From NCBI GenBank assembly GCA_947453445.1, contig CANGGP010000003.1, positions 62,001 to 126,000 on the forward strand: DNA of 64,000 bases. The letters run 5' to 3'. The stretch's first letter is position 1, and each line of letters starts with the position of its first letter. Positions 1 through 64,000 of this stretch are shown here, one piece after another. Source of the stretch: Sphingobacteriaceae bacterium. GTDB lineage: Bacteria > Bacteroidota > Bacteroidia > B-17B0 > Aurantibacillaceae. Position numbers and translations under genes: made by a program. Under the pieces are notes generated by a model, which worked only from the letters and a program-made list of their open reading frames with translations, made no database searches and was not told the DNA's origin.

Positions 1-942
1 GAAAATAAATTGCAGGAAATTGTAGACAAAGCGAAACAATGGAATGTGGGCTTTATTTGCGGAGTACCGGCATGGATTCAAATTTTGTTTGAGCGAATTA
101 TTAAACATTACAATGTAAAAACCATCCACGATATTTGGCCCAACCTCGCCATTTTTGTGCATGGTGGCGTATCCATACAACCCTATAAAAAAAGCATTGA
201 TGCCCTTTGTGCAAAACCGATGATTTATTTGGATACCTATATGGCCTCCGAAGGCTTTATGGCTTTTCAAGAAAGACCCAATGAACCGCAAGGCATGAAG
301 TTGCTTAGCGATAACAAAATATTTTTTGAATTTATTCCCTTCAACAATGACAATTTTGATGCCGACGGAAATTTTTTACCCAACGCCAAAACACTCACCA
401 TTGCTGAAGTTGAAGCCGGTACAGATTATGCCTTGGTAATAAGTAATTGCGCCGGGGCATGGCGATACATCATTGGCGACACCATTAAATTTACAGATGT
501 AAAACGCTGTGAAGTTATCATCACCGGACGCACCAAACACTTTTTGAGTTTATGCGGCGAACATTTGAGTGTAGACAATATGAACAAAGCCGTACAATTG
601 GCCACTACAGAATTAGGCATTACCAGCAATGAATACTGTGTTACCGGCATTCCTTTCGAAGGTTTGTTTGCGCACCAATGGTATATTGGCGTTGATAAAC
701 AAGTTGATGGCCAAGCTTTAAAAACAGCGCTCGACAAACATTTATGTGCATTAAACGACGATTATGCGGTTGAAAGAAAACATGCCTTAAAAGAAATTAT
801 TATCACCCAATTATCGAACCAAGTTTTTATTGATTTTTTAGCCAGTAAAAATAAATTGGGCGGTCAAAGTAAATTTCCGCGCGTGTTAAAAGGAAAACAC
901 TTAAACGATTGGTTAGCATTTTTAGAAACCACTTCAAAATAA
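1..942 (+). CDS. GH3 auxin-responsive promoter family protein (5' partial)
   Basis: This is the C-terminal 313 residues of a GH3-type acyl-adenylate/amide synthetase homologue. The reading frame is open to the first base of the window, so the true start lies upstream; the family is usually about 500 residues. The segment around FVHGGVSIQPY and the following YMASEGFMAFQ matches the ATP/acyl-adenylate core of the family. The region near WRYIIGDTIKFTDV and ITGRTKHFLSLCGEHLS matches the hinge and C-terminal lobe. Bacterial members have no assigned substrate. It heads an operon with a LysE exporter 6 bp downstream. The family call is firm; the substrate is unknown. Confidence 0.85.
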   Translation, partial: ENKLQEIVDKAKQWNVGFICGVPAWIQILFERIIKHYNVKTIHDIWPNLAIFVHGGVSIQPYKKSIDALCAKPMIYLDTYMASEGFMAFQERPNEPQGMKLLSDNKIFFEFIPFNNDNFDADGNFLPNAKTLTIAEVEAGTDYALVISNCAGAWRYIIGDTIKFTDVKRCEVIITGRTKHFLSLCGEHLSVDNMNKAVQLATTELGITSNEYCVTGIPFEGLFAHQWYIGVDKQVDGQALKTALDKHLCALNDDYAVERKHALKEIIITQLSNQVFIDFLASKNKLGGQSKFPRVLKGKHLNDWLAFLETTSK

Positions 943-948
943 TCGCCG

Positions 949-1572
949 GTGCTAACACTCATTTCTCAAACCATCATCATTGTACTTTTGCTCACTTTTT
1001 CGTTTGGGCCTGCTTTTTTTGCCTTGGTGAACACAGGCATTAAGCATGGCTATAAAACCGGCGCTGTATTGGCTACCGGCATTGTACTGAGCGATTTTGC
1101 AGTGTGCTTACTAAATATTTTATTGGTAGATGGCGCCACCAGTTTTATACACAACGAAAAAATCCAGAGTTTTATGGGCATTATTGCCGGGGTGATTCTG
1201 ATTATTTTTGGGGCTTTTTATTTTAAAAAACCAATTGCGCAAGACGATGCAGGCATTGAACTCAAACAACCTTCGGTATCACTTACATTGTTGAAAGGAT
1301 TTTTCTTAAACAGTCTCAATCCTTCGGTATGGCTTTTGTGGTTGGGCAATGTTACCGCCATTAGCAAAAAGTTAGAATACTCTGTAGTTAAAATGATTAT
1401 TTATTTTAGCATTACCTTGGGCATTGTGCTTTTAATTGAATACAGTAAAGCCTATGCTGCCACCAAGTTAAAAATGGTTCTCACTGCAAAGTTGATGCAG
1501 CGAATAAATTTACTTACAGGTGTTCTGCTGATTATTTTTGGATTTGTATTAATTTATAATCATTACTTTTAA
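949..1572 (+). CDS. LysE/RhtB family translocator
   Basis: A 207-residue inner-membrane protein with about six hydrophobic segments and the LysE-type N-terminal pattern FGPAFFALVNTGIKHGYKTG. The family exports amino acids or other small metabolites. A conserved NSLNPSVWLLW segment near residue 123 fits the second half of the inverted repeat. Translation starts at GTG 6 bp after the GH3 gene, and the next gene follows after 3 bp, so it is translationally clustered. The substrate cannot be inferred from sequence. Confidence 0.85.
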   Translation: MLTLISQTIIIVLLLTFSFGPAFFALVNTGIKHGYKTGAVLATGIVLSDFAVCLLNILLVDGATSFIHNEKIQSFMGIIAGVILIIFGAFYFKKPIAQDDAGIELKQPSVSLTLLKGFFLNSLNPSVWLLWLGNVTAISKKLEYSVVKMIIYFSITLGIVLLIEYSKAYAATKLKMVLTAKLMQRINLLTGVLLIIFGFVLIYNHYF

Positions 1573-1575
1573 TTC

Positions 1576-1848
1576 TTGAGCGAAGAAGATTTAAATAAAT
1601 TCAAAGAAAAGTTGGTTGAAAGCACTTCCTTTCCCAGCATTTACATGTTTAAATTCATAATCGAAACCGGCAATAGAAACATTGCTTTGGTAGAGAGTTT
1701 ATTTGAGGCCGAAGCCGAACTGCACCGCAAGGAAAGCAGCAATGGCAAGTACACCAGCATTACAGCGCGACAAGTGGTGATGCATGCTGATGAGGTAATT
1801 GATATATACAAACGCGCTTCATTGATCAAAGGCATCATGTTTTTATAA
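1576..1848 (+). CDS. DUF493 family protein
   Basis: A 90-residue protein that aligns by eye with the DUF493 (YbeD-like) family: a small ferredoxin-like fold with FKFIIETGN near residue 26 and a C-terminal RQVVMHADEVIDIYKRAS segment. The function is unknown; the fold resembles small regulatory ACT-like domains. It starts at TTG; no ATG is available in the 3-bp spacer after lysE. Its stop overlaps the start of the next gene by one base (TAATG), which suggests coupled translation. Confidence 0.8.
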   Translation: MSEEDLNKFKEKLVESTSFPSIYMFKFIIETGNRNIALVESLFEAEAELHRKESSNGKYTSITARQVVMHADEVIDIYKRASLIKGIMFL

Positions 1849-2714
1849 TGGTTCATCAATTACATTCTGAACACTTAAGCATTCGCATAAAGGCCTTGGG
1901 CGCCGAGCTTTGCAGCGTTAAAAACAAAGCGGGTATCGAATTTATCTGGCAAGCCAATCCAAGCATTTGGGCCCGCCATGCACCGGTGCTTTTTCCGGTT
2001 GTAGGCAAATTAAAAAACGATGCTTACTTTTTGAATGAAAACACTTATCAATTAAGTCAACATGGTTTTGCCCGCGACATGTTGTTTGATTTGGTGGAGA
2101 CCGATCATAAATCTTGTACCTTTCGTTTGTTACAATCGACCGAGAGCAAAACAAAATACCCTTACGATTTTATTCTCGACATCATTTATACATTAGAAGA
2201 TGAAACTCTAAACATTGCTTACCGCATTAAAAATCCGGCAAAACAAAAAATTTATTTTAGCATAGGCGCACATCCGGCATTTAAGGTGCCCTTTTTGCCT
2301 GAAGAAAAATTTGAAGATTATGTACTCAGTTTTGAGCAAAAGGATTATCGAAAAACAAAACTCCAAAATGGCCTGATTTCAAGAACCTATGAAAATTTGC
2401 ATCTCAAACACAATCAATTGTCAATAAATAATCGCTTATTCGATGAAGATGCCCTGGTTTTTGAAAACGCACAAATTGACGAAATTTGCCTTTTTTCAAC
2501 GAAAAACCCTCATAAAATCACATTAAATTGCAAAAATTGGCCATTTTTTGGCATTTGGAGCAAAAAAGGTTGCAGCGAATTTATTTGTTTAGAACCTTGG
2601 TTTGGCATAGCCGATGAAATTGATACAAATCAAGTTTTTGAGCATAAAAAAGGCATTATTGCTCTTGATGCCGAACAAACATTCAACTGCGCTTTCAGTA
2701 TTTGCTTTACTTAG
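1848..2714 (+). CDS. aldose 1-epimerase family protein (LacX-like)
   Basis: A 288-residue galactose mutarotase-like beta-sandwich protein. Family hallmarks are HAPVLFPVVGKLKND near residue 44, QHGFARDM near residue 74, and SIGAHPAFKVPF near residue 141, which carries the conserved histidine of the active site. The enzymes interconvert alpha and beta anomers of sugars; LacX-type members often have unknown substrates. There is no signal peptide, so it is cytoplasmic. ATG at 1848 overlaps the upstream stop codon. It is the last gene of the 1-2714 operon. Confidence 0.85.
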   Translation: MVHQLHSEHLSIRIKALGAELCSVKNKAGIEFIWQANPSIWARHAPVLFPVVGKLKNDAYFLNENTYQLSQHGFARDMLFDLVETDHKSCTFRLLQSTESKTKYPYDFILDIIYTLEDETLNIAYRIKNPAKQKIYFSIGAHPAFKVPFLPEEKFEDYVLSFEQKDYRKTKLQNGLISRTYENLHLKHNQLSINNRLFDEDALVFENAQIDEICLFSTKNPHKITLNCKNWPFFGIWSKKGCSEFICLEPWFGIADEIDTNQVFEHKKGIIALDAEQTFNCAFSICFT

Positions 2715-2783
2715 GTCCAATTTTACCGGGTTCCTATACCGAAGTAACAAGTTAAAACCTAGTTTAAAGCCCTCGCTTGGCTA

Positions 2784-2813
2784 GTTTAGAATGCAAAAAT
2801 TTGCTTATTTTTG
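2784..2813 (+). promoter_or_regulatory. Bacteroidota-type promoter of tig
   Basis: A perfect -7 box TATTTTTG (TAnnTTTG) occupies 2806-2813, with a weak -33 element (GTTTAG) near 2784-2789. The box ends 19 bases before the trigger factor ATG. Confidence 0.6.
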
Positions 2814-2832
2814 CGCTCCTAAATTTTAAAAC

Positions 2833-4167
2833 ATGAACATTACACAAAACAACATTGATACGCTAAATGCAGAAATTACAATTTCTTTAAATCCTTCTGA
2901 TTATGAAAACAAAGTAAACGAAGGAATTAAAAAGGTGCAGCGTCAAGCCAACATGCCGGGCTTCAGACCGGGCAAGGTGCCAAGCGGATTAATTAAAAAA
3001 CAATATGGTACACAAATTTTAGTGGATGAAATCAATAAAATTTTGAATGACTCCATTTACAAATACATTGAAGAAAACAAAATTGACATTTTAGGTAATC
3101 CAATGCCAAAGGATCAAACGGCAGTTGACTTTACAAATCAAAAAGAATTTGAATTTGTTTACCAATTAGGCTTAGCACCTGCTTTTGACATTGATTTAAA
3201 CAAGAATTTACACTTTAATTACAAGGTTGTAAAAATCGACGAAGACTTAATTGAAAAATATTTGAAAGATGTGCGTCGTAATTACGGTAACCCTGTTAAT
3301 CCTGAAGTATCATCTGAAAAAGACGTTGTGTTTGTTGACATTAACGAAATGGATGAAAGCGGAAACATTAAGCCGGGCGGAATTTTTAAAAGCACAAGCT
3401 TAAATTATGAGCGTTTGGCTGAAGGCACTTCAAAAAGCAAGTTGGTTGGTTTAAAGAAAGAAGATAAATTGCTTGTAAAAATCAACGAGTTTTATCCTAC
3501 CGCATTAGACAAAAGCATGTCGTTGGGCATCGACAAAGAATTGGCCGAAACCATCGACTGTTCGCTTCAATTAACAGTGAAAAACATTTCTCGCATTGAA
3601 GATGCAGAATTGAACCAAGAATTATTTGATAAAGTTTACGGTGCAGGTGTGATTAATAGTATTGAGGAATTCAAAGAAAAAATCCGTACTGAATTAAGCG
3701 CCATGTTTGATGCCGATGCAGAACGTTTTTTAAGATCAGAGGTTGAAAACAAATTGGTAGAATCAATTAATCCTACTTTACCGGATAACTTCTTAAAACG
3801 TTGGTTAATGACGGTGAACGAAAAACCAATCACTGAAGAAGAATTGGAAAAAGATTATCCAAGTTATTCGAAATCGATGCAATGGCGTTTAATTGAAAAT
3901 AAAATTATTAAAGACAATGCTTTGAAGGTTGAATCGGAAGAAATCACCAATGAGGCAAAAGCTTATATCCGCGGCGAATACGCTAAATACGGCCAAGTGC
4001 CAAGTGATGAAGATTTGGAAAAAATCACCAAAGACATTTTAAGCAAAGAAAAAGAAGCACAAAAAATTGTTGAGAATTTATACAGCAAAAAAGTATTAGA
4101 CCTCATCAAAGAAAAATGTTCACTTGATTTTAATGAAGTGAGTTATGATGATTTTTTTAAGGGATAA
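2833..4167 (+). CDS. tig: trigger factor
   Basis: A 444-residue ribosome-associated chaperone that binds nascent chains at the tunnel exit. The N-terminal ribosome-docking loop MPGFRPGKVP (about residues 42-51) is the diagnostic signature. A central segment (about 145-250) sits where the FKBP-type PPIase domain lies, but it lacks the classic FKBP pattern and is probably catalytically degenerate. The C-terminal chaperone arms are helical. The gene is monocistronic, with its own promoter and a strong terminator. Confidence 0.95.
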   Translation: MNITQNNIDTLNAEITISLNPSDYENKVNEGIKKVQRQANMPGFRPGKVPSGLIKKQYGTQILVDEINKILNDSIYKYIEENKIDILGNPMPKDQTAVDFTNQKEFEFVYQLGLAPAFDIDLNKNLHFNYKVVKIDEDLIEKYLKDVRRNYGNPVNPEVSSEKDVVFVDINEMDESGNIKPGGIFKSTSLNYERLAEGTSKSKLVGLKKEDKLLVKINEFYPTALDKSMSLGIDKELAETIDCSLQLTVKNISRIEDAELNQELFDKVYGAGVINSIEEFKEKIRTELSAMFDADAERFLRSEVENKLVESINPTLPDNFLKRWLMTVNEKPITEEELEKDYPSYSKSMQWRLIENKIIKDNALKVESEEITNEAKAYIRGEYAKYGQVPSDEDLEKITKDILSKEKEAQKIVENLYSKKVLDLIKEKCSLDFNEVSYDDFFKG

Positions 4168-4196
4168 GATTCTTTCCTTCTTGCAACAAATTAAAG

Positions 4197-4223
4197 CCCT
4201 CTGATTGATTCAGGGGGTTTTTT
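4197..4223 (+). terminator. Rho-independent terminator after tig
   Basis: An 8-bp stem (4197-4204 with 4210-4217, one G-T pair) and a 5-base loop are followed by six T's. The T-run runs into the stop codon of the convergent EnvC-like gene. Confidence 0.85.
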
Positions 4224-5586
4224 ATTTTGCGTTGAACAGCCAGCCGCTTGGGTCCATTGTTTTTTGGCCTTTCCAAATTTGCAGATTGATGGCTGTTTTA
4301 TCTTCATCTTCGTTGTACATCACCGTGCCAATCACTTGTTTTACTTTAACTTTCTGACCGGTGCTAACCAAAACATCGCCCAAATTACAGTAAACACTTA
4401 GGTATTCTCCATGGCGGATGATGATTAATTTTCCGCCAGTAGGCGATACGGCAATGCTGGTGACTTCACCGTCGAACACAGCACGTGCTTGGGTGCCTTT
4501 GCTAACGCATATTTCTATTCCATTATTAAACATCATAAAACCTTTTATGGCCGGATGTTCGTGTTCACCATACGTTTCGCAAATCACACCTTTCACTACC
4601 GGCCAAGGTAATTTACCACGGTTGTTCGAAAAATCTTCACTCAAGGCTTCTGCTTCTTCTGTTAAAACCGGCACTGTAGCGTTTTCGTTTTTTGCTGGTT
4701 TTACATTTGCCGTGTTATTGTCTTTTTTAGGGTTGTTTTTCTTGTCATCTTTGCTCTTATCCTCTTTCTTTTTTGCAGCCAGCAATTTAGCCAGTTCAGC
4801 ACGATTGGCTTCCTCGGCCTTTCTTCTGATTTCTTCTTCAATTAAGTTTTTAATGGCCAGCTGTAATTGTATGGCTGCTTGTTTACGCTTTTGGAGTTCG
4901 GCCTTTAAGCCCTTTTCTTTTTGTTGTAATTCGGTTAATATTTCTTCTTTTTGTGCCTTCTCTTTGTTGAGTGTTTTTTTCTCTTTTTCTTCAATGCCCA
5001 ACAAATTATTTTTTTCTTCACGGTGCATTTTTAATTCATTGATTTTGGCAATGAGTTGGGTTTGCGTGGTGATTATTTCGGTGGCTTGTTTCTTTCTAAA
5101 CTCAGAGTATTGCTGCATGTACTTAAGACGTGCGTATGCTTGCGTAAAATTTTCGGCCGCAAAAATAAACATCAGCGTGCTGTAGGCATCTTGATTGCGC
5201 TGCGCAAACACAATCATGCGAGCATATTCGGTTTTTAATTTTTCCAAACTCTTTTTGAGTTGTGCCTCTTCATTTTCATTGCCCGCAATTTCTTTGTTGA
5301 GTTCTTTAATCTCGGCCAATATCACATTGATTAAATCTTGGCGCTTTTCGAGTTTCATGCTAATGTTAACCAAAGCCCCAATAGAAGATTTTTTGTGCGC
5401 TTTGGTTTCGCTCAACATGTTGTTTATTTCATTAATTTCTTCGTTGATTTTCTTTTTTTTGTTTTCGAGCTCCTTCTTCGAAACCTTATTGTTTTTTTGA
5501 TTTTGTGCCGCGCCTTGAAGCGTGAATAAAAAAAGAAGGATGCAAAAAAGCAGTTGACTATTTCTTTTGAATTTGAATAGCGTCAT
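4222..5586 (-). CDS. EnvC-like murein hydrolase activator, degenerate M23/LytM domain
   Basis: A 454-residue exported protein with an N-terminal signal peptide ending near GAAQ, a long charged coiled coil (about residues 30-285), a low-complexity Lys/Asn linker, and a C-terminal LytM (M23) domain from about 335. The zinc ligands of active M23 peptidases are missing: the usual H...GxDI site reads NNGIEI, YAHL reads YCNL, and the final HxH position reads INLQIW. This pattern is known for EnvC-type activators, which switch on amidases rather than cut peptidoglycan. It is the last gene of a four-gene minus-strand operon and overlaps the upstream gene by 29 bp. Confidence 0.85.
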   Translation of the reverse strand: MTLFKFKRNSQLLFCILLFLFTLQGAAQNQKNNKVSKKELENKKKKINEEINEINNMLSETKAHKKSSIGALVNISMKLEKRQDLINVILAEIKELNKEIAGNENEEAQLKKSLEKLKTEYARMIVFAQRNQDAYSTLMFIFAAENFTQAYARLKYMQQYSEFRKKQATEIITTQTQLIAKINELKMHREEKNNLLGIEEKEKKTLNKEKAQKEEILTELQQKEKGLKAELQKRKQAAIQLQLAIKNLIEEEIRRKAEEANRAELAKLLAAKKKEDKSKDDKKNNPKKDNNTANVKPAKNENATVPVLTEEAEALSEDFSNNRGKLPWPVVKGVICETYGEHEHPAIKGFMMFNNGIEICVSKGTQARAVFDGEVTSIAVSPTGGKLIIIRHGEYLSVYCNLGDVLVSTGQKVKVKQVIGTVMYNEDEDKTAINLQIWKGQKTMDPSGWLFNAK

Positions 5587-6442
5587 ATTTGGCCGGGATG
5601 TTTAAAGTCAACTTTTGTATCGTATTTTTCTCAATACGAACATAGTCAATTTTAACCTTTGCCTTCTTCTCAGCCAGCACCTCAATATCAACATGGTATG
5701 GTGCATAAACACTGTCTTTTTGGGTAAATTGCCCATAAGCAGCTGTAAACTTTCGCCCAGTACTTTGGTCGGTAAACTCGTTGTTGATGATTTTGTAATT
5801 CTCTGCGTTAAGCGTAAGCACTTGCAGTTCATCCTTTATTTCAGAGCTTCCTTGCAATATTTTCTTAAGTTTTCGTTTTCTTTCGGTGCTTAATAAATAA
5901 TGACAGTTTTGGCGATCAGCAACCGGCTTCAAACGGGTTTCTTCATCATGAAATTCGGCACTGTTACCAAATAATACAGCTTGAATTAAATCGAAATCAA
6001 TATCTGTGTTTAATAATTGATTAATGTAATCGAAATTGCCTTTGAAATAAGATTTTTGAATATAGTTCACCATTTTCACCGAATCGCGCGTAATGAGCAC
6101 CTTGGCGACTTCTAATCCCAACACATACTGTATGCTTATGAGCATGGCGCTGTCTTTTCGAATTTTCACCTTAATGTCAAAGCTTTCTTCTTTTTCATCA
6201 ATGAGTGTTTCAACATTGGCCTTTGCGTATAACCACTCGAACTTTAGTTCGTTTTCTTTAACATGCTTGCTGAGGGTTTTGGCGCTTTTATAATCGAGCT
6301 TGCAACGCACATTAACCGTGTCAACTTGTGCCACTTCAACGGCAGGACTTGGGGCATGGAGTTTTTTCTTTGATTTACATGCCGAGAAGGGCATTAAACC
6401 AAACAAAATAATGAACAAAAAAATAAACCCTGACCTACTCAT
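5558..6442 (-). CDS. DUF4292 domain lipoprotein
   Basis: A 294-residue predicted lipoprotein: the signal sequence ends in the lipobox FSAC, so the mature protein begins at Cys22. The rest matches DUF4292, a LolA/LolB-like fold family frequent in Bacteroidota. A role in lipoprotein or envelope assembly is inferred from the fold only. It overlaps the upstream TPR gene by 8 bp and the downstream EnvC-like gene by 29 bp, so the three are translationally coupled. Confidence 0.8.
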   Translation of the reverse strand: MSRSGFIFLFIILFGLMPFSACKSKKKLHAPSPAVEVAQVDTVNVRCKLDYKSAKTLSKHVKENELKFEWLYAKANVETLIDEKEESFDIKVKIRKDSAMLISIQYVLGLEVAKVLITRDSVKMVNYIQKSYFKGNFDYINQLLNTDIDFDLIQAVLFGNSAEFHDEETRLKPVADRQNCHYLLSTERKRKLKKILQGSSEIKDELQVLTLNAENYKIINNEFTDQSTGRKFTAAYGQFTQKDSVYAPYHVDIEVLAEKKAKVKIDYVRIEKNTIQKLTLNIPAKYDAIQIQKK

Positions 6443-8210
6443 ACCATTTTTTATCTTTTATTTTTTTTGATAATATTTCTGATTTATTACCTGCTGCCTT
6501 CGATTTGTTCCATTGCAAAAAAGCCTCTTCGGTTTTGTCGGAAAAATAAAGAATGTCGCCGTAATGCTCAATAACAGTGGCGCTTTGGCTTAATTTTACA
6601 GCTTCGGTGATAAATTGTAAGGCTTGGGTATATTTTTTTTCTTTAAAAAATATCCATGCATAAGTGTCCAAATAATTCGCATTATTTGGTCTTAATTCGT
6701 TTGCCCTGCGCGATAATTTTTCAGCCAAGTCTAAATTTGTATTTCTCAAAGAAAGGTAATAGGCATAATTATTCAAAACAAAAGTATTGTCGGCATCCAA
6801 TTTTAAAGCCTGTTCAAAGCTGTTGTCGGAATTGGCATAGTCTTTCATTTGAAAATAGTTGTCGCCGGCAGCACTCAAAAAATCAATCATCAAGCGTTTA
6901 TTGCCGCTTGATAAATCCAATCCGTCTTTTAAGTTTTTTGCTGCTTGCGAGTATTGTTTTAAGGCGGCATTGGCAATACCCCCATACAAATAAAATACCG
7001 GTTGGTTCGGAAAAATTTCAATGGCCTGCTCGGCATGAATTGATAAAGAATCGAAGGCGCTGATGTCGTTTTCGGTGATGAGTAAGTTTTGCCACAAGCG
7101 ATAATTGTTTTTATCGAGGGAAACTGCTTTGTAATAATAAAATGCTGCTTCTTTGGTGTTTTTGTCGAGTCGATAAAAATCGCCACACAAAGCATTAATG
7201 GGCATGGCCTTGGGGTTTGATTGAACGGCCAACTTCGCCAACATTAAACCTTGCTCAAAAGCCAAGTGGTTTCCATGTTCGGCGCGCTTGTAGTAATCTT
7301 CAATAATTTGTGTTTTAACCGTTACATCCAAAGATGGGTTTTCAATGGCTTTCTGCAAATCTTTTAATGCTTCGGTATCGTTGCCTTTATTAACGTGGTA
7401 ATCGTGCAGCGACAAATAAACAGTGGGGTTATATGGATCAAGCAGAATAATTTTATCATACACCGATTTTGCCTTTTCAATTTGTTTTGTTTCGATGTAC
7501 AAATCGGCCAAATCGTTGTAGTTGCGCATTTGTGATTGATCGGAAGCAATCAATTTTAATAATTCTTCTTCAGCCCTTTTATAATCTTTAAGGTTTTTGA
7601 GTATGCGCAGTTTATTGAGAGTTATTTGCTCATTGATGCCCATCGATCTTTCCAATTCATCGTATAGGTTTAATGCCTTTTCAGCTTGCCCTGTTAATGA
7701 ATATTCGTAGGCTAATTCTTCTTTTAATTCGTTTTTTTTAGGAAAACGGCGAATTAAATTTTCCCTCACTTTAATGGCGTTTAAGTATTGGCGATTGGCC
7801 ACAAAACATTCGGCCAATAACAATTGATACCATTCGTTTTGAGGTTCTGCGGCTGCACATATTTTAGCATTTTGCAAAGCTTCCATGGCTGAGCCTAACA
7901 TCTTATGAATGATTGCCAATTCGTAATAAACGGCATGGTTTTTAGGGTCGATTTTTAAACAAGATTCGAATAGGCGCTTGGCTTCATTAAAATTTCCTTT
8001 CATGCGCTCAGCACAACCATCGATGAACAAATTGCCAAATTGAATTTCGGCAGGACTAAAACCTTTGTTTTCGCTGCTTTGATCAGCATGCCCGGTTTTA
8101 GCCAATGAGCCTCCGCTTTTACAATTACTTAAAAAAGTAAAAACTAAAATAAAAGCAAACAAGCGGATACTATGTGGTAATATATTAGGCAATAATTTGT
8201 GTATAATCAC
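6435..8210 (-). CDS. TPR-repeat lipoprotein
   Basis: A 591-residue protein with a lipoprotein signal peptide (LSNC lipobox near residue 30) followed by tetratricopeptide repeats along almost the whole length, seen as repeated A..LY..A...DP motifs at 34-residue spacing. TPR arrays are protein-binding scaffolds; this one would be anchored to a membrane on the periplasmic side. It lies between the nucleotidyltransferase (26-bp overlap) and the DUF4292 lipoprotein (8-bp overlap). This gene order recurs in Bacteroidota. The partner is unknown. Confidence 0.85.
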   Translation of the reverse strand: MIIHKLLPNILPHSIRLFAFILVFTFLSNCKSGGSLAKTGHADQSSENKGFSPAEIQFGNLFIDGCAERMKGNFNEAKRLFESCLKIDPKNHAVYYELAIIHKMLGSAMEALQNAKICAAAEPQNEWYQLLLAECFVANRQYLNAIKVRENLIRRFPKKNELKEELAYEYSLTGQAEKALNLYDELERSMGINEQITLNKLRILKNLKDYKRAEEELLKLIASDQSQMRNYNDLADLYIETKQIEKAKSVYDKIILLDPYNPTVYLSLHDYHVNKGNDTEALKDLQKAIENPSLDVTVKTQIIEDYYKRAEHGNHLAFEQGLMLAKLAVQSNPKAMPINALCGDFYRLDKNTKEAAFYYYKAVSLDKNNYRLWQNLLITENDISAFDSLSIHAEQAIEIFPNQPVFYLYGGIANAALKQYSQAAKNLKDGLDLSSGNKRLMIDFLSAAGDNYFQMKDYANSDNSFEQALKLDADNTFVLNNYAYYLSLRNTNLDLAEKLSRRANELRPNNANYLDTYAWIFFKEKKYTQALQFITEAVKLSQSATVIEHYGDILYFSDKTEEAFLQWNKSKAAGNKSEILSKKIKDKKWYE

Positions 8211-9195
8211 TTATGCTTAAATCAAGTGCTTTTCCGCTTACTTCAGCGCCAATGCCAATCATGCTGTTTTGCACATGTGCGTTGGTTAATTTTACCGATG
8301 CTTGTACAATGCTGTTTTGAATAATACTGCCGCTTATTTTGGTATTTGCGCCAATGCTTACATGTGGGCCAACGATTGAATTTTGAATTTCAACACCATC
8401 GCCAATATAACAAGGTTCAATAATTACGCTGTTGTTTTGAACAATGTTTTTTCCTTTTAATTCTGCTTTTCCTTTGTTGAACTCAAGCACCCTTTGGTTG
8501 GTGTAAACCGTTGCGTTTTTATTTCCGCAATCGAGCCATTCGGTCACTTGTCCCGGCACAAATTGCGTGCCTTTTTGTTTCATGTTTTCGAGGGCATTTG
8601 TTAATTGGTATTCCCCTTTTTCTTTGATGTCGTTATCAAGCAAATACTGTAATTCACTTTTAAGGTAATCACCATCTTTAAAATAATAAATACCGATAAT
8701 GGCCAAATCACTTATAAAGGTGCCGGGTTTTTCAATAAAATCGGTGATACTGCCCTGGGCGTTTAATTTTACCACACCAAACTGACTTGGATCGTCAATT
8801 TTTTGCACCCAAATAACACCTTCCTTTTCTGTATCCATCACAAAATCCGCCTTAAACAATGTGTCGGCAAAGGCCACCACGGTTTTTCCTTTAATGGCCT
8901 CTTTGGCACACATAATGGCGTGAGCTGTGCCCAAAGCCACTTCTTGGTAATAAATACTGCCTTTGGCCCCTTGGCTTTCAGCCACTTTAATTAAATCTTT
9001 TTCAACCTCAGCACCGAAATCAGGACTAATCACAAAAGCAATTTCATTTACTTTTTGACCACACACTTTGGTAATATCTTCAACCAAACGTTGCACAACC
9101 GGCTTTCCGGCAACATGAATCAATGGTTTTGCAGTGGTTAATGTATGAGGGCGCATGCGTTTGCCCTTTCCTGCCATGGGGATAATAATTTGCAT
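8185..9195 (-). CDS. sugar-phosphate nucleotidyltransferase with left-handed beta-helix tail
   Basis: A 336-residue enzyme of the RmlA/GlmU type that joins a nucleoside triphosphate to a sugar 1-phosphate. The N-terminal signature G9-x-G11-x-R13-x-x-P16 and the TAKPL lysine are present. A central FIEKPGTFISDLAIIGIY segment matches sugar-binding loops. From about residue 245 hexapeptide-like repeats (INSIVGPH, ISGSIIQNS) form a left-handed beta-helix. The sugar and nucleotide are not determinable. It is the first gene of the 4222-9195 operon and has a TAnnTTTG box 20 bases upstream. Confidence 0.88.
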   Translation of the reverse strand: MQIIIPMAGKGKRMRPHTLTTAKPLIHVAGKPVVQRLVEDITKVCGQKVNEIAFVISPDFGAEVEKDLIKVAESQGAKGSIYYQEVALGTAHAIMCAKEAIKGKTVVAFADTLFKADFVMDTEKEGVIWVQKIDDPSQFGVVKLNAQGSITDFIEKPGTFISDLAIIGIYYFKDGDYLKSELQYLLDNDIKEKGEYQLTNALENMKQKGTQFVPGQVTEWLDCGNKNATVYTNQRVLEFNKGKAELKGKNIVQNNSVIIEPCYIGDGVEIQNSIVGPHVSIGANTKISGSIIQNSIVQASVKLTNAHVQNSMIGIGAEVSGKALDLSISDYTQIIA

Positions 9196-9215
9196 AAAAG
9201 CTTGACTAATAGCGG

Positions 9216-9223
9216 CAAAAATA
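9216..9223 (-). promoter_or_regulatory. -7 box of the nucleotidyltransferase operon
   Basis: On the minus strand the sequence reads TATTTTTG, a perfect TAnnTTTG. It ends 20 bases before the ATG. No convincing -33 element is seen because the region overlaps the divergent promoter. Confidence 0.55.
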
Positions 9224-9236
9224 ACATTATTTATCC

Positions 9237-9244
9237 TAAGTTTG
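9237..9244 (+). promoter_or_regulatory. -7 box of the LigT-like gene
   Basis: TAAGTTTG is a perfect TAnnTTTG. Only seven bases separate it from the ATG at 9252, so the 5' leader would be a few bases or absent. Confidence 0.55.
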
Positions 9245-9251
9245 AGCCTGT

Positions 9252-9782
9252 ATGACTTTTAAAAAATACTTTATTGCCATTGTGATTCCTGAACCAAGTT
9301 TTGGAGAAATTGAAGGCATGAAAACTGATCTTTTTAAAAGTCATGGCTTAAAAGGCGCTTTGCGCTCTCCGGCCCATATTACCTTACATCGGCCCTTTGA
9401 ATGGCGGGAAGAAAAAGAAAATGTTTTGACAGAAAAATTAAAACAATTTCAATACCCAAAAGATTTTGAAATCAACTTGTGTAATTTTGCATTTTTTGAA
9501 CCCAGGGTTATTTATGTTGATGTTTTGCAGAATGCTCAATTAAACAACATTCACAATGATCTTTCTCAATTCGCAAAACGCGAACTGAAATTGTTCAACG
9601 AGGCCGAAGATTTGCGGGGCTTTCATCCGCATGTAACCATCGCATTTAGAGATTTAAAAAAACAAAGCTTTTATGCCTTAAAAGAAATGTTTGCCCAAAA
9701 AAAGTATTCCGGCCAATTCACGATGCCGGAAATAAGTCTGTTGAAGCTTCATAAAACTTGGGAAAAGCATTTTCAGTTTTAA
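9252..9782 (+). CDS. 2'-5' RNA ligase / cyclic phosphodiesterase family protein
   Basis: A 176-residue member of the 2H phosphoesterase superfamily (LigT/ThpR-like). Both catalytic HxT motifs are intact: H42-I-T44 and H127-V-T129, spaced as in the family. Members hydrolyse or form 2',3'-cyclic phosphate or 2'-5' bonds in RNA or small nucleotides; the true substrate here is unknown. It is cytoplasmic, transcribed divergently from the nucleotidyltransferase operon with overlapping promoter boxes, and apparently monocistronic. Confidence 0.88.
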   Translation: MTFKKYFIAIVIPEPSFGEIEGMKTDLFKSHGLKGALRSPAHITLHRPFEWREEKENVLTEKLKQFQYPKDFEINLCNFAFFEPRVIYVDVLQNAQLNNIHNDLSQFAKRELKLFNEAEDLRGFHPHVTIAFRDLKKQSFYALKEMFAQKKYSGQFTMPEISLLKLHKTWEKHFQF

Positions 9783-9985
9783 TACCAAAAAATGTTTTTT
9801 TGGGCATTTTTATTAACAAAGACGGAGGTCTATATCAATCCGACCAATATGTTTATTTGTTAGACAAAGTTCCTTTGCCTAGTTAAATGTGGCTTTTGAT
9901 GGATAAGCTTCGATATTGTTGAAAGAGAATATATGTTTATATTTAGTTCAATAACTGTAAATGCGACGCGCGCACCCATCAATTA
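9783..9985. other. AT-rich spacer, no gene seen
   Basis: A 203-bp spacer. A weak hairpin (CCAAAAAA / TTTTTTTGG at about 9785-9803) right after the LigT-like stop could end transcription. Nothing else is recognised, and no clear promoter is seen for the downstream T9SS gene. Confidence 0.4.
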
Positions 9986-11935
9986 ATGCCAATTAAAACA
10001 CACATTTTCAATATTTTAAGCTCTATCTTTTGCTTAACATTCACACCCTGCCGGATTTTATTTTTAAGTTTCTTTTTATCAGGTATAGTCCTTGCCCAAT
10101 TTCCTGGCGGTTATGGCAGCGGTTTGCGTTTTTGGGTAAAATCGAGTGCGGGCACTTTTAGCAATGCGGGCACAAACCCATGCACCAACAATACTGCACT
10201 TCAACAATGGAATGATCAAAGTGGCAACGCTTTTAATGTGAGTCAAGCAACGGCATCACTTCGACCAACTTATTTTACCAATGCCTCCAATGGCAATCCG
10301 GCGGTTCGTTTTGCAGGCACCCATTTTTTAGATGCCACCTCAACTTTAAACATTGCGGGTAATTCAGACTATTCAGGCTTTTTTGTGGTAAAACTAACAT
10401 CTGCTACAGCGGGCGGTGCTGCAGATGGTAATGGTGATTATGTGCTCGACCGCACCACGGCAACGAACAACCTTTTCGATTTAAAAGTGGTAGCATCAGG
10501 CGGTACCAATCGTTTTTGCTTTCAAAAGCGAAATGATGTTGGCGGCAACTTGGGTGGTCCTACCTCTACCACTGTTATTGATAATTCAAATTTTCAGTTG
10601 GTTTATTTGAGCAGGGTTAACAATAGTGGGGGAAATAGCGTTTCAAGTTTATGGGTGAATGGGGTTTTGGAAGACTCTCAATCGAATGGCACAGAAACCA
10701 CAACCCCTCCCGTGATGCGAATTGGTCGCCATGCCACAAATACAACTGGAGGTATGAACGGTGACCTAACAGAACTTATCGTTTATAACAATGTTCCTTC
10801 AAATGCCAACCGACAAAAAGTGGAATCCTATTTGGCCATAAAATATGGCATTTCTTTAAACCAGAGCACACTGCGTAACTATTTTGAATCAGGCGGTAAT
10901 GTTATTTACCCCGCCACTACCACGCATAGCGCTTATGTGACTTTTATTGCAGGAATTGGCAGGGATGATGCCTCTGGATTGAACCAAAGTAACAGTAAAA
11001 ACCAAAGTGCAAGCGCCTATGTTCGAGTGCAAAATCCGAGTTCATTAAATGATGGTGATTTTTTAGTTTGGGGGAGCAACAATGGCAGCATGAGCACACC
11101 AAACGCGGTGGATGTTGATGGCACGGTGATTGAAACCAGGCTCAGCAGAGTATGGCGTGTGGCCGAAACCAATGATGTTGGCACCGTTGACATCACCATC
11201 GATTTAAGTGCAGTGCCCGGCACTAAAAACCAGGCAGATTTACGCTTGTTGATTGATCGTAACGGTAATGGCTTTGCCGACAATGATGTGAGTCCGCTTA
11301 CGGGCACCTTAAGCGGCACCGAGTTTATTGTTTCGGGTGTGGCTTTTCAGAATGGAGATTATTTTACTGTGGGCAGCGTGAACGCCGCCAGCACGCCTTT
11401 GCCCATTGAACTGTCAGAATTTGATGTGCTTTGTGTAGCCGATAAATTGGTGGCAAATTGGACCACATTAAGTGAAAAAAATTGTGGTGAATTTGTGGTT
11501 GAAAAATCACTTAATGCCAGAGATTATTATGAAGTTGGGAAATTGCGCGGTGCCGGAAACAGCAGTGTGAAAAAAACATACCGTTTAAACTTAGACTCAT
11601 TAAAGGAAATACACAATGAATTGGCTTATTTCCGCTTGAAACAATATGATATAGATGGCTCGAGCAGCATCTTTCCAACCAAAATGATTGCCTGTGATAT
11701 GGCCACCAGTGAGGTTGTTATTTATCCAAATCCAAGTACGGGTAAGTTTTACATCGACCATGATGAACGGTTAAGCGAAGTTCTTGTGTTGGATATTTAT
11801 GGTAGACCCATCTTAAATGTGAACCTCGCAAAACACGAATCCGATTTTGATTTAAGTGCCTATCCTAAAGGTTTATATTATTTGCGCATGATTTTGAGCA
11901 ATCAAATCATCGTTCGTAAAATATACCTCCTTTAA
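9986..11935 (+). CDS. T9SS type A sorting domain protein, LamG-like adhesin/surface protein
   Basis: A 649-residue secreted protein. An unusually long N-terminal signal region ends near LAQ (residue 37). Residues about 45-290 look like a LamG/concanavalin-type sandwich (GLRFWVKSSAG, LQQWNDQSGN, NPAVRFAGTHFLDA). LAIKYGISLNQ then begins a domain often found after such modules. The last 70 residues are a type IX secretion signal (VVIYPNPSTGKFYI, GLYYLRM, ending in a basic KIYLL tail). It would be exported by T9SS and attached to or released from the cell surface. The ligand is unknown. Confidence 0.88.
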   Translation: MPIKTHIFNILSSIFCLTFTPCRILFLSFFLSGIVLAQFPGGYGSGLRFWVKSSAGTFSNAGTNPCTNNTALQQWNDQSGNAFNVSQATASLRPTYFTNASNGNPAVRFAGTHFLDATSTLNIAGNSDYSGFFVVKLTSATAGGAADGNGDYVLDRTTATNNLFDLKVVASGGTNRFCFQKRNDVGGNLGGPTSTTVIDNSNFQLVYLSRVNNSGGNSVSSLWVNGVLEDSQSNGTETTTPPVMRIGRHATNTTGGMNGDLTELIVYNNVPSNANRQKVESYLAIKYGISLNQSTLRNYFESGGNVIYPATTTHSAYVTFIAGIGRDDASGLNQSNSKNQSASAYVRVQNPSSLNDGDFLVWGSNNGSMSTPNAVDVDGTVIETRLSRVWRVAETNDVGTVDITIDLSAVPGTKNQADLRLLIDRNGNGFADNDVSPLTGTLSGTEFIVSGVAFQNGDYFTVGSVNAASTPLPIELSEFDVLCVADKLVANWTTLSEKNCGEFVVEKSLNARDYYEVGKLRGAGNSSVKKTYRLNLDSLKEIHNELAYFRLKQYDIDGSSSIFPTKMIACDMATSEVVIYPNPSTGKFYIDHDERLSEVLVLDIYGRPILNVNLAKHESDFDLSAYPKGLYYLRMILSNQIIVRKIYLL

Positions 11936-12005
11936 GGAAATTTATTTATAACCATTCTAATTAGGCGCACAAATCAATTTAATTATAATTCCTTTAAACC
12001 AAAAC

Positions 12006-12036
12006 TTGGTATTGATTGTTTTGCTTAATACATTTG
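12006..12036 (+). promoter_or_regulatory. promoter of the sdhCAB operon
   Basis: -33 TTG at 12006-12008 and a perfect -7 box TACATTTG at 12029-12036, separated by 20 bp. The leader to the sdhC ATG would be about 26 bases. Confidence 0.7.
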
Positions 12037-12066
12037 CCAAGCATTTCACGTAATTATTAAAACACA

Positions 12067-12747
12067 ATGAGTCAAAATTCAGGTTTTTTAGGTTCCTCTA
12101 TCGGGAAAAAAATTATTATGGGCGCAACAGGCCTATTCTTAATTGCATTTTTAGTTGTTCATTGTTTCATCAACGCCCTCATTTTCTTTAACGACGGGGG
12201 TTTAACTTTTAATGTTGGTGCCGATTTTATGGCCCATAACTGGCTCATTCGTGCAGGCGAATTGGTTTTGTTTGCAGGCTTAATTTTACACATCGTTCAA
12301 GCTTTTGTATTAACCATGGCAAATAAAAAAGCACGTCCTATTGGTTACGATAAAATTGATGGCACTGCCAATTCGAAGTGGTACAGCCGTTCAATGGGTT
12401 TGTTGGGCACTTTGTTGCTTATCTTTTTAATTATTCACTTGGCGCATTTTTGGGTGAAGTCGCGTTTCACAGGCTTACCGGGTGAAGATGCCAATGGTCA
12501 TGAAAATTTATATGCCGTGATGCAAGAAACATTTAAAATGTTTTGGGTGGTAGCTTTATATGTTTTAGCGATGGTTTCATTATCATATCACTTGATGCAC
12601 GGTTTTCAATCGGCTTTTCAAACGTTGGGACTTAACCACAAAAAATACACACCGCTGATTAAAAAAGCCGGTATGTGGTTCTCCATTCTTATCCCGGTTA
12701 TTTTCTCAGCCATGCCAATTGCAATGAACATGGGCTGGATAAAATAA
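12067..12747 (+). CDS. sdhC: succinate dehydrogenase cytochrome b subunit
   Basis: A 226-residue membrane anchor with five hydrophobic helices and conserved histidines (VVHCFINA, LILHIVQAF, IIHLAHFW, SYHLMHGFQSAF) that would ligate two haem b groups. The single long subunit is the Wolinella/Bacteroidota form in place of separate SdhC and SdhD. It anchors SdhAB and passes electrons to menaquinone. It is the first gene of sdhCAB, with its own promoter. Confidence 0.93.
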   Translation: MSQNSGFLGSSIGKKIIMGATGLFLIAFLVVHCFINALIFFNDGGLTFNVGADFMAHNWLIRAGELVLFAGLILHIVQAFVLTMANKKARPIGYDKIDGTANSKWYSRSMGLLGTLLLIFLIIHLAHFWVKSRFTGLPGEDANGHENLYAVMQETFKMFWVVALYVLAMVSLSYHLMHGFQSAFQTLGLNHKKYTPLIKKAGMWFSILIPVIFSAMPIAMNMGWIK

Positions 12748-12783
12748 TTCAACATTTTTAATTTAACATTCAACATTTCTAAT
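12747..12783. repeat. 16-bp direct repeat in the sdhC-sdhA spacer
   Basis: Two copies of ATTCAACATTTnTAAT (12747-12762 and 12768-12783) match at 15 of 16 positions and fill the spacer up to the sdhA ATG. Confidence 0.75.
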
Positions 12784-14772
12784 ATGGCTTCATCACCAAA
12801 ATTAAATTCAAAAATTCCAGAAGGAACACTTGAAAATAAGTGGACAAAATACCGTTCTACTGTGCATCTTGTAAACCCCGCCAACAAGCGTAGTTTAGAA
12901 GTTATTGTTGTGGGTTCGGGATTAGCCGGCGCTTCAGCTGCTGCTACCTTGGCTGAAATGGGATACAAAGTGAAGGTTTTGTGTTTTCAAGATTCACCGC
13001 GTCGCGCGCATAGTATTGCAGCACAAGGTGGTGTAAACGCAGCCAAAAATTACCAAAACGACGGCGATAGCATTTACCGTTTATTTTACGACACCATTAA
13101 AGGTGGTGATTACCGTGCCCGTGAAGCTAACGTTCACCGCCTTGCCGAAGTATCCGGAAACATCATCGACCAATGTGTGGCCCAAGGTGTTCCTTTTGCG
13201 CGTGAATATGGTGGAACATTGAGCAACCGTTCGTTTGGCGGCACACAGGTGCAACGTACCTTTTACGCTGCCGGTCAAACCGGACAGCAATTATTATTGG
13301 GCGCATACAGCGCTTTACAACGTCAAGTTGGAATGGGTGCAGTTACATTATTGGCCCGTCACGAAATGATGGATGTGGTGAATATCGACGGCAAATGCCG
13401 TGGTATTATTGCACGTGATTTAATAAGCGGTAAATTAGAAAGACATTTCGGACATGCCGTTTTATTGTGTACCGGCGGGTACGGCAACGTGTTTTATTTG
13501 TCTACCAATGCCATGGGAAGCAATGCCACTGCGGTATGGAAAGCACATAAAAAAGGCGCCTTTTTTGGCAATCCTTGTTATACACAAATTCATCCAACAT
13601 GTATTCCGGTTAGTGGTGATCACCAGTCAAAATTAACCTTGATGTCAGAATCATTGCGTAACGACGGTAGAATTTGGGTGCCAAAAAAAGCAGGTGATAC
13701 ACGCAATCCAAATGCCATTCCTGAAGAAGAAAGAGATTATTATTTAGAGCGTCGTTACCCGGCATTTGGTAACTTGGTGCCACGCGACGTTGCCAGCCGT
13801 GCCGCCAAAGAGCGTTGTGATGCAGGCTTTGGTGTTGGTTCAAGCAAAATGGCTGTATATCTCGATTTTGCCGCAAACACCGAGCGTTATGGTAAAATTC
13901 AAGCCAATAAACTAGGCCTTCACAATCCGAGCAAAGACGAAATCATCCGTTTAGGCAAGGAAGTGATCAAAGAAAAATATGGCAACTTGTTTGATATGTA
14001 CAAACAAATTACGGGTGAAGATCCTTATGAATTGCCAATGCGCATTTATCCTGCCGTGCATTATACCATGGGTGGGTTATGGGTTGATTATAATTTAATG
14101 ACAACGGTTCCGGGCTTATACGCATTGGGTGAAGCCAACTTTAGTGATCATGGCGCTAACCGTTTGGGCGCATCAGCATTAATGCAAGGCTTGGCGGATG
14201 GTTATTTTGTGATTCCATACACCATTGGAGATTATTTGTCTGAAGAAATTCGTACCAAATCAATTCCAACCGACAACGAAGCATTTGCGAAAGCAGAAGC
14301 AGAAGTACAGGAGCGCATTAATAAATTAATGTCGATTAAGGGCACTAAATCAGTGGATCATTTCCACAAACGTTTGGGAAAAATTATGTGGGACAAATGC
14401 GGCATGGCGCGTAACAAAGAAGGACTAACCTTGGCAATCACCGAAATTCAAAAATTAAAAGAAGAATTCTGGAAAGATGTTCGTGTAACAGGCGAAGCCA
14501 ATGAGTTTAACCCTGAATTAGAAAAAGCGCACCGCGTGGCTGACTTTATTGAATTGGGCGAATTAATGTGTAAAGATGCTCTTGATCGCAACGAAAGTTG
14601 TGGCGGGCACTTCCGTGAAGAATACCAAACAGCTGAAGGTGAAGCTTTACGCGATGATGATAATTTTGCTTATGTAGCAGCATGGGAATACAAGGGAGAA
14701 GGCAATTTTGAATTACACAAAGAAGAATTGAAATTCGAGAACATTAAACTAGCACAAAGAAATTACGCATAA
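12784..14772 (+). CDS. sdhA: succinate dehydrogenase/fumarate reductase flavoprotein subunit
   Basis: A 662-residue catalytic subunit that oxidises succinate to fumarate with covalent FAD. It shows the dinucleotide-binding [19 protein letters not shown] near residue 39, the FAD-linking histidine in [13 protein letters not shown] near residue 76, the capping-domain HPTCIP segment, and the substrate-site [11 protein letters not shown] near residue 424. The length matches the Bacteroidota class. It works with sdhC and sdhB on the inner face of the membrane in the TCA cycle and respiratory chain. Confidence 0.96.
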
Positions 14773-14788
14773 AATTTGAAGCAAGACA

Positions 14789-14830
14789 CAAGATACAAGA
14801 CACAAGGTCTTGCATCTTGATTCATGAATC
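14789..14830. repeat. inverted repeat / hairpin between sdhA and sdhB
   Basis: A 13-base arm at 14789-14801 pairs with 14807-14819 at 12 of 13 positions around a 5-base loop. It is followed directly by the perfect 12-bp palindrome GATTCATGAATC (14819-14830). There is no T-run, so it is not a standard terminator. Confidence 0.8.
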
Positions 14831-14852
14831 TTAAATCAAAAAAATTACAACT

Positions 14853-15608
14853 ATGAGTCACGGAAATATGAACCTCACCTTAAAGGTTTGGAAACAAAAA
14901 AATAAAAACGAAAAAGGACGCTTCGAAACTTATGATGCAAAGGGTATTAGTCCCGACATGAGTTTTTTAGAAATGTTTGATGTTATCAACGAGCAGCTTA
15001 TTAGCAGCGGTAAAGAGCCTATTGCTTTTGATCACGATTGCCGTGAAGGAATTTGCGGTATGTGCAGTATGTACATCAACGGGCGTCCACATGGTCCAAA
15101 ACAAGGCATTACCACTTGTCAATTACACATGCGTAGTTTTAAAGATGGTGATACCATTGTGGTTGAACCATGGCGCAGTGCCGCATTTCCGGTGATAAAA
15201 GATTTAGCGGTTGACCGTTCTTCATTCGATAGAATCATGGCGGCCGGGGGATTTGTATCGGTAAATACCGGTAACGCCAAAGACGCTAACAATATTTTAA
15301 TCAATAAAGATGATGCCGATGGCGCATTTAATGCAGCAGCTTGTATTGGTTGTGGTGCCTGTGTGGCGGCCTGCAAAAATGCAAGCGCCATGTTATTTGT
15401 GTCGGCAAAAGTATCTCAATTGGCTTTATTGCCGCAAGGTCAGGTTGAAAGAAAATCACGTGTATTAAACATGGTAAAACAAATGGATGAAGAAGGTTTT
15501 GGAAACTGTACCAATACCGGTGCTTGTGAAGCTGAGTGTCCGAAGGGCATTTCGCTTGAAAATATTGCACGCATGAACCGTGAATATTTAGGGGCTTCCT
15601 TCACCTAA
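14853..15608 (+). CDS. sdhB: succinate dehydrogenase iron-sulfur subunit
   Basis: A 251-residue subunit carrying the three Fe-S centres between FAD and quinone. The [2Fe-2S] motif [12 protein letters not shown] is near residue 65. The C-terminal ferredoxin part has [11 protein letters not shown] and [15 protein letters not shown] for the [4Fe-4S] and [3Fe-4S] clusters. It lies 80 bp after sdhA, past a hairpin repeat that may affect message stability or relative dose. A strong terminator follows. Confidence 0.96.
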
Positions 15609-15627
15609 TTGAAAGTCAATTTATTTG

Positions 15628-15655
15628 AAGCCCCTCCATTTGGTGGGGCTTTTTT
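15628..15655 (+). terminator. Rho-independent terminator of sdhCAB
   Basis: A GC-rich stem (15628-15637 with 15642-15651, one mismatch) has a 4-base loop and runs into six T's. Confidence 0.9.
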
Positions 15656-15714
15656 ATTTAGATCAATTTAATCATTCAAGACCTTCACAATTTTAATACC
15701 TTGGCATTTCATAA

Positions 15715-17556
15715 TTGAAGGCACTTTCAAAATATTATTTGTCGCTCGCATTGTTATTTCAACTTTCAATTTGCCATGCTCAAATTTTTAAGGGCACTGT
15801 CACTTTCATAGGCACCACTGCATTTTGTGAACTACACCTTCAACCAGACAGCTCTCTGGTATTTGTTAGAAACGATGCAAAAAACAATGTTTACGAAGAA
15901 TATTACGGCTCAATTAAAAATTTTCACAATGACATTTATGTTATACACACAAATCAATCGATTCGCAGAGAAGGTTGGGGATTACTTGATGAACGTACCG
16001 GCTTAAGCTGCAATTATTCGCAAATACTTATTGATACAATTCATCGCAAGACCTTGGCGCCCGTAACAATCGTTTATAGTGATGGCAATACAGAAAATTA
16101 TCCATTCAAAGGGCAGTTTATGCTCGACAGCAATAAACTCAATGCAAAACATCCAACCTATCAATTAAAAACAAATCATCTGCATCTTTTCACAGGAAAA
16201 AAATTAGTCTTTTCTGCTGCACAAAAAGAAAACATCTGTTTTTTAAATAACCATAGCGATATTTCTTTTTTTGTACGCTTTAAAAAAGACTCCCTCATTA
16301 CAGTGCCTGATCAACCTTATGTGCATTTCATATACAATATGCGACTCAAGCAAAACAGTTGGAAGGCCGCTCCGATAAAGAAAAAAAAGGTCATTGAATT
16401 TAAAACACCCGACATCAGCTCTTGGCGAATGAAAGGTGATAGTTTAATCATTGAAGATGAGATGGAAATTGAATCTACAGAAGATACCATTTATAGAAAA
16501 ATTATAAGGCAATTTTTCAAAAACAAGTTCATTTCCAGTCGTGAAGTTTCTAAAGAGCATGGGGTAATTGATAGTACACTTTATATCAACGTTTTCGATT
16601 CATTAGGGCAAGTAAAAAAAACAATGTCACGCTGGTTTCAAACATTAAACTGCGACTCGAGCTTATACAATGGTGGTGAATTAAATGAATGGCAATATAG
16701 TGGTGCAAGAATTGCCGTTGAAAGAATTACTTATCCATGCAACAGATATTCTTATACCAACATTGAATACCACAAAGACAGCATCGGAGTGATGCGCAAC
16801 GTTTCTTATAATAGCGAATACAAAAGTCTTCATGTTCAAACCGATTCAACCTGGTATCATACAAACGGATTAAAGCGTTTAACCCGCAGCTATCAAGACA
16901 GTGCGCTATCCTATGTTTGGAAATTTGCTTATTCATTTGACATGAATGGAAAACTAACATATAAATCTGAGCGCATCACACATCAAGGCGGTTACGAAGT
17001 GGCGCAATTATATTTGTGTAGAGATACAGATACTATACCAATTAAAAGCAGCACACGTTATCATATCGACACTAGCATTGGCCAATATATTACCTATCAG
17101 TACAATCCCGATAAAAAAATATCTTGGTTTAAGTATTATGACAATGGTCGATTATCAAGCATTTCGGTTCAATTGCCGCCACCTGAAGGTTGTTCGCATG
17201 GTTGGATGAGTAAATCCTTTAATGCCGATTCTATAGAGGTGCAGAACGAAGAAGGACTTTACTGCCTTTACAAAAAGGAAAAAAAAGGCACATTAGAAAT
17301 GTGGGATACCGGTCGTGATCGCGCCTATTATCGCACCGACACCATTGCCATTGCAAGCGGTTTTGAAGTTAGAACTTACAAGAGCAGCAATTATGATGTT
17401 TACCCGGATTTTAAAAGTGTGCCGATTGCAAAGTGCCGTTTAACTTCGTATTCAAAACTTGATTCAAAACGACGCCCAATTTATATAAAGGAATTTGGTG
17501 AGAACAAAAATGAAGTGCGAAAATTTATTCGAATTACATACTCTAAAAGTGAATAA
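15715..17556 (+). CDS. secreted protein of unknown function
   Basis: A 613-residue protein that I do not recognise. It begins at TTG immediately after an in-frame stop codon, so that start is forced; the next in-frame Met is far inside the protein. Residues 1-22 form a good signal peptide ending in CHAQ. The body is rich in Tyr, Lys and Ser, with short beta-strand segments (YHTNGLKRLTR, FDMNGKLTYKSERITH, YDNGRLSSISV) that faintly resemble YwqK/MORN-like repeats. There is no T9SS tail. It stands alone between the sdh terminator and a convergent kinase gene. Confidence 0.75.
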   Translation: MKALSKYYLSLALLFQLSICHAQIFKGTVTFIGTTAFCELHLQPDSSLVFVRNDAKNNVYEEYYGSIKNFHNDIYVIHTNQSIRREGWGLLDERTGLSCNYSQILIDTIHRKTLAPVTIVYSDGNTENYPFKGQFMLDSNKLNAKHPTYQLKTNHLHLFTGKKLVFSAAQKENICFLNNHSDISFFVRFKKDSLITVPDQPYVHFIYNMRLKQNSWKAAPIKKKKVIEFKTPDISSWRMKGDSLIIEDEMEIESTEDTIYRKIIRQFFKNKFISSREVSKEHGVIDSTLYINVFDSLGQVKKTMSRWFQTLNCDSSLYNGGELNEWQYSGARIAVERITYPCNRYSYTNIEYHKDSIGVMRNVSYNSEYKSLHVQTDSTWYHTNGLKRLTRSYQDSALSYVWKFAYSFDMNGKLTYKSERITHQGGYEVAQLYLCRDTDTIPIKSSTRYHIDTSIGQYITYQYNPDKKISWFKYYDNGRLSSISVQLPPPEGCSHGWMSKSFNADSIEVQNEEGLYCLYKKEKKGTLEMWDTGRDRAYYRTDTIAIASGFEVRTYKSSNYDVYPDFKSVPIAKCRLTSYSKLDSKRRPIYIKEFGENKNEVRKFIRITYSKSE

Positions 17557-17585
17557 TGCACTTTAGTAGCACTTTCATTTTATTT

Positions 17586-19088
17586 TCAATCCCGCTTCAA
17601 CTCTATCCTAAATGTAGTACCTCGGTTTAATTCAGAATTAAACACGTATATTTTCCCTTTGTGATAGGTTTCAATAATTCTTTTACACAAACTTAAGCCT
17701 AGGCCCCAACCTCTGCTTTTGGTGGTGAAGCCCGGCTCAAAAATGGTTTCAAATTTTGACTTAGGAATGCCCTTGCCGCTATCAATGATGTTGATCACCA
17801 ATCCTTCAGGTACACCCCACATTTCAACAACTATGCGGCCTTTGCCATCCATGGCATCAACAGCATTTTTACACAAATTTTCAATCACCCACTCAAACAA
17901 TGGTCGCGATAAATTGGTTTGTAAAATTTCATCCGGCAATTTCAATTCGTAATGCACGTTACGTGATGTGCGTTTTTTTAAATAATCAATTGAATCAATT
18001 AAAATGTCATTCACGTTTTCGTTTAACAAAGTAGGTTGTGATCCAATTTTACTAAAACGATCGGTGATCATAATGAGTCGCTTCACATCTTGTTGCATTT
18101 CGCTCACAATTTCTTGTTCAACGCCAATGCTTAACAAATGCTCATTCCATGCCATGAGGGATGAAAGTGGCGTACCCAATTGATGCGCTGTTTCTTTACT
18201 CATGCCCACCCAAACTTGATCTTGCTCTGCTTTGCGCGCAGTGCTAAACAAAACATAGGCGATTAACAGAAAAAATCCAATCACCCCAAATTGAACATAA
18301 GGGTAATATTTTAAAATGGTAAGCAATTCCGACTCGGCATAAAAAATCAAATTAATTTGACCTTGCCCCAAATCAATTGGTATTGGCAAATTTTGTTGCT
18401 CCATCTCGTTGAGCATTTTTTGAAGCAATTCAGGCTTCGCAATTTGTTTGTTGTTGATTTTATCGCTTTTGGCGATTACTTGTGTACGCTGAATATCGGT
18501 GAAAATAACCTTCACCTCGGCATTGTTGATGGCCGTTTCGAATGATTTGATTAAGTTGTCGAATACAATTTGAATGTCACTAAAAACTTTACTGTCGTTG
18601 TAATATAAGTATGACTTAAAGTTTTTATAATAATTAATTTCAACGGGCACATATTTATTTTTCATAACCCGCAATTCTTGTCGTAAGTACAAAGTATCTT
18701 TCGATCTGAGTGAATCCAAATTTCTGGGTGTCATTTGGCCGTTATCGTTTAATAAAATAACCGGCACAGTGGTATTGTCTTGAAGCACCTTTAAAGCAAA
18801 ATTATAATCTGCATTGCTGTTGATGTTCGATAATTGTTTGGTTGCCTCTGCATATAAAATGGCTTTTTTTCTTTCTTCGGTTTTAATTTGGGTAAAAAGT
18901 TGGTTGGTGAACTTAATGAGTTTGGCACGATTCTCAACGGCCTCAGCCCAAAACTTTGCTTTTTGTTTTTCTTCAATGGCAATGCGCTTTACCAAATAAT
19001 TTGAATACCAAAACGAAGTCATGACAATCATTAGAGCCATAATGGCCAAAATAACTTTCCACCTTTGTTTTTGGATGTAGATATTCAC
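17586..19088 (-). CDS. sensor histidine kinase, membrane-bound
   Basis: A 500-residue kinase with two membrane helices (about 12-30 and 266-284) flanking a periplasmic sensor region of some 235 residues with no family match that I can name. The cytoplasmic part has the H-box AHQLGTPLSS with H302, an N-box ENLCKNAVDAMDG, and G-boxes IIDSGKGIPKS and WGLGLSLCKRI. There is no HAMP or PAS domain and no response regulator next to it, so its partner is encoded elsewhere. It is separated by 28 bp from the upstream AsmA-like gene and may be cotranscribed with it. Confidence 0.88.
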   Translation of the reverse strand: MNIYIQKQRWKVILAIMALMIVMTSFWYSNYLVKRIAIEEKQKAKFWAEAVENRAKLIKFTNQLFTQIKTEERKKAILYAEATKQLSNINSNADYNFALKVLQDNTTVPVILLNDNGQMTPRNLDSLRSKDTLYLRQELRVMKNKYVPVEINYYKNFKSYLYYNDSKVFSDIQIVFDNLIKSFETAINNAEVKVIFTDIQRTQVIAKSDKINNKQIAKPELLQKMLNEMEQQNLPIPIDLGQGQINLIFYAESELLTILKYYPYVQFGVIGFFLLIAYVLFSTARKAEQDQVWVGMSKETAHQLGTPLSSLMAWNEHLLSIGVEQEIVSEMQQDVKRLIMITDRFSKIGSQPTLLNENVNDILIDSIDYLKKRTSRNVHYELKLPDEILQTNLSRPLFEWVIENLCKNAVDAMDGKGRIVVEMWGVPEGLVINIIDSGKGIPKSKFETIFEPGFTTKSRGWGLGLSLCKRIIETYHKGKIYVFNSELNRGTTFRIELKRD

Positions 19089-19116
19089 TTGCTAATTTTT
19101 ATAAATATAGTTATTT

Positions 19117-21690
19117 TTAAAAATCACCGTCATCCTCTTCTTCTTTGGCGGTGTTGGCCTTCTTTTTCTCAGCCTTTTCGAGCTCAAATCTTTGCTCCGA
19201 CTTTTTTTGATTTTGTGTTTTAAGGGTGTCGCGCTTAAACAAACCAAATTCTTCTTTAAAAATTTGTTTGATGTTTTGCTTTTCCATTTTAATGTCGGCT
19301 TTAATTTTTTGTTTTAAGCCTTTCTTATCATACTTAATAATTGGATTGTCTAAATTACCCGCCATTAATATAAATGCACTGCGTTTGTTGCTTGGATCAT
19401 TTTCAACCGGACCAAATTCATCGTCTTTATTTTTCCGCTTTTTATTCAAATAATCACTTATTAATAATTGAATGTGGTAGTCGATGTCAAAATCAAATGT
19501 TTGTGTGCCCCAAAAATTAATGTTTAGGGCGCTGTTTTTGATGTTCGTTTGGGGAATGGTGATCAGTCGGTTTTTAATTTCAATTTTACTTTGTAAGCTC
19601 GAAAACTTTATGTGTTTTAATTCATCCACAGCAACATAATTTGATAAACTTTCTAAAGGCTTAAAATCAATTAATTCACCGCGATCGATGTTTAATTCGC
19701 ATGTTGTTTGAATGGATTTTTCATTCACTTCCAATTTATTCGACCAGGTGCCTGAAAAATCAATGTTGGCATTGGCGATGCCTTTGATGTTTTTATCCAT
19801 CAATGTGTTTTGACCAAAATTATTAAATGAACTAAACATTTTTTGAATGTTGATGCCGCTAAAGCTCGATTGCATCACAACCTCAATATGTCCCTTCGAA
19901 TTATCAGCAAATGCATTTAATTCAACATCGCCTTCCGAACTCTCGAATTTCACATCATTCACAAATATTTTTTGATTTTTACATTCAATATCTCCTCTTA
20001 TATTTTTGGCTTCAAACTTTCCAAAAACAAATTTTTGAATTGAAGCGTCTAATTTAAATTCAATGTTTGAAGGAATTAAGGGATTTTCGTTTGCTGCTTG
20101 TGTGTTGTCTTTTGGTAAAAAATCTTCCATCAAAATAACATTCGAGTTTAAGCTGCCTTCAATAATAAAAGGTTCCGAACTGTGGCTTAGTGAAGAAAGT
20201 AAGCCGGGTAGTTTGCCGTTTAATGTAAGATCAGATTGCCCGCGCTTTAATTGTAAATCATGCACTTCAATGTCTTGATCTTTTACACTCACCGATGCGC
20301 TTATCACTTCGTACATTTTATCATCGGCTTTTAATTGCAATTGCAATGCTTTTATTCCGGCATCAATGTTAATGTGGTTGTTCCCTGAAATATTTTGTTT
20401 TTGAAAATCTTCCAATAAACCATTGGCTTCCAAAGCCAAATCCATCTGCCCCTGAATGCTACTAATAGTATCTATTGGCCAAAATTTTTGAATATTCGCC
20501 AGATTAAAACTTGCATTGAGCTTACATTGTATTTCGGGTTTAGAAAAATCACTTAAACGTAATTGTCCACTCAATTTATCATTCAATAAATTCATGCTGA
20601 TTGAACGAAGGTCGATTGATGATTTACTCTGGCTTAATAAAAAATTGCCGTCAACAAAAACTTGATTAACTGTAATGTCATTTGCCTGATAAGTGATTTC
20701 ACCATTTTTAATGCCAAAACTGCTATTTATGGCGTAATTGCCGTTCGTTTGGTATTGCAAATTCCCTTTGGCATAAAAGTTACCTTTGCTTTTATAATCA
20801 TTGATGCGTCCCTTATGTTTTTCAGGCAATAATGATAAAGCCGACTGTATATCCAAATCAGGGGCATCAAATGCCATGTTTATTTGTTGTAAACTATCTT
20901 GATAAATAAAATTTCCTTTTAATTCAATGGCCAATTGGTTCAAATTTAATTTGGCTTGGTTAATGGTATAAACTTTTCCTTTTACTTGGAGATCGACGTC
21001 AAACAATAGATTTTTTTCGATTAAAAAGCCGGTTTTGTTTTGAACCATTTGTTTAATGTCGATATTCGCAACACTCTCTAATTGGTAATCATCTGAAGAA
21101 AAGTTTCCTTTCAACCGAAGGGAATTTATTTGCAAGTCGGTTTTAAAAACCTGTTGTTTGTTTTTATAGCGCAACAAACAATTTTCGATGTTCACCAAGT
21201 TTAAACTAAATTTAACGCTATCGTTGTTTTGTGCCGCGCTATTGCTATTCCAAAAGGTATAATTGTTGCTGCCGTTTTTAAACACCTGCAAATTCGCGTA
21301 AGCATCTTTGAGCTTTATTTTTTCAATGTCATACTTCTTGTTCCAAATATTCATCACATTAAAATGAAGGTTCAATTGATGCGCAAATAAAAGGGTGTCG
21401 CGTTTTTTAATTGGTAAGGCTTCCATGATTAACACATCTTCAAATTGAATGCTGCAATCGGGAAATGTTTTAATTATGGTGAGACGAATATTTTCGGGTT
21501 TAATTTTTACTTCAGCTTTGAGATTTTTATTTAATTCACCGAGAATAACTTGTTTAATATCATTTTCATAAACAAACAACAATAAAATTGCAGCAGCCAA
21601 TAATGCAATAATGGATGCCATGGCAATGATGAAAATTTTCACAACAATTTTATAGGCGCTTTTCGGGCGCTGCATATCTGAATCCACCAT
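19117..21690 (-). CDS. AsmA family envelope protein
   Basis: An 857-residue protein with one N-terminal transmembrane helix (about 17-42) and a very long beta-strand-rich periplasmic domain. The ENIRLTIIKTFPDCSIQFEDVLI segment near residue 67 is typical of AsmA N-termini, and NIDFSGTWSNK near residue 647 belongs to the AsmA C-terminal region. AsmA-like proteins are thought to bridge the periplasm and affect lipid or outer-membrane homeostasis. The tail is highly charged (Lys/Glu), ending EEEDDGDF. The start is at ATG 21690; an internal Met at residue 6 is possible. Confidence 0.85.
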   Translation of the reverse strand: MVDSDMQRPKSAYKIVVKIFIIAMASIIALLAAAILLLFVYENDIKQVILGELNKNLKAEVKIKPENIRLTIIKTFPDCSIQFEDVLIMEALPIKKRDTLLFAHQLNLHFNVMNIWNKKYDIEKIKLKDAYANLQVFKNGSNNYTFWNSNSAAQNNDSVKFSLNLVNIENCLLRYKNKQQVFKTDLQINSLRLKGNFSSDDYQLESVANIDIKQMVQNKTGFLIEKNLLFDVDLQVKGKVYTINQAKLNLNQLAIELKGNFIYQDSLQQINMAFDAPDLDIQSALSLLPEKHKGRINDYKSKGNFYAKGNLQYQTNGNYAINSSFGIKNGEITYQANDITVNQVFVDGNFLLSQSKSSIDLRSISMNLLNDKLSGQLRLSDFSKPEIQCKLNASFNLANIQKFWPIDTISSIQGQMDLALEANGLLEDFQKQNISGNNHINIDAGIKALQLQLKADDKMYEVISASVSVKDQDIEVHDLQLKRGQSDLTLNGKLPGLLSSLSHSSEPFIIEGSLNSNVILMEDFLPKDNTQAANENPLIPSNIEFKLDASIQKFVFGKFEAKNIRGDIECKNQKIFVNDVKFESSEGDVELNAFADNSKGHIEVVMQSSFSGINIQKMFSSFNNFGQNTLMDKNIKGIANANIDFSGTWSNKLEVNEKSIQTTCELNIDRGELIDFKPLESLSNYVAVDELKHIKFSSLQSKIEIKNRLITIPQTNIKNSALNINFWGTQTFDFDIDYHIQLLISDYLNKKRKNKDDEFGPVENDPSNKRSAFILMAGNLDNPIIKYDKKGLKQKIKADIKMEKQNIKQIFKEEFGLFKRDTLKTQNQKKSEQRFELEKAEKKKANTAKEEEDDGDF

Positions 21691-21902
21691 TTAAAGTTGC
21701 TGAATGAAAGCCTAGCTTTTATAACGTAGAAAAAGAAAAATAAACATTCGGTTTTTTATAATTAATGTTAAGGCGTCGGAAGATTGTTTAAAGTAAAAAA
21801 AGCCGATCATTGCTAATACAAATTCATTAGATGCATCAATATAAGTACAAAGATAAATCCATTAATAATAAAGACTGTTTACGAAGGAACTACTGCAAAG
21901 GG

Positions 21903-21930
21903 AAAAAGCCACCCATTTAGGTAGCTTTTT
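21903..21930 (-). terminator. terminator downstream of the split tRNA-Arg
   Basis: The stem 21903-21913 pairs with 21920-21930 (one mismatch). Read on the minus strand it ends in a run of T's. It lies 9 bp beyond the tRNA 3' end. Confidence 0.8.
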
Positions 21931-21939
21931 CTGCTTTTG

Positions 21940-22096
21940 TGGTAGTCCCACTTGGATTCGAACCAAGGGCCGCAGGTTTAGAAAACCTGTGCTCCCCGCC
22001 TGCATTTGCGCTAGCTTGTGCGTCGGCGGGCAGACCCGCCTGCCTTCGCGTTAGCTCATGCGTCGGCGGGCAGGTATCCAGCTGAGCTATGGGACC
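21940..22096 (-). pseudogene. tRNA-Arg(UCU) interrupted by an 80-bp insertion
   Basis: All 77 tRNA positions, including the encoded CCA and the anticodon loop TTTCTAA, are identical to the intact tRNA-Arg at 22523-22599. The gene is split between the D-loop (GCTGGATA) and the 3' strand of the D-stem (GAGC) by exactly 80 bp (21995-22074). With the insert in place the D-arm cannot fold normally, so I call it a pseudogene unless the insert is removed from the RNA. A terminator follows, but no perfect TAnnTTTG box lies upstream. A tRNA intron is unlikely at this position. Confidence 0.85.
21995..22074. repeat. tandem pair of 40-bp GC-rich palindromic units (copy 1)
   Basis: Two consecutive 40-bp units (21995-22034, 22035-22074). 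Each begins CCCGCCTGC and ends GGCGGGCAG(A/G); CCCGCC pairs with GGCGGG and inner CGC with GCG to give an imperfect hairpin. They are much richer in G+C than the surroundings. The second unit is identical to 22171-22210. Confidence 0.92.
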
Positions 22097-22123
22097 AAAA
22101 TATTTATTTAAAGAACTATCACT

Positions 22124-22226
22124 TGTGCTCCCCGCCTGCCTTTGCATTTGCCTGCGCGTCGGCGGGCAGGCCCGCCTGCCTTCGCGTTAGCTCATGCGTC
22201 GGCGGGCAGGTTTCCAGCTGAGCTAT
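22124..22226 (-). pseudogene. tRNA D-arm remnant split by a second 80-bp insertion
   Basis: On the minus strand ATAGCTCAGCTGGAAA (22211-22226) is followed by an 80-bp insert and then GAGCACA (22124-22130). These flanks equal the D-arm of the adjacent tRNA-Arg apart from one base, and the break is at the same position. Beyond these 23 bases no tRNA similarity remains, so it is either a heavily decayed tRNA or a D-arm fragment carried along with the insert. Confidence 0.7.
22131..22210. repeat. tandem pair of 40-bp GC-rich palindromic units (copy 2)
   Basis: Units at 22131-22170 and 22171-22210, with the same architecture as copy 1. Unit 22171-22210 is identical over 40 bp to 22035-22074; the first unit differs in its central loop region. 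Confidence 0.92.
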
Positions 22227-22483
22227 TCTCTATTAATCTCGCTCCATTTTACTTTAATCCTTTCTCTACCCGTTCCACTTTTCCAATACTTCTCTCTTTC
22301 TCGTGCAGTTTTTCGATCAGCTACAATTTCATAAAAGAATATTTTCCAAGGTCGATATGCTTTTGTCGATTTTGTCTTTCCTGAATTATGCTCAACTAAT
22401 CGGCGGTTAACGTCTTCACTCATGCCTACATAAAACCTTAAACCACGATCGGTACTCACCAAAATATAAGTGTGATAAGGCAT
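22223..22483 (-). CDS. GIY-YIG nuclease family protein
   Basis: An 86-residue single-domain GIY-YIG protein. It has the YIL...FYVG core (residues about 6-19), the catalytic arginine region RRLVEHNSGKTKSTK, PWKIFFYE, and the metal-binding glutamate in REREKYWKSG. Such small proteins, often misannotated as UvrC-like, are common in Bacteroidota and probably cut DNA, but their targets are not established. It begins 39 bp after the intact tRNA-Arg on the same strand, beyond its terminator. Its TAG stop lies inside the D-arm remnant (the TAG of TAGCTC), so the 3' end of the gene abuts or was created by that fragment. Confidence 0.87.
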   Translation of the reverse strand: MPYHTYILVSTDRGLRFYVGMSEDVNRRLVEHNSGKTKSTKAYRPWKIFFYEIVADRKTAREREKYWKSGTGRERIKVKWSEINRE

Positions 22484-22496
22484 GGGTTTATAAATT

Positions 22497-22523
22497 AAAA
22501 GCCTTCATGATTTGAAGGCTTTT
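22497..22523 (-). terminator. terminator of the intact tRNA-Arg
   Basis: A perfect 11-bp stem (22497-22507 with 22513-22523) and 5-base loop begin at the last base of the encoded CCA. The minus strand reads GGCTTTTAATTT after it. Confidence 0.9.
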
Positions 22524-22599
22524 GGTAGTCCCACTTGGATTCGAACCAAGGGCCGCAGGTTTAGAAAACCTGTGCTCTATCCAGCTGAGCTATGGGACC
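22523..22599 (-). tRNA. tRNA-Arg(UCU)
   Basis: A 77-base cloverleaf: acceptor GGTCCCA/TGGGACT (first pair G-U), D-arm GCTC/GAGC, anticodon stem CAGGT/ACCTG with loop TTTCTAA (anticodon UCU, reads AGA/AGG), T-arm CTTGG-TTCGAAT-CCAAG, discriminator A and encoded CCA. It has its own promoter upstream and terminator downstream. It is probably the functional copy, given the split second copy nearby. Confidence 0.95.
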
Positions 22600-22642
22600 A
22601 TTTCACTTAAAAACCGCGTAAAATCGCTATTTTTTAAGTACG

Positions 22643-22672
22643 CAAAGGTAAAAAAAGAAATTATTTAAACAA
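22643..22672 (-). promoter_or_regulatory. promoter of tRNA-Arg(UCU)
   Basis: On the minus strand TTG (22670-22672) is followed after 19 bp by TACCTTTG (22643-22650), a perfect TAnnTTTG. The box lies 43 bp before the mature tRNA 5' end, giving a precursor leader for RNase P to remove. Confidence 0.65.
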
Positions 22673-22705
22673 TTATAATTATTTTAGTGCGTTAAGTTTT
22701 TTCCT

Positions 22706-24658
22706 TTGCTATTATCTGTCGTTATTGTCAATTACAACGTGAAGCACTTCCTCGAACAGTGCCTTTACTCGGTTTACAAAGCCATTGGTAAAATTGAGGC
22801 GGAAGTGTTTGTGGTAGATAATAATTCGGTTGACGGCTCAATTGCCCTTATCAAGGAAAAGTTTCCACAAGTTCAACTCATTCAAAACCGCCAAAATACC
22901 GGATTTTCAGTGGCCAACAACCAAGCCATCCGCTTATCCAAAGGAAAATACGTGCTCTTACTGAATCCCGATACCGTTGTGCAAGAGGATACTTTTGAAA
23001 AATGTTTGTCCTTTATGGAAAAACATGCCGATGTCGGTGGGCTTGGAATTAAAATGCTCGACGGCAAAGGCAACTTTTTGCCCGAAAGTAAACGCGGCTT
23101 GCCTACCCCCTCAGTAGCCTTTTACAAACTATTTGGCTTGGCAAAACTATTTCCCAATTCAAAAAAATTTGGACAATACCACCTCACATTCTTAAATAAA
23201 AACGACAATCACAGCGTTGAAGTTTTAAGCGGCGCATTTATGTTGCTACGCCATGAAACATTAAATAAAATAGGCTTGTTAGACGAGGCTTTTTTTATGT
23301 ACGGCGAAGACATCGACCTCTCGTATCGCATCACCCAAGCAGGATACAAAAATTACTATTTTGCCGAAAGTAGCATCATTCATTACAAAGGCGAAAGCAC
23401 AAAAAAAAGTAGCGTAAATTATGTGGTGGTTTTTTACAAAGCCATGGCCATTTTTGCGAAAAAACATTTCAGTAAAAACAATGCGCGCTTGTTTAATTTG
23501 CTCATACACCTGGCCATCTATGTGCGGGCAGGCTTGGCCATTTTAACCCGATTTATAAAACAATTGTTTTTTCCAGCCATCGATTTTACGCTCATTTTAA
23601 TTGGCTTATACTTCTGTAAAAACTTTTATGAATTAAAATTTAAATTGTACCCTAATTTTTACTCCAAAGAAATTCTCGATTTGTTCTTCCCGCTCTATTC
23701 AGGCATTTGGATGCTTTTTGTATTTCTGAGTGGCGGTTATGATTCACCCACAAGATTGCGAAAAATAAGTCGAGGCGTTTTAGTGGGCTCAGCATTCATC
23801 CTAATTGTTTATTCGTTGTTACCTGAATATTATCGCTTTTCGAGGGCTCTAATTTTAATTGGATCAATATACGCTTGGTGTGTTTTTATGTTAACACGCT
23901 TGTTATATCACCAACTAAAAATAAAAGGTTTTAAATTGGGTGGCCCCAAAGTAAATGCCCGCATTGCAATAATTGGCAGTGAATCGGAGTTTAATCGGGT
24001 AAACGACATTTTACAAAAAACCAGTATCGAAACCGATTTTATTGGTTTTATCAGCAACGAAAACAATGGCATTAAAAACAAAGCCTACATTGGCAATTTT
24101 GATCAAATCATAGAAGCCATCGATATTCATCAAATCAACGAAATCATTTTTTGTGCCCGCGATATTTCTTCGCAAAACATCATCGAAAAAATGTTGGCTT
24201 TGGTTACCAAAGGGCTCGAATTTAAAATTGCACCGCCCGAAAGCCTTTCCATTATTGGCAGCAACAGCATCGATACAGCCGGCGATTTGTATGTGATAGA
24301 TGTGAACAATGTTGGAAGAGCTGAAAACAAAAGAAATAAACGCATATTGGACATTGGTCTCAGCCTCCTTTTTATCTTGCTCTTTTGGATTTTCATTTGG
24401 TTTCAAAAAAACAAAAGCCGCTACCTGGCCAATTGTTTCAAGGTATTGTTTGGATTTTATTCTTGGGTGGGATATGGTAAAAACAGCCGAAAGGACTTGC
24501 CTTCTTTAAGGCCTTCGGTGCTTAGTCCGGTTGATTTATTAAAAGGCGATATTAGCGACGAACGCATCAATAAATGCTTGTTGAATTATTCAAAAGATTA
24601 CCATGCTGAAACAGATTTAAAAATCGTGCAAGCCTTGTTTAATAAACTTGATCAATAA
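22706..24658 (+). CDS. family 2 glycosyltransferase fused to a membrane and Rossmann-like domain
   Basis: A 650-residue protein. Residues 1 to about 240 are a GT2 domain (SVVIVNYNVKHFLEQCL, VVDNNSVDGS, NTGFSVANNQA, LLNPDTV, and the base-like EDIDLSYR). It is followed by several transmembrane helices (about 290-410), a Rossmann-like segment (ARIAIIGSESEFNRV, ITDFIGF-type continuation) and one more helix near 560. The second half resembles the N-terminal part of polyprenyl glycosylphosphotransferases but lacks their catalytic domain. It probably adds a sugar to a surface glycan; the sugar is unknown. It starts at TTG; no ATG is available upstream. Confidence 0.82.
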   Translation: MLLSVVIVNYNVKHFLEQCLYSVYKAIGKIEAEVFVVDNNSVDGSIALIKEKFPQVQLIQNRQNTGFSVANNQAIRLSKGKYVLLLNPDTVVQEDTFEKCLSFMEKHADVGGLGIKMLDGKGNFLPESKRGLPTPSVAFYKLFGLAKLFPNSKKFGQYHLTFLNKNDNHSVEVLSGAFMLLRHETLNKIGLLDEAFFMYGEDIDLSYRITQAGYKNYYFAESSIIHYKGESTKKSSVNYVVVFYKAMAIFAKKHFSKNNARLFNLLIHLAIYVRAGLAILTRFIKQLFFPAIDFTLILIGLYFCKNFYELKFKLYPNFYSKEILDLFFPLYSGIWMLFVFLSGGYDSPTRLRKISRGVLVGSAFILIVYSLLPEYYRFSRALILIGSIYAWCVFMLTRLLYHQLKIKGFKLGGPKVNARIAIIGSESEFNRVNDILQKTSIETDFIGFISNENNGIKNKAYIGNFDQIIEAIDIHQINEIIFCARDISSQNIIEKMLALVTKGLEFKIAPPESLSIIGSNSIDTAGDLYVIDVNNVGRAENKRNKRILDIGLSLLFILLFWIFIWFQKNKSRYLANCFKVLFGFYSWVGYGKNSRKDLPSLRPSVLSPVDLLKGDISDERINKCLLNYSKDYHAETDLKIVQALFNKLDQ

Positions 24659-24665
24659 TTTAGCC

Positions 24666-25034
24666 ATGAAACATTTAACTGTCTTACTGTTTCTATTTCT
24701 CTTCGCAAATTTATCAAAATCGCAAAGCAACGAAACGGAGGATAAATACCCGCAAACCGTGGTGATTAAAATGATTGAAATATCCACCAATGGCGCGCCG
24801 GCAAGTGTAGAATCAAAAATGATTATTGTGAACACCGACAATCAAATTGAAAAAAAACCGCTCAGCGACATTAACTATGTAAACGCCGGTAATGAGGGAA
24901 TTGAAAGCAATGCGCTGAAATTAAAAATTGAATTGCAGAAATGGCATAATTTAGGTTTTGTTGTAAAAAGCAGCAATGTAGTAGCCCCAACACATTATTG
25001 TTTGATTTCAACATATGTGCTGCAAAAAAACTAA
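24666..25034 (+). CDS. small secreted protein of unknown function
   Basis: A 122-residue protein with a clear signal peptide (MKHLTVLLFLFLFANLSKSQ). I chose ATG 24666 over an upstream in-frame TTG at 24648 because the signal peptide begins there and the TTG would overlap the glycosyltransferase gene. The mature part is short and hydrophilic, with no motif that I recognise. It lies 7 bp after the glycosyltransferase and may be cotranscribed with it. Confidence 0.65.
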   Translation: MKHLTVLLFLFLFANLSKSQSNETEDKYPQTVVIKMIEISTNGAPASVESKMIIVNTDNQIEKKPLSDINYVNAGNEGIESNALKLKIELQKWHNLGFVVKSSNVVAPTHYCLISTYVLQKN

Positions 25035-25113
25035 TGGCCGGCATCAATGTTAAAGATTGTTTAGCCTGTTGAATTAATGGAATAAATGACTGAATTTAGT
25101 TGAATAATACTTT

Positions 25114-25566
25114 ATGAAAAAAATCATCTTTCTTTTCGCAGCATTCATTTCTTGCTTCACAGGCAAAAGTCAAGCTTTAAACCCTGTAACATGGACGGCT
25201 ACCTACAAAGCGATTTCGGCCACCGAGGGTGAAATTATTTTGCAAGCCAAAATTGAAAAAGGCTGGCACACATACTCGCAGCGACCAACAGAAGCTGGAC
25301 CAATACCCACAAGTTTTGATTTTAAAGCGCTTCCGGCAAATTATGAATTGAATGGCAAAACCATTGAAACCGATGCGCACGAAGAGTTTGTGAAGGCATT
25401 TGATGCCAAAATTTTTGTGTTCACCGACAAAGCAGAGTTTAAACAAAAAATAAAATTAAAGGGGAAAGCCGGCTTTAACGTTCTTGTTAAAATTGAATAC
25501 ATGACTTGTAACGACATGATGTGTTTACCCCCAAAAACCATCGAATTAATGGTTAAAATTCAATAA
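25114..25566 (+). CDS. DsbD N-terminal-like (DsbD alpha) periplasmic protein
   Basis: A 150-residue exported protein: a signal peptide to about residue 20, then an immunoglobulin-like DsbD alpha domain (WTATYKAISATEGEIILQAKIEKGWHTYSQ) with the paired cysteines C130 and C135 in YMTCNDMMCLPP near the C-terminus. In full DsbD this domain passes electrons from the membrane part to periplasmic targets. Here it is a stand-alone copy directly upstream of a complete DsbD (35 bp), probably cotranscribed, and could act as an extra shuttle. The family call is good; the partner is inferred. Confidence 0.85.
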   Translation: MKKIIFLFAAFISCFTGKSQALNPVTWTATYKAISATEGEIILQAKIEKGWHTYSQRPTEAGPIPTSFDFKALPANYELNGKTIETDAHEEFVKAFDAKIFVFTDKAEFKQKIKLKGKAGFNVLVKIEYMTCNDMMCLPPKTIELMVKIQ

Positions 25567-25601
25567 GAAAATAATAGTATTTTTACCTTTTAATTGTGGC
25601 A

Positions 25602-27752
25602 ATGAAGAAGCTTTTATTCCTTTTTTTAATATCAAGTCTTGGTTTATTTTCTCAGGTATCGCATGTAAAGTGGGTTACTGAAACAAAAAAAATAAATGAC
25701 TGTGAATATGAATTAATATTCAAGGCAAGCATCGATAAACACTGGCACATTTATTCCATCAACCAAAAAGCCAACGACGGCCCTAATGCCACCTCTTTCT
25801 CGTTTACACCCAGTGAAGATTACAAGTTAATTGGCAAGGTGTATGAATCGATTCCGATTAAAGAATATGATAAAGTTTTTGAAATGAATGTGGCTTACCA
25901 TGAGAAAAAAGCATTCTTTATACAAAAAGTAAAATTACTCAAGGACAAAAAAATTCAAATCAAAGGTAAGTTTGAAGCACAATGCTGTGATTCTGCTGAA
26001 TGTTCATTTCCGCCTGCAGATGCCTTTGTGTTTGACTTACAAGGCAGCAAGGCATGCGTGCCTACAGATGAAACATTTGGGATGAAAATCTCACAAAACG
26101 TTTGTTTGTGCGACACACAAGCCATTTTAAAAGGATTGGCCGCAAGAAAACAAAGCAATGAATCGTTTGGTATCAACGTGTCGCCAAATGCATGTGATTG
26201 CGACACTGCAGCCATTTTAGCACAATTTGAAGCCAAGAAAAAACTTGAAAAACCGGTGAATGAAATTTCACAAAAGGAAGAAGGCACAAGCCAAGCGGAA
26301 ACAATGGGCTGGTTAACCATTTTCATTACAGGTTTTTTGGGGGGATTTGCGGCATTGCTTACACCATGCGTGTTTCCAATGATTCCAATGAATGTGAGTT
26401 TTTTCACCAAACAATCCAAAACAAAAAAACAAGGCATCCGAAACGCTTTTGTATACGGCATTTTCTTGATTGTGCTTTATGTTGGTTTGGGTTTAGGTGT
26501 TACGCTAATTTTTGGTGCCGGCGCGCTTCATTCACTATCAACCAATGTTTGGTTTAATTTGGCCTTTTTCTTATTGTTATTGGTTTTTGCTATTTCGTTT
26601 TTAGGTGCATTTGAAATTGTTTTACCAAGTTCATTGGTGAATAAAATTGATTCAAAGTCTGATGAAGGCGGTTATGTAGGTATCTTTTTTATGGCCTTTA
26701 CTTTGGCCCTTGTTTCATTTAGTTGCACAGGGCCTATCATTGGCACCTTGTTGGTGCAAGCGGCGGCCGGTGGCAGTATGGCCGGGCCTTTCTGGGGGAT
26801 GTTTGGTTTCTCATTGGCGTTGGCTTTGCCTTTTGGTTTATTTGCTGCCTTTCCGGGATGGCTCAATTCATTGCCTAAATCAGGCGGATGGCTTAACTCA
26901 GTAAAAGTGGTATTGGGCTTTTTGGAATTGGCCTTGGCCTTAAAATTTGCTTCTAATGCTGATTTGGTTGTGCAAGCAGGATACTTAACCCGCGAGGTGT
27001 TTGTTGCTTTGTGGATTGTGATTTTCGGTCTGCAATCGGCATATTTACTTGGCGCTTTCAAAACTTCGCACGACAGTGATTTAAAACACGTTTCGGTAAC
27101 CCGATTGTTTTTTGCCATTGCATCTTTATTTGTTACTGTGTATTTAATTCCGGGCTTATGGGGCGCACCACTAAAAATATTCAGTGGCATTTTACCGCCG
27201 CTTGAATACTCTGAATCACCGCATGGTTTTGGCGCTTCACAATCAGCAACAAGCAATAATTCTAACGTGGATGCTGAATTTGCTGCTTATATCGAAACAA
27301 ATAAAAACGGAATTGTACATTTTAAAAACGATTACGACAAAGCATTGGCATATGCCAAAAAAGTGCACAAGCCATTAATGATTGATTTTACCGGCCATGC
27401 CTGTGCCAATTGCCGCAAAACCGAAGACAATGTATGGCCCGATGCGGAGGTGGCAAAAAGACTCAACAATGATGTGGTTTTGGTATCCTTGTATGTTGAT
27501 GACAAACGCGCATTAGATCCAAAAGATTATATGACGGTTCAATGGTATGGTAAAGAGCGACAAATAACCGACATTGGCGATAAATTTAAATACATGGAAG
27601 AAACGCTTTACGGACAAAGCACGCAGCCATTGTATGTATTGGTTGATAACAACGAAAAATTAATAAATAAAGTAAGAGGCTATAATCCAAACATTAACGA
27701 ATATGTGCAATGGTTGGATGAAGGCGTTAAAGCATTTAAAATAAACAAATAA
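25602..27752 (+). CDS. dsbD: thiol:disulfide interchange protein DsbD
   Basis: A 716-residue protein: signal peptide, periplasmic alpha domain (to about 150), an unusual duplicated segment (157-216), an eight-helix membrane domain from about 235 with the redox cysteines in LLTPCVFPMIP (C256) and SFSCTGPI, and a C-terminal thioredoxin domain with CANC. It carries reducing power from cytoplasmic thioredoxin to the periplasm. I chose ATG 25602 rather than GTG 25596 because the signal peptide MKKLLFLFLI starts there. Each duplicated 30-residue unit contains a CxCD motif, which is not part of classical DsbD. Confidence 0.92.
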   Translation: MKKLLFLFLISSLGLFSQVSHVKWVTETKKINDCEYELIFKASIDKHWHIYSINQKANDGPNATSFSFTPSEDYKLIGKVYESIPIKEYDKVFEMNVAYHEKKAFFIQKVKLLKDKKIQIKGKFEAQCCDSAECSFPPADAFVFDLQGSKACVPTDETFGMKISQNVCLCDTQAILKGLAARKQSNESFGINVSPNACDCDTAAILAQFEAKKKLEKPVNEISQKEEGTSQAETMGWLTIFITGFLGGFAALLTPCVFPMIPMNVSFFTKQSKTKKQGIRNAFVYGIFLIVLYVGLGLGVTLIFGAGALHSLSTNVWFNLAFFLLLLVFAISFLGAFEIVLPSSLVNKIDSKSDEGGYVGIFFMAFTLALVSFSCTGPIIGTLLVQAAAGGSMAGPFWGMFGFSLALALPFGLFAAFPGWLNSLPKSGGWLNSVKVVLGFLELALALKFASNADLVVQAGYLTREVFVALWIVIFGLQSAYLLGAFKTSHDSDLKHVSVTRLFFAIASLFVTVYLIPGLWGAPLKIFSGILPPLEYSESPHGFGASQSATSNNSNVDAEFAAYIETNKNGIVHFKNDYDKALAYAKKVHKPLMIDFTGHACANCRKTEDNVWPDAEVAKRLNNDVVLVSLYVDDKRALDPKDYMTVQWYGKERQITDIGDKFKYMEETLYGQSTQPLYVLVDNNEKLINKVRGYNPNINEYVQWLDEGVKAFKINK

Positions 27753-27762
27753 ATCAATTATT

Positions 27763-28296
27763 ATGTTGTCACCACAAGTTAGTAAAGCTTTAAATAAGCA
27801 AATAGAAGTTGAAGGCTATTCATCACAATATTATTTAGCCATGGCCAGTTGGGCCGAAACACAAGGCTTAAACGGCGTTTGTGCTTTTTTATACAACCAT
27901 GCCGATGAAGAAAGAATGCACATGCTTAAACTCATTAAGTTTGTGAATGAACGTGGCGGGCATGGATTGGTGCCGAATTTAAAACAACCTCCGGTAACTT
28001 TTAAATCTGTGAAAACCGTGTTTGAAGAAATCCTAAAGCATGAAATTAAAGTCACTTCTGAAATTAATTCGCTGGTAGATGCCACTTTAAAAGAAAAAGA
28101 TTATACCACTCATAATTTTTTACAATGGTACGTGAGTGAACAAATTGAAGAAGAAGCTTTGGCCCGTCAAATTGTAGATAAATTGAAATTAATTGGCGAC
28201 GATAAAAGCGGCATCTATTTTTTCGACAGAGATTTAGAAGCCTTAGCCAAAGCAGGCGCAGCAAGCGGAGAAGAAGAAAAAAAGCCTAAGAAATAA
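27763..28296 (+). CDS. non-haem ferritin
   Basis: A 177-residue ferritin of the FtnA type, a four-helix bundle forming a 24-mer iron store. Ferroxidase ligands are visible: E17 in IEVEGYSSQYYLAMA, the E..H pair in HADEERMHM near residue 50, and E94/E127-type positions in the third and fourth helices (EQIEEEALARQIVDKL). It lies 10 bp after dsbD and is probably in the same transcript. The C-terminus is Glu/Lys-rich (EEEKKPKK) and encodes part of a bidirectional terminator. Confidence 0.92.
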   Translation: MLSPQVSKALNKQIEVEGYSSQYYLAMASWAETQGLNGVCAFLYNHADEERMHMLKLIKFVNERGGHGLVPNLKQPPVTFKSVKTVFEEILKHEIKVTSEINSLVDATLKEKDYTTHNFLQWYVSEQIEEEALARQIVDKLKLIGDDKSGIYFFDRDLEALAKAGAASGEEEKKPKK

Positions 28297-28301
28297 GGCT
28301 T
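28282..28301. terminator. bidirectional terminator between ferritin and the FtsB-like gene
   Basis: AAGCCT (28282-28287) pairs with AGGCTT (28296-28301). T-rich runs follow on both strands, longer on the minus strand. The hairpin overlaps the 3' ends of both convergent genes. Confidence 0.7.
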
Positions 28302-28581
28302 ATTTTGTAACGAAAACATACACGTCTTCGTTTTCTCGCTTCATTAAATATTTTTCCCTTGAAAATGTTTCAAGACTCTTTTTGTTGTTCTTAAGGTCGT
28401 ATAAATTCGCATTGTTAGCGGCAATTTCATCGATATAATATTGTTTTTCATTTTTAAGCTTATCGCATTTTTTGATCAATTCCATTTGTGTAAACACATC
28501 GTTTTTGTCAAAAAACAATAGCCAAAGCACCAATGCAACCACTGATAAAAAATACCTGCTTTTTAAAATCTTAAGAATCAT
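28300..28581 (-). CDS. FtsB/DivIC-like septum formation initiator protein
   Basis: A 93-residue bitopic protein: a short cytoplasmic N-terminus, one transmembrane helix (about 9-24, ending in the LLFFDKND motif typical of Bacteroidota DivIC/FtsB) and a periplasmic coiled coil. The family scaffolds the divisome with FtsL/FtsQ. I chose ATG 28581: the upstream in-frame TTG at 28608 lies on the far side of a promoter-like box (TATTTTTA, 28591-28598). Confidence 0.85.
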   Translation of the reverse strand: MILKILKSRYFLSVVALVLWLLFFDKNDVFTQMELIKKCDKLKNEKQYYIDEIAANNANLYDLKNNKKSLETFSREKYLMKRENEDVYVFVTK

Positions 28582-28590
28582 TTTCACCGA

Positions 28591-28598
28591 TAAAAATA
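28591..28598 (-). promoter_or_regulatory. possible -7 box of the FtsB-like gene
   Basis: The minus strand reads TATTTTTA, one base off TAnnTTTG, nine bases before the chosen ATG. Confidence 0.4.
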
Positions 28599-28721
28599 AG
28601 CTAAACAAAGCCCAGTTTTAAAGGAAAATCAAAAGATTATTAAAACCAGGGTGTTAGCACTTATAGCACAAAAAATAATTGAAGTGATTTTGTTTAAAGC
28701 CTTATCTTGCAGTTAAATTCT

Positions 28722-29099
28722 ATGCACAAAACATCCGCAACCATACTTACATTTTGTATCATTTTTCTTTATGCTTGCCATTTTGAAAAGAAGGATGAAA
28801 GTATTCCGCCAAATGTATTAAGCGTTGACGCCATCAGTGATGTTTTATTTGAGTTTTCCTTGGCCGAAAGTGCCGCCAACCTCAACATCAAAAATGTGGC
28901 CCAAAATAAACTTGATTCCGCTTATGCTTTTAACCCTTTAAAGGAGCACAAAATACGCCAAAGTCAATTCGACTCTACAATCAGTTTTTATTGCCACCAC
29001 AGCGAGCTATATAAAAAAGTATACGAAAGCGTGTTAGATAAACTGCAGGCCTTTGAATCCGGTCGCATCATTCAAAACGATACTACAAAATCAAAATAG
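28722..29099 (+). CDS. DUF4296 domain lipoprotein
   Basis: A 125-residue predicted lipoprotein with lipobox LYAC (Cys near residue 19). It fits the DUF4296 pattern: a helical domain near LSVDAISDVLFEFSLAESAANL and a later FDSTISFYCHHSELYKKVYE. Its function is unknown. I chose ATG 28722 over TTG 28707 because the signal sequence MHKTSATILTFCIIFL begins there. Its 3' end overlaps the convergent gene by 17 bp. Confidence 0.78.
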   Translation: MHKTSATILTFCIIFLYACHFEKKDESIPPNVLSVDAISDVLFEFSLAESAANLNIKNVAQNKLDSAYAFNPLKEHKIRQSQFDSTISFYCHHSELYKKVYESVLDKLQAFESGRIIQNDTTKSK

Positions 29100-30600
29100 C
29101 GAATTTTTCTCTTTTTCCCTTGTTGAGATAAAAGATAAATTCATTTTGATTCCCTTCAAAATTAATTGGCACAGCATTGTAGTTGCCATTTTTATAAACC
29201 ACTTTTTTTGTGAATTCTCCCTTTGCATGCAATTTGTATAACATCAAATTGGCCGACCAAAGATGCCTCTGTTTGTCGGTTTCGGCAGCATTAAAGATTT
29301 CGGGATTTAGTTTAAAATTGTTTCGATTTTCAAGCATCAGAAAAAACAAATCTTCATTTTTTTGTGCGATGGCTATTTCCTGTAAATAGTGAAAGCGTGT
29401 TTGGTGCTGAAAATAAAAGGTGTTACGCGGAATTAATTTTTGTAATTCAACTTCGCCGTTCATTAGATTGCTTTTCCAAAGTAATATTTCATGAAAAGCG
29501 TTTTCATCCGATCTGTGATTTAATTGGTAAACATGGGCGCCATTTTCAGTAATACCATAAGGTTTGAATTCTTTTTCGGCCGCATCGGCTTTTTCGTAAC
29601 CATCGAAAAAATAAAGCTGTTGGTTGATTGCCGAATCTACAAGTGTTTCGCGACAATGTATTTTTTTTGTCAAATCGAAGTTAAATGCCTGATTCAAAAA
29701 TCGCCACTCAGCCTTTTTATTTTCATCTCTATTTGTATAATGCATGAATAAATTAACCTGTTCGTTGGTAACAACAATGTTTGAACTAATGATTTCAGCC
29801 TTTTTATTGAAACAAAGATCGGTTTGATGTATTTCTTTTTCCGCCAAATTAAAAACATTGAGCGATTGCAGCGTGCTTTCATAATAAGGCACTTGCAACT
29901 CTTGATTGACTGTGTATTTTTTTCTGTATCCGGCCAAGTTTTGATTTGCAAGCAAATAATAAAGTCGGCCGTTTGAACACACATAGTTTTGCGAAAAGCC
30001 GGTGGCTTGATTTTCGAGTGGCAATTTGATTAAGTATTCATTTTGATTTTTATCAAAATTATAAAGTAAAACCACCTTTTTGGCTGTGGCATTCTGATAA
30101 TAATGTTCGCCAACCACTAACAGTTGCTGAGCGCTACTTCGCTTCATTACAAAACGAATGTCTTTGCTCGATTCACCTTTTTCAAGATTTGCCAATTCTT
30201 TAAAATCACTTGCTTTGCCTGAAGAATCAATACTTTTGATATAAATGGATTTTTTTTGGTTCAGCACTTTTTCAAACACAAAATACATGCGGTAATTGTA
30301 TTCAAAAAGTAAATAATCCAAATTTTCATAATCGAACCATGAAGCGTTTAAACTGTCGAGTTTTAATGCCGTAAAATGAAGTATGTCGAATGTTTTTTTG
30401 CTGCGTCGTTCAAGGGTAAAATCATGAATTTTTTTATTGTATCGCAACACGTAAAAAGCAGCGGAATCACCGTCAACAATGCGCACAGGCACATGCGATT
30501 TGATGCTTGGAAAATCGCGGCTATAAAATGGGCTTTGAGAAAAAAATAAAGCCGAATAAAAAACAAAAATGAAAATTATGATGCTTCTTTTGTGAAGCAT
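29083..30600 (-). CDS. secreted protein of unknown function
   Basis: A 505-residue protein with a signal peptide (to about residue 22, ending FFSQ). The rest consists of short beta strands with recurring aromatic residues, for example YYLLANQNLAGYRKKY and LWKSNLMNGEVELQKL, which suggests a beta-propeller-like fold. I do not recognise a family and see no T9SS tail. The start is 2 bp after the glmS stop, so it is likely cotranscribed with glmS, though a functional link is not implied. Confidence 0.7.
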   Translation of the reverse strand: MLHKRSIIIFIFVFYSALFFSQSPFYSRDFPSIKSHVPVRIVDGDSAAFYVLRYNKKIHDFTLERRSKKTFDILHFTALKLDSLNASWFDYENLDYLLFEYNYRMYFVFEKVLNQKKSIYIKSIDSSGKASDFKELANLEKGESSKDIRFVMKRSSAQQLLVVGEHYYQNATAKKVVLLYNFDKNQNEYLIKLPLENQATGFSQNYVCSNGRLYYLLANQNLAGYRKKYTVNQELQVPYYESTLQSLNVFNLAEKEIHQTDLCFNKKAEIISSNIVVTNEQVNLFMHYTNRDENKKAEWRFLNQAFNFDLTKKIHCRETLVDSAINQQLYFFDGYEKADAAEKEFKPYGITENGAHVYQLNHRSDENAFHEILLWKSNLMNGEVELQKLIPRNTFYFQHQTRFHYLQEIAIAQKNEDLFFLMLENRNNFKLNPEIFNAAETDKQRHLWSANLMLYKLHAKGEFTKKVVYKNGNYNAVPINFEGNQNEFIFYLNKGKREKFAILIL

Positions 30601-30602
30601 GT

Positions 30603-32447
30603 TTATTCAACCGTCACGCTTTTTGCTAAATTTCGCGGCTGATCAACATTACAACCCCTCATCACAGCAATGTGGTATGATAACAATTGCCAAGGAATAA
30701 CCGCAATTAAAGGCACTAAAAACTCATCGGTTTCAGGTATTTCAATCACATGATCCGACATGGCGCGCACATCTTTATCGCCTGAAGTAACAACTGCAAT
30801 AATTTTTCCCTTGCGGGCTTTTACTTCTTGAATATTGCTTACTACCTTTTCGTAATTGGCGCCTTTGGTGGCAATTACAAACACCGGCATTTCATCGTCA
30901 ATTAAGGCAATTGGGCCGTGCTTCATTTCTGCAGCAGGATAACCTTCGGCATGGATATATGAAATTTCCTTTAGTTTTAATGCGCCTTCCAAAGCAACAG
31001 GGAAAGAAACCCCTCTGCCAAGGTATAAAGCGTTATTACTATCTTTATAGGTAAAGGCTATTTTACGTAAATCATCATTGAGCTTTAATACCACTTCAAT
31101 TTTAGAAGGAATGGATTCCATCTCATACAATAAGGCTCTGTATCGGCTTTCAGAAAGTGTTCCGCGCACTTTTGCCATGTGCAAGGCCATCAATGTAAGT
31201 ACAGTTACTTGTGCCGTAAATGCTTTTGTTGAGGCCACCCCAATTTCAGGACCGGCATGCGTATAACTGCCACCATGGGTAGCGCGTGCGATGGATGAAC
31301 CCACCACATTACAAACTCCCAATACAGTGGCACCTTTCGACTTGGCCAATTCAATGGCGGCTAAAGTGTCGGCGGTTTCACCACTTTGAGAAATGGCAAT
31401 CACTATGTCATCCGGATAAATAATTGGATTACGGTACCTAAATTCTGAAGCGTATTCCACCTCAACAGGCACGCGGGCAAATTCTTCGAATAAATATTCT
31501 CCTACCAATCCTGCATGCCAAGAAGTACCGCAAGCCAAAAAGATAATGCGCTTGGCTTTTTCAAATTTCTTTTCATGATCAACAATGCCGCCCATTTTAA
31601 TATCGCCTGTATCGGCGTGCAAACGGCCGCGCATACTGTCGAGTACTGAGCGCGGTTGCTCATAAATTTCCTTCAACATAAAATGATCGTATCCGCCTTT
31701 TTCGATGGATTCGATTTCGATGTTTAATTTTTGAACGTATGGCGTAATTTCTTTGTCTTTTAAATTTCTGATTCGAAGTTCATGTCCTAATCTGATGATG
31801 GCCACTTGTTCTTCTTCGAGATACACCACGTTTTTAGTATACTCAACAATTGGCGATGCATCAGAGGCAACAAAAAAATCTTCGGCCCCAATGCCTATAA
31901 CCAATGGACTGCCTTTTTTTGCCGCGACAAGGGTAGATGGATCTTTTTTATCCATCACCACAATGGCATAAGCCCCAATGACTTGATTTAATGCGGCAAG
32001 CACAGCATGCCCCAATTTCATGTTTTCGTTTTGCTGAATGTCTTCTATCAAATGTGCCAACACCTCGGTGTCGGTTTGTGATAAGAAGGTGTGGCCGCGT
32101 TTTTTTAACCCTTCTTTAATGGCATTGTAATTTTCGATGATGCCATTGTGAATAATCACCAAATCTTTGGTTTGTGAATAATGCGGATGTGAGTTTACAT
32201 CATTTGGTTCGCCATGGGTCGCCCAACGGGTATGGCCAATGCCAACGTGGCCGCTAATGTCTTTATCCTTTGCAAAAGCAACCAGTTCGCTCACTTTGCC
32301 TTTGCGCTTATATACGTTTAATTCTCCTTTTGGATTAATCAAGGCAACCCCAGCGCTATCATAACCACGGTATTCTAAACGTTGAAGTCCCTTTACAATG
32401 ATTGGATAGGCTTCTCTACTGCCCAGGTATGCTACAATTCCACACAT
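30603..32447 (-). CDS. glmS: glutamine--fructose-6-phosphate aminotransferase (isomerizing)
   Basis: A 614-residue enzyme that makes glucosamine-6-phosphate for peptidoglycan and lipopolysaccharide. MCGIVAYLG exposes the catalytic Cys as the N-terminal nucleophile after Met removal. The GATase domain has HTRWATHGEP and HNGIIENY. Two SIS domains follow (ACGTSWHAGLVGEY, SQSGETADTLAA, and YLGRGVSFPVALEGALKLKEISYIHAE). The C-terminal NLAKSVTVE is canonical. A near-consensus -7 box (TATTTTTA) lies upstream at 32476-32483. No glmS ribozyme is seen. Confidence 0.97.
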   Translation of the reverse strand: MCGIVAYLGSREAYPIIVKGLQRLEYRGYDSAGVALINPKGELNVYKRKGKVSELVAFAKDKDISGHVGIGHTRWATHGEPNDVNSHPHYSQTKDLVIIHNGIIENYNAIKEGLKKRGHTFLSQTDTEVLAHLIEDIQQNENMKLGHAVLAALNQVIGAYAIVVMDKKDPSTLVAAKKGSPLVIGIGAEDFFVASDASPIVEYTKNVVYLEEEQVAIIRLGHELRIRNLKDKEITPYVQKLNIEIESIEKGGYDHFMLKEIYEQPRSVLDSMRGRLHADTGDIKMGGIVDHEKKFEKAKRIIFLACGTSWHAGLVGEYLFEEFARVPVEVEYASEFRYRNPIIYPDDIVIAISQSGETADTLAAIELAKSKGATVLGVCNVVGSSIARATHGGSYTHAGPEIGVASTKAFTAQVTVLTLMALHMAKVRGTLSESRYRALLYEMESIPSKIEVVLKLNDDLRKIAFTYKDSNNALYLGRGVSFPVALEGALKLKEISYIHAEGYPAAEMKHGPIALIDDEMPVFVIATKGANYEKVVSNIQEVKARKGKIIAVVTSGDKDVRAMSDHVIEIPETDEFLVPLIAVIPWQLLSYHIAVMRGCNVDQPRNLAKSVTVE

Positions 32448-32490
32448 AAATTTTTTTATCTACTACTAAAACGATTAAAAATACAAATTT

Positions 32491-33681
32491 TTAACCTATC
32501 ATTTTCAAAAAACTGATCTCTTTGGCTGTCAAAAAGCGGTGTTTGCCTCTTGGCAGATCTTTCTTGGTTAAGCCGGCAAAAACAACCCTGTCTAATTTCA
32601 ATACGTCGTATCCCAATTGCTCAAAAATTCTTCGCACAATGCGGTTTTTACCACTGTGTATCTCAATGCCAATTTCTTTTTTTCCTTCACCCACAAAAGC
32701 CAAGTCGTCGGCTTTAACCAAGCCATCCTCTAGCTCAAGACCTTCAACAATAGCTGAAAAATCTTCCGGCTTTAAGCCTTTATTTAAACTAACATGGTAA
32801 ACTTTTTTAACGCCAAATTTTGGATGTGTTAGTTTTGTGGTGAGTTCGCCATCGTTGGTAAACAGCAATAGTCCGGTGGTGTTTCTATCCAACCTGCCTA
32901 CCGGATATAATCTTTCTTTACAGGCACCTTTAATTAATTCCATGACTGTTTTACGTTCTTGCGGATCATCTACAGTTGAAATATAATCTTTTGGTTTATT
33001 GAGTAACAAGTAAACCTTTCGTTCACTTTTTACTGAAGAATCGCCGTAGGTTACTTTGTCGCCCGGTTTAATTTTATATCCCAATTGGGTTACCACTTCG
33101 CCATTAACTTTCACGGTTCCACCAACAATCAAAGTATCGGCATCTCTGCGTGAAGCAATGCCTGCGTTCGACAGATATTTATTCAAACGAATTAAACCGT
33201 CGTCGTTTTTCTTTGGGCTGCTGGTTTTAGGGTTTGCCGGCGTTTTTGATTTAGGGTATTGGGTAAATACTTTCCCTTCTTCGAAATCGCGGTAATTGGT
33301 TCTTTTTGTTGGTGCAGATGCCTCTGAATCACCTTGCGCCGGGCGCTTTCCTTTTGGGGCTTCAAATTTCTTATCTTTCGAAAACGCTTTGTCTTTGGCG
33401 CCAAATTTTTTGTCTTCGCCCGGTTTAGAAAATTTTCTTTTAAATGGGAGACTTTTTTCATTGCGCTCAAAGCGACTTTGAGGCTTGTCAAAACCGTCTT
33501 GCGATTTAATTTCTCTGTAGCTTTTATTTTTTGTGAAAGAGCGCTTGGCTTTATAACCTTTGCGGCCCTTCTTCTCATCTTCCTCCGACATTTTGCCTTT
33601 GGCAGTATTAACGCCTGCTTTAAAGCTGCGTCGAGGGCGCTTATTGTCTTGGTCTCCTGAAGGTTTTCTGAATTTGCTCAT
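32491..33681 (-). CDS. rluB: RluB/RsuA-family pseudouridine synthase with long basic N-terminal tail
   Basis: A 396-residue rRNA pseudouridine synthase. Residues from about 165 form an S4 RNA-binding domain (IRLNKYLSNAGIASRRDAD) followed by the catalytic domain with GRLDRNTTGLLL (catalytic Asp) and the C-terminal GKNRIVRRIFEQLGYDV. The first 160 residues are low-complexity, rich in Lys, Arg, Phe, Ser and Glu, and probably disordered and RNA-binding. The subfamily assignment is by overall resemblance. It lies between yraN-like and glmS genes. Confidence 0.88.
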   Translation of the reverse strand: MSKFRKPSGDQDNKRPRRSFKAGVNTAKGKMSEEDEKKGRKGYKAKRSFTKNKSYREIKSQDGFDKPQSRFERNEKSLPFKRKFSKPGEDKKFGAKDKAFSKDKKFEAPKGKRPAQGDSEASAPTKRTNYRDFEEGKVFTQYPKSKTPANPKTSSPKKNDDGLIRLNKYLSNAGIASRRDADTLIVGGTVKVNGEVVTQLGYKIKPGDKVTYGDSSVKSERKVYLLLNKPKDYISTVDDPQERKTVMELIKGACKERLYPVGRLDRNTTGLLLFTNDGELTTKLTHPKFGVKKVYHVSLNKGLKPEDFSAIVEGLELEDGLVKADDLAFVGEGKKEIGIEIHSGKNRIVRRIFEQLGYDVLKLDRVVFAGLTKKDLPRGKHRFLTAKEISFLKMIG

Positions 33682-33690
33682 AGGTAAAAT

Positions 33691-34065
33691 TTAAACGAGT
33701 GGGTAAAACGCCCGCTCTAAATGTTGAATGTTGAACACTTGATTTTGATAAGTAACGGCAATGATGTCGAATCTGGCTTCTAATATGATGTTGTTTGATT
33801 CCAAGTAGTGATGAGCCGCTTTGATAATGAATGATTGCTTTTGTTTGCTCACAAAAATTTGCGGCTCTCCAAAGGTACTGTTTTTCCTGGTTTTCACTTC
33901 AACAAAAATGATGCGGTCGTCCTTTTGGGCAATCAAATCAATCTCAAGTTTTTTGAATCGCCAATTTTGTTCCAAAATGCGATAACCATTTTTAATTAAA
34001 AATGCTTTCGCCAAATTTTCACCTTTGTTACCAATACCGGTAGAATTATTTTTTGAATCCGACAT
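33691..34065 (-). CDS. YraN family (UPF0102) endonuclease-like protein
   Basis: A 124-residue protein with the restriction-endonuclease-like core of the YraN family: GNKGENLAKAFLIKNGY near residue 12, LEIDLIAQKDDRIIFVEVKTR (D-x(n)-E-x-K type motif) near residue 41. The true activity is unproven. ATG 34065 is preferred to the in-frame TTG at 34068. It is 9 bp upstream of rluB and cotranscribed with it. Confidence 0.87.
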   Translation of the reverse strand: MSDSKNNSTGIGNKGENLAKAFLIKNGYRILEQNWRFKKLEIDLIAQKDDRIIFVEVKTRKNSTFGEPQIFVSKQKQSFIIKAAHHYLESNNIILEARFDIIAVTYQNQVFNIQHLERAFYPLV

Positions 34066-34112
34066 CAATCAGCACTAAAATACATAAATTAGTCTTTTAA
34101 AACTTTTTTCAC

Positions 34113-34748
34113 ATGAAAAGATATTTTTTGCTTTTGACCTTTGGTTTAGGAACGTTTGTGCTGGGTGCACAAAACTTTGCAGGCAATATTGAGTTTATGC
34201 AAGTAACGCCTAAAGATACTTCATTAAACATGTATTGGGTAAAAGACAACATGATTAAGCTTGATCAAATGGCCAAAAAAGGCAATGGTGTTGAAGGAAG
34301 TTTTTTAATTAATTTACAGGCAGCAAACATTAAGTTTATTAGTCCTAAACGTAAATTATGGGGCAATCAAAAAAGTGAAGTGCCTGTTGCCAGCAAAGGA
34401 ACATTTGAAGTAACAAGAGGAAAAAACACCAAAAAAATTGCCGGTTATACTTGTAGCGAACACATTGTAAAAAACGTAGAAGAAAATACCGTTATCACCT
34501 ATTGGATTGCTGAAGGTAACTTTGATTTCTTTTTAAAAATGCTGAAACTATGGAATCGCAAAGACAGGCAAAGTGTATATTACAATCAAATAAAAAATAT
34601 TCCAATTGGTTCAATGCCCTTGTTGAGTGAGGAGAAAACCATTTCTGACGGTAAATTAATTTCAAAATTAGAGGTAACAAAAATCGACAAGAAAATTCCG
34701 GCAGCTTCTACTTTTGTGATTCCTTCTGTTTACACAAAATTCGAATAA
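34113..34748 (+). CDS. DUF4412-like secreted protein
   Basis: A 211-residue exported protein (signal peptide ending VLGAQ near residue 20). It has a beta-rich body with MYWVKDNMIKLD, a Tyr/Cys segment KIAGYTCSEHIVK near residue 108 and TYWIAEG, all of which fit DUF4412. Its function is unknown. It stands alone, divergent from yraN, and ends 1 bp from the convergent holin-like gene. Confidence 0.75.
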   Translation: MKRYFLLLTFGLGTFVLGAQNFAGNIEFMQVTPKDTSLNMYWVKDNMIKLDQMAKKGNGVEGSFLINLQAANIKFISPKRKLWGNQKSEVPVASKGTFEVTRGKNTKKIAGYTCSEHIVKNVEENTVITYWIAEGNFDFFLKMLKLWNRKDRQSVYYNQIKNIPIGSMPLLSEEKTISDGKLISKLEVTKIDKKIPAASTFVIPSVYTKFE

Positions 34749-34749
34749 A

Positions 34750-35082
34750 TCAATCCTTGTCTTTATCGTTCAATCCAAAAATAGCATTGAGAATACTTGT
34801 GCTAAACGATAGTATTAAACTAAACACCAAAGCTGTCCAAAAACTGTTTACGCTAAATCCATCCACTAATTTTTGTGCAATTAAAATAATGCCTGCATTT
34901 ATTACCAGTAGAAATAATCCCAAACTAAAGATGGTAATTGGAATGGTTAAAAAGGTTAAAATTGGTTTTACAATTGCGTTTAAAAATGCCAATGCCACGG
35001 CCAACATAAAAGCAGATTCGTAGCCATTTAATGTAACCCCCGGCAAAAAACGGGCAATCACAAAAACTGCCACAGCCGACAA
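34750..35082 (-). CDS. phage holin family (superfamily IV) membrane protein
   Basis: A 110-residue protein with four hydrophobic helices, matching the PF04020-type family that is widespread in bacterial chromosomes and not necessarily phage-derived. Starting at TTG 35082 it lacks the usual first residues. An in-frame ATT at 35106 would add MNFIYKII, a typical family N-terminus, giving 118 residues. The correct start is therefore uncertain. Its function is unknown. Confidence 0.78.
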   Translation of the reverse strand: MSAVAVFVIARFLPGVTLNGYESAFMLAVALAFLNAIVKPILTFLTIPITIFSLGLFLLVINAGIILIAQKLVDGFSVNSFWTALVFSLILSFSTSILNAIFGLNDKDKD

Positions 35083-35122
35083 AATTATTTTATAAATGAA
35101 ATTAATGTGTTAAAGATAAGGA

Positions 35123-36391
35123 TTAGGTTTTTTGTTTTTTCTTTTTGGCAGCCGGAAATAAAATATTATTTAAAATAAGTCGATAACCCGGCGAATTTGG
35201 ATGAAGCGTTAAATCGGTTGGCGGCTCTTCCACGCGGTGTTCATAGTCTTCAGGATCGTGGCCCCCATAAAATGTCCAAGTGCCTTTTCCAAATTCACCG
35301 TGTATATAACGCGCTTCATTAAAGGCCTTTGCTTCACCCATAATAAGCACATTTTTTTTGATGTAATTCTTATTGAATGCTACTGTTTGTCCCCAAAATC
35401 CTTGTATGCTGTTGGTGTGATTTTGGCAAAGCATAGTGGGCACAGGATCCCATTTGGCTGAAAAATCGAACAAGGAAAATAAATCGTTTTTTTGCGTCAT
35501 GCCATATTGTTGACGGCGTGTTTGATAAGTGTCAATGCTTGAGTATTCGTATTCTATAGGGTTTGTACTTAATTTATAATTTTCAAATGCAAAGCCTTTT
35601 GAATAATCTATTTTTGAATTGGCTTGTGGATCTTCGGGGTCGTAATCATATATACTGGCACAAATATCAATGCCTTCGGCAGCCAAAGCAATATCATAAC
35701 TATCAGAAGCGCTACACATGGCAAACAAAAATCCGCCGCGACCCACAAATTCTTTTATTTTTTTTGCCGAGTTAAGTTTCATTAATGACACTTTTGAAAA
35801 ACCAAGTTTTTTGGCCATGTTTTCATTTTCTTTTACTTCGGCCTGATACCAAGCGGCAAAATGAAATGAGCCATAAAATTTACCGTATTGGCCGGTAAAA
35901 TCTTCATGGTGCAAATGCAACCAATCGTAATCCTTTAATTTATCCAAAAAAATTTCTTCGTCATAAATTACATCGTATGGAATTTCAGCATACTTTAAAA
36001 CCAGGGTTACGGCATCGTCCCATGGCTGCTTGCCCTTTGGCGAATAAACGGCAATACGCGGTGCTTTTTCAAGTTTAACGGCATCTTGATTTACTTCCGG
36101 GTTACCTATTTCGGCTAACATGGCATTGGCTTGGGCGTCAGAAACAGTTTCATAACTTATGCCGCGAATCACACACTCTTTTGAAACGGCAGGTGCATTG
36201 GGAATTAAAAAACTTCCACCTCGGTAGTTTAACAACCATTGTATTTCTAATTCGCCCTTAAGCGCCCAATAAGCAATGCCGTAGGCTTTTAAATGATTCT
36301 TTTGCGAATCATCCATTGGAATTAATATGAAGGATGCGAATGTCTTTGAAAAGACCAAGAAGAAAGCGAAAAGAAAAAACCCTTTTTTCAT
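35123..36391 (-). CDS. secreted GATase1-like protein of the group usually labelled asparagine synthetase B
   Basis: A 422-residue protein with a signal peptide (to FAS, residue 20). Databases commonly call this Bacteroidota family asparagine synthetase B, but I see no asparagine synthetase domain. The middle has a glutamine-amidotransferase-like nucleophile elbow (FLFAMCSASDSY near residue 222) and a later HGEFGKGTWTFYGGHDPEDYEH that resembles ThuA/GATase1 proteins. It is probably periplasmic. The C-terminus is very basic (KKKKQKT). The enzymatic role is unproven. Confidence 0.7.
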   Translation of the reverse strand: MKKGFFLFAFFLVFSKTFASFILIPMDDSQKNHLKAYGIAYWALKGELEIQWLLNYRGGSFLIPNAPAVSKECVIRGISYETVSDAQANAMLAEIGNPEVNQDAVKLEKAPRIAVYSPKGKQPWDDAVTLVLKYAEIPYDVIYDEEIFLDKLKDYDWLHLHHEDFTGQYGKFYGSFHFAAWYQAEVKENENMAKKLGFSKVSLMKLNSAKKIKEFVGRGGFLFAMCSASDSYDIALAAEGIDICASIYDYDPEDPQANSKIDYSKGFAFENYKLSTNPIEYEYSSIDTYQTRRQQYGMTQKNDLFSLFDFSAKWDPVPTMLCQNHTNSIQGFWGQTVAFNKNYIKKNVLIMGEAKAFNEARYIHGEFGKGTWTFYGGHDPEDYEHRVEEPPTDLTLHPNSPGYRLILNNILFPAAKKKKQKT

Positions 36392-36444
36392 CTTTAACTA
36401 AATTACATATAAAAATGAAAGTGCTTTTGTTAAGGAAATAAAAA

Positions 36445-37281
36445 TTATTGGCTTACCGAAACAACCTGATTGCGCAGATCACTGATTTTGTGATAAGCCT
36501 CAACAATGGCTTCGCGATCAAATTTTGAATTGTTTTCGTTTGTTGAAATTGAATCAAAAAGTCCGTGTAGTTTATCAACGATAAATTTTGAATTGTCTTC
36601 AAGGCCTGCATTTTCAAGCAGTACAATTAAATTTTTTAATGATTCTTTTTGTTTGATGATGGTTTTAATCAACTCGGTGCTATTTGATTTTTCGGCCATT
36701 TTACACGAAACATAAAATCCTTCAATCCAAGATCCTGATAAGATGACAGCTGCTGTTGCTGCTCTTTTATTGTATTTTAAAATTTCATCCACCTTTTTAA
36801 AGGCATCGGTTACAATACTGATAATTGAGTCGTTGTTGCTTTTATTGAGCTCAATGCGATCGAACATGTTTTGGTTAAAGGCACCGCTAACGCCCAAGCT
36901 ACTGGCCAAAATATTCATGCTTTTTAAAAAGATAATGCTTTCTTGCGTTTGTTCGAAGGAGTTAGATATACACAAATCGGCACCGTAAATGCCCATGTTC
37001 ACTGCTCTGAAAAGTTCGAGTGTGAATTTATTGACATTTGTAGGGTTACTGAGGTAATCGGCATTGTACTCAAGCTTATTTTGATTGATGAGACCCATCA
37101 CCAACTCGCGACTAGGTAAAGTATTAAATACGTTTTGTGCGTTGAATTTATCTTGTATCACAAGGTTGGTTTCAAGCGCTTGTTCTTCAACGGCCGCTTC
37201 TTCTTGCTTTTCATCTCTTTGACAAGAAGACAAAAACAAAATGATGAAAGAAAAAACTATTGATTTAAAAAGTGTAGCCAT
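36445..37281 (-). CDS. lipoprotein of unknown function
   Basis: A 278-residue predicted lipoprotein (lipobox LSSC, Cys near residue 20) followed by a Glu-rich linker and an all-helical domain (for example SNSFEQTQESIIFLKSMNILASSLGV). I recognise no family. A perfect TAnnTTTG box ends five bases before the ATG, so its message may be nearly leaderless. It lies 22 bp downstream of the YwqK-repeat gene but has its own box. Confidence 0.7.
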   Translation of the reverse strand: MATLFKSIVFSFIILFLSSCQRDEKQEEAAVEEQALETNLVIQDKFNAQNVFNTLPSRELVMGLINQNKLEYNADYLSNPTNVNKFTLELFRAVNMGIYGADLCISNSFEQTQESIIFLKSMNILASSLGVSGAFNQNMFDRIELNKSNNDSIISIVTDAFKKVDEILKYNKRAATAAVILSGSWIEGFYVSCKMAEKSNSTELIKTIIKQKESLKNLIVLLENAGLEDNSKFIVDKLHGLFDSISTNENNSKFDREAIVEAYHKISDLRNQVVSVSQ

Positions 37282-37286
37282 TATTG

Positions 37287-37294
37287 CAAATATA
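37287..37294 (-). promoter_or_regulatory. -7 box of the 36445-37281 lipoprotein gene
   Basis: The minus strand reads TATATTTG, a perfect TAnnTTTG, ending five bases before the ATG. Confidence 0.5.
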
Positions 37295-37303
37295 AAGAAT
37301 TTT

Positions 37304-39040
37304 TTAGTTCAGCTTCACGCCATTGCGGTAATTAACTCTATTTATAATATTTCCGTTTCTGTCGTAAAATATCCACTCCCCATCGGGCAGACTTTGAATT
37401 TTTCCTTTTCTTTTTTCGGAAACCAAGGCATAGTTACAAATACTTTGAATTTTTGAGTTCTGATAGTAGCTGATGCTTTTGCCGGATAACTTTCCTTCGG
37501 TAAAATGTTGGCTCCTGCTTAGGCCTCCTGTTTCAAAATAGTAGTTCCAAGTGCCCTGTTGGTGCCCCTTTCGGTATTGCCCCTCACTATCAACAAAACC
37601 GCCTTTTTCGAACCATAATGTGTTTTTTCCGTGTTTAATCCCATTCACATAATTACAAAGTTCGCGGGGTTGGGCGTTTTCGTAATAATACTTCCATTCG
37701 CCCGATTTGGCACCTTTTTTATTGTATTCTCCTTCATAATTTAACGCACCGTTCGCATACCAGCCCTTCCAAGCCCCGAGCAACATCTTTCCCTTAATAG
37801 TGCCTTCGTCCTTTTTGCTGCCGTTTTCCCACCAACTGCGCCAAATACCATCTTCTTCGCCTTTATTATACTGACCTTCCTGCAATTTGTTGCCATTTTC
37901 CCACCAAGTGGTCCAAATACCTGTTTTTAAGCCCGCTTCAAAATCACCCTGTTTCCATTTTTCACCCGTTTTATAAAAATAATTCCAAGTGCCGCTTTGT
38001 TTATCGTTGAGAAACATGCCTCGGCTTTCAATTTTTCCGTTGGTGTAAAAATATTCCCATTTGTCTTCTCGTAAATTATCCTTTAGGGTGCCCATCATTT
38101 CTAACTGTCCGTCGGTTCTGTAAAATTTCCATACCCCATTTTTTTTGTTCGCAGTGAAATTTCCCTCGCTCTTAATTTTGTGGTTTGGGTAATACGACGA
38201 ATAATAGCCGTTTAACATGCCTGCTTCATAATTTGCTTCATAATCGAGTTCGCCGTTTTTATGAAAGTAGCGCCATGTGCCGCTTTGCAAGCCTGAAGAA
38301 TATGTTCCCATGGCCTTAATGATTCCATTGTCGTAACCAGCCGTTAAGCTGCCGTTTCCGTTCGAAATAAGTTGATTGCCCTTGGTGTCGAATAATTCAT
38401 TTAAGTAAACCAAGGTATCTTTGTATTCTTTTACAAATTTTTTATTCCCGTTCTCATAACGCTCTTCCCAAATACCGCAGGGATTACCCAAACAATAATT
38501 TTTTACCGAAGCTAAGTTGCCATTCGCGAACCATGTTTCAACCCTTCCTTGGTATTTGTCTTTTTCGAAATTTCCTTTGCTTTCTACTTTTCCATTCTCG
38601 TAATAATAAATCCACTCCCCTTCTTTTTTTCCTTTTTCAAAATTTTCTCTGCTTTTCACTTGGCCATTTTCAAAATAGGAAGTCCATACACTATCCGCCA
38701 AATCATTCTCAAATTTGGTTTGTTGCGACACTTTGCCGTTTTTGAAATAATACATATTGGTGCCCCACTTTTTACCCTTTAAATAACACTCAAGAGCTTT
38801 CTTAGCCCCATCTTCGTAATAAAAAACCCAAACACTGTCCTCTTTGCCGTAATTGTAAAAACCTTTTCTGCTTATTTTACCACTTTTATAATATTCAATG
38901 TAAGCACCATGCGGCATGCCTTTGTAGTAGTCGGTTTCAGACTTCAATTGGCTTTGTTGAACATCATAATACTCTTTTTTTAATTGTGCCTTTAACAGAG
39001 AACTTAAAACAAGAATGGAGAAAACAATACAACTTCGCAT
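37304..39040 (-). CDS. YwqK/MORN-like repeat protein
   Basis: A 578-residue exported protein (signal peptide to about residue 18) made of about twenty repeats of some 23 residues with the pattern G.W..YY.NG......(Y/F). It matches the YwqK family, annotated in databases as toxin-antitoxin YwqK antitoxin. In Bacteroidota these long secreted versions have no demonstrated antitoxin role; the repeats form an extended beta structure. There is no toxin gene next door. A surface or binding role is inferred. Confidence 0.82.
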   Translation of the reverse strand: MRSCIVFSILVLSSLLKAQLKKEYYDVQQSQLKSETDYYKGMPHGAYIEYYKSGKISRKGFYNYGKEDSVWVFYYEDGAKKALECYLKGKKWGTNMYYFKNGKVSQQTKFENDLADSVWTSYFENGQVKSRENFEKGKKEGEWIYYYENGKVESKGNFEKDKYQGRVETWFANGNLASVKNYCLGNPCGIWEERYENGNKKFVKEYKDTLVYLNELFDTKGNQLISNGNGSLTAGYDNGIIKAMGTYSSGLQSGTWRYFHKNGELDYEANYEAGMLNGYYSSYYPNHKIKSEGNFTANKKNGVWKFYRTDGQLEMMGTLKDNLREDKWEYFYTNGKIESRGMFLNDKQSGTWNYFYKTGEKWKQGDFEAGLKTGIWTTWWENGNKLQEGQYNKGEEDGIWRSWWENGSKKDEGTIKGKMLLGAWKGWYANGALNYEGEYNKKGAKSGEWKYYYENAQPRELCNYVNGIKHGKNTLWFEKGGFVDSEGQYRKGHQQGTWNYYFETGGLSRSQHFTEGKLSGKSISYYQNSKIQSICNYALVSEKRKGKIQSLPDGEWIFYDRNGNIINRVNYRNGVKLN

Positions 39041-39128
39041 AAGGTAAATTTAAGGGGTATAAGCCTTTTGGAAGCATTAAGTTACAGCATTTGTGAACAG
39101 CGTTTATTTGAAAAAACGAAATGAAAAA

Positions 39129-40559
39129 TTAAGGCTGATAAATTGTAAAATCGGCCGAATTGAACAATACCGGGTAATCTAAAACAAGATCGCTGCCAAA
39201 TGACTTTTTTAGAATCACGATGTGGCGCAAGCCCATGCCTTTTAAATCATTGATCAAAGACTTGTTTTTAATTTGTTCGTTAAAGGCAATCCAGCCCTTT
39301 CGGTGCGAAAAATACATGGGCGTTGGCACATCTCCGCTGTTCAATAATATTTTTTCGTTTCTATTTCCAACTGCAGTTAAAGCACCTTCTAATTGAAGCA
39401 TTGCCATATTATTTTCTTTGATGGTAAAATCATGGAATTTATTCGCAAGTGATTCAAAGGCGATCAAGGTCAGAAAAAGCAAGACCATTTTTCTGCTTTT
39501 CATTTGTGACAAGGCGTAAGCCGCTACAATGGCCATTATTGGGGCAAAAGGAACGATGTAATAAGAATGATGACTAAAAGTAAAACCGGCTTTAAACATA
39601 ATAACCAAAAAGGAGAGACTGCCTAAACCAAAAACCCATAAGATGAACCGCTCTTTCTTTTTCACCAGATAAAAAAGCCCCAATAAAAAAAGTGCAAAGC
39701 CAATTATTTGCAAGGCATCGAGATAAAACTTTTCAAGTGTATTTGACCAATCTAAAATTAATTCATTTAAACCAATCAGCATATTTTTTCCCATGAAAAA
39801 ATGGCTGAATCCATATTGATTGGTGAGATACGGCACCCAGTAAAAATAATATAAGGCCACAGGCAATAACATCAAAGTGCTCATACAGGCAAACAATATT
39901 TTTTGTTTTTTATCGCTTCGGTAAAATAATGGAATGTAAAGAATCATGAGATAAATGGCCGGCAACTTAGACAATAAACCCAAAAGCGTTAAAATAAAAC
40001 ACAAGCTTATCGATTTGAATGATGGTTTTTTCTCCAAATAATCACTGCCATAATATAATCCTGCAATCACTAAAGAAACAGAAAAGGTATCGGGCATAAT
40101 TTTTCGCGAATAGGTAAACCAAACCGAAAACAACAAAATAAATGTGGCATTAAATGAAAAGCTTTCGTCGCGGTATTTTTTTATCAGGCGGTAAAAATAA
40201 AACAAACCCACGCTCGAAACCACAAGGTTAATTAAACGGCCATACCAGTGGGCATAACCAAAAACAAGCGACATTAAATAAATTAAATAATTCAGCAAAG
40301 GAAACTCCATGCCGGTGATGCCGGATTTTTCACCAGCAAAATCTACTCTTGGAAAAAGAATATTATTATCGACTTCTAAAAAATTACGGGCGGCCATCGT
40401 GACTGTTGTTTGGCGCCAATTATGGGCTACTTCTAAAGGCGGATCTTGAATGGCATAAAGCCGAATGAAAAAGAAAAGCACTAACCAAAATCGAATATCA
40501 GATAAATTGAAAAGTCCCTTAATTTTCAAAAAATCCTTATTTGAATATCCTATTTTCAA
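39129..40559 (-). CDS. family 39-like membrane glycosyltransferase
   Basis: A 476-residue polytopic protein with about ten or more hydrophobic helices. The first extracytoplasmic loop carries HNWRQTTVTMAARNFLE, and later GITGMEFPLLNYLIYL, as in ArnT/PMT-type (GT39/GT83) enzymes that use lipid-linked sugars. The acceptor is unknown. It is the last gene of a minus-strand run with a GH16 enzyme 5 bp upstream, which hints at glycan processing at the envelope. Confidence 0.8.
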   Translation of the reverse strand: MKIGYSNKDFLKIKGLFNLSDIRFWLVLFFFIRLYAIQDPPLEVAHNWRQTTVTMAARNFLEVDNNILFPRVDFAGEKSGITGMEFPLLNYLIYLMSLVFGYAHWYGRLINLVVSSVGLFYFYRLIKKYRDESFSFNATFILLFSVWFTYSRKIMPDTFSVSLVIAGLYYGSDYLEKKPSFKSISLCFILTLLGLLSKLPAIYLMILYIPLFYRSDKKQKILFACMSTLMLLPVALYYFYWVPYLTNQYGFSHFFMGKNMLIGLNELILDWSNTLEKFYLDALQIIGFALFLLGLFYLVKKKERFILWVFGLGSLSFLVIMFKAGFTFSHHSYYIVPFAPIMAIVAAYALSQMKSRKMVLLFLTLIAFESLANKFHDFTIKENNMAMLQLEGALTAVGNRNEKILLNSGDVPTPMYFSHRKGWIAFNEQIKNKSLINDLKGMGLRHIVILKKSFGSDLVLDYPVLFNSADFTIYQP

Positions 40560-40564
40560 TTGTT

Positions 40565-41779
40565 TTACTTTAAGAGAATCTTCTGAAGGTATTTCTTTTT
40601 ACCCACGTATAAAATTAATTCTAACATTTTTTCGCGGCCATCAATTTCAATTACGCGTTCCATGCCTAATTGGCTGATATGATAATCACCATATTCACCA
40701 ACAAAATCTATTTTTGAAAATGCTTGATTAATTTTTCCAATTGTATTCACGAGAATTTTTGTTTGCGAAAGCCTTACCAATGACACCATGCCTTGTTCCT
40801 CTTTGAACTTTTTGCTATTGTACATTAAACCACTTTGTTTTAATGGTTTATTGAAATAGTCGGATGAAAATCTATCAGATAAATTTAAACCATTTGAAAC
40901 AATAAGGGCCGGCGTATTTTTAGCTGACAATTCTTTCCACTGTCGTATATAATCAACATAAAACGCATTCGGGCAAATGGTTGTTTCATCCGGCCCCGGT
41001 TGAAAGGCAGAATAGGCACTGGCAACTTGTGTATTGATAAATAAATTCATTGGATTTGAAAATTTGCCCTTAAAATAAGCCAGAGGATAGCCGTTGATAT
41101 ACCAAATCAATTCGTCTTCACGCCAATCTAAAAGCATGATGTTAAACCCTTCATTCAAATAATTTGAAACGGGCATCCAATTGCCCCAATTCGTATTAAG
41201 ACCCAATTTGTTTTTATAGCCTCTGTCGCAACCATAAGGGCAATGCGTGTCAACATGTATTTCGTTGCCCCGTTCACCTTTTAATTCAAACACATCAATT
41301 TCTTCATTTTTGTTTCCACCAAAAAACCAAAAGGCCGGCCAAACACCTTTTCCCTTTTCAATTTTGAATCTTAATTCATATAAACCATAATGGTACTTCT
41401 GTTTAGAAATAATTGAACCCGCAGCATACTTCAAATAAAATTGATGATTGTTTAATTGCAATTTTTGTTGACGAATAAAATTGCTGTCAACTTCTGTTGG
41501 ATTGATAATATAAATACTATCCTTTTGGCTTAGCGAAAAAACAGCAACACCATTTTCAATTCTGCTATTGTTGGGATCGTAAGCAAAATTTTGGGCCATG
41601 TTGGTTTTGGGCCACAAATGGCGCCCCCAAGCCTCTTCATTGATTGTTGCAGAATTAAATTCATCGCCACCCGAATAAGTTAGAGGGCGAAGGGTGTCGT
41701 TGCGCAAACAAAACATTATTTGTGCATTCGCTTGTATTATTAAACTAAGAGATAAGAAAAAAAATACCTTTTTCTTCAT
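40565..41779 (-). CDS. glycoside hydrolase family 16 protein
   Basis: A 404-residue secreted enzyme (signal peptide ending near ANAQ, residue 20). The GH16 signature ExDxFE is intact: E160, D162 and E165 in EEIDVFE, giving nucleophile and acid/base. Flanking VWPAFWFFGG and MNLFINTQVA strands fit the jelly-roll. Family members cut beta-1,3 or beta-1,3/1,4 glucans, agar or carrageenan; the substrate is not determinable. It lies between lepA (5 bp) and the GT39-like gene. Confidence 0.88.
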   Translation of the reverse strand: MKKKVFFFLSLSLIIQANAQIMFCLRNDTLRPLTYSGGDEFNSATINEEAWGRHLWPKTNMAQNFAYDPNNSRIENGVAVFSLSQKDSIYIINPTEVDSNFIRQQKLQLNNHQFYLKYAAGSIISKQKYHYGLYELRFKIEKGKGVWPAFWFFGGNKNEEIDVFELKGERGNEIHVDTHCPYGCDRGYKNKLGLNTNWGNWMPVSNYLNEGFNIMLLDWREDELIWYINGYPLAYFKGKFSNPMNLFINTQVASAYSAFQPGPDETTICPNAFYVDYIRQWKELSAKNTPALIVSNGLNLSDRFSSDYFNKPLKQSGLMYNSKKFKEEQGMVSLVRLSQTKILVNTIGKINQAFSKIDFVGEYGDYHISQLGMERVIEIDGREKMLELILYVGKKKYLQKILLK

Positions 41780-41784
41780 AAAAT

Positions 41785-43575
41785 TTAATCATTCAACTTC
41801 AACACCGCCATAAATGCGCTTTGCGGAATTTCAACGCTGCCCACTTGCTTCATGCGTTTTTTACCTTCCTTTTGTTTTTCGAGGAGTTTACGTTTACGGC
41901 TAATATCACCACCATAACATTTGGCAGTAACATCTTTTCTAATAGCGCGAATGGTTTCTCTGGCAATTATTTTGGCGCCAATAGCAGCTTGAATCGGAAT
42001 TTCAAATTGTTGACGCGGAATTAATTCTTTTAATTTTTCACAAATCTTTTTACCAAAATCATAGGCATTGCTTCGGTGAATCAAGGCCGATAAAGCATCT
42101 ACCGGCTCGCCGTTCAACAAAATATCCAACTTGGCCAAGTCCGATTCCTTCATGCCAATTGGATGATAATCAAACGATGCATATCCTTTGGAAATCGATT
42201 TTAAACGGTCGAAGAAATCAAACACCACTTCTCCCAAAGGCATTTCAAAAACCAGCTCCACCCTGTCGGCCGTGAGATAATGTTGGTTCATGATTTGTCC
42301 GCGCTTTTCAATACACAAACTCATCACAGGACCAATAAAATCAGACTTGGTAATGACTGTTGCTTTGATATAAGGTTCTTCAATATATTCTATTCTTCCC
42401 GGATCAGGTAAGTCGCTTGGATTATTTACGGTAACGACCTCGCCATCGGTTTGATGTGCCAAATACGATACGTTGGGTACCGTTGTAATCACCGTCATGT
42501 TAAACTCACGCTCTAGTCGCTCCTGGATAATTTCCATGTGCAACATGCCCAAAAATCCGCAACGAAAACCAAAGCCCAAAGCCGCCGAACTTTCCGGTTC
42601 CCATGTTAAAGAAGCATCGTTTAATTGCAACTTCTCCATGCTATAGCGCAACTCCTCAAAATCTTCAGTATCTACCGGATAAATACCGGCAAACACCATG
42701 GGTTTCACATCTTCAAAACCATCGATGCCGGCTTCACATGGGCGATCAAAATGTGTAATGGTATCGCCAACCTTTACCTCTCTTGCTTCTTTAATGCCGG
42801 AGATAATATAACCCACATCTCCTGCACTAAGTTGATTGCGTGGTTCTTGTTTTAGTTTTAAAACACCAATTTCGTCGGCATTGTAAGTGGCACCTGTATT
42901 TACAAATTTTACCTTCTCGCCTTTTTTTATGGTGCCATTGGTAATTTTAAAATAGGCAATAATGCCTCTAAATGAATTAAATACCGAATCAAAAATGAGT
43001 GCTTGTAATGGTGCATTAGGATCGCCCACCGGTGCATGTACACGCTCAATAATGGCCGTTAAAATTTCTTCAATGCCCATGCCGGTTTTACCGCTGGCAG
43101 GAATAACCTCAGAAGGATCGCAGCCGATTAAGTCAACAATTTGATCTGTCACCATTTCAGGCTCTGCACTCGGCAAATCCATTTTATTTAAAATTGGAAT
43201 GATGGTTAAATCATGTTCTAATGCCAAATATAAATTTGAAATGGTTTGTGCCTGTATGCCTTGCGCTGCATCAACAATCAACAAAGCGCCTTCACAGGCA
43301 GCAATTGAACGTGATACTTCATAACTAAAATCGACGTGACCGGGGGTGTCGATTAAATTGAGGACATATTTTTCACCCTTGTAAGTATAATCCATTTGAA
43401 TGGCATGACTCTTAATGGTAATGCCTCGTTCTTTTTCAAGGTCCATGTCATCCAACACTTGGTCTTGCATTTCGCGCTTGCTAATGGTACCGGTATATTC
43501 TAATAATCTATCAGCCAAGGTGCTCTTACCGTGGTCGATGTGTGCGATGATACAAAAGTTCCTAATATTCTTCAT
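41785..43575 (-). CDS. lepA: elongation factor 4 (LepA)
   Basis: A 596-residue translational GTPase that acts on stalled or back-translocating ribosomes. The G1 motif [15 protein letters not shown] is near residue 10, G2/G3 are [17 protein letters not shown] and [12 protein letters not shown], and G4 is NKMDLP. Domain II, the EF-G-like domains and the LepA-specific C-terminal domain ([23 protein letters not shown]) are all present. The length is typical. The upstream spacer contains the CACTAAG repeat element and the divergent hrpB promoter. Confidence 0.97.
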
Positions 43576-43595
43576 TTATGTTGCTTCTAAATTTT

Positions 43596-43681
43596 TACCA
43601 CTAAGACACTAAGGACACAAGGTTCACTTAAAGAATTCATAACCTTAGTGGTTCTTAGTGTACTAAGTGCCTTAGTGGTTT
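43596..43681. repeat. CACTAAG-type tandem/inverted repeat
   Basis: The left arm has three roughly 9-bp units (CCACTAAGA CACTAAGGA CACAAGG). The right arm has four units in the opposite sense (CCTTAGTGG TTCTTAGTG TACTAAGTG CCTTAGTGG). The arms can pair to form a long imperfect hairpin. It sits between the divergent lepA and hrpB starts. Confidence 0.85.
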
Positions 43682-43755
43682 ACTAAAGGGGCACAAATAT
43701 ACTAAATTGCTGAAAACGAAGGGGCTTAACCTTCGAATATTGGCATAAAAGGTAT

Positions 43756-43763
43756 TACTTTTG
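43756..43763 (+). promoter_or_regulatory. -7 box of hrpB
   Basis: TACTTTTG is a perfect TAnnTTTG, with a weak -33 (TTCG) near 43732. It overlaps the earliest possible TTG start at 43761 and so favours the later start at 43785. Confidence 0.55.
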
Positions 43764-43784
43764 CCGACAACATCCCAACGCAAT

Positions 43785-46271
43785 TTGTCCTTCGATCCTT
43801 TTCAAATAAATCTGCCGGTTACCGATATCATTGATAAGGTACGCGAACTACTTTCAAAACAAAACACACTTATTGTAAACGCCCCTCCCGGCGCAGGTAA
43901 AAGCACCCTCTTGCCTTTGGCTTTAATGAAAGAAGCTTTTTTAAATGGTAAAAAAATAATCATGCTTGAACCGCGGCGCTTGGCTGCAAGAACAATAGCA
44001 GCGCGAATGGCCTCTTTATTAGAAGAGGAAGTTGGTGAACAAATTGGTTATCGTATTCGTTTTGATAACCGCATTAGTAACAAAACAAAAATTGAAGTTG
44101 TGACAGAAGGGATTCTAACCCGCATGTTGCAACAAGATAATGCCTTGGAAAATGTTGGCTTGGTTATTTTTGATGAGTTTCACGAGCGCAGTTTAAATGC
44201 CGATGTGGCCTTGGCCCTGTGTCGTGATGCCCAACAAGTAATACGTCCCGATTTACGCATCATGATCATGTCGGCCACACTTAATATGCCGCAATTAAAA
44301 AACTTACTCAACTGCCCCGTTGCAGTAAGCGAAGGCAAACAATACCCGGTTGAAATAATTTACACCAATGATGCCGATGAAAAACTACTACCTGAATTAA
44401 CCGCCAGACTAATCATTCGTGCATCACAAGAACACGAAGGTGATGTGCTGGTTTTTTTGCCTGGCGAAGGAGAAATTAGAAAATGCGCAGAGATTCTTAA
44501 TACACAAGTTAACAACTTTTTAATTCATCCCCTTTATGGTCAATTGCCTCAACAGGAGCAGTTTTTAGCCATTATGCCCAACAAATTTGGGAAAAGAAAA
44601 ATTGTATTGGCCACTTCAATTGCCGAAACAAGTTTAACCATTGAAGGCATTAAAATTGTGATTGATTGTGGATTTGGACGAACCTCTCGCTTCGATTCAA
44701 AATCAGGTTTATCAAGATTAGAAACGATAAGAATTTCAAAAGATTCGGCCGACCAACGCGCAGGGCGTGCCGGAAGATTGAGTGCCGGGTATTGTTACCG
44801 CTTATGGACAAAAGCCACACACGAAAGATTATTAGAACATCGGGTGCCGGAAATAATGGAAGCCGACCTCAGTGATTTGGTATTAGACATGGCACAATGG
44901 GGCGTTAATGATATTCAACAATTAACATGGTTAACGCCTCCTCCAAAATCTGCTTTAATTCAAGCTACAGAAACATTACATCAAATAAATGCTTTAGAAA
45001 ATAACCGTATAACGGCTCACGGTAAACAGATACATCAATTGGCTTGTCACCCCCGTATTGCCCATATGCTTTTAATGGCCAAAGAATTAAATGATAAACA
45101 ATTAGCTACAGATATAGCGGCCATTTTAGAAGAGCGCGACCCATTGCCACGCGATTCAGGCATTGATATTAATTTACGTATTGAGGCACTTAGAAGGGCC
45201 AGAAGTAATAATAGTTTAGGCAATCGTTTTTCTCGCATTGAAAAAATAGCGGCTTCATATCGTAAGATGTTAAATATTGCAGTAAACAACTCGGCTGTTG
45301 ATGTTTTTGAAACGGGATTATTATTAGCTTATGCCTATCCTGAAAGAATTGCCTCGGCTCGCCCCGGCAACAATGCACAATTTCAATTGGCCAATGGTAA
45401 AATTGCAATGGCTGGGCATAAAGACGATTTGGCCCATGAGCCATGGCTAGCGGTTGCGCATATGGATTTGCGTGATGGATTGGGAAAAATATTTTTGGCA
45501 GCACCTTTAAATCCAAAAGATCTCATCTCACTTGTAAAAGAACAAGATGTGATTATTTGGGATACGCGCAAAGGTGGATTAATAGCTAATAAAGAATTAA
45601 AAATTGGCAACATTATTTTGCAATCAAAACCCTTAAAAACCTTTACCGAAGACCAACGGGTGATGGCCATTTCAAATGCTATTAAAAGCGAAGGTGAAAA
45701 TTTATTGGAATTTGATGAAAACATGATTCAATTACAAAACCGCATTTTGAGTTTAAGAAATTGGAATGAAAATGAAAATTGGCCAAACGTTAAAACGGAA
45801 GAACTATTAATAAACAATGAAGTTTGGTTGGGCCCATATTTAAATGCCATCAAAAAAACAGAAGATTTAAAAAAAATAAATTTATCTGAAGCTTTGCTGC
45901 ATTCGTTAACTTGGGAACAACAACAGTTATTAAATAAATTAGCACCTGCTAAATTAGATGTTCCCAGCGGATCGAAAATCACCATTCAGTATTTTCCAAA
46001 TGGCGCAACGCCGGTTTTATCGGTACGTTTACAAGAAGTGTTTGGTTTAAGTGATACGCCAAAATTAAACAATGGAAAAAATAATGTTGTGATGCATTTA
46101 TTATCACCCGGCTACAAACCAGTGCAAGTAACATCTGACCTAAATAGTTTTTGGAACAATTTATACTTTGAAGTAAAGAAAGAATTACAGCGCCGTTATC
46201 CAAAACATGCTTGGCCAGATGATCCTTGGACGGCGCCTGCTGTGGCCAAAGGCAGAAGCACTAAAAAATAA
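43785..46271 (+). CDS. hrpB: ATP-dependent helicase HrpB
   Basis: An 828-residue DEAH-type helicase. Motif I is NAPPGAGKSTLLPL, motif II is IFDEFHERS, motif III is MSATLN, and motif VI is DQRAGRAGRLSAGYCYRLW. The C-terminal HrpB domain ends with WPDDPWTAPA. The role of HrpB in bacteria is not settled. I chose TTG 43785 rather than TTG 43761: the family N-terminus begins (M)xFDPFQINLPV and a promoter box overlaps the earlier codon. Confidence 0.92.
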   Translation: MSFDPFQINLPVTDIIDKVRELLSKQNTLIVNAPPGAGKSTLLPLALMKEAFLNGKKIIMLEPRRLAARTIAARMASLLEEEVGEQIGYRIRFDNRISNKTKIEVVTEGILTRMLQQDNALENVGLVIFDEFHERSLNADVALALCRDAQQVIRPDLRIMIMSATLNMPQLKNLLNCPVAVSEGKQYPVEIIYTNDADEKLLPELTARLIIRASQEHEGDVLVFLPGEGEIRKCAEILNTQVNNFLIHPLYGQLPQQEQFLAIMPNKFGKRKIVLATSIAETSLTIEGIKIVIDCGFGRTSRFDSKSGLSRLETIRISKDSADQRAGRAGRLSAGYCYRLWTKATHERLLEHRVPEIMEADLSDLVLDMAQWGVNDIQQLTWLTPPPKSALIQATETLHQINALENNRITAHGKQIHQLACHPRIAHMLLMAKELNDKQLATDIAAILEERDPLPRDSGIDINLRIEALRRARSNNSLGNRFSRIEKIAASYRKMLNIAVNNSAVDVFETGLLLAYAYPERIASARPGNNAQFQLANGKIAMAGHKDDLAHEPWLAVAHMDLRDGLGKIFLAAPLNPKDLISLVKEQDVIIWDTRKGGLIANKELKIGNIILQSKPLKTFTEDQRVMAISNAIKSEGENLLEFDENMIQLQNRILSLRNWNENENWPNVKTEELLINNEVWLGPYLNAIKKTEDLKKINLSEALLHSLTWEQQQLLNKLAPAKLDVPSGSKITIQYFPNGATPVLSVRLQEVFGLSDTPKLNNGKNNVVMHLLSPGYKPVQVTSDLNSFWNNLYFEVKKELQRRYPKHAWPDDPWTAPAVAKGRSTKK

Positions 46272-46300
46272 ATTGAATAAATTAAAATTGTCGTTTAAAT

Positions 46301-47659
46301 TTATTTCCTCTCCAAATCAATCTTCTCGTCTCCTGCCTTATAAGGCATATAAGTAAAAATAAACTGAAACATTTCTTCGGTTGTCTTCATGCTCTCAACA
46401 CCGTTGCCTTGGGTAATGGTTTGCGGCGGATAAAAAGGATTGTTGCTATTTTTTGATGTGTTGTCGAATGTGCCATACACCTTTATAGTGCTGCCTTTTT
46501 CTAAAACCAAAGGGTGTTTAAAGGTGTAATAATACTGCCACCTAAAATCCCATTTGTTGATTTTTATAATTGGAATAGTATCGCCATTGGGCTTAAGCGC
46601 AAAAGCCCAAAAAGATTTACCTATTAAGTGCATGTGTGGATTCACCGACAGCATACTGATGGTATATGGTAAACTGGTTTCGGTAACAAAAGTTTTTATT
46701 TCATTCGGCGGGATAATAAATTCAGGTTCAATTTTTGAAATGCCAAATGTGCCCAATTGCGTTTCTCGAACGGGTCGCTCTATTGGTGTTTTGCGGTAAA
46801 AAACATTGATGTATGAACTGTCCATCAAATCAACATTGCTTGGTCCGTAATGAATATTGTTCAACAAAAACAATCCATGCTTTTTAAATTTATAACCACC
46901 TACCGCTTTTGGATAAACGGGCGGCACATACCCGGGCAAATAATACACAGTATTGGGCGTGAGTGTTGGAAAATTTGGTTGTAAGGCATCGGTGTATGGT
47001 ATATGAAATCTTTTGTATACATCCATGAGCTGGCTTTTGGTTTCTTCGTGCAAACAATCGCCTGACATGTAATTAAAAGTGCGTTTCTCATCATAGCTGA
47101 TTAAGTGGCCATTGACGTGATGCACCAACTTTCGCCGATGTGGCACAAACTCAACAAAATCAATCAAGGTGTCTTTTTCTATTTCATAAGGAAATTTTAA
47201 AATTAAAAAAGCGTCGGTTCCGTTGCCTTTTATTGGCACCGCTTCTTTCAACTTTATTGTTAAATCGGGTTTTCCAAAATAAGACCCGGTGAAAAAAATT
47301 GGCGTCTTTTGTTCAGATAAACTATCGCCACGCTGATAACCGTTAGTTGTCCAATTGGCAATCAATCCAATTTCTTCATCCGTTAAAACCCGTTCTCCTA
47401 CAAAATGACTATAGTTCGCGTCGGCCGGCCAAGGCGGCATGTAACGGCTGCTTGTAACAAACTTCAATAATCCGCCTTTTTTAACGGCATCCGAATAAGT
47501 CAACAAATTAAATCCCCCGCTTTCGCCGGGGCGATGGCAAGCGCTACAATTTTTGTGAATGATCGGCGCAATGTGCTTACTCCAAGTAACCTGTTCCCGT
47601 GAATTGTGATGGCAGGCAACAAATAAAAACAACAGAAAAACAAATACAATATGTTTCAT
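46301..47659 (-). CDS. lipoprotein with c-type cytochrome and copper type II monooxygenase-like domains
   Basis: A 452-residue predicted lipoprotein (lipobox FVAC, Cys16). A haem-binding CSACH (C38, C41, H42) with a downstream Met in SRYMPPWPAD forms a c-type cytochrome domain. The C-terminal two thirds have HHVNGH near residue 180 and VNPHMHLIGKSF near residue 340, as in copper type II (PHM/DBM-like) monooxygenases. Its substrate is unknown. It is a stand-alone gene, convergent with hrpB. Confidence 0.82.
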   Translation of the reverse strand: MKHIVFVFLLFLFVACHHNSREQVTWSKHIAPIIHKNCSACHRPGESGGFNLLTYSDAVKKGGLLKFVTSSRYMPPWPADANYSHFVGERVLTDEEIGLIANWTTNGYQRGDSLSEQKTPIFFTGSYFGKPDLTIKLKEAVPIKGNGTDAFLILKFPYEIEKDTLIDFVEFVPHRRKLVHHVNGHLISYDEKRTFNYMSGDCLHEETKSQLMDVYKRFHIPYTDALQPNFPTLTPNTVYYLPGYVPPVYPKAVGGYKFKKHGLFLLNNIHYGPSNVDLMDSSYINVFYRKTPIERPVRETQLGTFGISKIEPEFIIPPNEIKTFVTETSLPYTISMLSVNPHMHLIGKSFWAFALKPNGDTIPIIKINKWDFRWQYYYTFKHPLVLEKGSTIKVYGTFDNTSKNSNNPFYPPQTITQGNGVESMKTTEEMFQFIFTYMPYKAGDEKIDLERK

Positions 47660-47777
47660 TTAGGCAGCGCAAATTACAAAAGTTTATTTTTTATCACACA
47701 CATTTGATTGCTAATTTAATTTGTGTATTTTTAATTGCCTTCAATTTGATCTCATTGAATCAATTAAACTAACAATT

Positions 47778-48881
47778 ATGAAACCTCTTATTCGTTTCAA
47801 ACATCAGCCATTATTCTTCTTTCTTATTATTATCCCGGCTTTTTCTGGATTTGGTCAAAACGATTCCTTGAAAAAAGAAGAAAGTCCGAAAACCAAATTG
47901 GAAGGCTATACCGAAGCCTATTATTCTTTTGATTTTAACCAACCGAGTAATAATTTAAGGCCCGGCTTTTTATATAACCACGTAAGGCACAACGAAGTGA
48001 ATATCAATCACGCCATTATCCGCGCCTCATACAACTCAGATAAGGTACGCGTAAACATGGCCTTGATGACCGGAAATTACGCCCAGTATAATTTGGCGGC
48101 CGAACCCGGGGTGCTAAAAAACATTTATGAATCACATGTTGGATTTAAAATAAAAAAGAATTTTTGGTTCGATGCCGGCATATTTGCTTCACACATTGGC
48201 TTTGAAAGCGCCATCTCAAAAGATTGTTGGACACTCACCAGATCGATCGTTGCCGAAAACTCACCTTATTACGAAAGCGGCGCCAAATTTAGTTGGACAC
48301 CAAACGACAAATGGCAAATTGCCGTTTTATATCTAAACGGCTGGCAACACATTCAACGTCCTGCGGGAAATAATTCGCCTGCCTTTGGGACACAGATTGT
48401 GTATAAGCCAAATTCTAAAATGACCTTTAACTACAGCACTTTTATTGGCAACGATAAACCCGACAGCCTGAAGCAAAATCGTTACTATCACAATATTTAT
48501 GGCATCATGCAATTCACTAAAAAATTCGGCATGATTGCGGGCCTTGACTTTGGAATGGAACAAACCAAAAAGAACGCCAAAGATTATAACAGCTGGTATA
48601 CGCCTGTTGTTATTTTACGCTATTACTTTACAGAGAAATTCGGCCTTGCCGCAAGGGCTGAATATTACCAAGATAAAAAAGGCGAGATGATCAACAGTGG
48701 CACCACAAATGGTTTTATGGTAAAAGGTTATTCTTTAAATATGGATTATTTTCCGGCAGAAAATGTTTTGTTTAGAATTGAAGGCAAATTATATGATAGT
48801 AAGGATAGGTATTTTGTAAAAGGAAAAAACTTAAGCACTCAAAATTTTTGCTTAACATCATCAATCGCTATTCTGTTTTAA
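47778..48881 (+). CDS. BBP2-type outer membrane beta-barrel porin
   Basis: A 367-residue outer-membrane protein with a signal peptide (ending FGQ, near residue 27) and alternating beta strands (FWFDAGIFASHIGFESA, WQIAVLYLNGWQ) that end in a C-terminal aromatic residue (SSIAILF). It matches the putative beta-barrel porin-2 family. I chose ATG 47778; the upstream TTG/ATG-like codons would add a non-signal prefix. Substrate unknown. A second porin of the same family lies at 49937-51298. Confidence 0.83.
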   Translation: MKPLIRFKHQPLFFFLIIIPAFSGFGQNDSLKKEESPKTKLEGYTEAYYSFDFNQPSNNLRPGFLYNHVRHNEVNINHAIIRASYNSDKVRVNMALMTGNYAQYNLAAEPGVLKNIYESHVGFKIKKNFWFDAGIFASHIGFESAISKDCWTLTRSIVAENSPYYESGAKFSWTPNDKWQIAVLYLNGWQHIQRPAGNNSPAFGTQIVYKPNSKMTFNYSTFIGNDKPDSLKQNRYYHNIYGIMQFTKKFGMIAGLDFGMEQTKKNAKDYNSWYTPVVILRYYFTEKFGLAARAEYYQDKKGEMINSGTTNGFMVKGYSLNMDYFPAENVLFRIEGKLYDSKDRYFVKGKNLSTQNFCLTSSIAILF

Positions 48882-48997
48882 TATTCCTTCTCTTTTTTGT
48901 TTTTCAATCGTCACAATTGCTGATTACTTTTTTAGGTATTCACAAACAAATGCAATATTTTAGTTTAACAATTTTTTCAATCACCAATTCAAATCAA

Positions 48998-49007
48998 GGA
49001 GGCGCAA
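48998..49007 (+). promoter_or_regulatory. strong Shine-Dalgarno sequence of the SPFH gene
   Basis: AAGGAGG lies five bases before the ATG at 49008. Such a strong site stands out because most starts in this window have no clear purine-rich motif. Confidence 0.7.
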
Positions 49008-49913
49008 ATGGTATTAATCGTTTTAGGAATTATCGTAATTATCTTATCGTATTATTTTGTTAAACCCAATTTCAAGATCAATCGATTTCATAAATTGTTT
49101 TTTAGCCTTGGTGTTTTACTTGTTTTTATTGGCATCTCTAACTCCCTAATAAAACAGGTTGAAGCCGGGCAAGTAGGTGTGCAAGCATTATTTGGAAAAG
49201 TAGATAACCGAATTTTAGAAAGTGGTTTAAATGTCATTAACCCTTTGGTTGAAGTTACCATGTTTGATATCAAAACACAAAACTACACCATGTCGGGCGT
49301 TCACGACGAAGGCGATAAAGGTGGAGATGATGCCATTCGTGTTTTATCGGCCGATGGGCTTGAGGTAATCATTGACCTTACTGTATTATATCGCGTGCTG
49401 CCAAATCAAGCACCAAGAATTTTACAAGAAATTGGCACCGATTACAAAAACACAATTGTAAGACCCATTACTCGCACAAAAATAAGAGACAACGCCGTTT
49501 ATTATGATGCCGTTGCTTTATACTCAACCAAAAGAGATGAATTTCAATCACGTATTTTTAGCGGCATTGAAAAAGATTTTAAAGGTCGCGGATTGGTTTT
49601 AGAGCAATTGCTGGTTCGAAATATCACCTTGCCACAATCTGTAAAAATAACCATTGAATCAAAAATTAATGCGGAACAAGACGCGCAAAAAATGCAATTT
49701 GTTTTACAAAAAGAAAAGCAAGAAGCTGAAAGAAAACGTGTTGAAGCACAAGGTATCGCCGATTATCAAAAGATCATTAACACGGGCTTAAGCGAACAGC
49801 AATTGCAATATGAAATGATAAAAGCAAATAAGGAAATTGCCACTTCGCCAAATACCAAAATAATTATTATTGGTAACGGCAAAAACATGCCGCTCATTTT
49901 GAATGATAAATAA
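49008..49913 (+). CDS. SPFH/prohibitin-family membrane protein
   Basis: A 301-residue protein with an N-terminal membrane segment, then an SPFH domain (VEAGQVGVQALFGKV near residue 50, RVLPNQAPRILQEIG) and a Glu/Lys-rich coiled coil (QKEKQEAERKRVEAQGIADYQKI). Prohibitin and HflC/K-type proteins form ring scaffolds in the membrane and modulate proteases. It is preceded by a strong ribosome-binding site and stands alone. The exact partner is unknown. Confidence 0.87.
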   Translation: MVLIVLGIIVIILSYYFVKPNFKINRFHKLFFSLGVLLVFIGISNSLIKQVEAGQVGVQALFGKVDNRILESGLNVINPLVEVTMFDIKTQNYTMSGVHDEGDKGGDDAIRVLSADGLEVIIDLTVLYRVLPNQAPRILQEIGTDYKNTIVRPITRTKIRDNAVYYDAVALYSTKRDEFQSRIFSGIEKDFKGRGLVLEQLLVRNITLPQSVKITIESKINAEQDAQKMQFVLQKEKQEAERKRVEAQGIADYQKIINTGLSEQQLQYEMIKANKEIATSPNTKIIIIGNGKNMPLILNDK

Positions 49914-49936
49914 TTTGCGCTAAACAGACAATTCAA

Positions 49937-51298
49937 CTACATCCTAAACAATACCACAAAAATAATTCTACTTTCGCTTTTAACTAAATCGGGTCGCCAA
50001 TCTGGGCTTAACACGCTTGTGGTATATCCGGTTGGTGATGTAACGCCTCCATGTCCGGCAAAATAAGGAACGCTAGACTCTCTGTGCACAAATTCAATTC
50101 GAAATGTTGTGCTTTGATTTGGCATCCAATCAAAATTTGTTGAACAATCCCATCCCTCAAATAAATCGCCCGGATTCGCACTAAACGGATAGGCACCTGC
50201 CGTTTGTGTAGGATTGTATGGATTCGGCAAAGGGCTTGCTTGTCCGGTTGGATACAAAACCAAATAGCGACCCGGATTCGACATGTAGCCACCTCCCAAC
50301 GTCCAGGCAAATTTATTTTCATAAAACCACAATCGGTTGTAAAACATGACACTCATAAAATTTTGGCTTGGGTTGATATTATCCCCATTGAATGCTTTAA
50401 CGCCAGCGCCATTTTCAAAACCAATATCAGCAGTTAATGAAAACGCAGCTTGACTAATCCGTTTCGATTTAGCTAAATGATAATAACGCCACAAAAAACT
50501 GTTGTCTGAATGAAACCTTCTTCTTTTTGGTAATCCTGCTGCATCTGTGCCATAATAATCGTTTGTAAGCAATTTGATGTTCTCTGTCGGGCACCAAGTG
50601 ATGTTGCCGCCAAAACCGGGCATGCTGTTAAATTTGCCGTAACTTTGCCAACCGTTAATAATCCAAGGTTCTATTTTTATTTTTTTTGTTGGGAAAATTT
50701 GTATCCGCATACCATTAAAAAACCAAGGCGTGTTATCAGAAGTAAAAGAAGCCTGATACTCCCAGTTCTCAACTTGATAATATGAATTTAAACCGATGTA
50801 CGACATAAACATTCCAAAATCAACATTAACACCATACCATTTTTTGAAATGATATCCTGCAAATGCTTCACTTAAATAACGGTACATATTGGCCAATTCA
50901 TACTGTCCTTTATACGGACTATAATCGTTTCTCGGAACAACCGTTGAGCGTGTTCCAAACTGGGTAAAAACACGAGCCCTTGCACCCAAATAGTTAAATT
51001 CTGCCCCCAAACTCGCACATGAAACTTGCATTTCGTTGTTGCGCGCCAAGGCGGTTGATCCCACAACCGTATTATCTATTGGATCATTAAACGCGTAAGT
51101 ATAATTCGCGTCCACCATCACACTTCCTGTAAAATACTGGCTGCTTAAAACAGATGAATCTCTTCGGTCGCTGCCGTTCTGCCAAGTAAAATCCATGCCT
51201 TCAAATGGAATATTTTCACCTGAAATTGAATCTGAATTTTGGGCCTTGACAAAACCTAAACAAAATAAAAAAATAATAAAAATGTTGCTTTTTCTCAT
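49937..51298 (-). CDS. BBP2-type porin in the KdpDE-like cluster
   Basis: A 453-residue outer-membrane beta-barrel protein with a signal peptide ending VKAQ (residue 20) and many aromatic beta strands; the last strand ends SRIIFVVLFRM. It fits the OmpL-like/BBP2 porins often found in Bacteroidota potassium (kdp) operons. It is 8 bp downstream of a small secreted gene and lies in the same direction as the kinase and regulator, so it probably belongs to their regulon. Confidence 0.82.
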   Translation of the reverse strand: MRKSNIFIIFLFCLGFVKAQNSDSISGENIPFEGMDFTWQNGSDRRDSSVLSSQYFTGSVMVDANYTYAFNDPIDNTVVGSTALARNNEMQVSCASLGAEFNYLGARARVFTQFGTRSTVVPRNDYSPYKGQYELANMYRYLSEAFAGYHFKKWYGVNVDFGMFMSYIGLNSYYQVENWEYQASFTSDNTPWFFNGMRIQIFPTKKIKIEPWIINGWQSYGKFNSMPGFGGNITWCPTENIKLLTNDYYGTDAAGLPKRRRFHSDNSFLWRYYHLAKSKRISQAAFSLTADIGFENGAGVKAFNGDNINPSQNFMSVMFYNRLWFYENKFAWTLGGGYMSNPGRYLVLYPTGQASPLPNPYNPTQTAGAYPFSANPGDLFEGWDCSTNFDWMPNQSTTFRIEFVHRESSVPYFAGHGGVTSPTGYTTSVLSPDWRPDLVKSESRIIFVVLFRM

Positions 51299-51306
51299 GG
51301 CAATAA

Positions 51307-51873
51307 TTATTCTGCGTTAATGTTCAATTCATTTATTTTATATTTTTGCTTGCCTTTGTCAAATTCTAAAAGATCGGCGTCGCTATCAAACGCCAAATCA
51401 AGCTGCTCTCTGAAGTTTTGAAGGTCTGAGAACACCAGCTTCAACTGATGCAAATTGAGTTTATGAATTGGAGCCCCCGGCTTACGACTAAAATAATACT
51501 CAATGAGTGTTTGTGTGTTCTTATATCCTCCCAGGTATTCACGCGCGTATATCAATAGTGTTTCATTTGGATTTAAAATTTTAAAAATCGTTTGGTTATA
51601 AATCCGATAAAAATCATGGTGCCTGTCAACATATCCAAAGATTGAATCCTTCGAAAAGTGAAACAAGGAATCACCAAGTATTATGCTCAATTTACGGTGA
51701 GGACTTCCTTCAAAAACATGCATTTTATATTTTAAACCCTGTCGTTTTTGAAAAGAGATTTTTTTGTTCACAAAATCATTCGGATTTAAAATAATTCCCT
51801 GATCCCCGCTTTGTCCTTTTGCAATGGCAACAACGACAAAAAGCACTAATAAACAAATAAATTGATTTTTCAT
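51307..51873 (-). CDS. small secreted protein of unknown function
   Basis: A 188-residue protein with a signal peptide (ending AKGQ, residue 21) and a mixed alpha/beta body with KYKMHVFEGSPHRKLSIILG and YYFSRKPGAPIHKLNLHQLK. I recognise no family. It lies between a response regulator and a porin on the same strand, with an 8-bp gap to the porin. A link to the Kdp-like system is inferred from position only. Confidence 0.65.
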   Translation of the reverse strand: MKNQFICLLVLFVVVAIAKGQSGDQGIILNPNDFVNKKISFQKRQGLKYKMHVFEGSPHRKLSIILGDSLFHFSKDSIFGYVDRHHDFYRIYNQTIFKILNPNETLLIYAREYLGGYKNTQTLIEYYFSRKPGAPIHKLNLHQLKLVFSDLQNFREQLDLAFDSDADLLEFDKGKQKYKINELNINAE

Positions 51874-51942
51874 ATAACGCTACAAATGTCGCGAGAACGC
51901 TATATTTAAAAGATAAATTTATCCCTGTAGGATATAAATTTT

Positions 51943-52638
51943 TTATAAAGATTCCGATTGTATCATAAATCGGTAACCAACACCCGATTCCGTTAAAATG
52001 AACTTTGGATGATTTGAATCCTTTTCTATTTTTTTTCTTAATTGGGCGATAAAAACCCTTAAATATTGCGTTTGAAGCGCATAACTGGGTCCCCAAATGG
52101 CATTCAAAATGTATTGGTGAGTTAATACTCGGCCCTCATTTTTAACCAGTAATGTTAAAAGCGAATATTCAGTTGAAGTTAACTTAACAATATTATTGTG
52201 TTTATATACCAGGCGCGCACTTAAATCTATGCGTAAAGAATCAAATTCTATTTTTTGTTGGTGATTATTATCTGACAAATTTCTTAAAGAACTTCTAATT
52301 CTTGCCAATAACTCGCCTGTTCTAAATGGCTTACACAAATAATCATTAGCGCCGTTGTCCAAAGCTTGAACAATATTCTCTTCGTCACTTTGTGCCGAAA
52401 GCATTACAATTGGTTTTACGTACCACTCCCTTAATCTCTTCAGTAAAACCTGACCATTAATGTCTGGTAAACCTATATCCAATAAAATCAAATCAGGCTG
52501 ATGCGAAGCCGCTAACAACAAGCCCTCCTTTCCATTGCAAGCAGAAACAGTTTTGTACCCATTGCTCTGTAATGAAATTTCAAGCAACCTCCTAATCGCG
52601 TTCTCATCATCTATTATTAAAATCAAATCCTTAATCAT
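51943..52638 (-). CDS. KdpE-like OmpR-family response regulator
   Basis: A 231-residue response regulator. The receiver domain has acidic D10/D11, phospho-acceptor D54 in LILLDIGLPD, and K104-type lysine in YLCKPF. A C-terminal winged helix (LTSTEYSLLTLLVKNEGRVLTHQYILNAIWG) follows. Its overlap of 8 bp with the kinase gene and its overall resemblance to KdpE support that pairing. It would control the genes immediately downstream and perhaps a distant K+ pump. Confidence 0.9.
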   Translation of the reverse strand: MIKDLILIIDDENAIRRLLEISLQSNGYKTVSACNGKEGLLLAASHQPDLILLDIGLPDINGQVLLKRLREWYVKPIVMLSAQSDEENIVQALDNGANDYLCKPFRTGELLARIRSSLRNLSDNNHQQKIEFDSLRIDLSARLVYKHNNIVKLTSTEYSLLTLLVKNEGRVLTHQYILNAIWGPSYALQTQYLRVFIAQLRKKIEKDSNHPKFILTESGVGYRFMIQSESL

Positions 52639-53704
52639 GGCTTAAGTTTTGATAATATTGCGTTTCACAATTTATTTGAATTGTAAATTTAGCCCCACCT
52701 GTTAATTTATTTTCCAATCGAATGAGGCCATTGTGCGCTTCAACATATCCTTTCACTATCGACAAACCCAAACCCGTTCCGCCGCTGCCGCTATCTTTTA
52801 GTCGATAAAATTTATCAAATACTTTATCAATTTCCGATTCAGGAAAACCATTGCCCTCATCTTCTAGTTGAATAAATAAATCCTCATCCTTTCTGTTTAT
52901 CGACACAATCACCTTCTTGCTTTGGGGAACATAGGCGTAAGCATTTTGCAGAAGGTTACAAATGACCTGCTGCATAATCCCGCGATCTAATTTACATAGT
53001 GGAAAATTATCTTGAATATTGATTTGTGTAAAGTGTCTTTCTCCTAAGTCTTTCATTTGATCAACACAGGTATAAACCAACTCGTTCATATCACACCAGT
53101 CGCGCTTTAATTGTAAGGTGCCAGAATCTAATCGCGACATGTTAAGCAAGTTCTCAACCTGACGATTCAACCGAAATGAGGATTCCATAATTTGATGCAG
53201 CAACTCTTGTCGTTGGCCCTCGTTTACTTTTTTATCTTGAAGATTATCGGTCGATGCAATGATTGTTGCAATGGGCGTTCGTAATTCGTGCGACAGTGAG
53301 TTTAGTAAAGTGTTGTAAAGCTTAATGGACTTTTCTTTTTCTTGTTTATCGCGGTTGCTCTCTTCCATTTTTTTTAGTTTATTTGTAAAAGCCGCATTCA
53401 CCAAGGCCACCACAAAATACATAAGCACCATTAATTTATCGTCGGTGCTGCCAACCGAAAATGTAAAAACCGGCGGAATAAAAAAATAATCCCAAATCAA
53501 GGCACTCAAAATAGCTGACAAAAAAACAGCGCGAATGTGCAATAGCATCGCCATAACCGATACCATAAACAACAACAACATGGCCACCGACTTATAACCA
53601 ATAATCGGTAAAATCAAAAAAGACACGAAAGAAACAATCACAATGCAGCCGATTGCAATTAAATACTGATAAGTAAACGATAAGTACCTTAGCCTGCTAA
53701 ACAT
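52631..53704 (-). CDS. KdpD-like histidine kinase lacking the N-terminal KdpD/Usp domains
   Basis: A 357-residue kinase. Four closely packed helices (about 13-110) with the motif WDYFFIPPVFTFSV match the DUF4118 domain of KdpD. The kinase part has LLNSLSHELRTPIATI with H139, an N-box CNLLQNAYAYVP and G-boxes DEGNGFPE and GGTGLGLSIVKGYVEA. The large N-terminal K+/c-di-AMP-sensing half of KdpD is absent; it may be encoded separately elsewhere. I chose ATG 53704, since the in-frame GTG at 53713 overlaps a perfect promoter box. Confidence 0.88.
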   Translation of the reverse strand: MFSRLRYLSFTYQYLIAIGCIVIVSFVSFLILPIIGYKSVAMLLLFMVSVMAMLLHIRAVFLSAILSALIWDYFFIPPVFTFSVGSTDDKLMVLMYFVVALVNAAFTNKLKKMEESNRDKQEKEKSIKLYNTLLNSLSHELRTPIATIIASTDNLQDKKVNEGQRQELLHQIMESSFRLNRQVENLLNMSRLDSGTLQLKRDWCDMNELVYTCVDQMKDLGERHFTQINIQDNFPLCKLDRGIMQQVICNLLQNAYAYVPQSKKVIVSINRKDEDLFIQLEDEGNGFPESEIDKVFDKFYRLKDSGSGGTGLGLSIVKGYVEAHNGLIRLENKLTGGAKFTIQINCETQYYQNLSHD

Positions 53705-53712
53705 TCTAATCA

Positions 53713-53720
53713 CAAAGATA
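53713..53720 (-). promoter_or_regulatory. -7 box of the KdpD-like kinase gene
   Basis: The minus strand reads TATCTTTG, a perfect TAnnTTTG, eight bases before ATG 53704. Confidence 0.5.
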
Positions 53721-53796
53721 TTCTTCCTGTGAATTACCTTTGAAAAATCGACATAAAGATTTTATTAAGATTCATTGGCTTCTACTTTGTGCCAAC

Positions 53797-53826
53797 AAAA
53801 AAGCACAGACCCGTCGGCCTGTGCTT
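53797..53826 (-). terminator. terminator of the T9SS/Omp28-like gene
   Basis: AAGCACAG (53801-53808) pairs with CTGTGCTT (53819-53826); an inner CCG/CGG pairing extends it. The minus strand continues into a T-run. Confidence 0.85.
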
Positions 53827-53846
53827 CTTTTTTAAACTAAATTTAT

Positions 53847-55829
53847 TTACTTAGCAATAACCAATTTACTTGTACTTCGTAGTTGAGTTCCTTCTATACT
53901 TATGGTGTATATACCATCTGTAATGCTGCCCAAATCTATCATTGTATTATTGGTGCCTGCAGTCAATGTTAATTGTTTTTCAAATACCAACTGACCCAAT
54001 GCATTCATCACAATTAATTTGGCTGTTTGGTTGATTTTGCTGCCAACTTGCACATTCGCTATACCGGCATTCGGGTTCGGAAACACAGTCACGCCAAGTC
54101 CGTTTTGTTTGTTTTTCGCAATCGCGTCAGGTATTGAGCTTGACGACAAATTAACATTGTCTAAAAACAAATTGTTGCCGTTGTTATTGGTTGTAACAAA
54201 CTTAACCAACACATTTGCCTGATTAAAGCCCGGTAAGTTAATAATGTAATTTGACCAGTCTTCAACAGCAGGAGTTATGTATTCATTCGCGCTTGGGCTT
54301 TGATTCGTTGCTAAATTGCTTCCTGAAGCACTCCAAACACTTGTCCAAGTAGTGCCACAATCTTTTGAGGCCATTACCTCTAATTTATCACTGCTCGACG
54401 CTGTGCGCAAAATATAGGCCACATCAAACGACATGGTTGGCGTACCTATACCGGTTAAATCTACTGGTGGCAACATCAATTCGTCTTTGTCACCAATCAC
54501 CGTGTTTTTAAAAAATCCGTACTTCATGCAATTGCCAATGCCCATATTGTACGCCTCTACACCGCTTTGAAATGCCCATGTGGCGCTACCGCCGTTGGCA
54601 TTGTTCACCGACCAGCCGGTATACGGCCAAGCGCTGCCGCCAAAACCCTCAACAATTGGATTTGACTGATAATTGTATACGCTGTAATAATTTGTCTTTG
54701 CACCATTATTACTTAAATTATTATCGGCACTGTTTAAGGCAGTAATGTTATAAGAAAAAGTATGTTGTCCGCTTATTGTTGCAGAAGTAATGGCATTAAG
54801 ATTTATAAATGTACTCAAGCCGGTGGTTAAACTTCCTGTCCAAGTGGTAACATTTTTTGCCAAACCATCTATATACGGCGTAATGGTCATGGCAGTAATG
54901 GTGCCCAAACCGTCGTTTCTTACCGCTACAGTTGGTGCTAAAGTGTTCGATGAATTACAAACAAATCCAACATACGGCGATACGGCAGACGCATCAAAAC
55001 CTAAATGTTGAATGTCGGTACGGGTTGTTTGTTCTACCTTTTGGGTTGTTTCATTTTGTACAAAACCAACAAATTCAATTTGCGACTTCGACATGATGTA
55101 AGATGGAAACACGCAGTTCATTGAAAAGGTAACAACTTGCCCTACTGTCCATGTGCTTGGCAATGACGTGCCATTTTGTAAAGTTGGATAAGATTTGCGT
55201 GCCGCATCATTAAAATCTTTTTCACCGTTCGTTCCGGGTTGAACAGAAAAATTGATTAAACGTTCAACCAATACATTTCTGAATACCAAATTACCACTTG
55301 TGGTATATGGTGCTGTGGCTTGAATGGTAACAAATACATCGGCCGAAGTGGATGTGCTCGTAATGGCGCTGCGCGACATTGTAACATTAAATGCCGATGT
55401 ATAACTGCAGGCTGTGGTGATAATGGCATTGGTTAAATTGGCTGGATGATCAACGCTGCCGCCTGTGGCACCAAAAACACCTTGGCTTTGACCGTCAATC
55501 TTTCCAAATGGCGCGTAAGTCACTGCCGGATTATAGCCGTATCCACCGCTGGCGGTTGAACGATATCTCCAGTCAATTTCGGCTTTATTGGTTTGGTATA
55601 ACGACCAAGTATTGCTTGGCGCAGAAGGAATAGGTACTTGCCATTTAATGGCAACAACACGCGTAGCATTGGTTGCCGAAAGCAACAAAGTGTTTAAGCC
55701 GGGATTGGTTGATGCACAAGGAGGACAGGTTTCACCCGTAAATTCTTCATATAGCATCATGCGGGGCGATTGCGCTTTGGTCATTAAACCAAATGCAATC
55801 ATCACAAAAAAGTAAATGTTTTTTTTCAT
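53847..55829 (-). CDS. Omp28-related, T9SS type A sorting domain protein
   Basis: A 660-residue secreted protein. After the signal peptide (ending TKAQ, near residue 19) comes an Omp28/thioredoxin-like region with MLYEEFTGETCPPC (CPPC) and FGKIDGQ. The middle has strand-rich segments, then a jelly-roll with VEGFGGSAWPYTGWSVNN that looks like a choice-of-anchor J domain. The last 75 residues are a T9SS sorting signal (VTVFPNPNAGIANVQV, GIYTISIEGTQLRSTSKLVIAK). It is probably displayed on the cell surface. Confidence 0.9.
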   Translation of the reverse strand: MKKNIYFFVMIAFGLMTKAQSPRMMLYEEFTGETCPPCASTNPGLNTLLLSATNATRVVAIKWQVPIPSAPSNTWSLYQTNKAEIDWRYRSTASGGYGYNPAVTYAPFGKIDGQSQGVFGATGGSVDHPANLTNAIITTACSYTSAFNVTMSRSAITSTSTSADVFVTIQATAPYTTSGNLVFRNVLVERLINFSVQPGTNGEKDFNDAARKSYPTLQNGTSLPSTWTVGQVVTFSMNCVFPSYIMSKSQIEFVGFVQNETTQKVEQTTRTDIQHLGFDASAVSPYVGFVCNSSNTLAPTVAVRNDGLGTITAMTITPYIDGLAKNVTTWTGSLTTGLSTFINLNAITSATISGQHTFSYNITALNSADNNLSNNGAKTNYYSVYNYQSNPIVEGFGGSAWPYTGWSVNNANGGSATWAFQSGVEAYNMGIGNCMKYGFFKNTVIGDKDELMLPPVDLTGIGTPTMSFDVAYILRTASSSDKLEVMASKDCGTTWTSVWSASGSNLATNQSPSANEYITPAVEDWSNYIINLPGFNQANVLVKFVTTNNNGNNLFLDNVNLSSSSIPDAIAKNKQNGLGVTVFPNPNAGIANVQVGSKINQTAKLIVMNALGQLVFEKQLTLTAGTNNTMIDLGSITDGIYTISIEGTQLRSTSKLVIAK

Positions 55830-55852
55830 GTTAGTGGTTTTATTTTGTTAAT

Positions 55853-55881
55853 CAAATATAATCAAATCAATTGCAAATCAA
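55853..55881 (-). promoter_or_regulatory. promoter of the Omp28/T9SS gene
   Basis: On the minus strand TTG (55879-55881) is followed after 18 bp by TATATTTG (55853-55860), a perfect TAnnTTTG. The box ends 23 bases before the ATG. Confidence 0.65.
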
Positions 55882-55970
55882 GAAAGATTGCAGAATTATT
55901 CAATCCATAATTTTTTGAATAAAGTTACGGCAGTACCCGCTTTCTTAAAAAATTGATTTAAGCCCCGGTA

Positions 55971-56564
55971 TTAAAATCCGTAATACGGACTAATCATCAG
56001 ATAAACAATAACCCCGCTTACCGTCACATAAAGCCAAATAGGATAACTAAAGCGGGTTAACTTTTTATGCTTTTCTCTTTGATCGGTTAAACCATAATAA
56101 AACGAAAGCAATACCATTGGCAATACAACAATGGCAAAAAAGATGTGCGTTAAAAGGATAATCAAGTAAACCGGTTTGATGCCACTAACATTTGCGCTCT
56201 CGATCGCGCTCATCACGCCATCATGATCAACATCACCATATTTTGTGTCGGGAATAAAATAGTGCGCCGTTACATAACTAAGCAAAAACAAAGCGCTCAA
56301 AACAAAGGCCGTTAAATTTAATTTTTTATGCATCGCAATTTGTCGTTTTTTAATGGCCAATAACGACAAAATTAAAAGGATGCTGCAGCTGCCGTTTAAA
56401 ATGGCGTTCAGCATTGGTAATCGGTAAATAAAATTTGGGAATGTGTCAGGATGCGGAATCCATTTCTGATTTAAAACAACCACCACCGCACATATGGCAA
56501 CAGTTGTAATATACGTAATGCGCTTTACAAGCTTTTCATTGTTTACTGTCAATAAATTCATCAT
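55971..56564 (-). CDS. DUF420 domain membrane protein
   Basis: A 197-residue protein with five hydrophobic helices and conserved histidines (KLNLTAFVLSALFL preceded by MHKK; ILLTHIFFAIVVLPMVLLSFYYGL; REKHKKLTRFSYPIWLYVTVSGV), as in the DUF420 family. Some relatives (YozB/CtaM-like) support cytochrome oxidase assembly or activity; that role is inferred. No oxidase genes are in the window. It lies downstream of the fabI terminator. Confidence 0.83.
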   Translation of the reverse strand: MMNLLTVNNEKLVKRITYITTVAICAVVVVLNQKWIPHPDTFPNFIYRLPMLNAILNGSCSILLILSLLAIKKRQIAMHKKLNLTAFVLSALFLLSYVTAHYFIPDTKYGDVDHDGVMSAIESANVSGIKPVYLIILLTHIFFAIVVLPMVLLSFYYGLTDQREKHKKLTRFSYPIWLYVTVSGVIVYLMISPYYGF

Positions 56565-56607
56565 CGAATAATATTTTTTAATAGAGCCTAAACTTAAACA
56601 AAAAAAG

Positions 56608-56636
56608 AAAAGGCGAATAAATTTTATCCGCCTTTT
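56608..56636 (-). terminator. terminator of fabI
   Basis: AAAAGGCG (56608-56615) pairs with CGCCTTTT (56629-56636), with an inner ATAAA/TTTAT stem. The minus strand then has a run of T's. Confidence 0.88.
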
Positions 56637-56650
56637 AATTGGTTTTTTGT

Positions 56651-57466
56651 TTAACGCGAACCGAGCATGTCTAGTTGTTCCTGACTAGCCCCGGTTTTAG
56701 AATAGCCGCCGTCGTGGAACAAATTTTGCATGGTCACCATGCGCGTTAAATCGCTAAACAAACTCACGCAATAGTTCGCACAATCATCAGCGCTGGCATT
56801 ACCAAGCGGCGATTGGTTGTTTGCAAAATCGTAAAAATCACTAAATCCTTTGATGCCGCTTCCTGCTGTAGTTTTAGTCGGAGATTGAGAAATGGTATTA
56901 ATTCTAACCTTTTTTTGTTTTCCGTAATGGTAACCAAATGTACGGGCAATGCTCTCTAACATCGCCTTTATGTCGGCCATGTCGGTATAAAACGGATAGG
57001 CGCGTTGTGCGGCAATATAACTTAAAGCAACCACCGAAGCGTGTTCGTTTAATGCATCCATTTTATGTGCCACCGCCAACATTTTATGAAAAGACAAAGC
57101 CGATACATCAATCCCTTTATTAAAATATTCATAATTTAATTCGGTGTATGGAATGTTCTTGCGAATGTTCACACTCATACCAATTGAATGCAAAACAAAA
57201 TCAATTTTGCCACCCAAAAGGTCCATCGACTCTGAATATAATTTGGTTAAATCATCAATATTGGTAGCGTCTGCAGGAATTATTTTCGAACCCGTGCTTT
57301 CTGCCAATTTGTTTATTTCGCCCATGCGCATCGCAATTGGCGCGTTTGTCAATGTAAATGTTGCGCCCTCTTCATGTGCTCTTTGAGCCACTTTCCAAGC
57401 AATTGAATTTTCATCCAAGGCACCGGTAATAATGCCGCGTTTTCCTTTTAATAAATTGTAGGCCAT
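56651..57466 (-). CDS. fabI: enoyl-[acyl-carrier-protein] reductase (FabI)
   Basis: A 271-residue SDR enzyme that reduces enoyl-ACP with NADH in the last step of fatty-acid elongation. The N-terminal GKRGIITGALDENSIAWKVA is the Bacteroidota FabI cofactor site. The catalytic Tyr-x6-Lys is in FYTDMADIKAMLES near residue 171, and HSIGMS lies near residue 92. A perfect -7 box lies 16 bases upstream and a strong terminator follows, so it is monocistronic. Confidence 0.95.
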   Translation of the reverse strand: MAYNLLKGKRGIITGALDENSIAWKVAQRAHEEGATFTLTNAPIAMRMGEINKLAESTGSKIIPADATNIDDLTKLYSESMDLLGGKIDFVLHSIGMSVNIRKNIPYTELNYEYFNKGIDVSALSFHKMLAVAHKMDALNEHASVVALSYIAAQRAYPFYTDMADIKAMLESIARTFGYHYGKQKKVRINTISQSPTKTTAGSGIKGFSDFYDFANNQSPLGNASADDCANYCVSLFSDLTRMVTMQNLFHDGGYSKTGASQEQLDMLGSR

Positions 57467-57482
57467 AATTTTTTTGTATGCA

Positions 57483-57490
57483 CAAATATA
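57483..57490 (-). promoter_or_regulatory. -7 box of fabI
   Basis: The minus strand reads TATATTTG, a perfect TAnnTTTG; a possible -33 TTG lies at 57506-57508, a short 15-bp spacing. Confidence 0.55.
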
Positions 57491-57537
57491 ACATTCTCAA
57501 TTAAACAAGCCCTTTTCATGGCCACGAATTTCACCCG

Positions 57538-59478
57538 CTAATAAGCAAAATAATCGCGCCGAATAATAAACTCAGCCGCGTCTAACATTTTTTTTGCCGA
57601 CGTCTCCAACGAATCTGCTTTTGCCTTATTAAGCGAATAATAATCCTTCTGGTCCAGTTCCATATACTTCCTCAGCCTTTTTGTTTTTTGCGTCATCAAT
57701 TCATAAAAAAAATAACCGTCATCACTCACACATCCAATTTTATCATCGGCAGTAAAATAAACAAAGGGATGTCTTTCATTTAGAATATTCATTCCAAATG
57801 TGCTGTTTTCATAATCTAAATTCAAAACACCCGCCACCGTGCTTAACACATCAGGTTGATAACCCAAATGATGGTTAATACTTGGCTTTAATGTGTTTGG
57901 CTTATGCAATATGAGTGGCACATGGTGGTAACTCAATGGCATTTCATAAGTACCTTCTATTGAATATCCGTGATCTCCTAAAAAAACAAACAGAGTATTG
58001 TCGTACCAACTTTGCTTCTTGGCTTCCTTCATAAATTCGCCAATCGCCCAATCGGCATATTGTGTCGACCTTTTTTCTTTTGTTTCGGCCGTTGGTTTAA
58101 AAGCAATATCTTCCGGAATTAGCCATGGACCATGATCAGATCCGGTCATCACAAAGGCTAAAAAAGGCTGAGCCTTGCCACTTGCATTTAATTTAGAAAT
58201 TAATAAATGATACAGTTCGTGGTCTGGAACACCCGTCACACCTATCGATTTTTTTCCCGGCAAATCATTTGAAGAAATAACTTGATTGTAACCGTTAAGT
58301 TTAAAAAAGCCTTCCATGTTATCAAAAACAGGATCGTGTGTTACCGCCAAATAGGTTTGATAATTTTTCTTGAGCAGCAAATTTCCTAATGTCGAAAACG
58401 GCCTCTTCGTATAGCGCCGCAAAGCGTGCTCTGTTAGCATCCCCGGAAAACCACTCACTGTTGAAAACAATCCATTAAAAGTATGTATGCCTGATGAAAA
58501 AAAACGATCAAACAAAACAGATTCTTTACTCAGTTGATTTAAGTTTGGCGTTAAATTTTCTCTGCCGTGTATGCCTGTTTTATACATACTCATGCTCTCC
58601 ATACAAACCACTATTATGTTATATGGCCTGAAAACAGAATCCACTTTTACTTTTCTTGTAATTGATTTTTCAAAATTGCCCTCCAGCCCCAAATATGCAC
58701 GCGCAAAGGCCAAGGAGCGACCAACATCATCCGGAATTTTATAGGGTTTTATTTTTTGAAACAATAGCGATCGAAACATAGTAAAGTTTGGATTCAAAGC
58801 AATTTGATTCACAAACAAATTATCGCTAACAATGGCCATGCCCTCATGCGTGGTGCTCTTGCTCGATAAACGCCCTCTTGCCCCAAATATTAAAAAGGGA
58901 ACAAACAAAATAAGCGACAAAAAAATCCAAATCGGCTTCACGTTTTTTTCTTCTGCCGTTGCTGGTCTCAATGCAATTAATCGAATCAACTTGTAAAGCG
59001 AATAAGCCAATAATAGGAAAGCAAAAAAATAACTGTAATAGGAAAAATCACCAATAATCAATTTAAAAACATAGCTTGGAGATGCCGCCCACAAAAAGGC
59101 TTGTTTGTTTAAATGGGTACCAAATTGTTTGAAGTAAGGAAAGTCTGCCATTGAAATAAAGGCATACAAGCAAAAAATAATCAAAGCACTTACAAAAGCC
59201 ATTTGATTAAAGGCCTTGGTTTTTCGCGCAAATAAATCATTTAATAATAGCAGTAAAAATGGCAATAACAAAGCATAGGTGCTTGCAACCAAATCGAATG
59301 AAATGCCCATTCTAAAGGCTTCTAAAATAACAGTAGCATCAAAATGTTCAATGTCAATGGTTTTAAATTTATAGTAGAAAACCAATCGACACAAACTTAA
59401 GAGCACGAACTCCAACAAAAACAAGTTGAATGTTACCTTTATAAACCTTGGCAAATACTGTTTTATTTTAGCAAACAT
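57538..59478 (-). CDS. LTA synthase-like sulfatase family membrane protein
   Basis: A 646-residue protein with about five N-terminal membrane helices and an extracytoplasmic sulfatase-fold domain from about residue 280 (VVCMESMSMYKTG; the nucleophilic Thr lies in GIHTFNGLFSTVSGFPG; FLGDHGYS supplies metal ligands). Relatives such as LtaS, MdoB and EptA-like enzymes transfer phosphoglycerol or phosphoethanolamine to envelope glycans or lipids. The substrate here is not known. It follows recN after 3 bp. Confidence 0.87.
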   Translation of the reverse strand: MFAKIKQYLPRFIKVTFNLFLLEFVLLSLCRLVFYYKFKTIDIEHFDATVILEAFRMGISFDLVASTYALLLPFLLLLLNDLFARKTKAFNQMAFVSALIIFCLYAFISMADFPYFKQFGTHLNKQAFLWAASPSYVFKLIIGDFSYYSYFFAFLLLAYSLYKLIRLIALRPATAEEKNVKPIWIFLSLILFVPFLIFGARGRLSSKSTTHEGMAIVSDNLFVNQIALNPNFTMFRSLLFQKIKPYKIPDDVGRSLAFARAYLGLEGNFEKSITRKVKVDSVFRPYNIIVVCMESMSMYKTGIHGRENLTPNLNQLSKESVLFDRFFSSGIHTFNGLFSTVSGFPGMLTEHALRRYTKRPFSTLGNLLLKKNYQTYLAVTHDPVFDNMEGFFKLNGYNQVISSNDLPGKKSIGVTGVPDHELYHLLISKLNASGKAQPFLAFVMTGSDHGPWLIPEDIAFKPTAETKEKRSTQYADWAIGEFMKEAKKQSWYDNTLFVFLGDHGYSIEGTYEMPLSYHHVPLILHKPNTLKPSINHHLGYQPDVLSTVAGVLNLDYENSTFGMNILNERHPFVYFTADDKIGCVSDDGYFFYELMTQKTKRLRKYMELDQKDYYSLNKAKADSLETSAKKMLDAAEFIIRRDYFAY

Positions 59479-59481
59479 GTT

Positions 59482-61143
59482 TTATTCGTATGATGCCAAC
59501 AATTCCTTAGCATTGATTAATGCGGTTTCGGTGAGCTTACCGGCACTTAACATTTTGGCAATTTCTTTTACCCGCTCATCGCCTTCAATGTGTTTGATTA
59601 GTGATTTGGTTTTTTCATCATCGTCCTTTTTGTAAACATACAAGTGCTGGTTGCCCTTGCTTGCTAGTTGCGGTAAATGCGTGATGGCAATTACCTGCAT
59701 GTTTTTGCCCATTTGAAACAAGATGTTCCCTATTTTGTTTGCAACATCGCCGCTTACACCGGTATCAATTTCATCAAAAATAATGCTTGGCAGTTTTTTC
59801 TTTGATGCCAACAATGATTTTAATGTTAGCATTAAACGCGACAATTCCCCGCCGCTTGCCACTTTATGCAACTCACTTAAACTGCTTCCCTTATTTGCCG
59901 AAAATAAAAAGCGAACAGCGTCAATGCCGTTATTTCCCAATGCTTTGTTTTCGCTAAGATCAATTTTAAACTCTGCGTTGGGCATCGACAAAGATGAAAG
60001 CATGGTCTTGGTTTTACTTTCAATTAAAGCCGTGGCAGCTTTTCTTGTTTTGCTCAAGTCTTTTGCCAAATCCCAACAAAGCGCTTCCTTTTTGTCAAGC
60101 AACTTTTTGCATTCGGTGATTTCACTTTCCAAAGACTGTAGTCCGGCAATTTTTTGTTCTAAATCTGCTCTTATGGCAATCAGTTCTTCTTCCGTTTTTA
60201 CCTGATGTTTGTTCATCAAACGGTTGAGCTTATCCATGCTTGCATTTATTTCTTCCAACTTCGCTTTGTCAAATCCCACCAAGGTTTCAGCATGATCCAT
60301 TTCGCCGCACAAATCTTTTAATTCCAAATACACCGCATTAATTCGATTATAAAACTCGGCATAACCCGTATTAAATTTTGAAATCGATTGTGCGTTCTGT
60401 CGCGCCCGAATCAAAGCGCTTAAAACATTTTCTTCTCCACCGTTAATGAGATGGCTTGCCTCTAATAAATTTCGTTTTATGTTTTCTGCATTCTCAATAC
60501 TCATGCTCTGCGCCTCAAGCGCTTCAAGCTGCCCCGAATGTATTTCGAAAGATTCAAATTCATTTAATAAAAAAGAAAAATAATCAAAGTCCTTTTTTGC
60601 ATTCGATTCGTTGTCGAGCAAAACACTTAATTTGTTTTTAATTTGCAACAGGGCTTTGTATTCAGAAAGATACTTTTCGAATTTTTTACCTGCATTCGCA
60701 AAAGCATCCAACAATTCCATCTGAAAATCCGACTCATTCAATAACAATGTTTCGTGCTGCGAATGAATATCAATTACTTTTTCAGAGATCTGCTTCAACA
60801 CATTTAAATTCACCAACGAATCGTTGAGCAAACTTCTCGAGCGGCCTTCAGGACTTAACTCTCTCCTTAAAATAATTTTGCTGTCGAAGTCAATTTCGTT
60901 CTGATCAAATATCTGTTTAATGGCATCGTTATCAATTTCAAATTCTGCCTCAACAACACATTTGTTTTTCTTGTCTCTTAAGGCACTTAAATCGGCACGA
61001 CTGCCCAAGGCCATCGACATGGCTTCCAAAAAAATTGATTTACCTGCCCCGGTTTCACCTGTTATTACGGTTAATCCTTCGGCAAAATCAACATTCATTT
61101 CACCAATCAAGGCAAAATTGCTGATGTATAGTCGCTTTAACAT
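59482..61143 (-). CDS. recN: DNA repair protein RecN
   Basis: A 553-residue SMC-like ATPase that organises broken DNA ends for RecA. Walker A is TGETGAGKSIFLEA near residue 29, the ABC signature is VASGGELSRLML near residue 428, and Walker B is IIFDEIDTGVSG. A long coiled coil separates the two halves. The length is typical. It is the first gene of a pair with the LTA synthase-like gene. Confidence 0.96.
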   Translation of the reverse strand: MLKRLYISNFALIGEMNVDFAEGLTVITGETGAGKSIFLEAMSMALGSRADLSALRDKKNKCVVEAEFEIDNDAIKQIFDQNEIDFDSKIILRRELSPEGRSRSLLNDSLVNLNVLKQISEKVIDIHSQHETLLLNESDFQMELLDAFANAGKKFEKYLSEYKALLQIKNKLSVLLDNESNAKKDFDYFSFLLNEFESFEIHSGQLEALEAQSMSIENAENIKRNLLEASHLINGGEENVLSALIRARQNAQSISKFNTGYAEFYNRINAVYLELKDLCGEMDHAETLVGFDKAKLEEINASMDKLNRLMNKHQVKTEEELIAIRADLEQKIAGLQSLESEITECKKLLDKKEALCWDLAKDLSKTRKAATALIESKTKTMLSSLSMPNAEFKIDLSENKALGNNGIDAVRFLFSANKGSSLSELHKVASGGELSRLMLTLKSLLASKKKLPSIIFDEIDTGVSGDVANKIGNILFQMGKNMQVIAITHLPQLASKGNQHLYVYKKDDDEKTKSLIKHIEGDERVKEIAKMLSAGKLTETALINAKELLASYE

Positions 61144-61326
61144 GGCTTAAATGTCGAAATTATTTGGCATTTAGTTTTAATTCTTCTTGATTTATATTTC
61201 ACCATTTGCCTTTTCACTCGATAAAAGAACCCAATCACTCGACAAATCGGTCTTTTTACAAAATAAACATAATTTAACCCAACCTTCAATTGGCCGCCTC
61301 CGTATTTACTTTAAAATACCCAATTT

Positions 61327-62196
61327 ATGAGACAGCTTAAAATAACCAAACAAATTACCAATCGCGAAACAGCTTCGCTGGATATGTACTTACAAGATAT
61401 CGGTAGGGTTGAATTAATCACTGCGCAAGACGAAGTTGTATTGGCGCAGAAAATCAGACAGGGCGACCAAAGAGCCCTAGACAAGCTTGTTAAAGCCAAT
61501 TTACGCTTTGTGGTTTCGGTTAGTAAACAATATCAAAACCAAGGTTTAAGTTTGCCCGATTTAATCAACGAGGGTAATTTGGGTTTGATTAAGGCGGCTC
61601 AAAGATTCGATGAAACAAGGGGTTTTAAGTTTATTTCTTATGCTGTTTGGTGGATTCGCCAAAGTATTTTACAAGCATTGGCCGAACAAAGCCGCATTGT
61701 GCGATTACCTTTAAATAAAATCGGTGCCATTAATCGCATTAACAAAACCATGTCGAAGCTTGAGCAAGATCTTGAAAGAGAGCCCAGCTACGACGAATTA
61801 AGCGACGCTTTAGAAATGATGCCGCAAGAAATTATGGATACCATGCGCAATAACTTTCGCCACGTAAGCATGGATGCCCCGCTCACCGCAAACCACGAAG
61901 ACGGCGGTAGCATGTACGATTTAATGAAAAACGAAGCCACCCACAATCCGGATAGATCCTTAATGAGCGAAAGCTTGCAGCTTGAAATTTGCCGCGCTTT
62001 GGCAACACTTACCGACCGCGAAGCTGATGTTGTAAAATTATTTTTTGGACTCGAAGGCAAGCACGCCCACTCATTAGAAGAAATTGGTGAAAAATTTGAA
62101 CTCACCCGCGAGCGTGTACGCCAAATAAAAGAAAAGGCGGTTCGACGACTTAAACAAGGCTCAAGAAGCAAATTGCTTAAAGTTTACCTTGGGTAA
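61327..62196 (+). CDS. rpoD: RNA polymerase primary sigma factor (short Bacteroidota type)
   Basis: A 289-residue sigma-70 factor without region 1.1. Region 1.2 is [22 protein letters not shown], region 2 has [20 protein letters not shown], region 3 follows, and region 4 has the helix-turn-helix [20 protein letters not shown]. This is the housekeeping sigma factor of the phylum, which recognises the TTTG/TAnnTTTG promoters seen throughout the window. It is divergent from recN; its own promoter is not clear. Confidence 0.96.
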
Positions 62197-62318
62197 TTTG
62201 CCCAAAGCCTACATACGCCGAGTTTATGCTTGTTTATTAAGGTGCAATTGTTTAGAAATTAAAATCTAAGCAACAAACACAAGTCATTTGCTAATTATTT
62301 TTAATTAATAATCCGGCA

Positions 62319-63374
62319 ATGATGAATAAACTCTTCTTTTTACTATTTCTATTCTTTGTATTACAAATTAAATCTCAGGATACAGTAAAAGTAAATCTTG
62401 AATTAAGTCCCGCCGAACAAGCGGAATTAGACTACAACAGTGGCGTTGAAGCCGCTAAATCAGGCAGTTTTACGCTTGCAAGTACTTTGTTTTCAAGGTG
62501 CTTATCCATCAAGCCAAACTTCGAAAAAGCCCTGTTTAACCGATCGGTGGCTTATTACAAATTGCACCTTCTCGATTCTGCCTTGGCCGACATCAACATG
62601 GCTTTAAAATCCAATCCGGCCAACGCCGAGTATTTTTACAATAAAAGCCTTGTGTATTATGGCAAAAACGACAAAGACAGCCAAAGTGTGGCCTTGGATA
62701 ATTGCCTGAAATTAAACGGCACCCATTCTGAAGCGGCTTACTACAAAGGCATCCTTTGCTTTCAAGAAAACGACATCAACAGGGCCATAGGTTTTTATTC
62801 TGTGAGCTTAATCTCAAAACCAAATCAAGTATTTGCCCTGAATGATATTGGAAGCTGCTTTCGTGTAAAACAAAACATCGACAGCGCCATTTATTTTTAC
62901 AAAAAGGCCATTGCCATCGACTCAGGCCTATCGTTTGTGTTCAATAATTTGGGCTCAGCATTTTTTGCAAAGAAAGATTACAAACAAGCCATCAATGCCT
63001 ATACCAAAGCACTTAACCTCGATAAATTAAATTACAACGCCATGTTAAACCGCGGCGCTGCCTATTTAGAAGACCAAAAGCTTGACGCCGCTAAGCGCGA
63101 TTTTGAAGAAATAATTGCCGAAAAACCAACCAACTCCTTTGCCTACAACAACCTAGCGTCGATTGCCATCAAAAACAAAGATTATAAGTCTGCCGTAGAA
63201 CTTGCCGGAAGGGCCATTGAGCTTGACGTGAACAATGGTGCTGCATACTATAACCGCGGCGTTGCCAATCAAATGCTTAAACAAGATGAGGCCTCTTGCG
63301 CTGACTGGAAAAAAGCTTTTCAGTTAGGCATCAACATTGCTAAAACCGTTTATTATTCTACTTGCTCAAACTAA
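62319..63374 (+). CDS. TPR-repeat secreted protein
   Basis: A 351-residue exported protein (signal peptide ending KSQ, near residue 20) composed of tetratricopeptide repeats (for example YYNRGVANQMLKQDEASCADWKKA). It is followed after one base by a TPR/OmpA-type gene, so the two are likely translated together and may form an envelope complex. The binding partner is unknown. Either of two adjacent ATG codons could be the start. Confidence 0.85.
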   Translation: MMNKLFFLLFLFFVLQIKSQDTVKVNLELSPAEQAELDYNSGVEAAKSGSFTLASTLFSRCLSIKPNFEKALFNRSVAYYKLHLLDSALADINMALKSNPANAEYFYNKSLVYYGKNDKDSQSVALDNCLKLNGTHSEAAYYKGILCFQENDINRAIGFYSVSLISKPNQVFALNDIGSCFRVKQNIDSAIYFYKKAIAIDSGLSFVFNNLGSAFFAKKDYKQAINAYTKALNLDKLNYNAMLNRGAAYLEDQKLDAAKRDFEEIIAEKPTNSFAYNNLASIAIKNKDYKSAVELAGRAIELDVNNGAAYYNRGVANQMLKQDEASCADWKKAFQLGINIAKTVYYSTCSN

Positions 63375-63375
63375 T

Positions 63376-64000
63376 ATGAAATTAAAAATACTAAGCACAA
63401 TCGGCGCCGCATTGTTTTTCTTAATGGCAAATGGACAAAGCCAGAGTGTTCCATTTGAGCGCGCTTACTTTGACGACAAAAAAGATGAATTTAAATCTGC
63501 TGTTGCCAGCTTGCAATCGGGTACAGAATTTTACATTCAAGGAAGAAAAGAATTTGAAGATTTTAAGAAGCAGTATTTAATGAAAAATCGCTTCTACCCC
63601 ATTAGTATTTATGATTTTGAAAACAACGGTTTTTCATATTTTAAAAGGGCACTCGGCCATCTCATAAACGCCAACCGCTTTAACCCAAACAACGAAGACC
63701 TTAATTACATGTTGGGTTTTATTTATTTTTACACCGACCCAAACAATCCTGAAACACTCAAATACCTCGAAAAAGCACTTGAATTAAATTCTGCTCCTGA
63801 CTCCGACGTTAATTATTGGTTAGCCTGGTGTTATCAATTAAACAGCAGGTGGGATGAGGCCATAAAATATTATGGGCTTCACGATGTAATGCTGCATCAA
63901 AAACCAAAGGTTGCCCTGCCCCTGATTGATGATCTTAAAAAGAAAATGGAAGAGTGTCGGGTAGGCAAACAATTATGCGAAAATCCTGAAAGGGTTTTTG
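63376..64000 (+). CDS. TPR-containing, probable OmpA-family protein (3' partial)
   Basis: The 5' part (208 codons, no stop) of a gene cut by the window end. The product has a signal peptide (to about residue 23, ANGQ), then TPR-like helices with DLNYMLGFIYFYTDPNN and YWLAWCYQLNSRWDEAIKYY, and near the end KKMEECRVGKQLCENPERVF. This last segment in Bacteroidota usually leads into a PD40 beta-propeller and an OmpA domain; those lie outside the window and are inferred. Confidence 0.75.
   Translation, partial: MKLKILSTIGAALFFLMANGQSQSVPFERAYFDDKKDEFKSAVASLQSGTEFYIQGRKEFEDFKKQYLMKNRFYPISIYDFENNGFSYFKRALGHLINANRFNPNNEDLNYMLGFIYFYTDPNNPETLKYLEKALELNSAPDSDVNYWLAWCYQLNSRWDEAIKYYGLHDVMLHQKPKVALPLIDDLKKKMEECRVGKQLCENPERVF

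Follow-up and report, generated by a model that had tools for sequence, protein, structure and literature searches.

The interrupted tRNA-Arg(UCU) gene in the window (by which we mean the whole stretch of 64 000 nucleotides that was analysed) is a real feature of this genome and is most likely to be the footprint of a widespread GIY-YIG element that resides in tRNA genes. We consider it very probable that the split copy is a non-functional by-product of this element, which would be small, mobile and homing-like and would consist of a single-domain GIY-YIG nuclease gene together with pieces of tRNA. The evidence comprises an association of the nuclease gene with tRNA genes, a shared strand, recurrent split sites, displaced tRNA halves, occupied and unoccupied alleles of one locus, nearly identical units at two different tRNA genes of a relative and purifying selection on the nuclease.

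The features of the locus are listed in Table 1. On the minus strand they follow one another in the order intact tRNA, hairpin, GIY-YIG ORF, truncated tRNA piece and split copy. The nuclease gene is the only recognizable gene between the intact and split copies, and no site-specific recombinase gene, by which an integrative element would be identified, lies between them. A DNA search of the genus found the intact gene to be the only full-length, high-identity tRNA-Arg(UCU) match in the window's genome. As a first-pass annotation of the sequence had proposed, the 80 bp insert of the split copy falls at the junction between the D-loop and the 3′ strand of the D-stem, between nucleotides 22 and 23, and all 77 tRNA bases of the split copy are those of the intact gene (22599–22523; 100% identity) across a gap of about 425–427 bp. 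The description of the insert as a palindromic dimer is right with a qualification: it does comprise two palindromic units of 40 bp, but the palindromes are imperfect here and the two units agree at 34 of 40 positions. The same annotation overlooked the second split fragment and the GIY-YIG gene that lies between this fragment and the intact tRNA. The truncated piece and the split copy form a 106 bp direct repeat with 92% identity, and the TAG stop codon of the nuclease gene coincides with nucleotides 8–10 of the truncated piece that follows it. When related genomes were searched for the same split, as had been suggested, inserts of 40 and 80 bp were recovered at the same 22/23 step in G001. 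An assembly error is unlikely to be the source of the split, which is found at the same nucleotide in several other genomes; G001 consists of one contig and shows the same anatomy, which argues against an assembly quirk.

Table 1. Features of the split tRNA-Arg(UCU) locus, in window coordinates
Feature	Position	Strand	Basis
Promoter-like TACCTTTG upstream of the intact tRNA	22643..22650	-	By eye
Intact tRNA-Arg(UCU)	22523..22599	-	ARAGORN; Rfam 68.6 bits
Terminator-like hairpin 3′ of the intact tRNA	22500..22520	-	By eye
Single-domain GIY-YIG nuclease gene, 86 aa	22223..22483	-	PF01541, E 4e-16
Second, truncated tRNA-Arg piece (about nt 7–22, one change; insert; about nt 23–29)	22123..22226	-	Direct repeat
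80 bp palindromic dimer in the truncated piece, same nt 22/23 site	22131..22210	-	
Complete tRNA-Arg(UCU) copy split after nt 22	21940..22096	-	
Split copy, nt 1–22	22096–22075	-	
Split copy, 80 bp insert: two 40 bp imperfect palindromes, CCTGCC...GGCGGG type	21995..22074 (minus strand, 22074–21995)	-	
Split copy, nt 23–77	21994–21940	-	
Terminator-like hairpin 3′ of the split copy	21903..21930	-	By eye

The first-pass annotation had also raised the idea that the split gene still yields a working tRNA once an insert in the D-arm is removed, which would make the insert a new kind of bacterial tRNA intron. Preservation of 77 of 77 tRNA bases speaks for it, as does the predicted RNA of the split copy, in which the acceptor, anticodon and T arms are kept and the insert forms separate hairpins. 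The split copy scores a marginal 29.2 bits as a tRNA in Rfam against a threshold of 29, compared with 68.6 bits for the intact copy, and it is the intact copy that has a promoter-like sequence; inspection by eye showed none ahead of the split copy. The insert lies in the D-arm and not in the anticodon loop, the usual site in bacteria; Rfam finds no intron family at the locus at E values up to 1. Many of the split copies in relatives are truncated, their inserts range from 14 to 103 bp in length and tRNA bases are sometimes replaced. The claim of a removable insert is thus left without support, and we give it almost no credence. The two other accounts that had been offered, namely a recent insertion and ongoing homogenization of the copy, are both compatible with a mobile element that makes a second copy of the tRNA.

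The 86-residue product of the nuclease gene matches PF01541 with 59.5 bits (curated cut-off 22.6), which is the only Pfam domain found in it; no NCBIfam family matches the protein. The AlphaFold2 model forms a single domain with a mean pLDDT of 92.1, and a separate DNA-binding domain is not evident in it. A second look at the Foldseek matches gave HIGLE (Z = 7.6), Slx1 (Z = 7.4) and the catalytic domain of I-TevI (Z = 6.2) as the best structural matches; these values are modest and agree with the sequence that the predicted fold is GIY-YIG. Residues Y8, Y20, R30 and E66, which we take to be the GIY-YIG active-site Tyr, Tyr, Arg and Glu at the positions known from I-TevI and UvrC, are invariant in 19 sequences of relatives, as are S12, G22, H34 and K70. 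The gene is a short ORF of its own outside any intron or intein, and no Rfam intron family accompanies it. Among the ORFs with at least 60 bits and at least 65 residues, 99 of the 181 pairs with at least 72% identity had a finite Ks above 0.1; the median Ka/Ks of these pairs is 0.152, with values below 0.5 in 98 of the 99, and the nuclease is therefore maintained as a protein by purifying selection. Seven PF01541 matches are present in the window's genome. Three short ones adjoin tRNA genes (Arg-UCU, Arg-CCG and Ser-GGA), and two further short ones lack an intact tRNA within the surrounding sequence examined, one of them (L010) being cut by a contig end beside a split tRNA-Met-like piece. The remaining two are long (open frames of 462 and 467 residues) and have no tRNA alongside.

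Nuclease genes of this kind adjoin tRNA genes far beyond the window. A survey of 114 loci from the window's genome and its relatives yielded 138 ORFs, of which 83 have a tRNA no more than 500 bp away, with 23 isoacceptors represented; these loci (30 chosen automatically, 80 hand-picked from the relatives' list and four more from the window's genome) are a selection and not every listed place, a few ORFs occur in two overlapping loci (e.g. L035 and L096) and a few loci are shared between surveys. A random place would fall within 500 bp of a tRNA in about 0.9% of cases, as estimated from 32 tRNA matches (the split copy not counted) in 3.72 Mb, which is a lower bound as 150 of 287 tRNA candidates were scored. 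The best 80 of 156 relatives in named genomes were examined, and 78 of these loci adjoin a tRNA; three of the 89 ORFs do not have one, and at the two loci lacking a tRNA the contig stops about 35 bp past the ORF. A phylum-wide search gave a match in 195 of 296 genomes, with a tRNA adjoining 28 of the 30 loci listed and eight of 42 ORFs having none within 500 bp. The ORF is on the strand of the closest tRNA, sought on either strand, in every case (83/83 for relatives, 86/86 for named genomes and 34/34 phylum-wide). The records include Thermoflavifilum thermophilum, Flavobacterium, Pedobacter and Sphingobacterium and, outside Bacteroidota, WOR-3/Stahlbacteria, Chlorobiota, Ignavibacteriales and Omnitrophota. 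No confirmed relative of the nuclease was obtained in a scan of IMG/VR and none was found on plasmids; the phage collection gave distant matches only, in Rhizobium phages, with at most 36.5% identity.

The other 55 of the 138 ORFs in the survey of relatives have no tRNA within 500 bp; some are at contig edges and two are at tmRNA genes. Rfam, run on 40 loci without a tRNA, placed tmRNA beside two (L089 and L146) and gave weak tRNA matches in two others (L108 and L040). Since the tmRNA genes (L089:1015-1381 and L146:1855-2252) adjoin GIY-YIG ORFs on the same strand, they suggest that tmRNA is also a target. At L293, two tandem GIY-YIG ORFs are flanked by an exact 106 bp direct repeat (1085–1190 and 1798–1903); no tRNA is present and no RNA family was found in Rfam at E values up to 0.5, and the repeat is a possible non-tRNA target. 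No RNA family was found at L312, L029 or L041 either.

These surveys also bear on whether the small GIY-YIG protein might serve the host in tRNA or DNA metabolism, with its gene placed close to tRNA genes for co-expression. The invariably shared strand and the purifying selection would suit such an enzyme. Its presence is patchy, however, at 67 of 100 genomes in the search behind the relatives' list and at the phylum-wide frequency given above, and the phylum-wide search showed that some genomes have numerous copies and tandem arrays; the tRNA partners are varied, broken tRNA copies lie alongside and near-identical units occur at two tRNAs. A host-enzyme role is highly improbable on these grounds. 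As an example of an array, L292 (G330:C1:120138-122159) holds five GIY-YIG ORFs in tandem with 450 bp spacing beside tRNA-Leu(CAG).

Split tRNA copies number 95 in 76 loci and involve 13 isoacceptors; the count, 108 before correction, leaves out places fetched twice (L164 = L014 and L175 = L017), nine tandem-array artefacts of L162 and two nested doubles. L162 itself (G001:C1:2148288-2151866) contains truncated tRNA-like units of ∼95 bp in tandem beside two GIY-YIG ORFs and is an array, not an insert. Within an isoacceptor the split step recurs across families, including WOR-3 and Omnitrophota records. Arg(UCU) is split after nucleotide 22 in 12 cases and Arg(UCG) after the same nucleotide in 15, Arg(CCU) is split after nucleotide 21 in 12 cases and also after 17, 26 and 55, Met is split after nucleotide 22 (four cases) or around nucleotides 36–42 (three) and Val in the T-loop (three). 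An unpaired tRNA position is touched by 21 of the 24 site classes that are pure insertions, against about 58% of random steps; the corresponding p of about 0.002 assumes independent classes, which these are not, and loops are also conserved sequences.

The intact and broken tRNAs are arranged in a consistent way around the nuclease gene. Where the intact tRNA is upstream of the ORF, a fragment was detected at 45 of 66 loci; at 37 of these the 3′ end of the tRNA lies downstream, two have a 5′ end alone and six an internal part alone, and the other 21 loci have no detectable fragment. Where the intact tRNA is downstream, a 5′ end lies upstream in 68 of 75 loci with a fragment (3′ only in one, internal only in six), with four further loci lacking one. 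The opposite-strand control gave one of 145. An element that lands within a tRNA gene and rebuilds the tRNA at one of its junctions should leave this pattern. The stop codon of the ORF is inside the downstream intact tRNA for 46 of 90 ORFs, at nucleotide 21 in 21 of them and at nucleotide 8 in 19, so that the nuclease gene overlaps the tRNA that the element would rebuild.

Occupied and empty alleles coexist at one locus, that of tRNA-Arg(UCU) in the genus. We examined 30 such loci, some cut by contig ends, of the 40 genomes with matches; the neighbouring glycosyltransferase gene is kept in 26 and the nuclease gene is present in four (the window, G001, G009 and G028). Split pieces were found in three of these four, the G009 element having none, and in two of the other 26 loci, which are unoccupied (hypergeometric p of about 0.009). 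The two, in G020 and G034, are pieces split in the T-loop by a palindrome, with no nuclease gene in the stretch examined, and they can be relics. The window's intact tRNA has the same sequence as two unoccupied alleles, those of G021 (over 77 nucleotides) and G022 (over 75), although G022 does not offer a clean empty site, as the orientation of its tRNA relative to the glycosyltransferase gene differs. A sequence change that might protect the intact tRNA was looked for against the unoccupied alleles and was not found; the intact tRNA should hence still be a target, which counts against the homing-like reading.

The flanks of the two copies in the window suggest which halves are original. The promoter-like TACCTTTG upstream of the intact tRNA presumably corresponds to the Bacteroidetes −7 type promoter motif TAnnTTTG, which also precedes the tRNA in all six unoccupied sites viewed (L054, L056, L057, L058, L064 and L065). 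The hairpin 3′ of the intact tRNA is probably element-borne, because a similar hairpin is located between the tRNA and the nuclease gene in G001 and G009. The hairpin 3′ of the split copy is probably the original terminator of the tRNA gene, because the bases that separate it from the tRNA (ACAAAAGCAGAAA) resemble by eye those of two unoccupied sites (ACAAAGCAGAAA in L065 and CATAAAGCAGAAA in L056). From the promoter-like sequence on the 5′ side of the intact copy and the L065/L056-like bases on the 3′ side of the split copy, we infer that the intact tRNA combines an original 5′ part with an element 3′ part and the split copy the reverse, an assignment of halves that relies on short similarities seen by eye at these two unoccupied sites. 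The intact tRNA would then be the original promoter and nucleotides 1–22 joined to element-borne nucleotides 23–77; the split copy would be element-borne nucleotides 1–22 and the palindrome, joined to the displaced original nucleotides 23–77 and the original terminator.

Movement is indicated in G030, where two units (L032 and L088) align over 685 bp with 93% identity overall and are nearly identical outside the tRNAs. The nuclease gene is included in both, one unit directly following tRNA-Met(CAT) and the other tRNA-Arg(ACG), and the similarity begins at the tRNA 3′ ends and extends past the ORF to a short stretch that resembles a tRNA 3′ end. As the two tRNA genes are not allelic, such a unit moves; this is evidence at the level of the family, since the G030 unit differs from that of the window and is situated at tRNA 3′ ends and not in the D-loop. 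The G030 pair is a clean case for defining the ends of the mobile unit. In a tree of the nuclease with 138 rows the isoacceptor tracks descent, with 52 label changes compared with 92–104 in 200 shuffles; resolution is poor (good support for 17 of 135 inner branches), and the tree left out ORFs of less than 60 bits or less than 70 residues, identical sequences, loci with no tRNA within 500 bp, L164, L167 and L175.

The inserts themselves are mostly palindromes. The 40 bp units of the window fold at −20.7 and −15.6 kcal/mol and the whole 80-mer at −37.0 kcal/mol, with a z of only −1.9 against mononucleotide shuffles; the first unit is identical (40/40) in the full split copy and the truncated copy. 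In some relatives perfect palindromes occupy the 22/23 site, and in 21 cases, from 16 loci in distant bacteria, the inserted sequence is the perfect palindrome CCTGCCTGCCGGCAGGCAGG. Other inserts are different palindromes, some of which replace tRNA bases, and a few (e.g. Ser-UGA after nucleotide 13) fold no better than shuffles. Outside tRNA genes, palindromes of the TCCCGATAGCTATCGGGA type are dispersed at 0–47 copies per genome of the genus (whole genomes G000 to G039; reversed control, 0–1), and another type has 82 copies in G067 and 19 in G095 with at most one mismatch. We therefore reject the notion of the palindrome as a tRNA-only sequence. The palindromes, being dispersed in some genomes, are not exclusive to the nuclease element, and, as they occur elsewhere in these genomes, the element may have recruited existing repeats and not made these parts itself. 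That the palindrome is the cleavage target of the nuclease also appears unlikely given the 82 near-exact copies of one type in G067.

The dispersal of the palindromes raises the further alternative that an independent palindromic repeat, REP-like or similar to the Rickettsia palindromes, was inserted by chance into a duplicated tRNA and that the nuclease gene is a bystander. The split pieces of G020 and G034, which have a palindrome and no nearby nuclease gene, would also fit this account, though they can be relics. Chance insertion does not explain why palindrome-split pieces recur at the same step beside a nuclease gene across families, WOR-3 and Omnitrophota, why every nuclease ORF near a tRNA is on the strand of that tRNA or why split pieces at the Arg(UCU) locus go with occupancy, and we regard it as distinctly unlikely. 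The suspicion that the 80 bp might be a repeat unrelated to tRNA genes is thus partly borne out: such palindromes are indeed dispersed, but those found inside tRNA pieces return to the same one or few sites in each isoacceptor.

The tRNA-resident, homing-like element would act as follows. Its point of entry into a tRNA gene would be fixed (here the 22/23 step at the end of the D-loop), and it would be arranged such that one junction recreates a complete tRNA and the other leaves a displaced tRNA half beside a short palindrome. In an unoccupied tRNA gene the nuclease would cut at the position that is interrupted in the split copies, and the break would be repaired from an occupied locus with flanks that match both sides of the cut, as in intronless homing. 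The palindrome would plug the cut site and keep the pseudo-copy from being cut again. The split copies do carry an interrupted site, and the intact tRNA carries a site identical to that of the empty alleles. Free-standing GIY-YIG enzymes typically cut their own donor allele inefficiently, according to a publication on SegB (PMC13096335). A bolder proposal, which we put forward tentatively and consider rather doubtful, is that this class of element, with a single-domain, Slx1-like nuclease, finds tRNA and tmRNA genes throughout the phylum by a folded DNA shape (cloverleaf or cruciform) and not by a long sequence, the palindrome being a working part that serves as an end or as a decoy fold. Shape recognition would explain the many isoacceptors and the tmRNA, the mostly unpaired split sites and the lack of a separate DNA-binding domain.

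The closest precedent is SegB of phage T4. In T4 and T6, SegB is a free-standing GIY-YIG homing endonuclease of the tRNA region that is reported to cut within tRNA genes and to drive segmental amplification (PMC13096335). SegB resembles the present system in that a GIY-YIG gene lies outside introns and beside tRNA genes, and tandem arrays are seen for the present element. SegB is phage-borne, whereas the present element resides in bacterial chromosomes and its protein is essentially one GIY-YIG domain; unlike SegB, it is accompanied by one tRNA that is rebuilt and another that is split by a palindrome, and related enzymes occur at many isoacceptors. Intronless homing endonucleases of the T4 SegF type have the nuclease gene beside the target, with occupied and unoccupied alleles. 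The present nuclease gene likewise adjoins its presumed target and has both kinds of allele; the difference is that the tRNA target is rebuilt and that its cleavage is here presumed. Rickettsia palindromic elements and REP repeats are short dispersed palindromes that are able to interrupt genes, whereas the palindromes described here lie next to a nuclease gene and keep to one or a few recurrent positions in a given tRNA. The double-hairpin elements of organellar DNA are GC-rich hairpins that are thought to be mobile and share their genomes with homing endonucleases; they differ in being organellar, and we are aware of no case in which such an element plugs a tRNA site next to a GIY-YIG gene. 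The open-access literature, to which our search was confined, contained no description that we could find of the elements reported here.

Genes for tRNAs are known landing sites for integrases. A much smaller selfish unit, consisting of one nuclease gene of roughly 80–90 codons together with tRNA pieces, appears to have colonized tRNA genes across Bacteroidota. It raises the question of how a single GIY-YIG domain chooses one nucleotide step in an essential and conserved gene without killing its host. Such an element would explain the tRNA fragments, the palindromes in tRNA pseudogenes and the arrays of tiny GIY-YIG ORFs that are found in these genomes.
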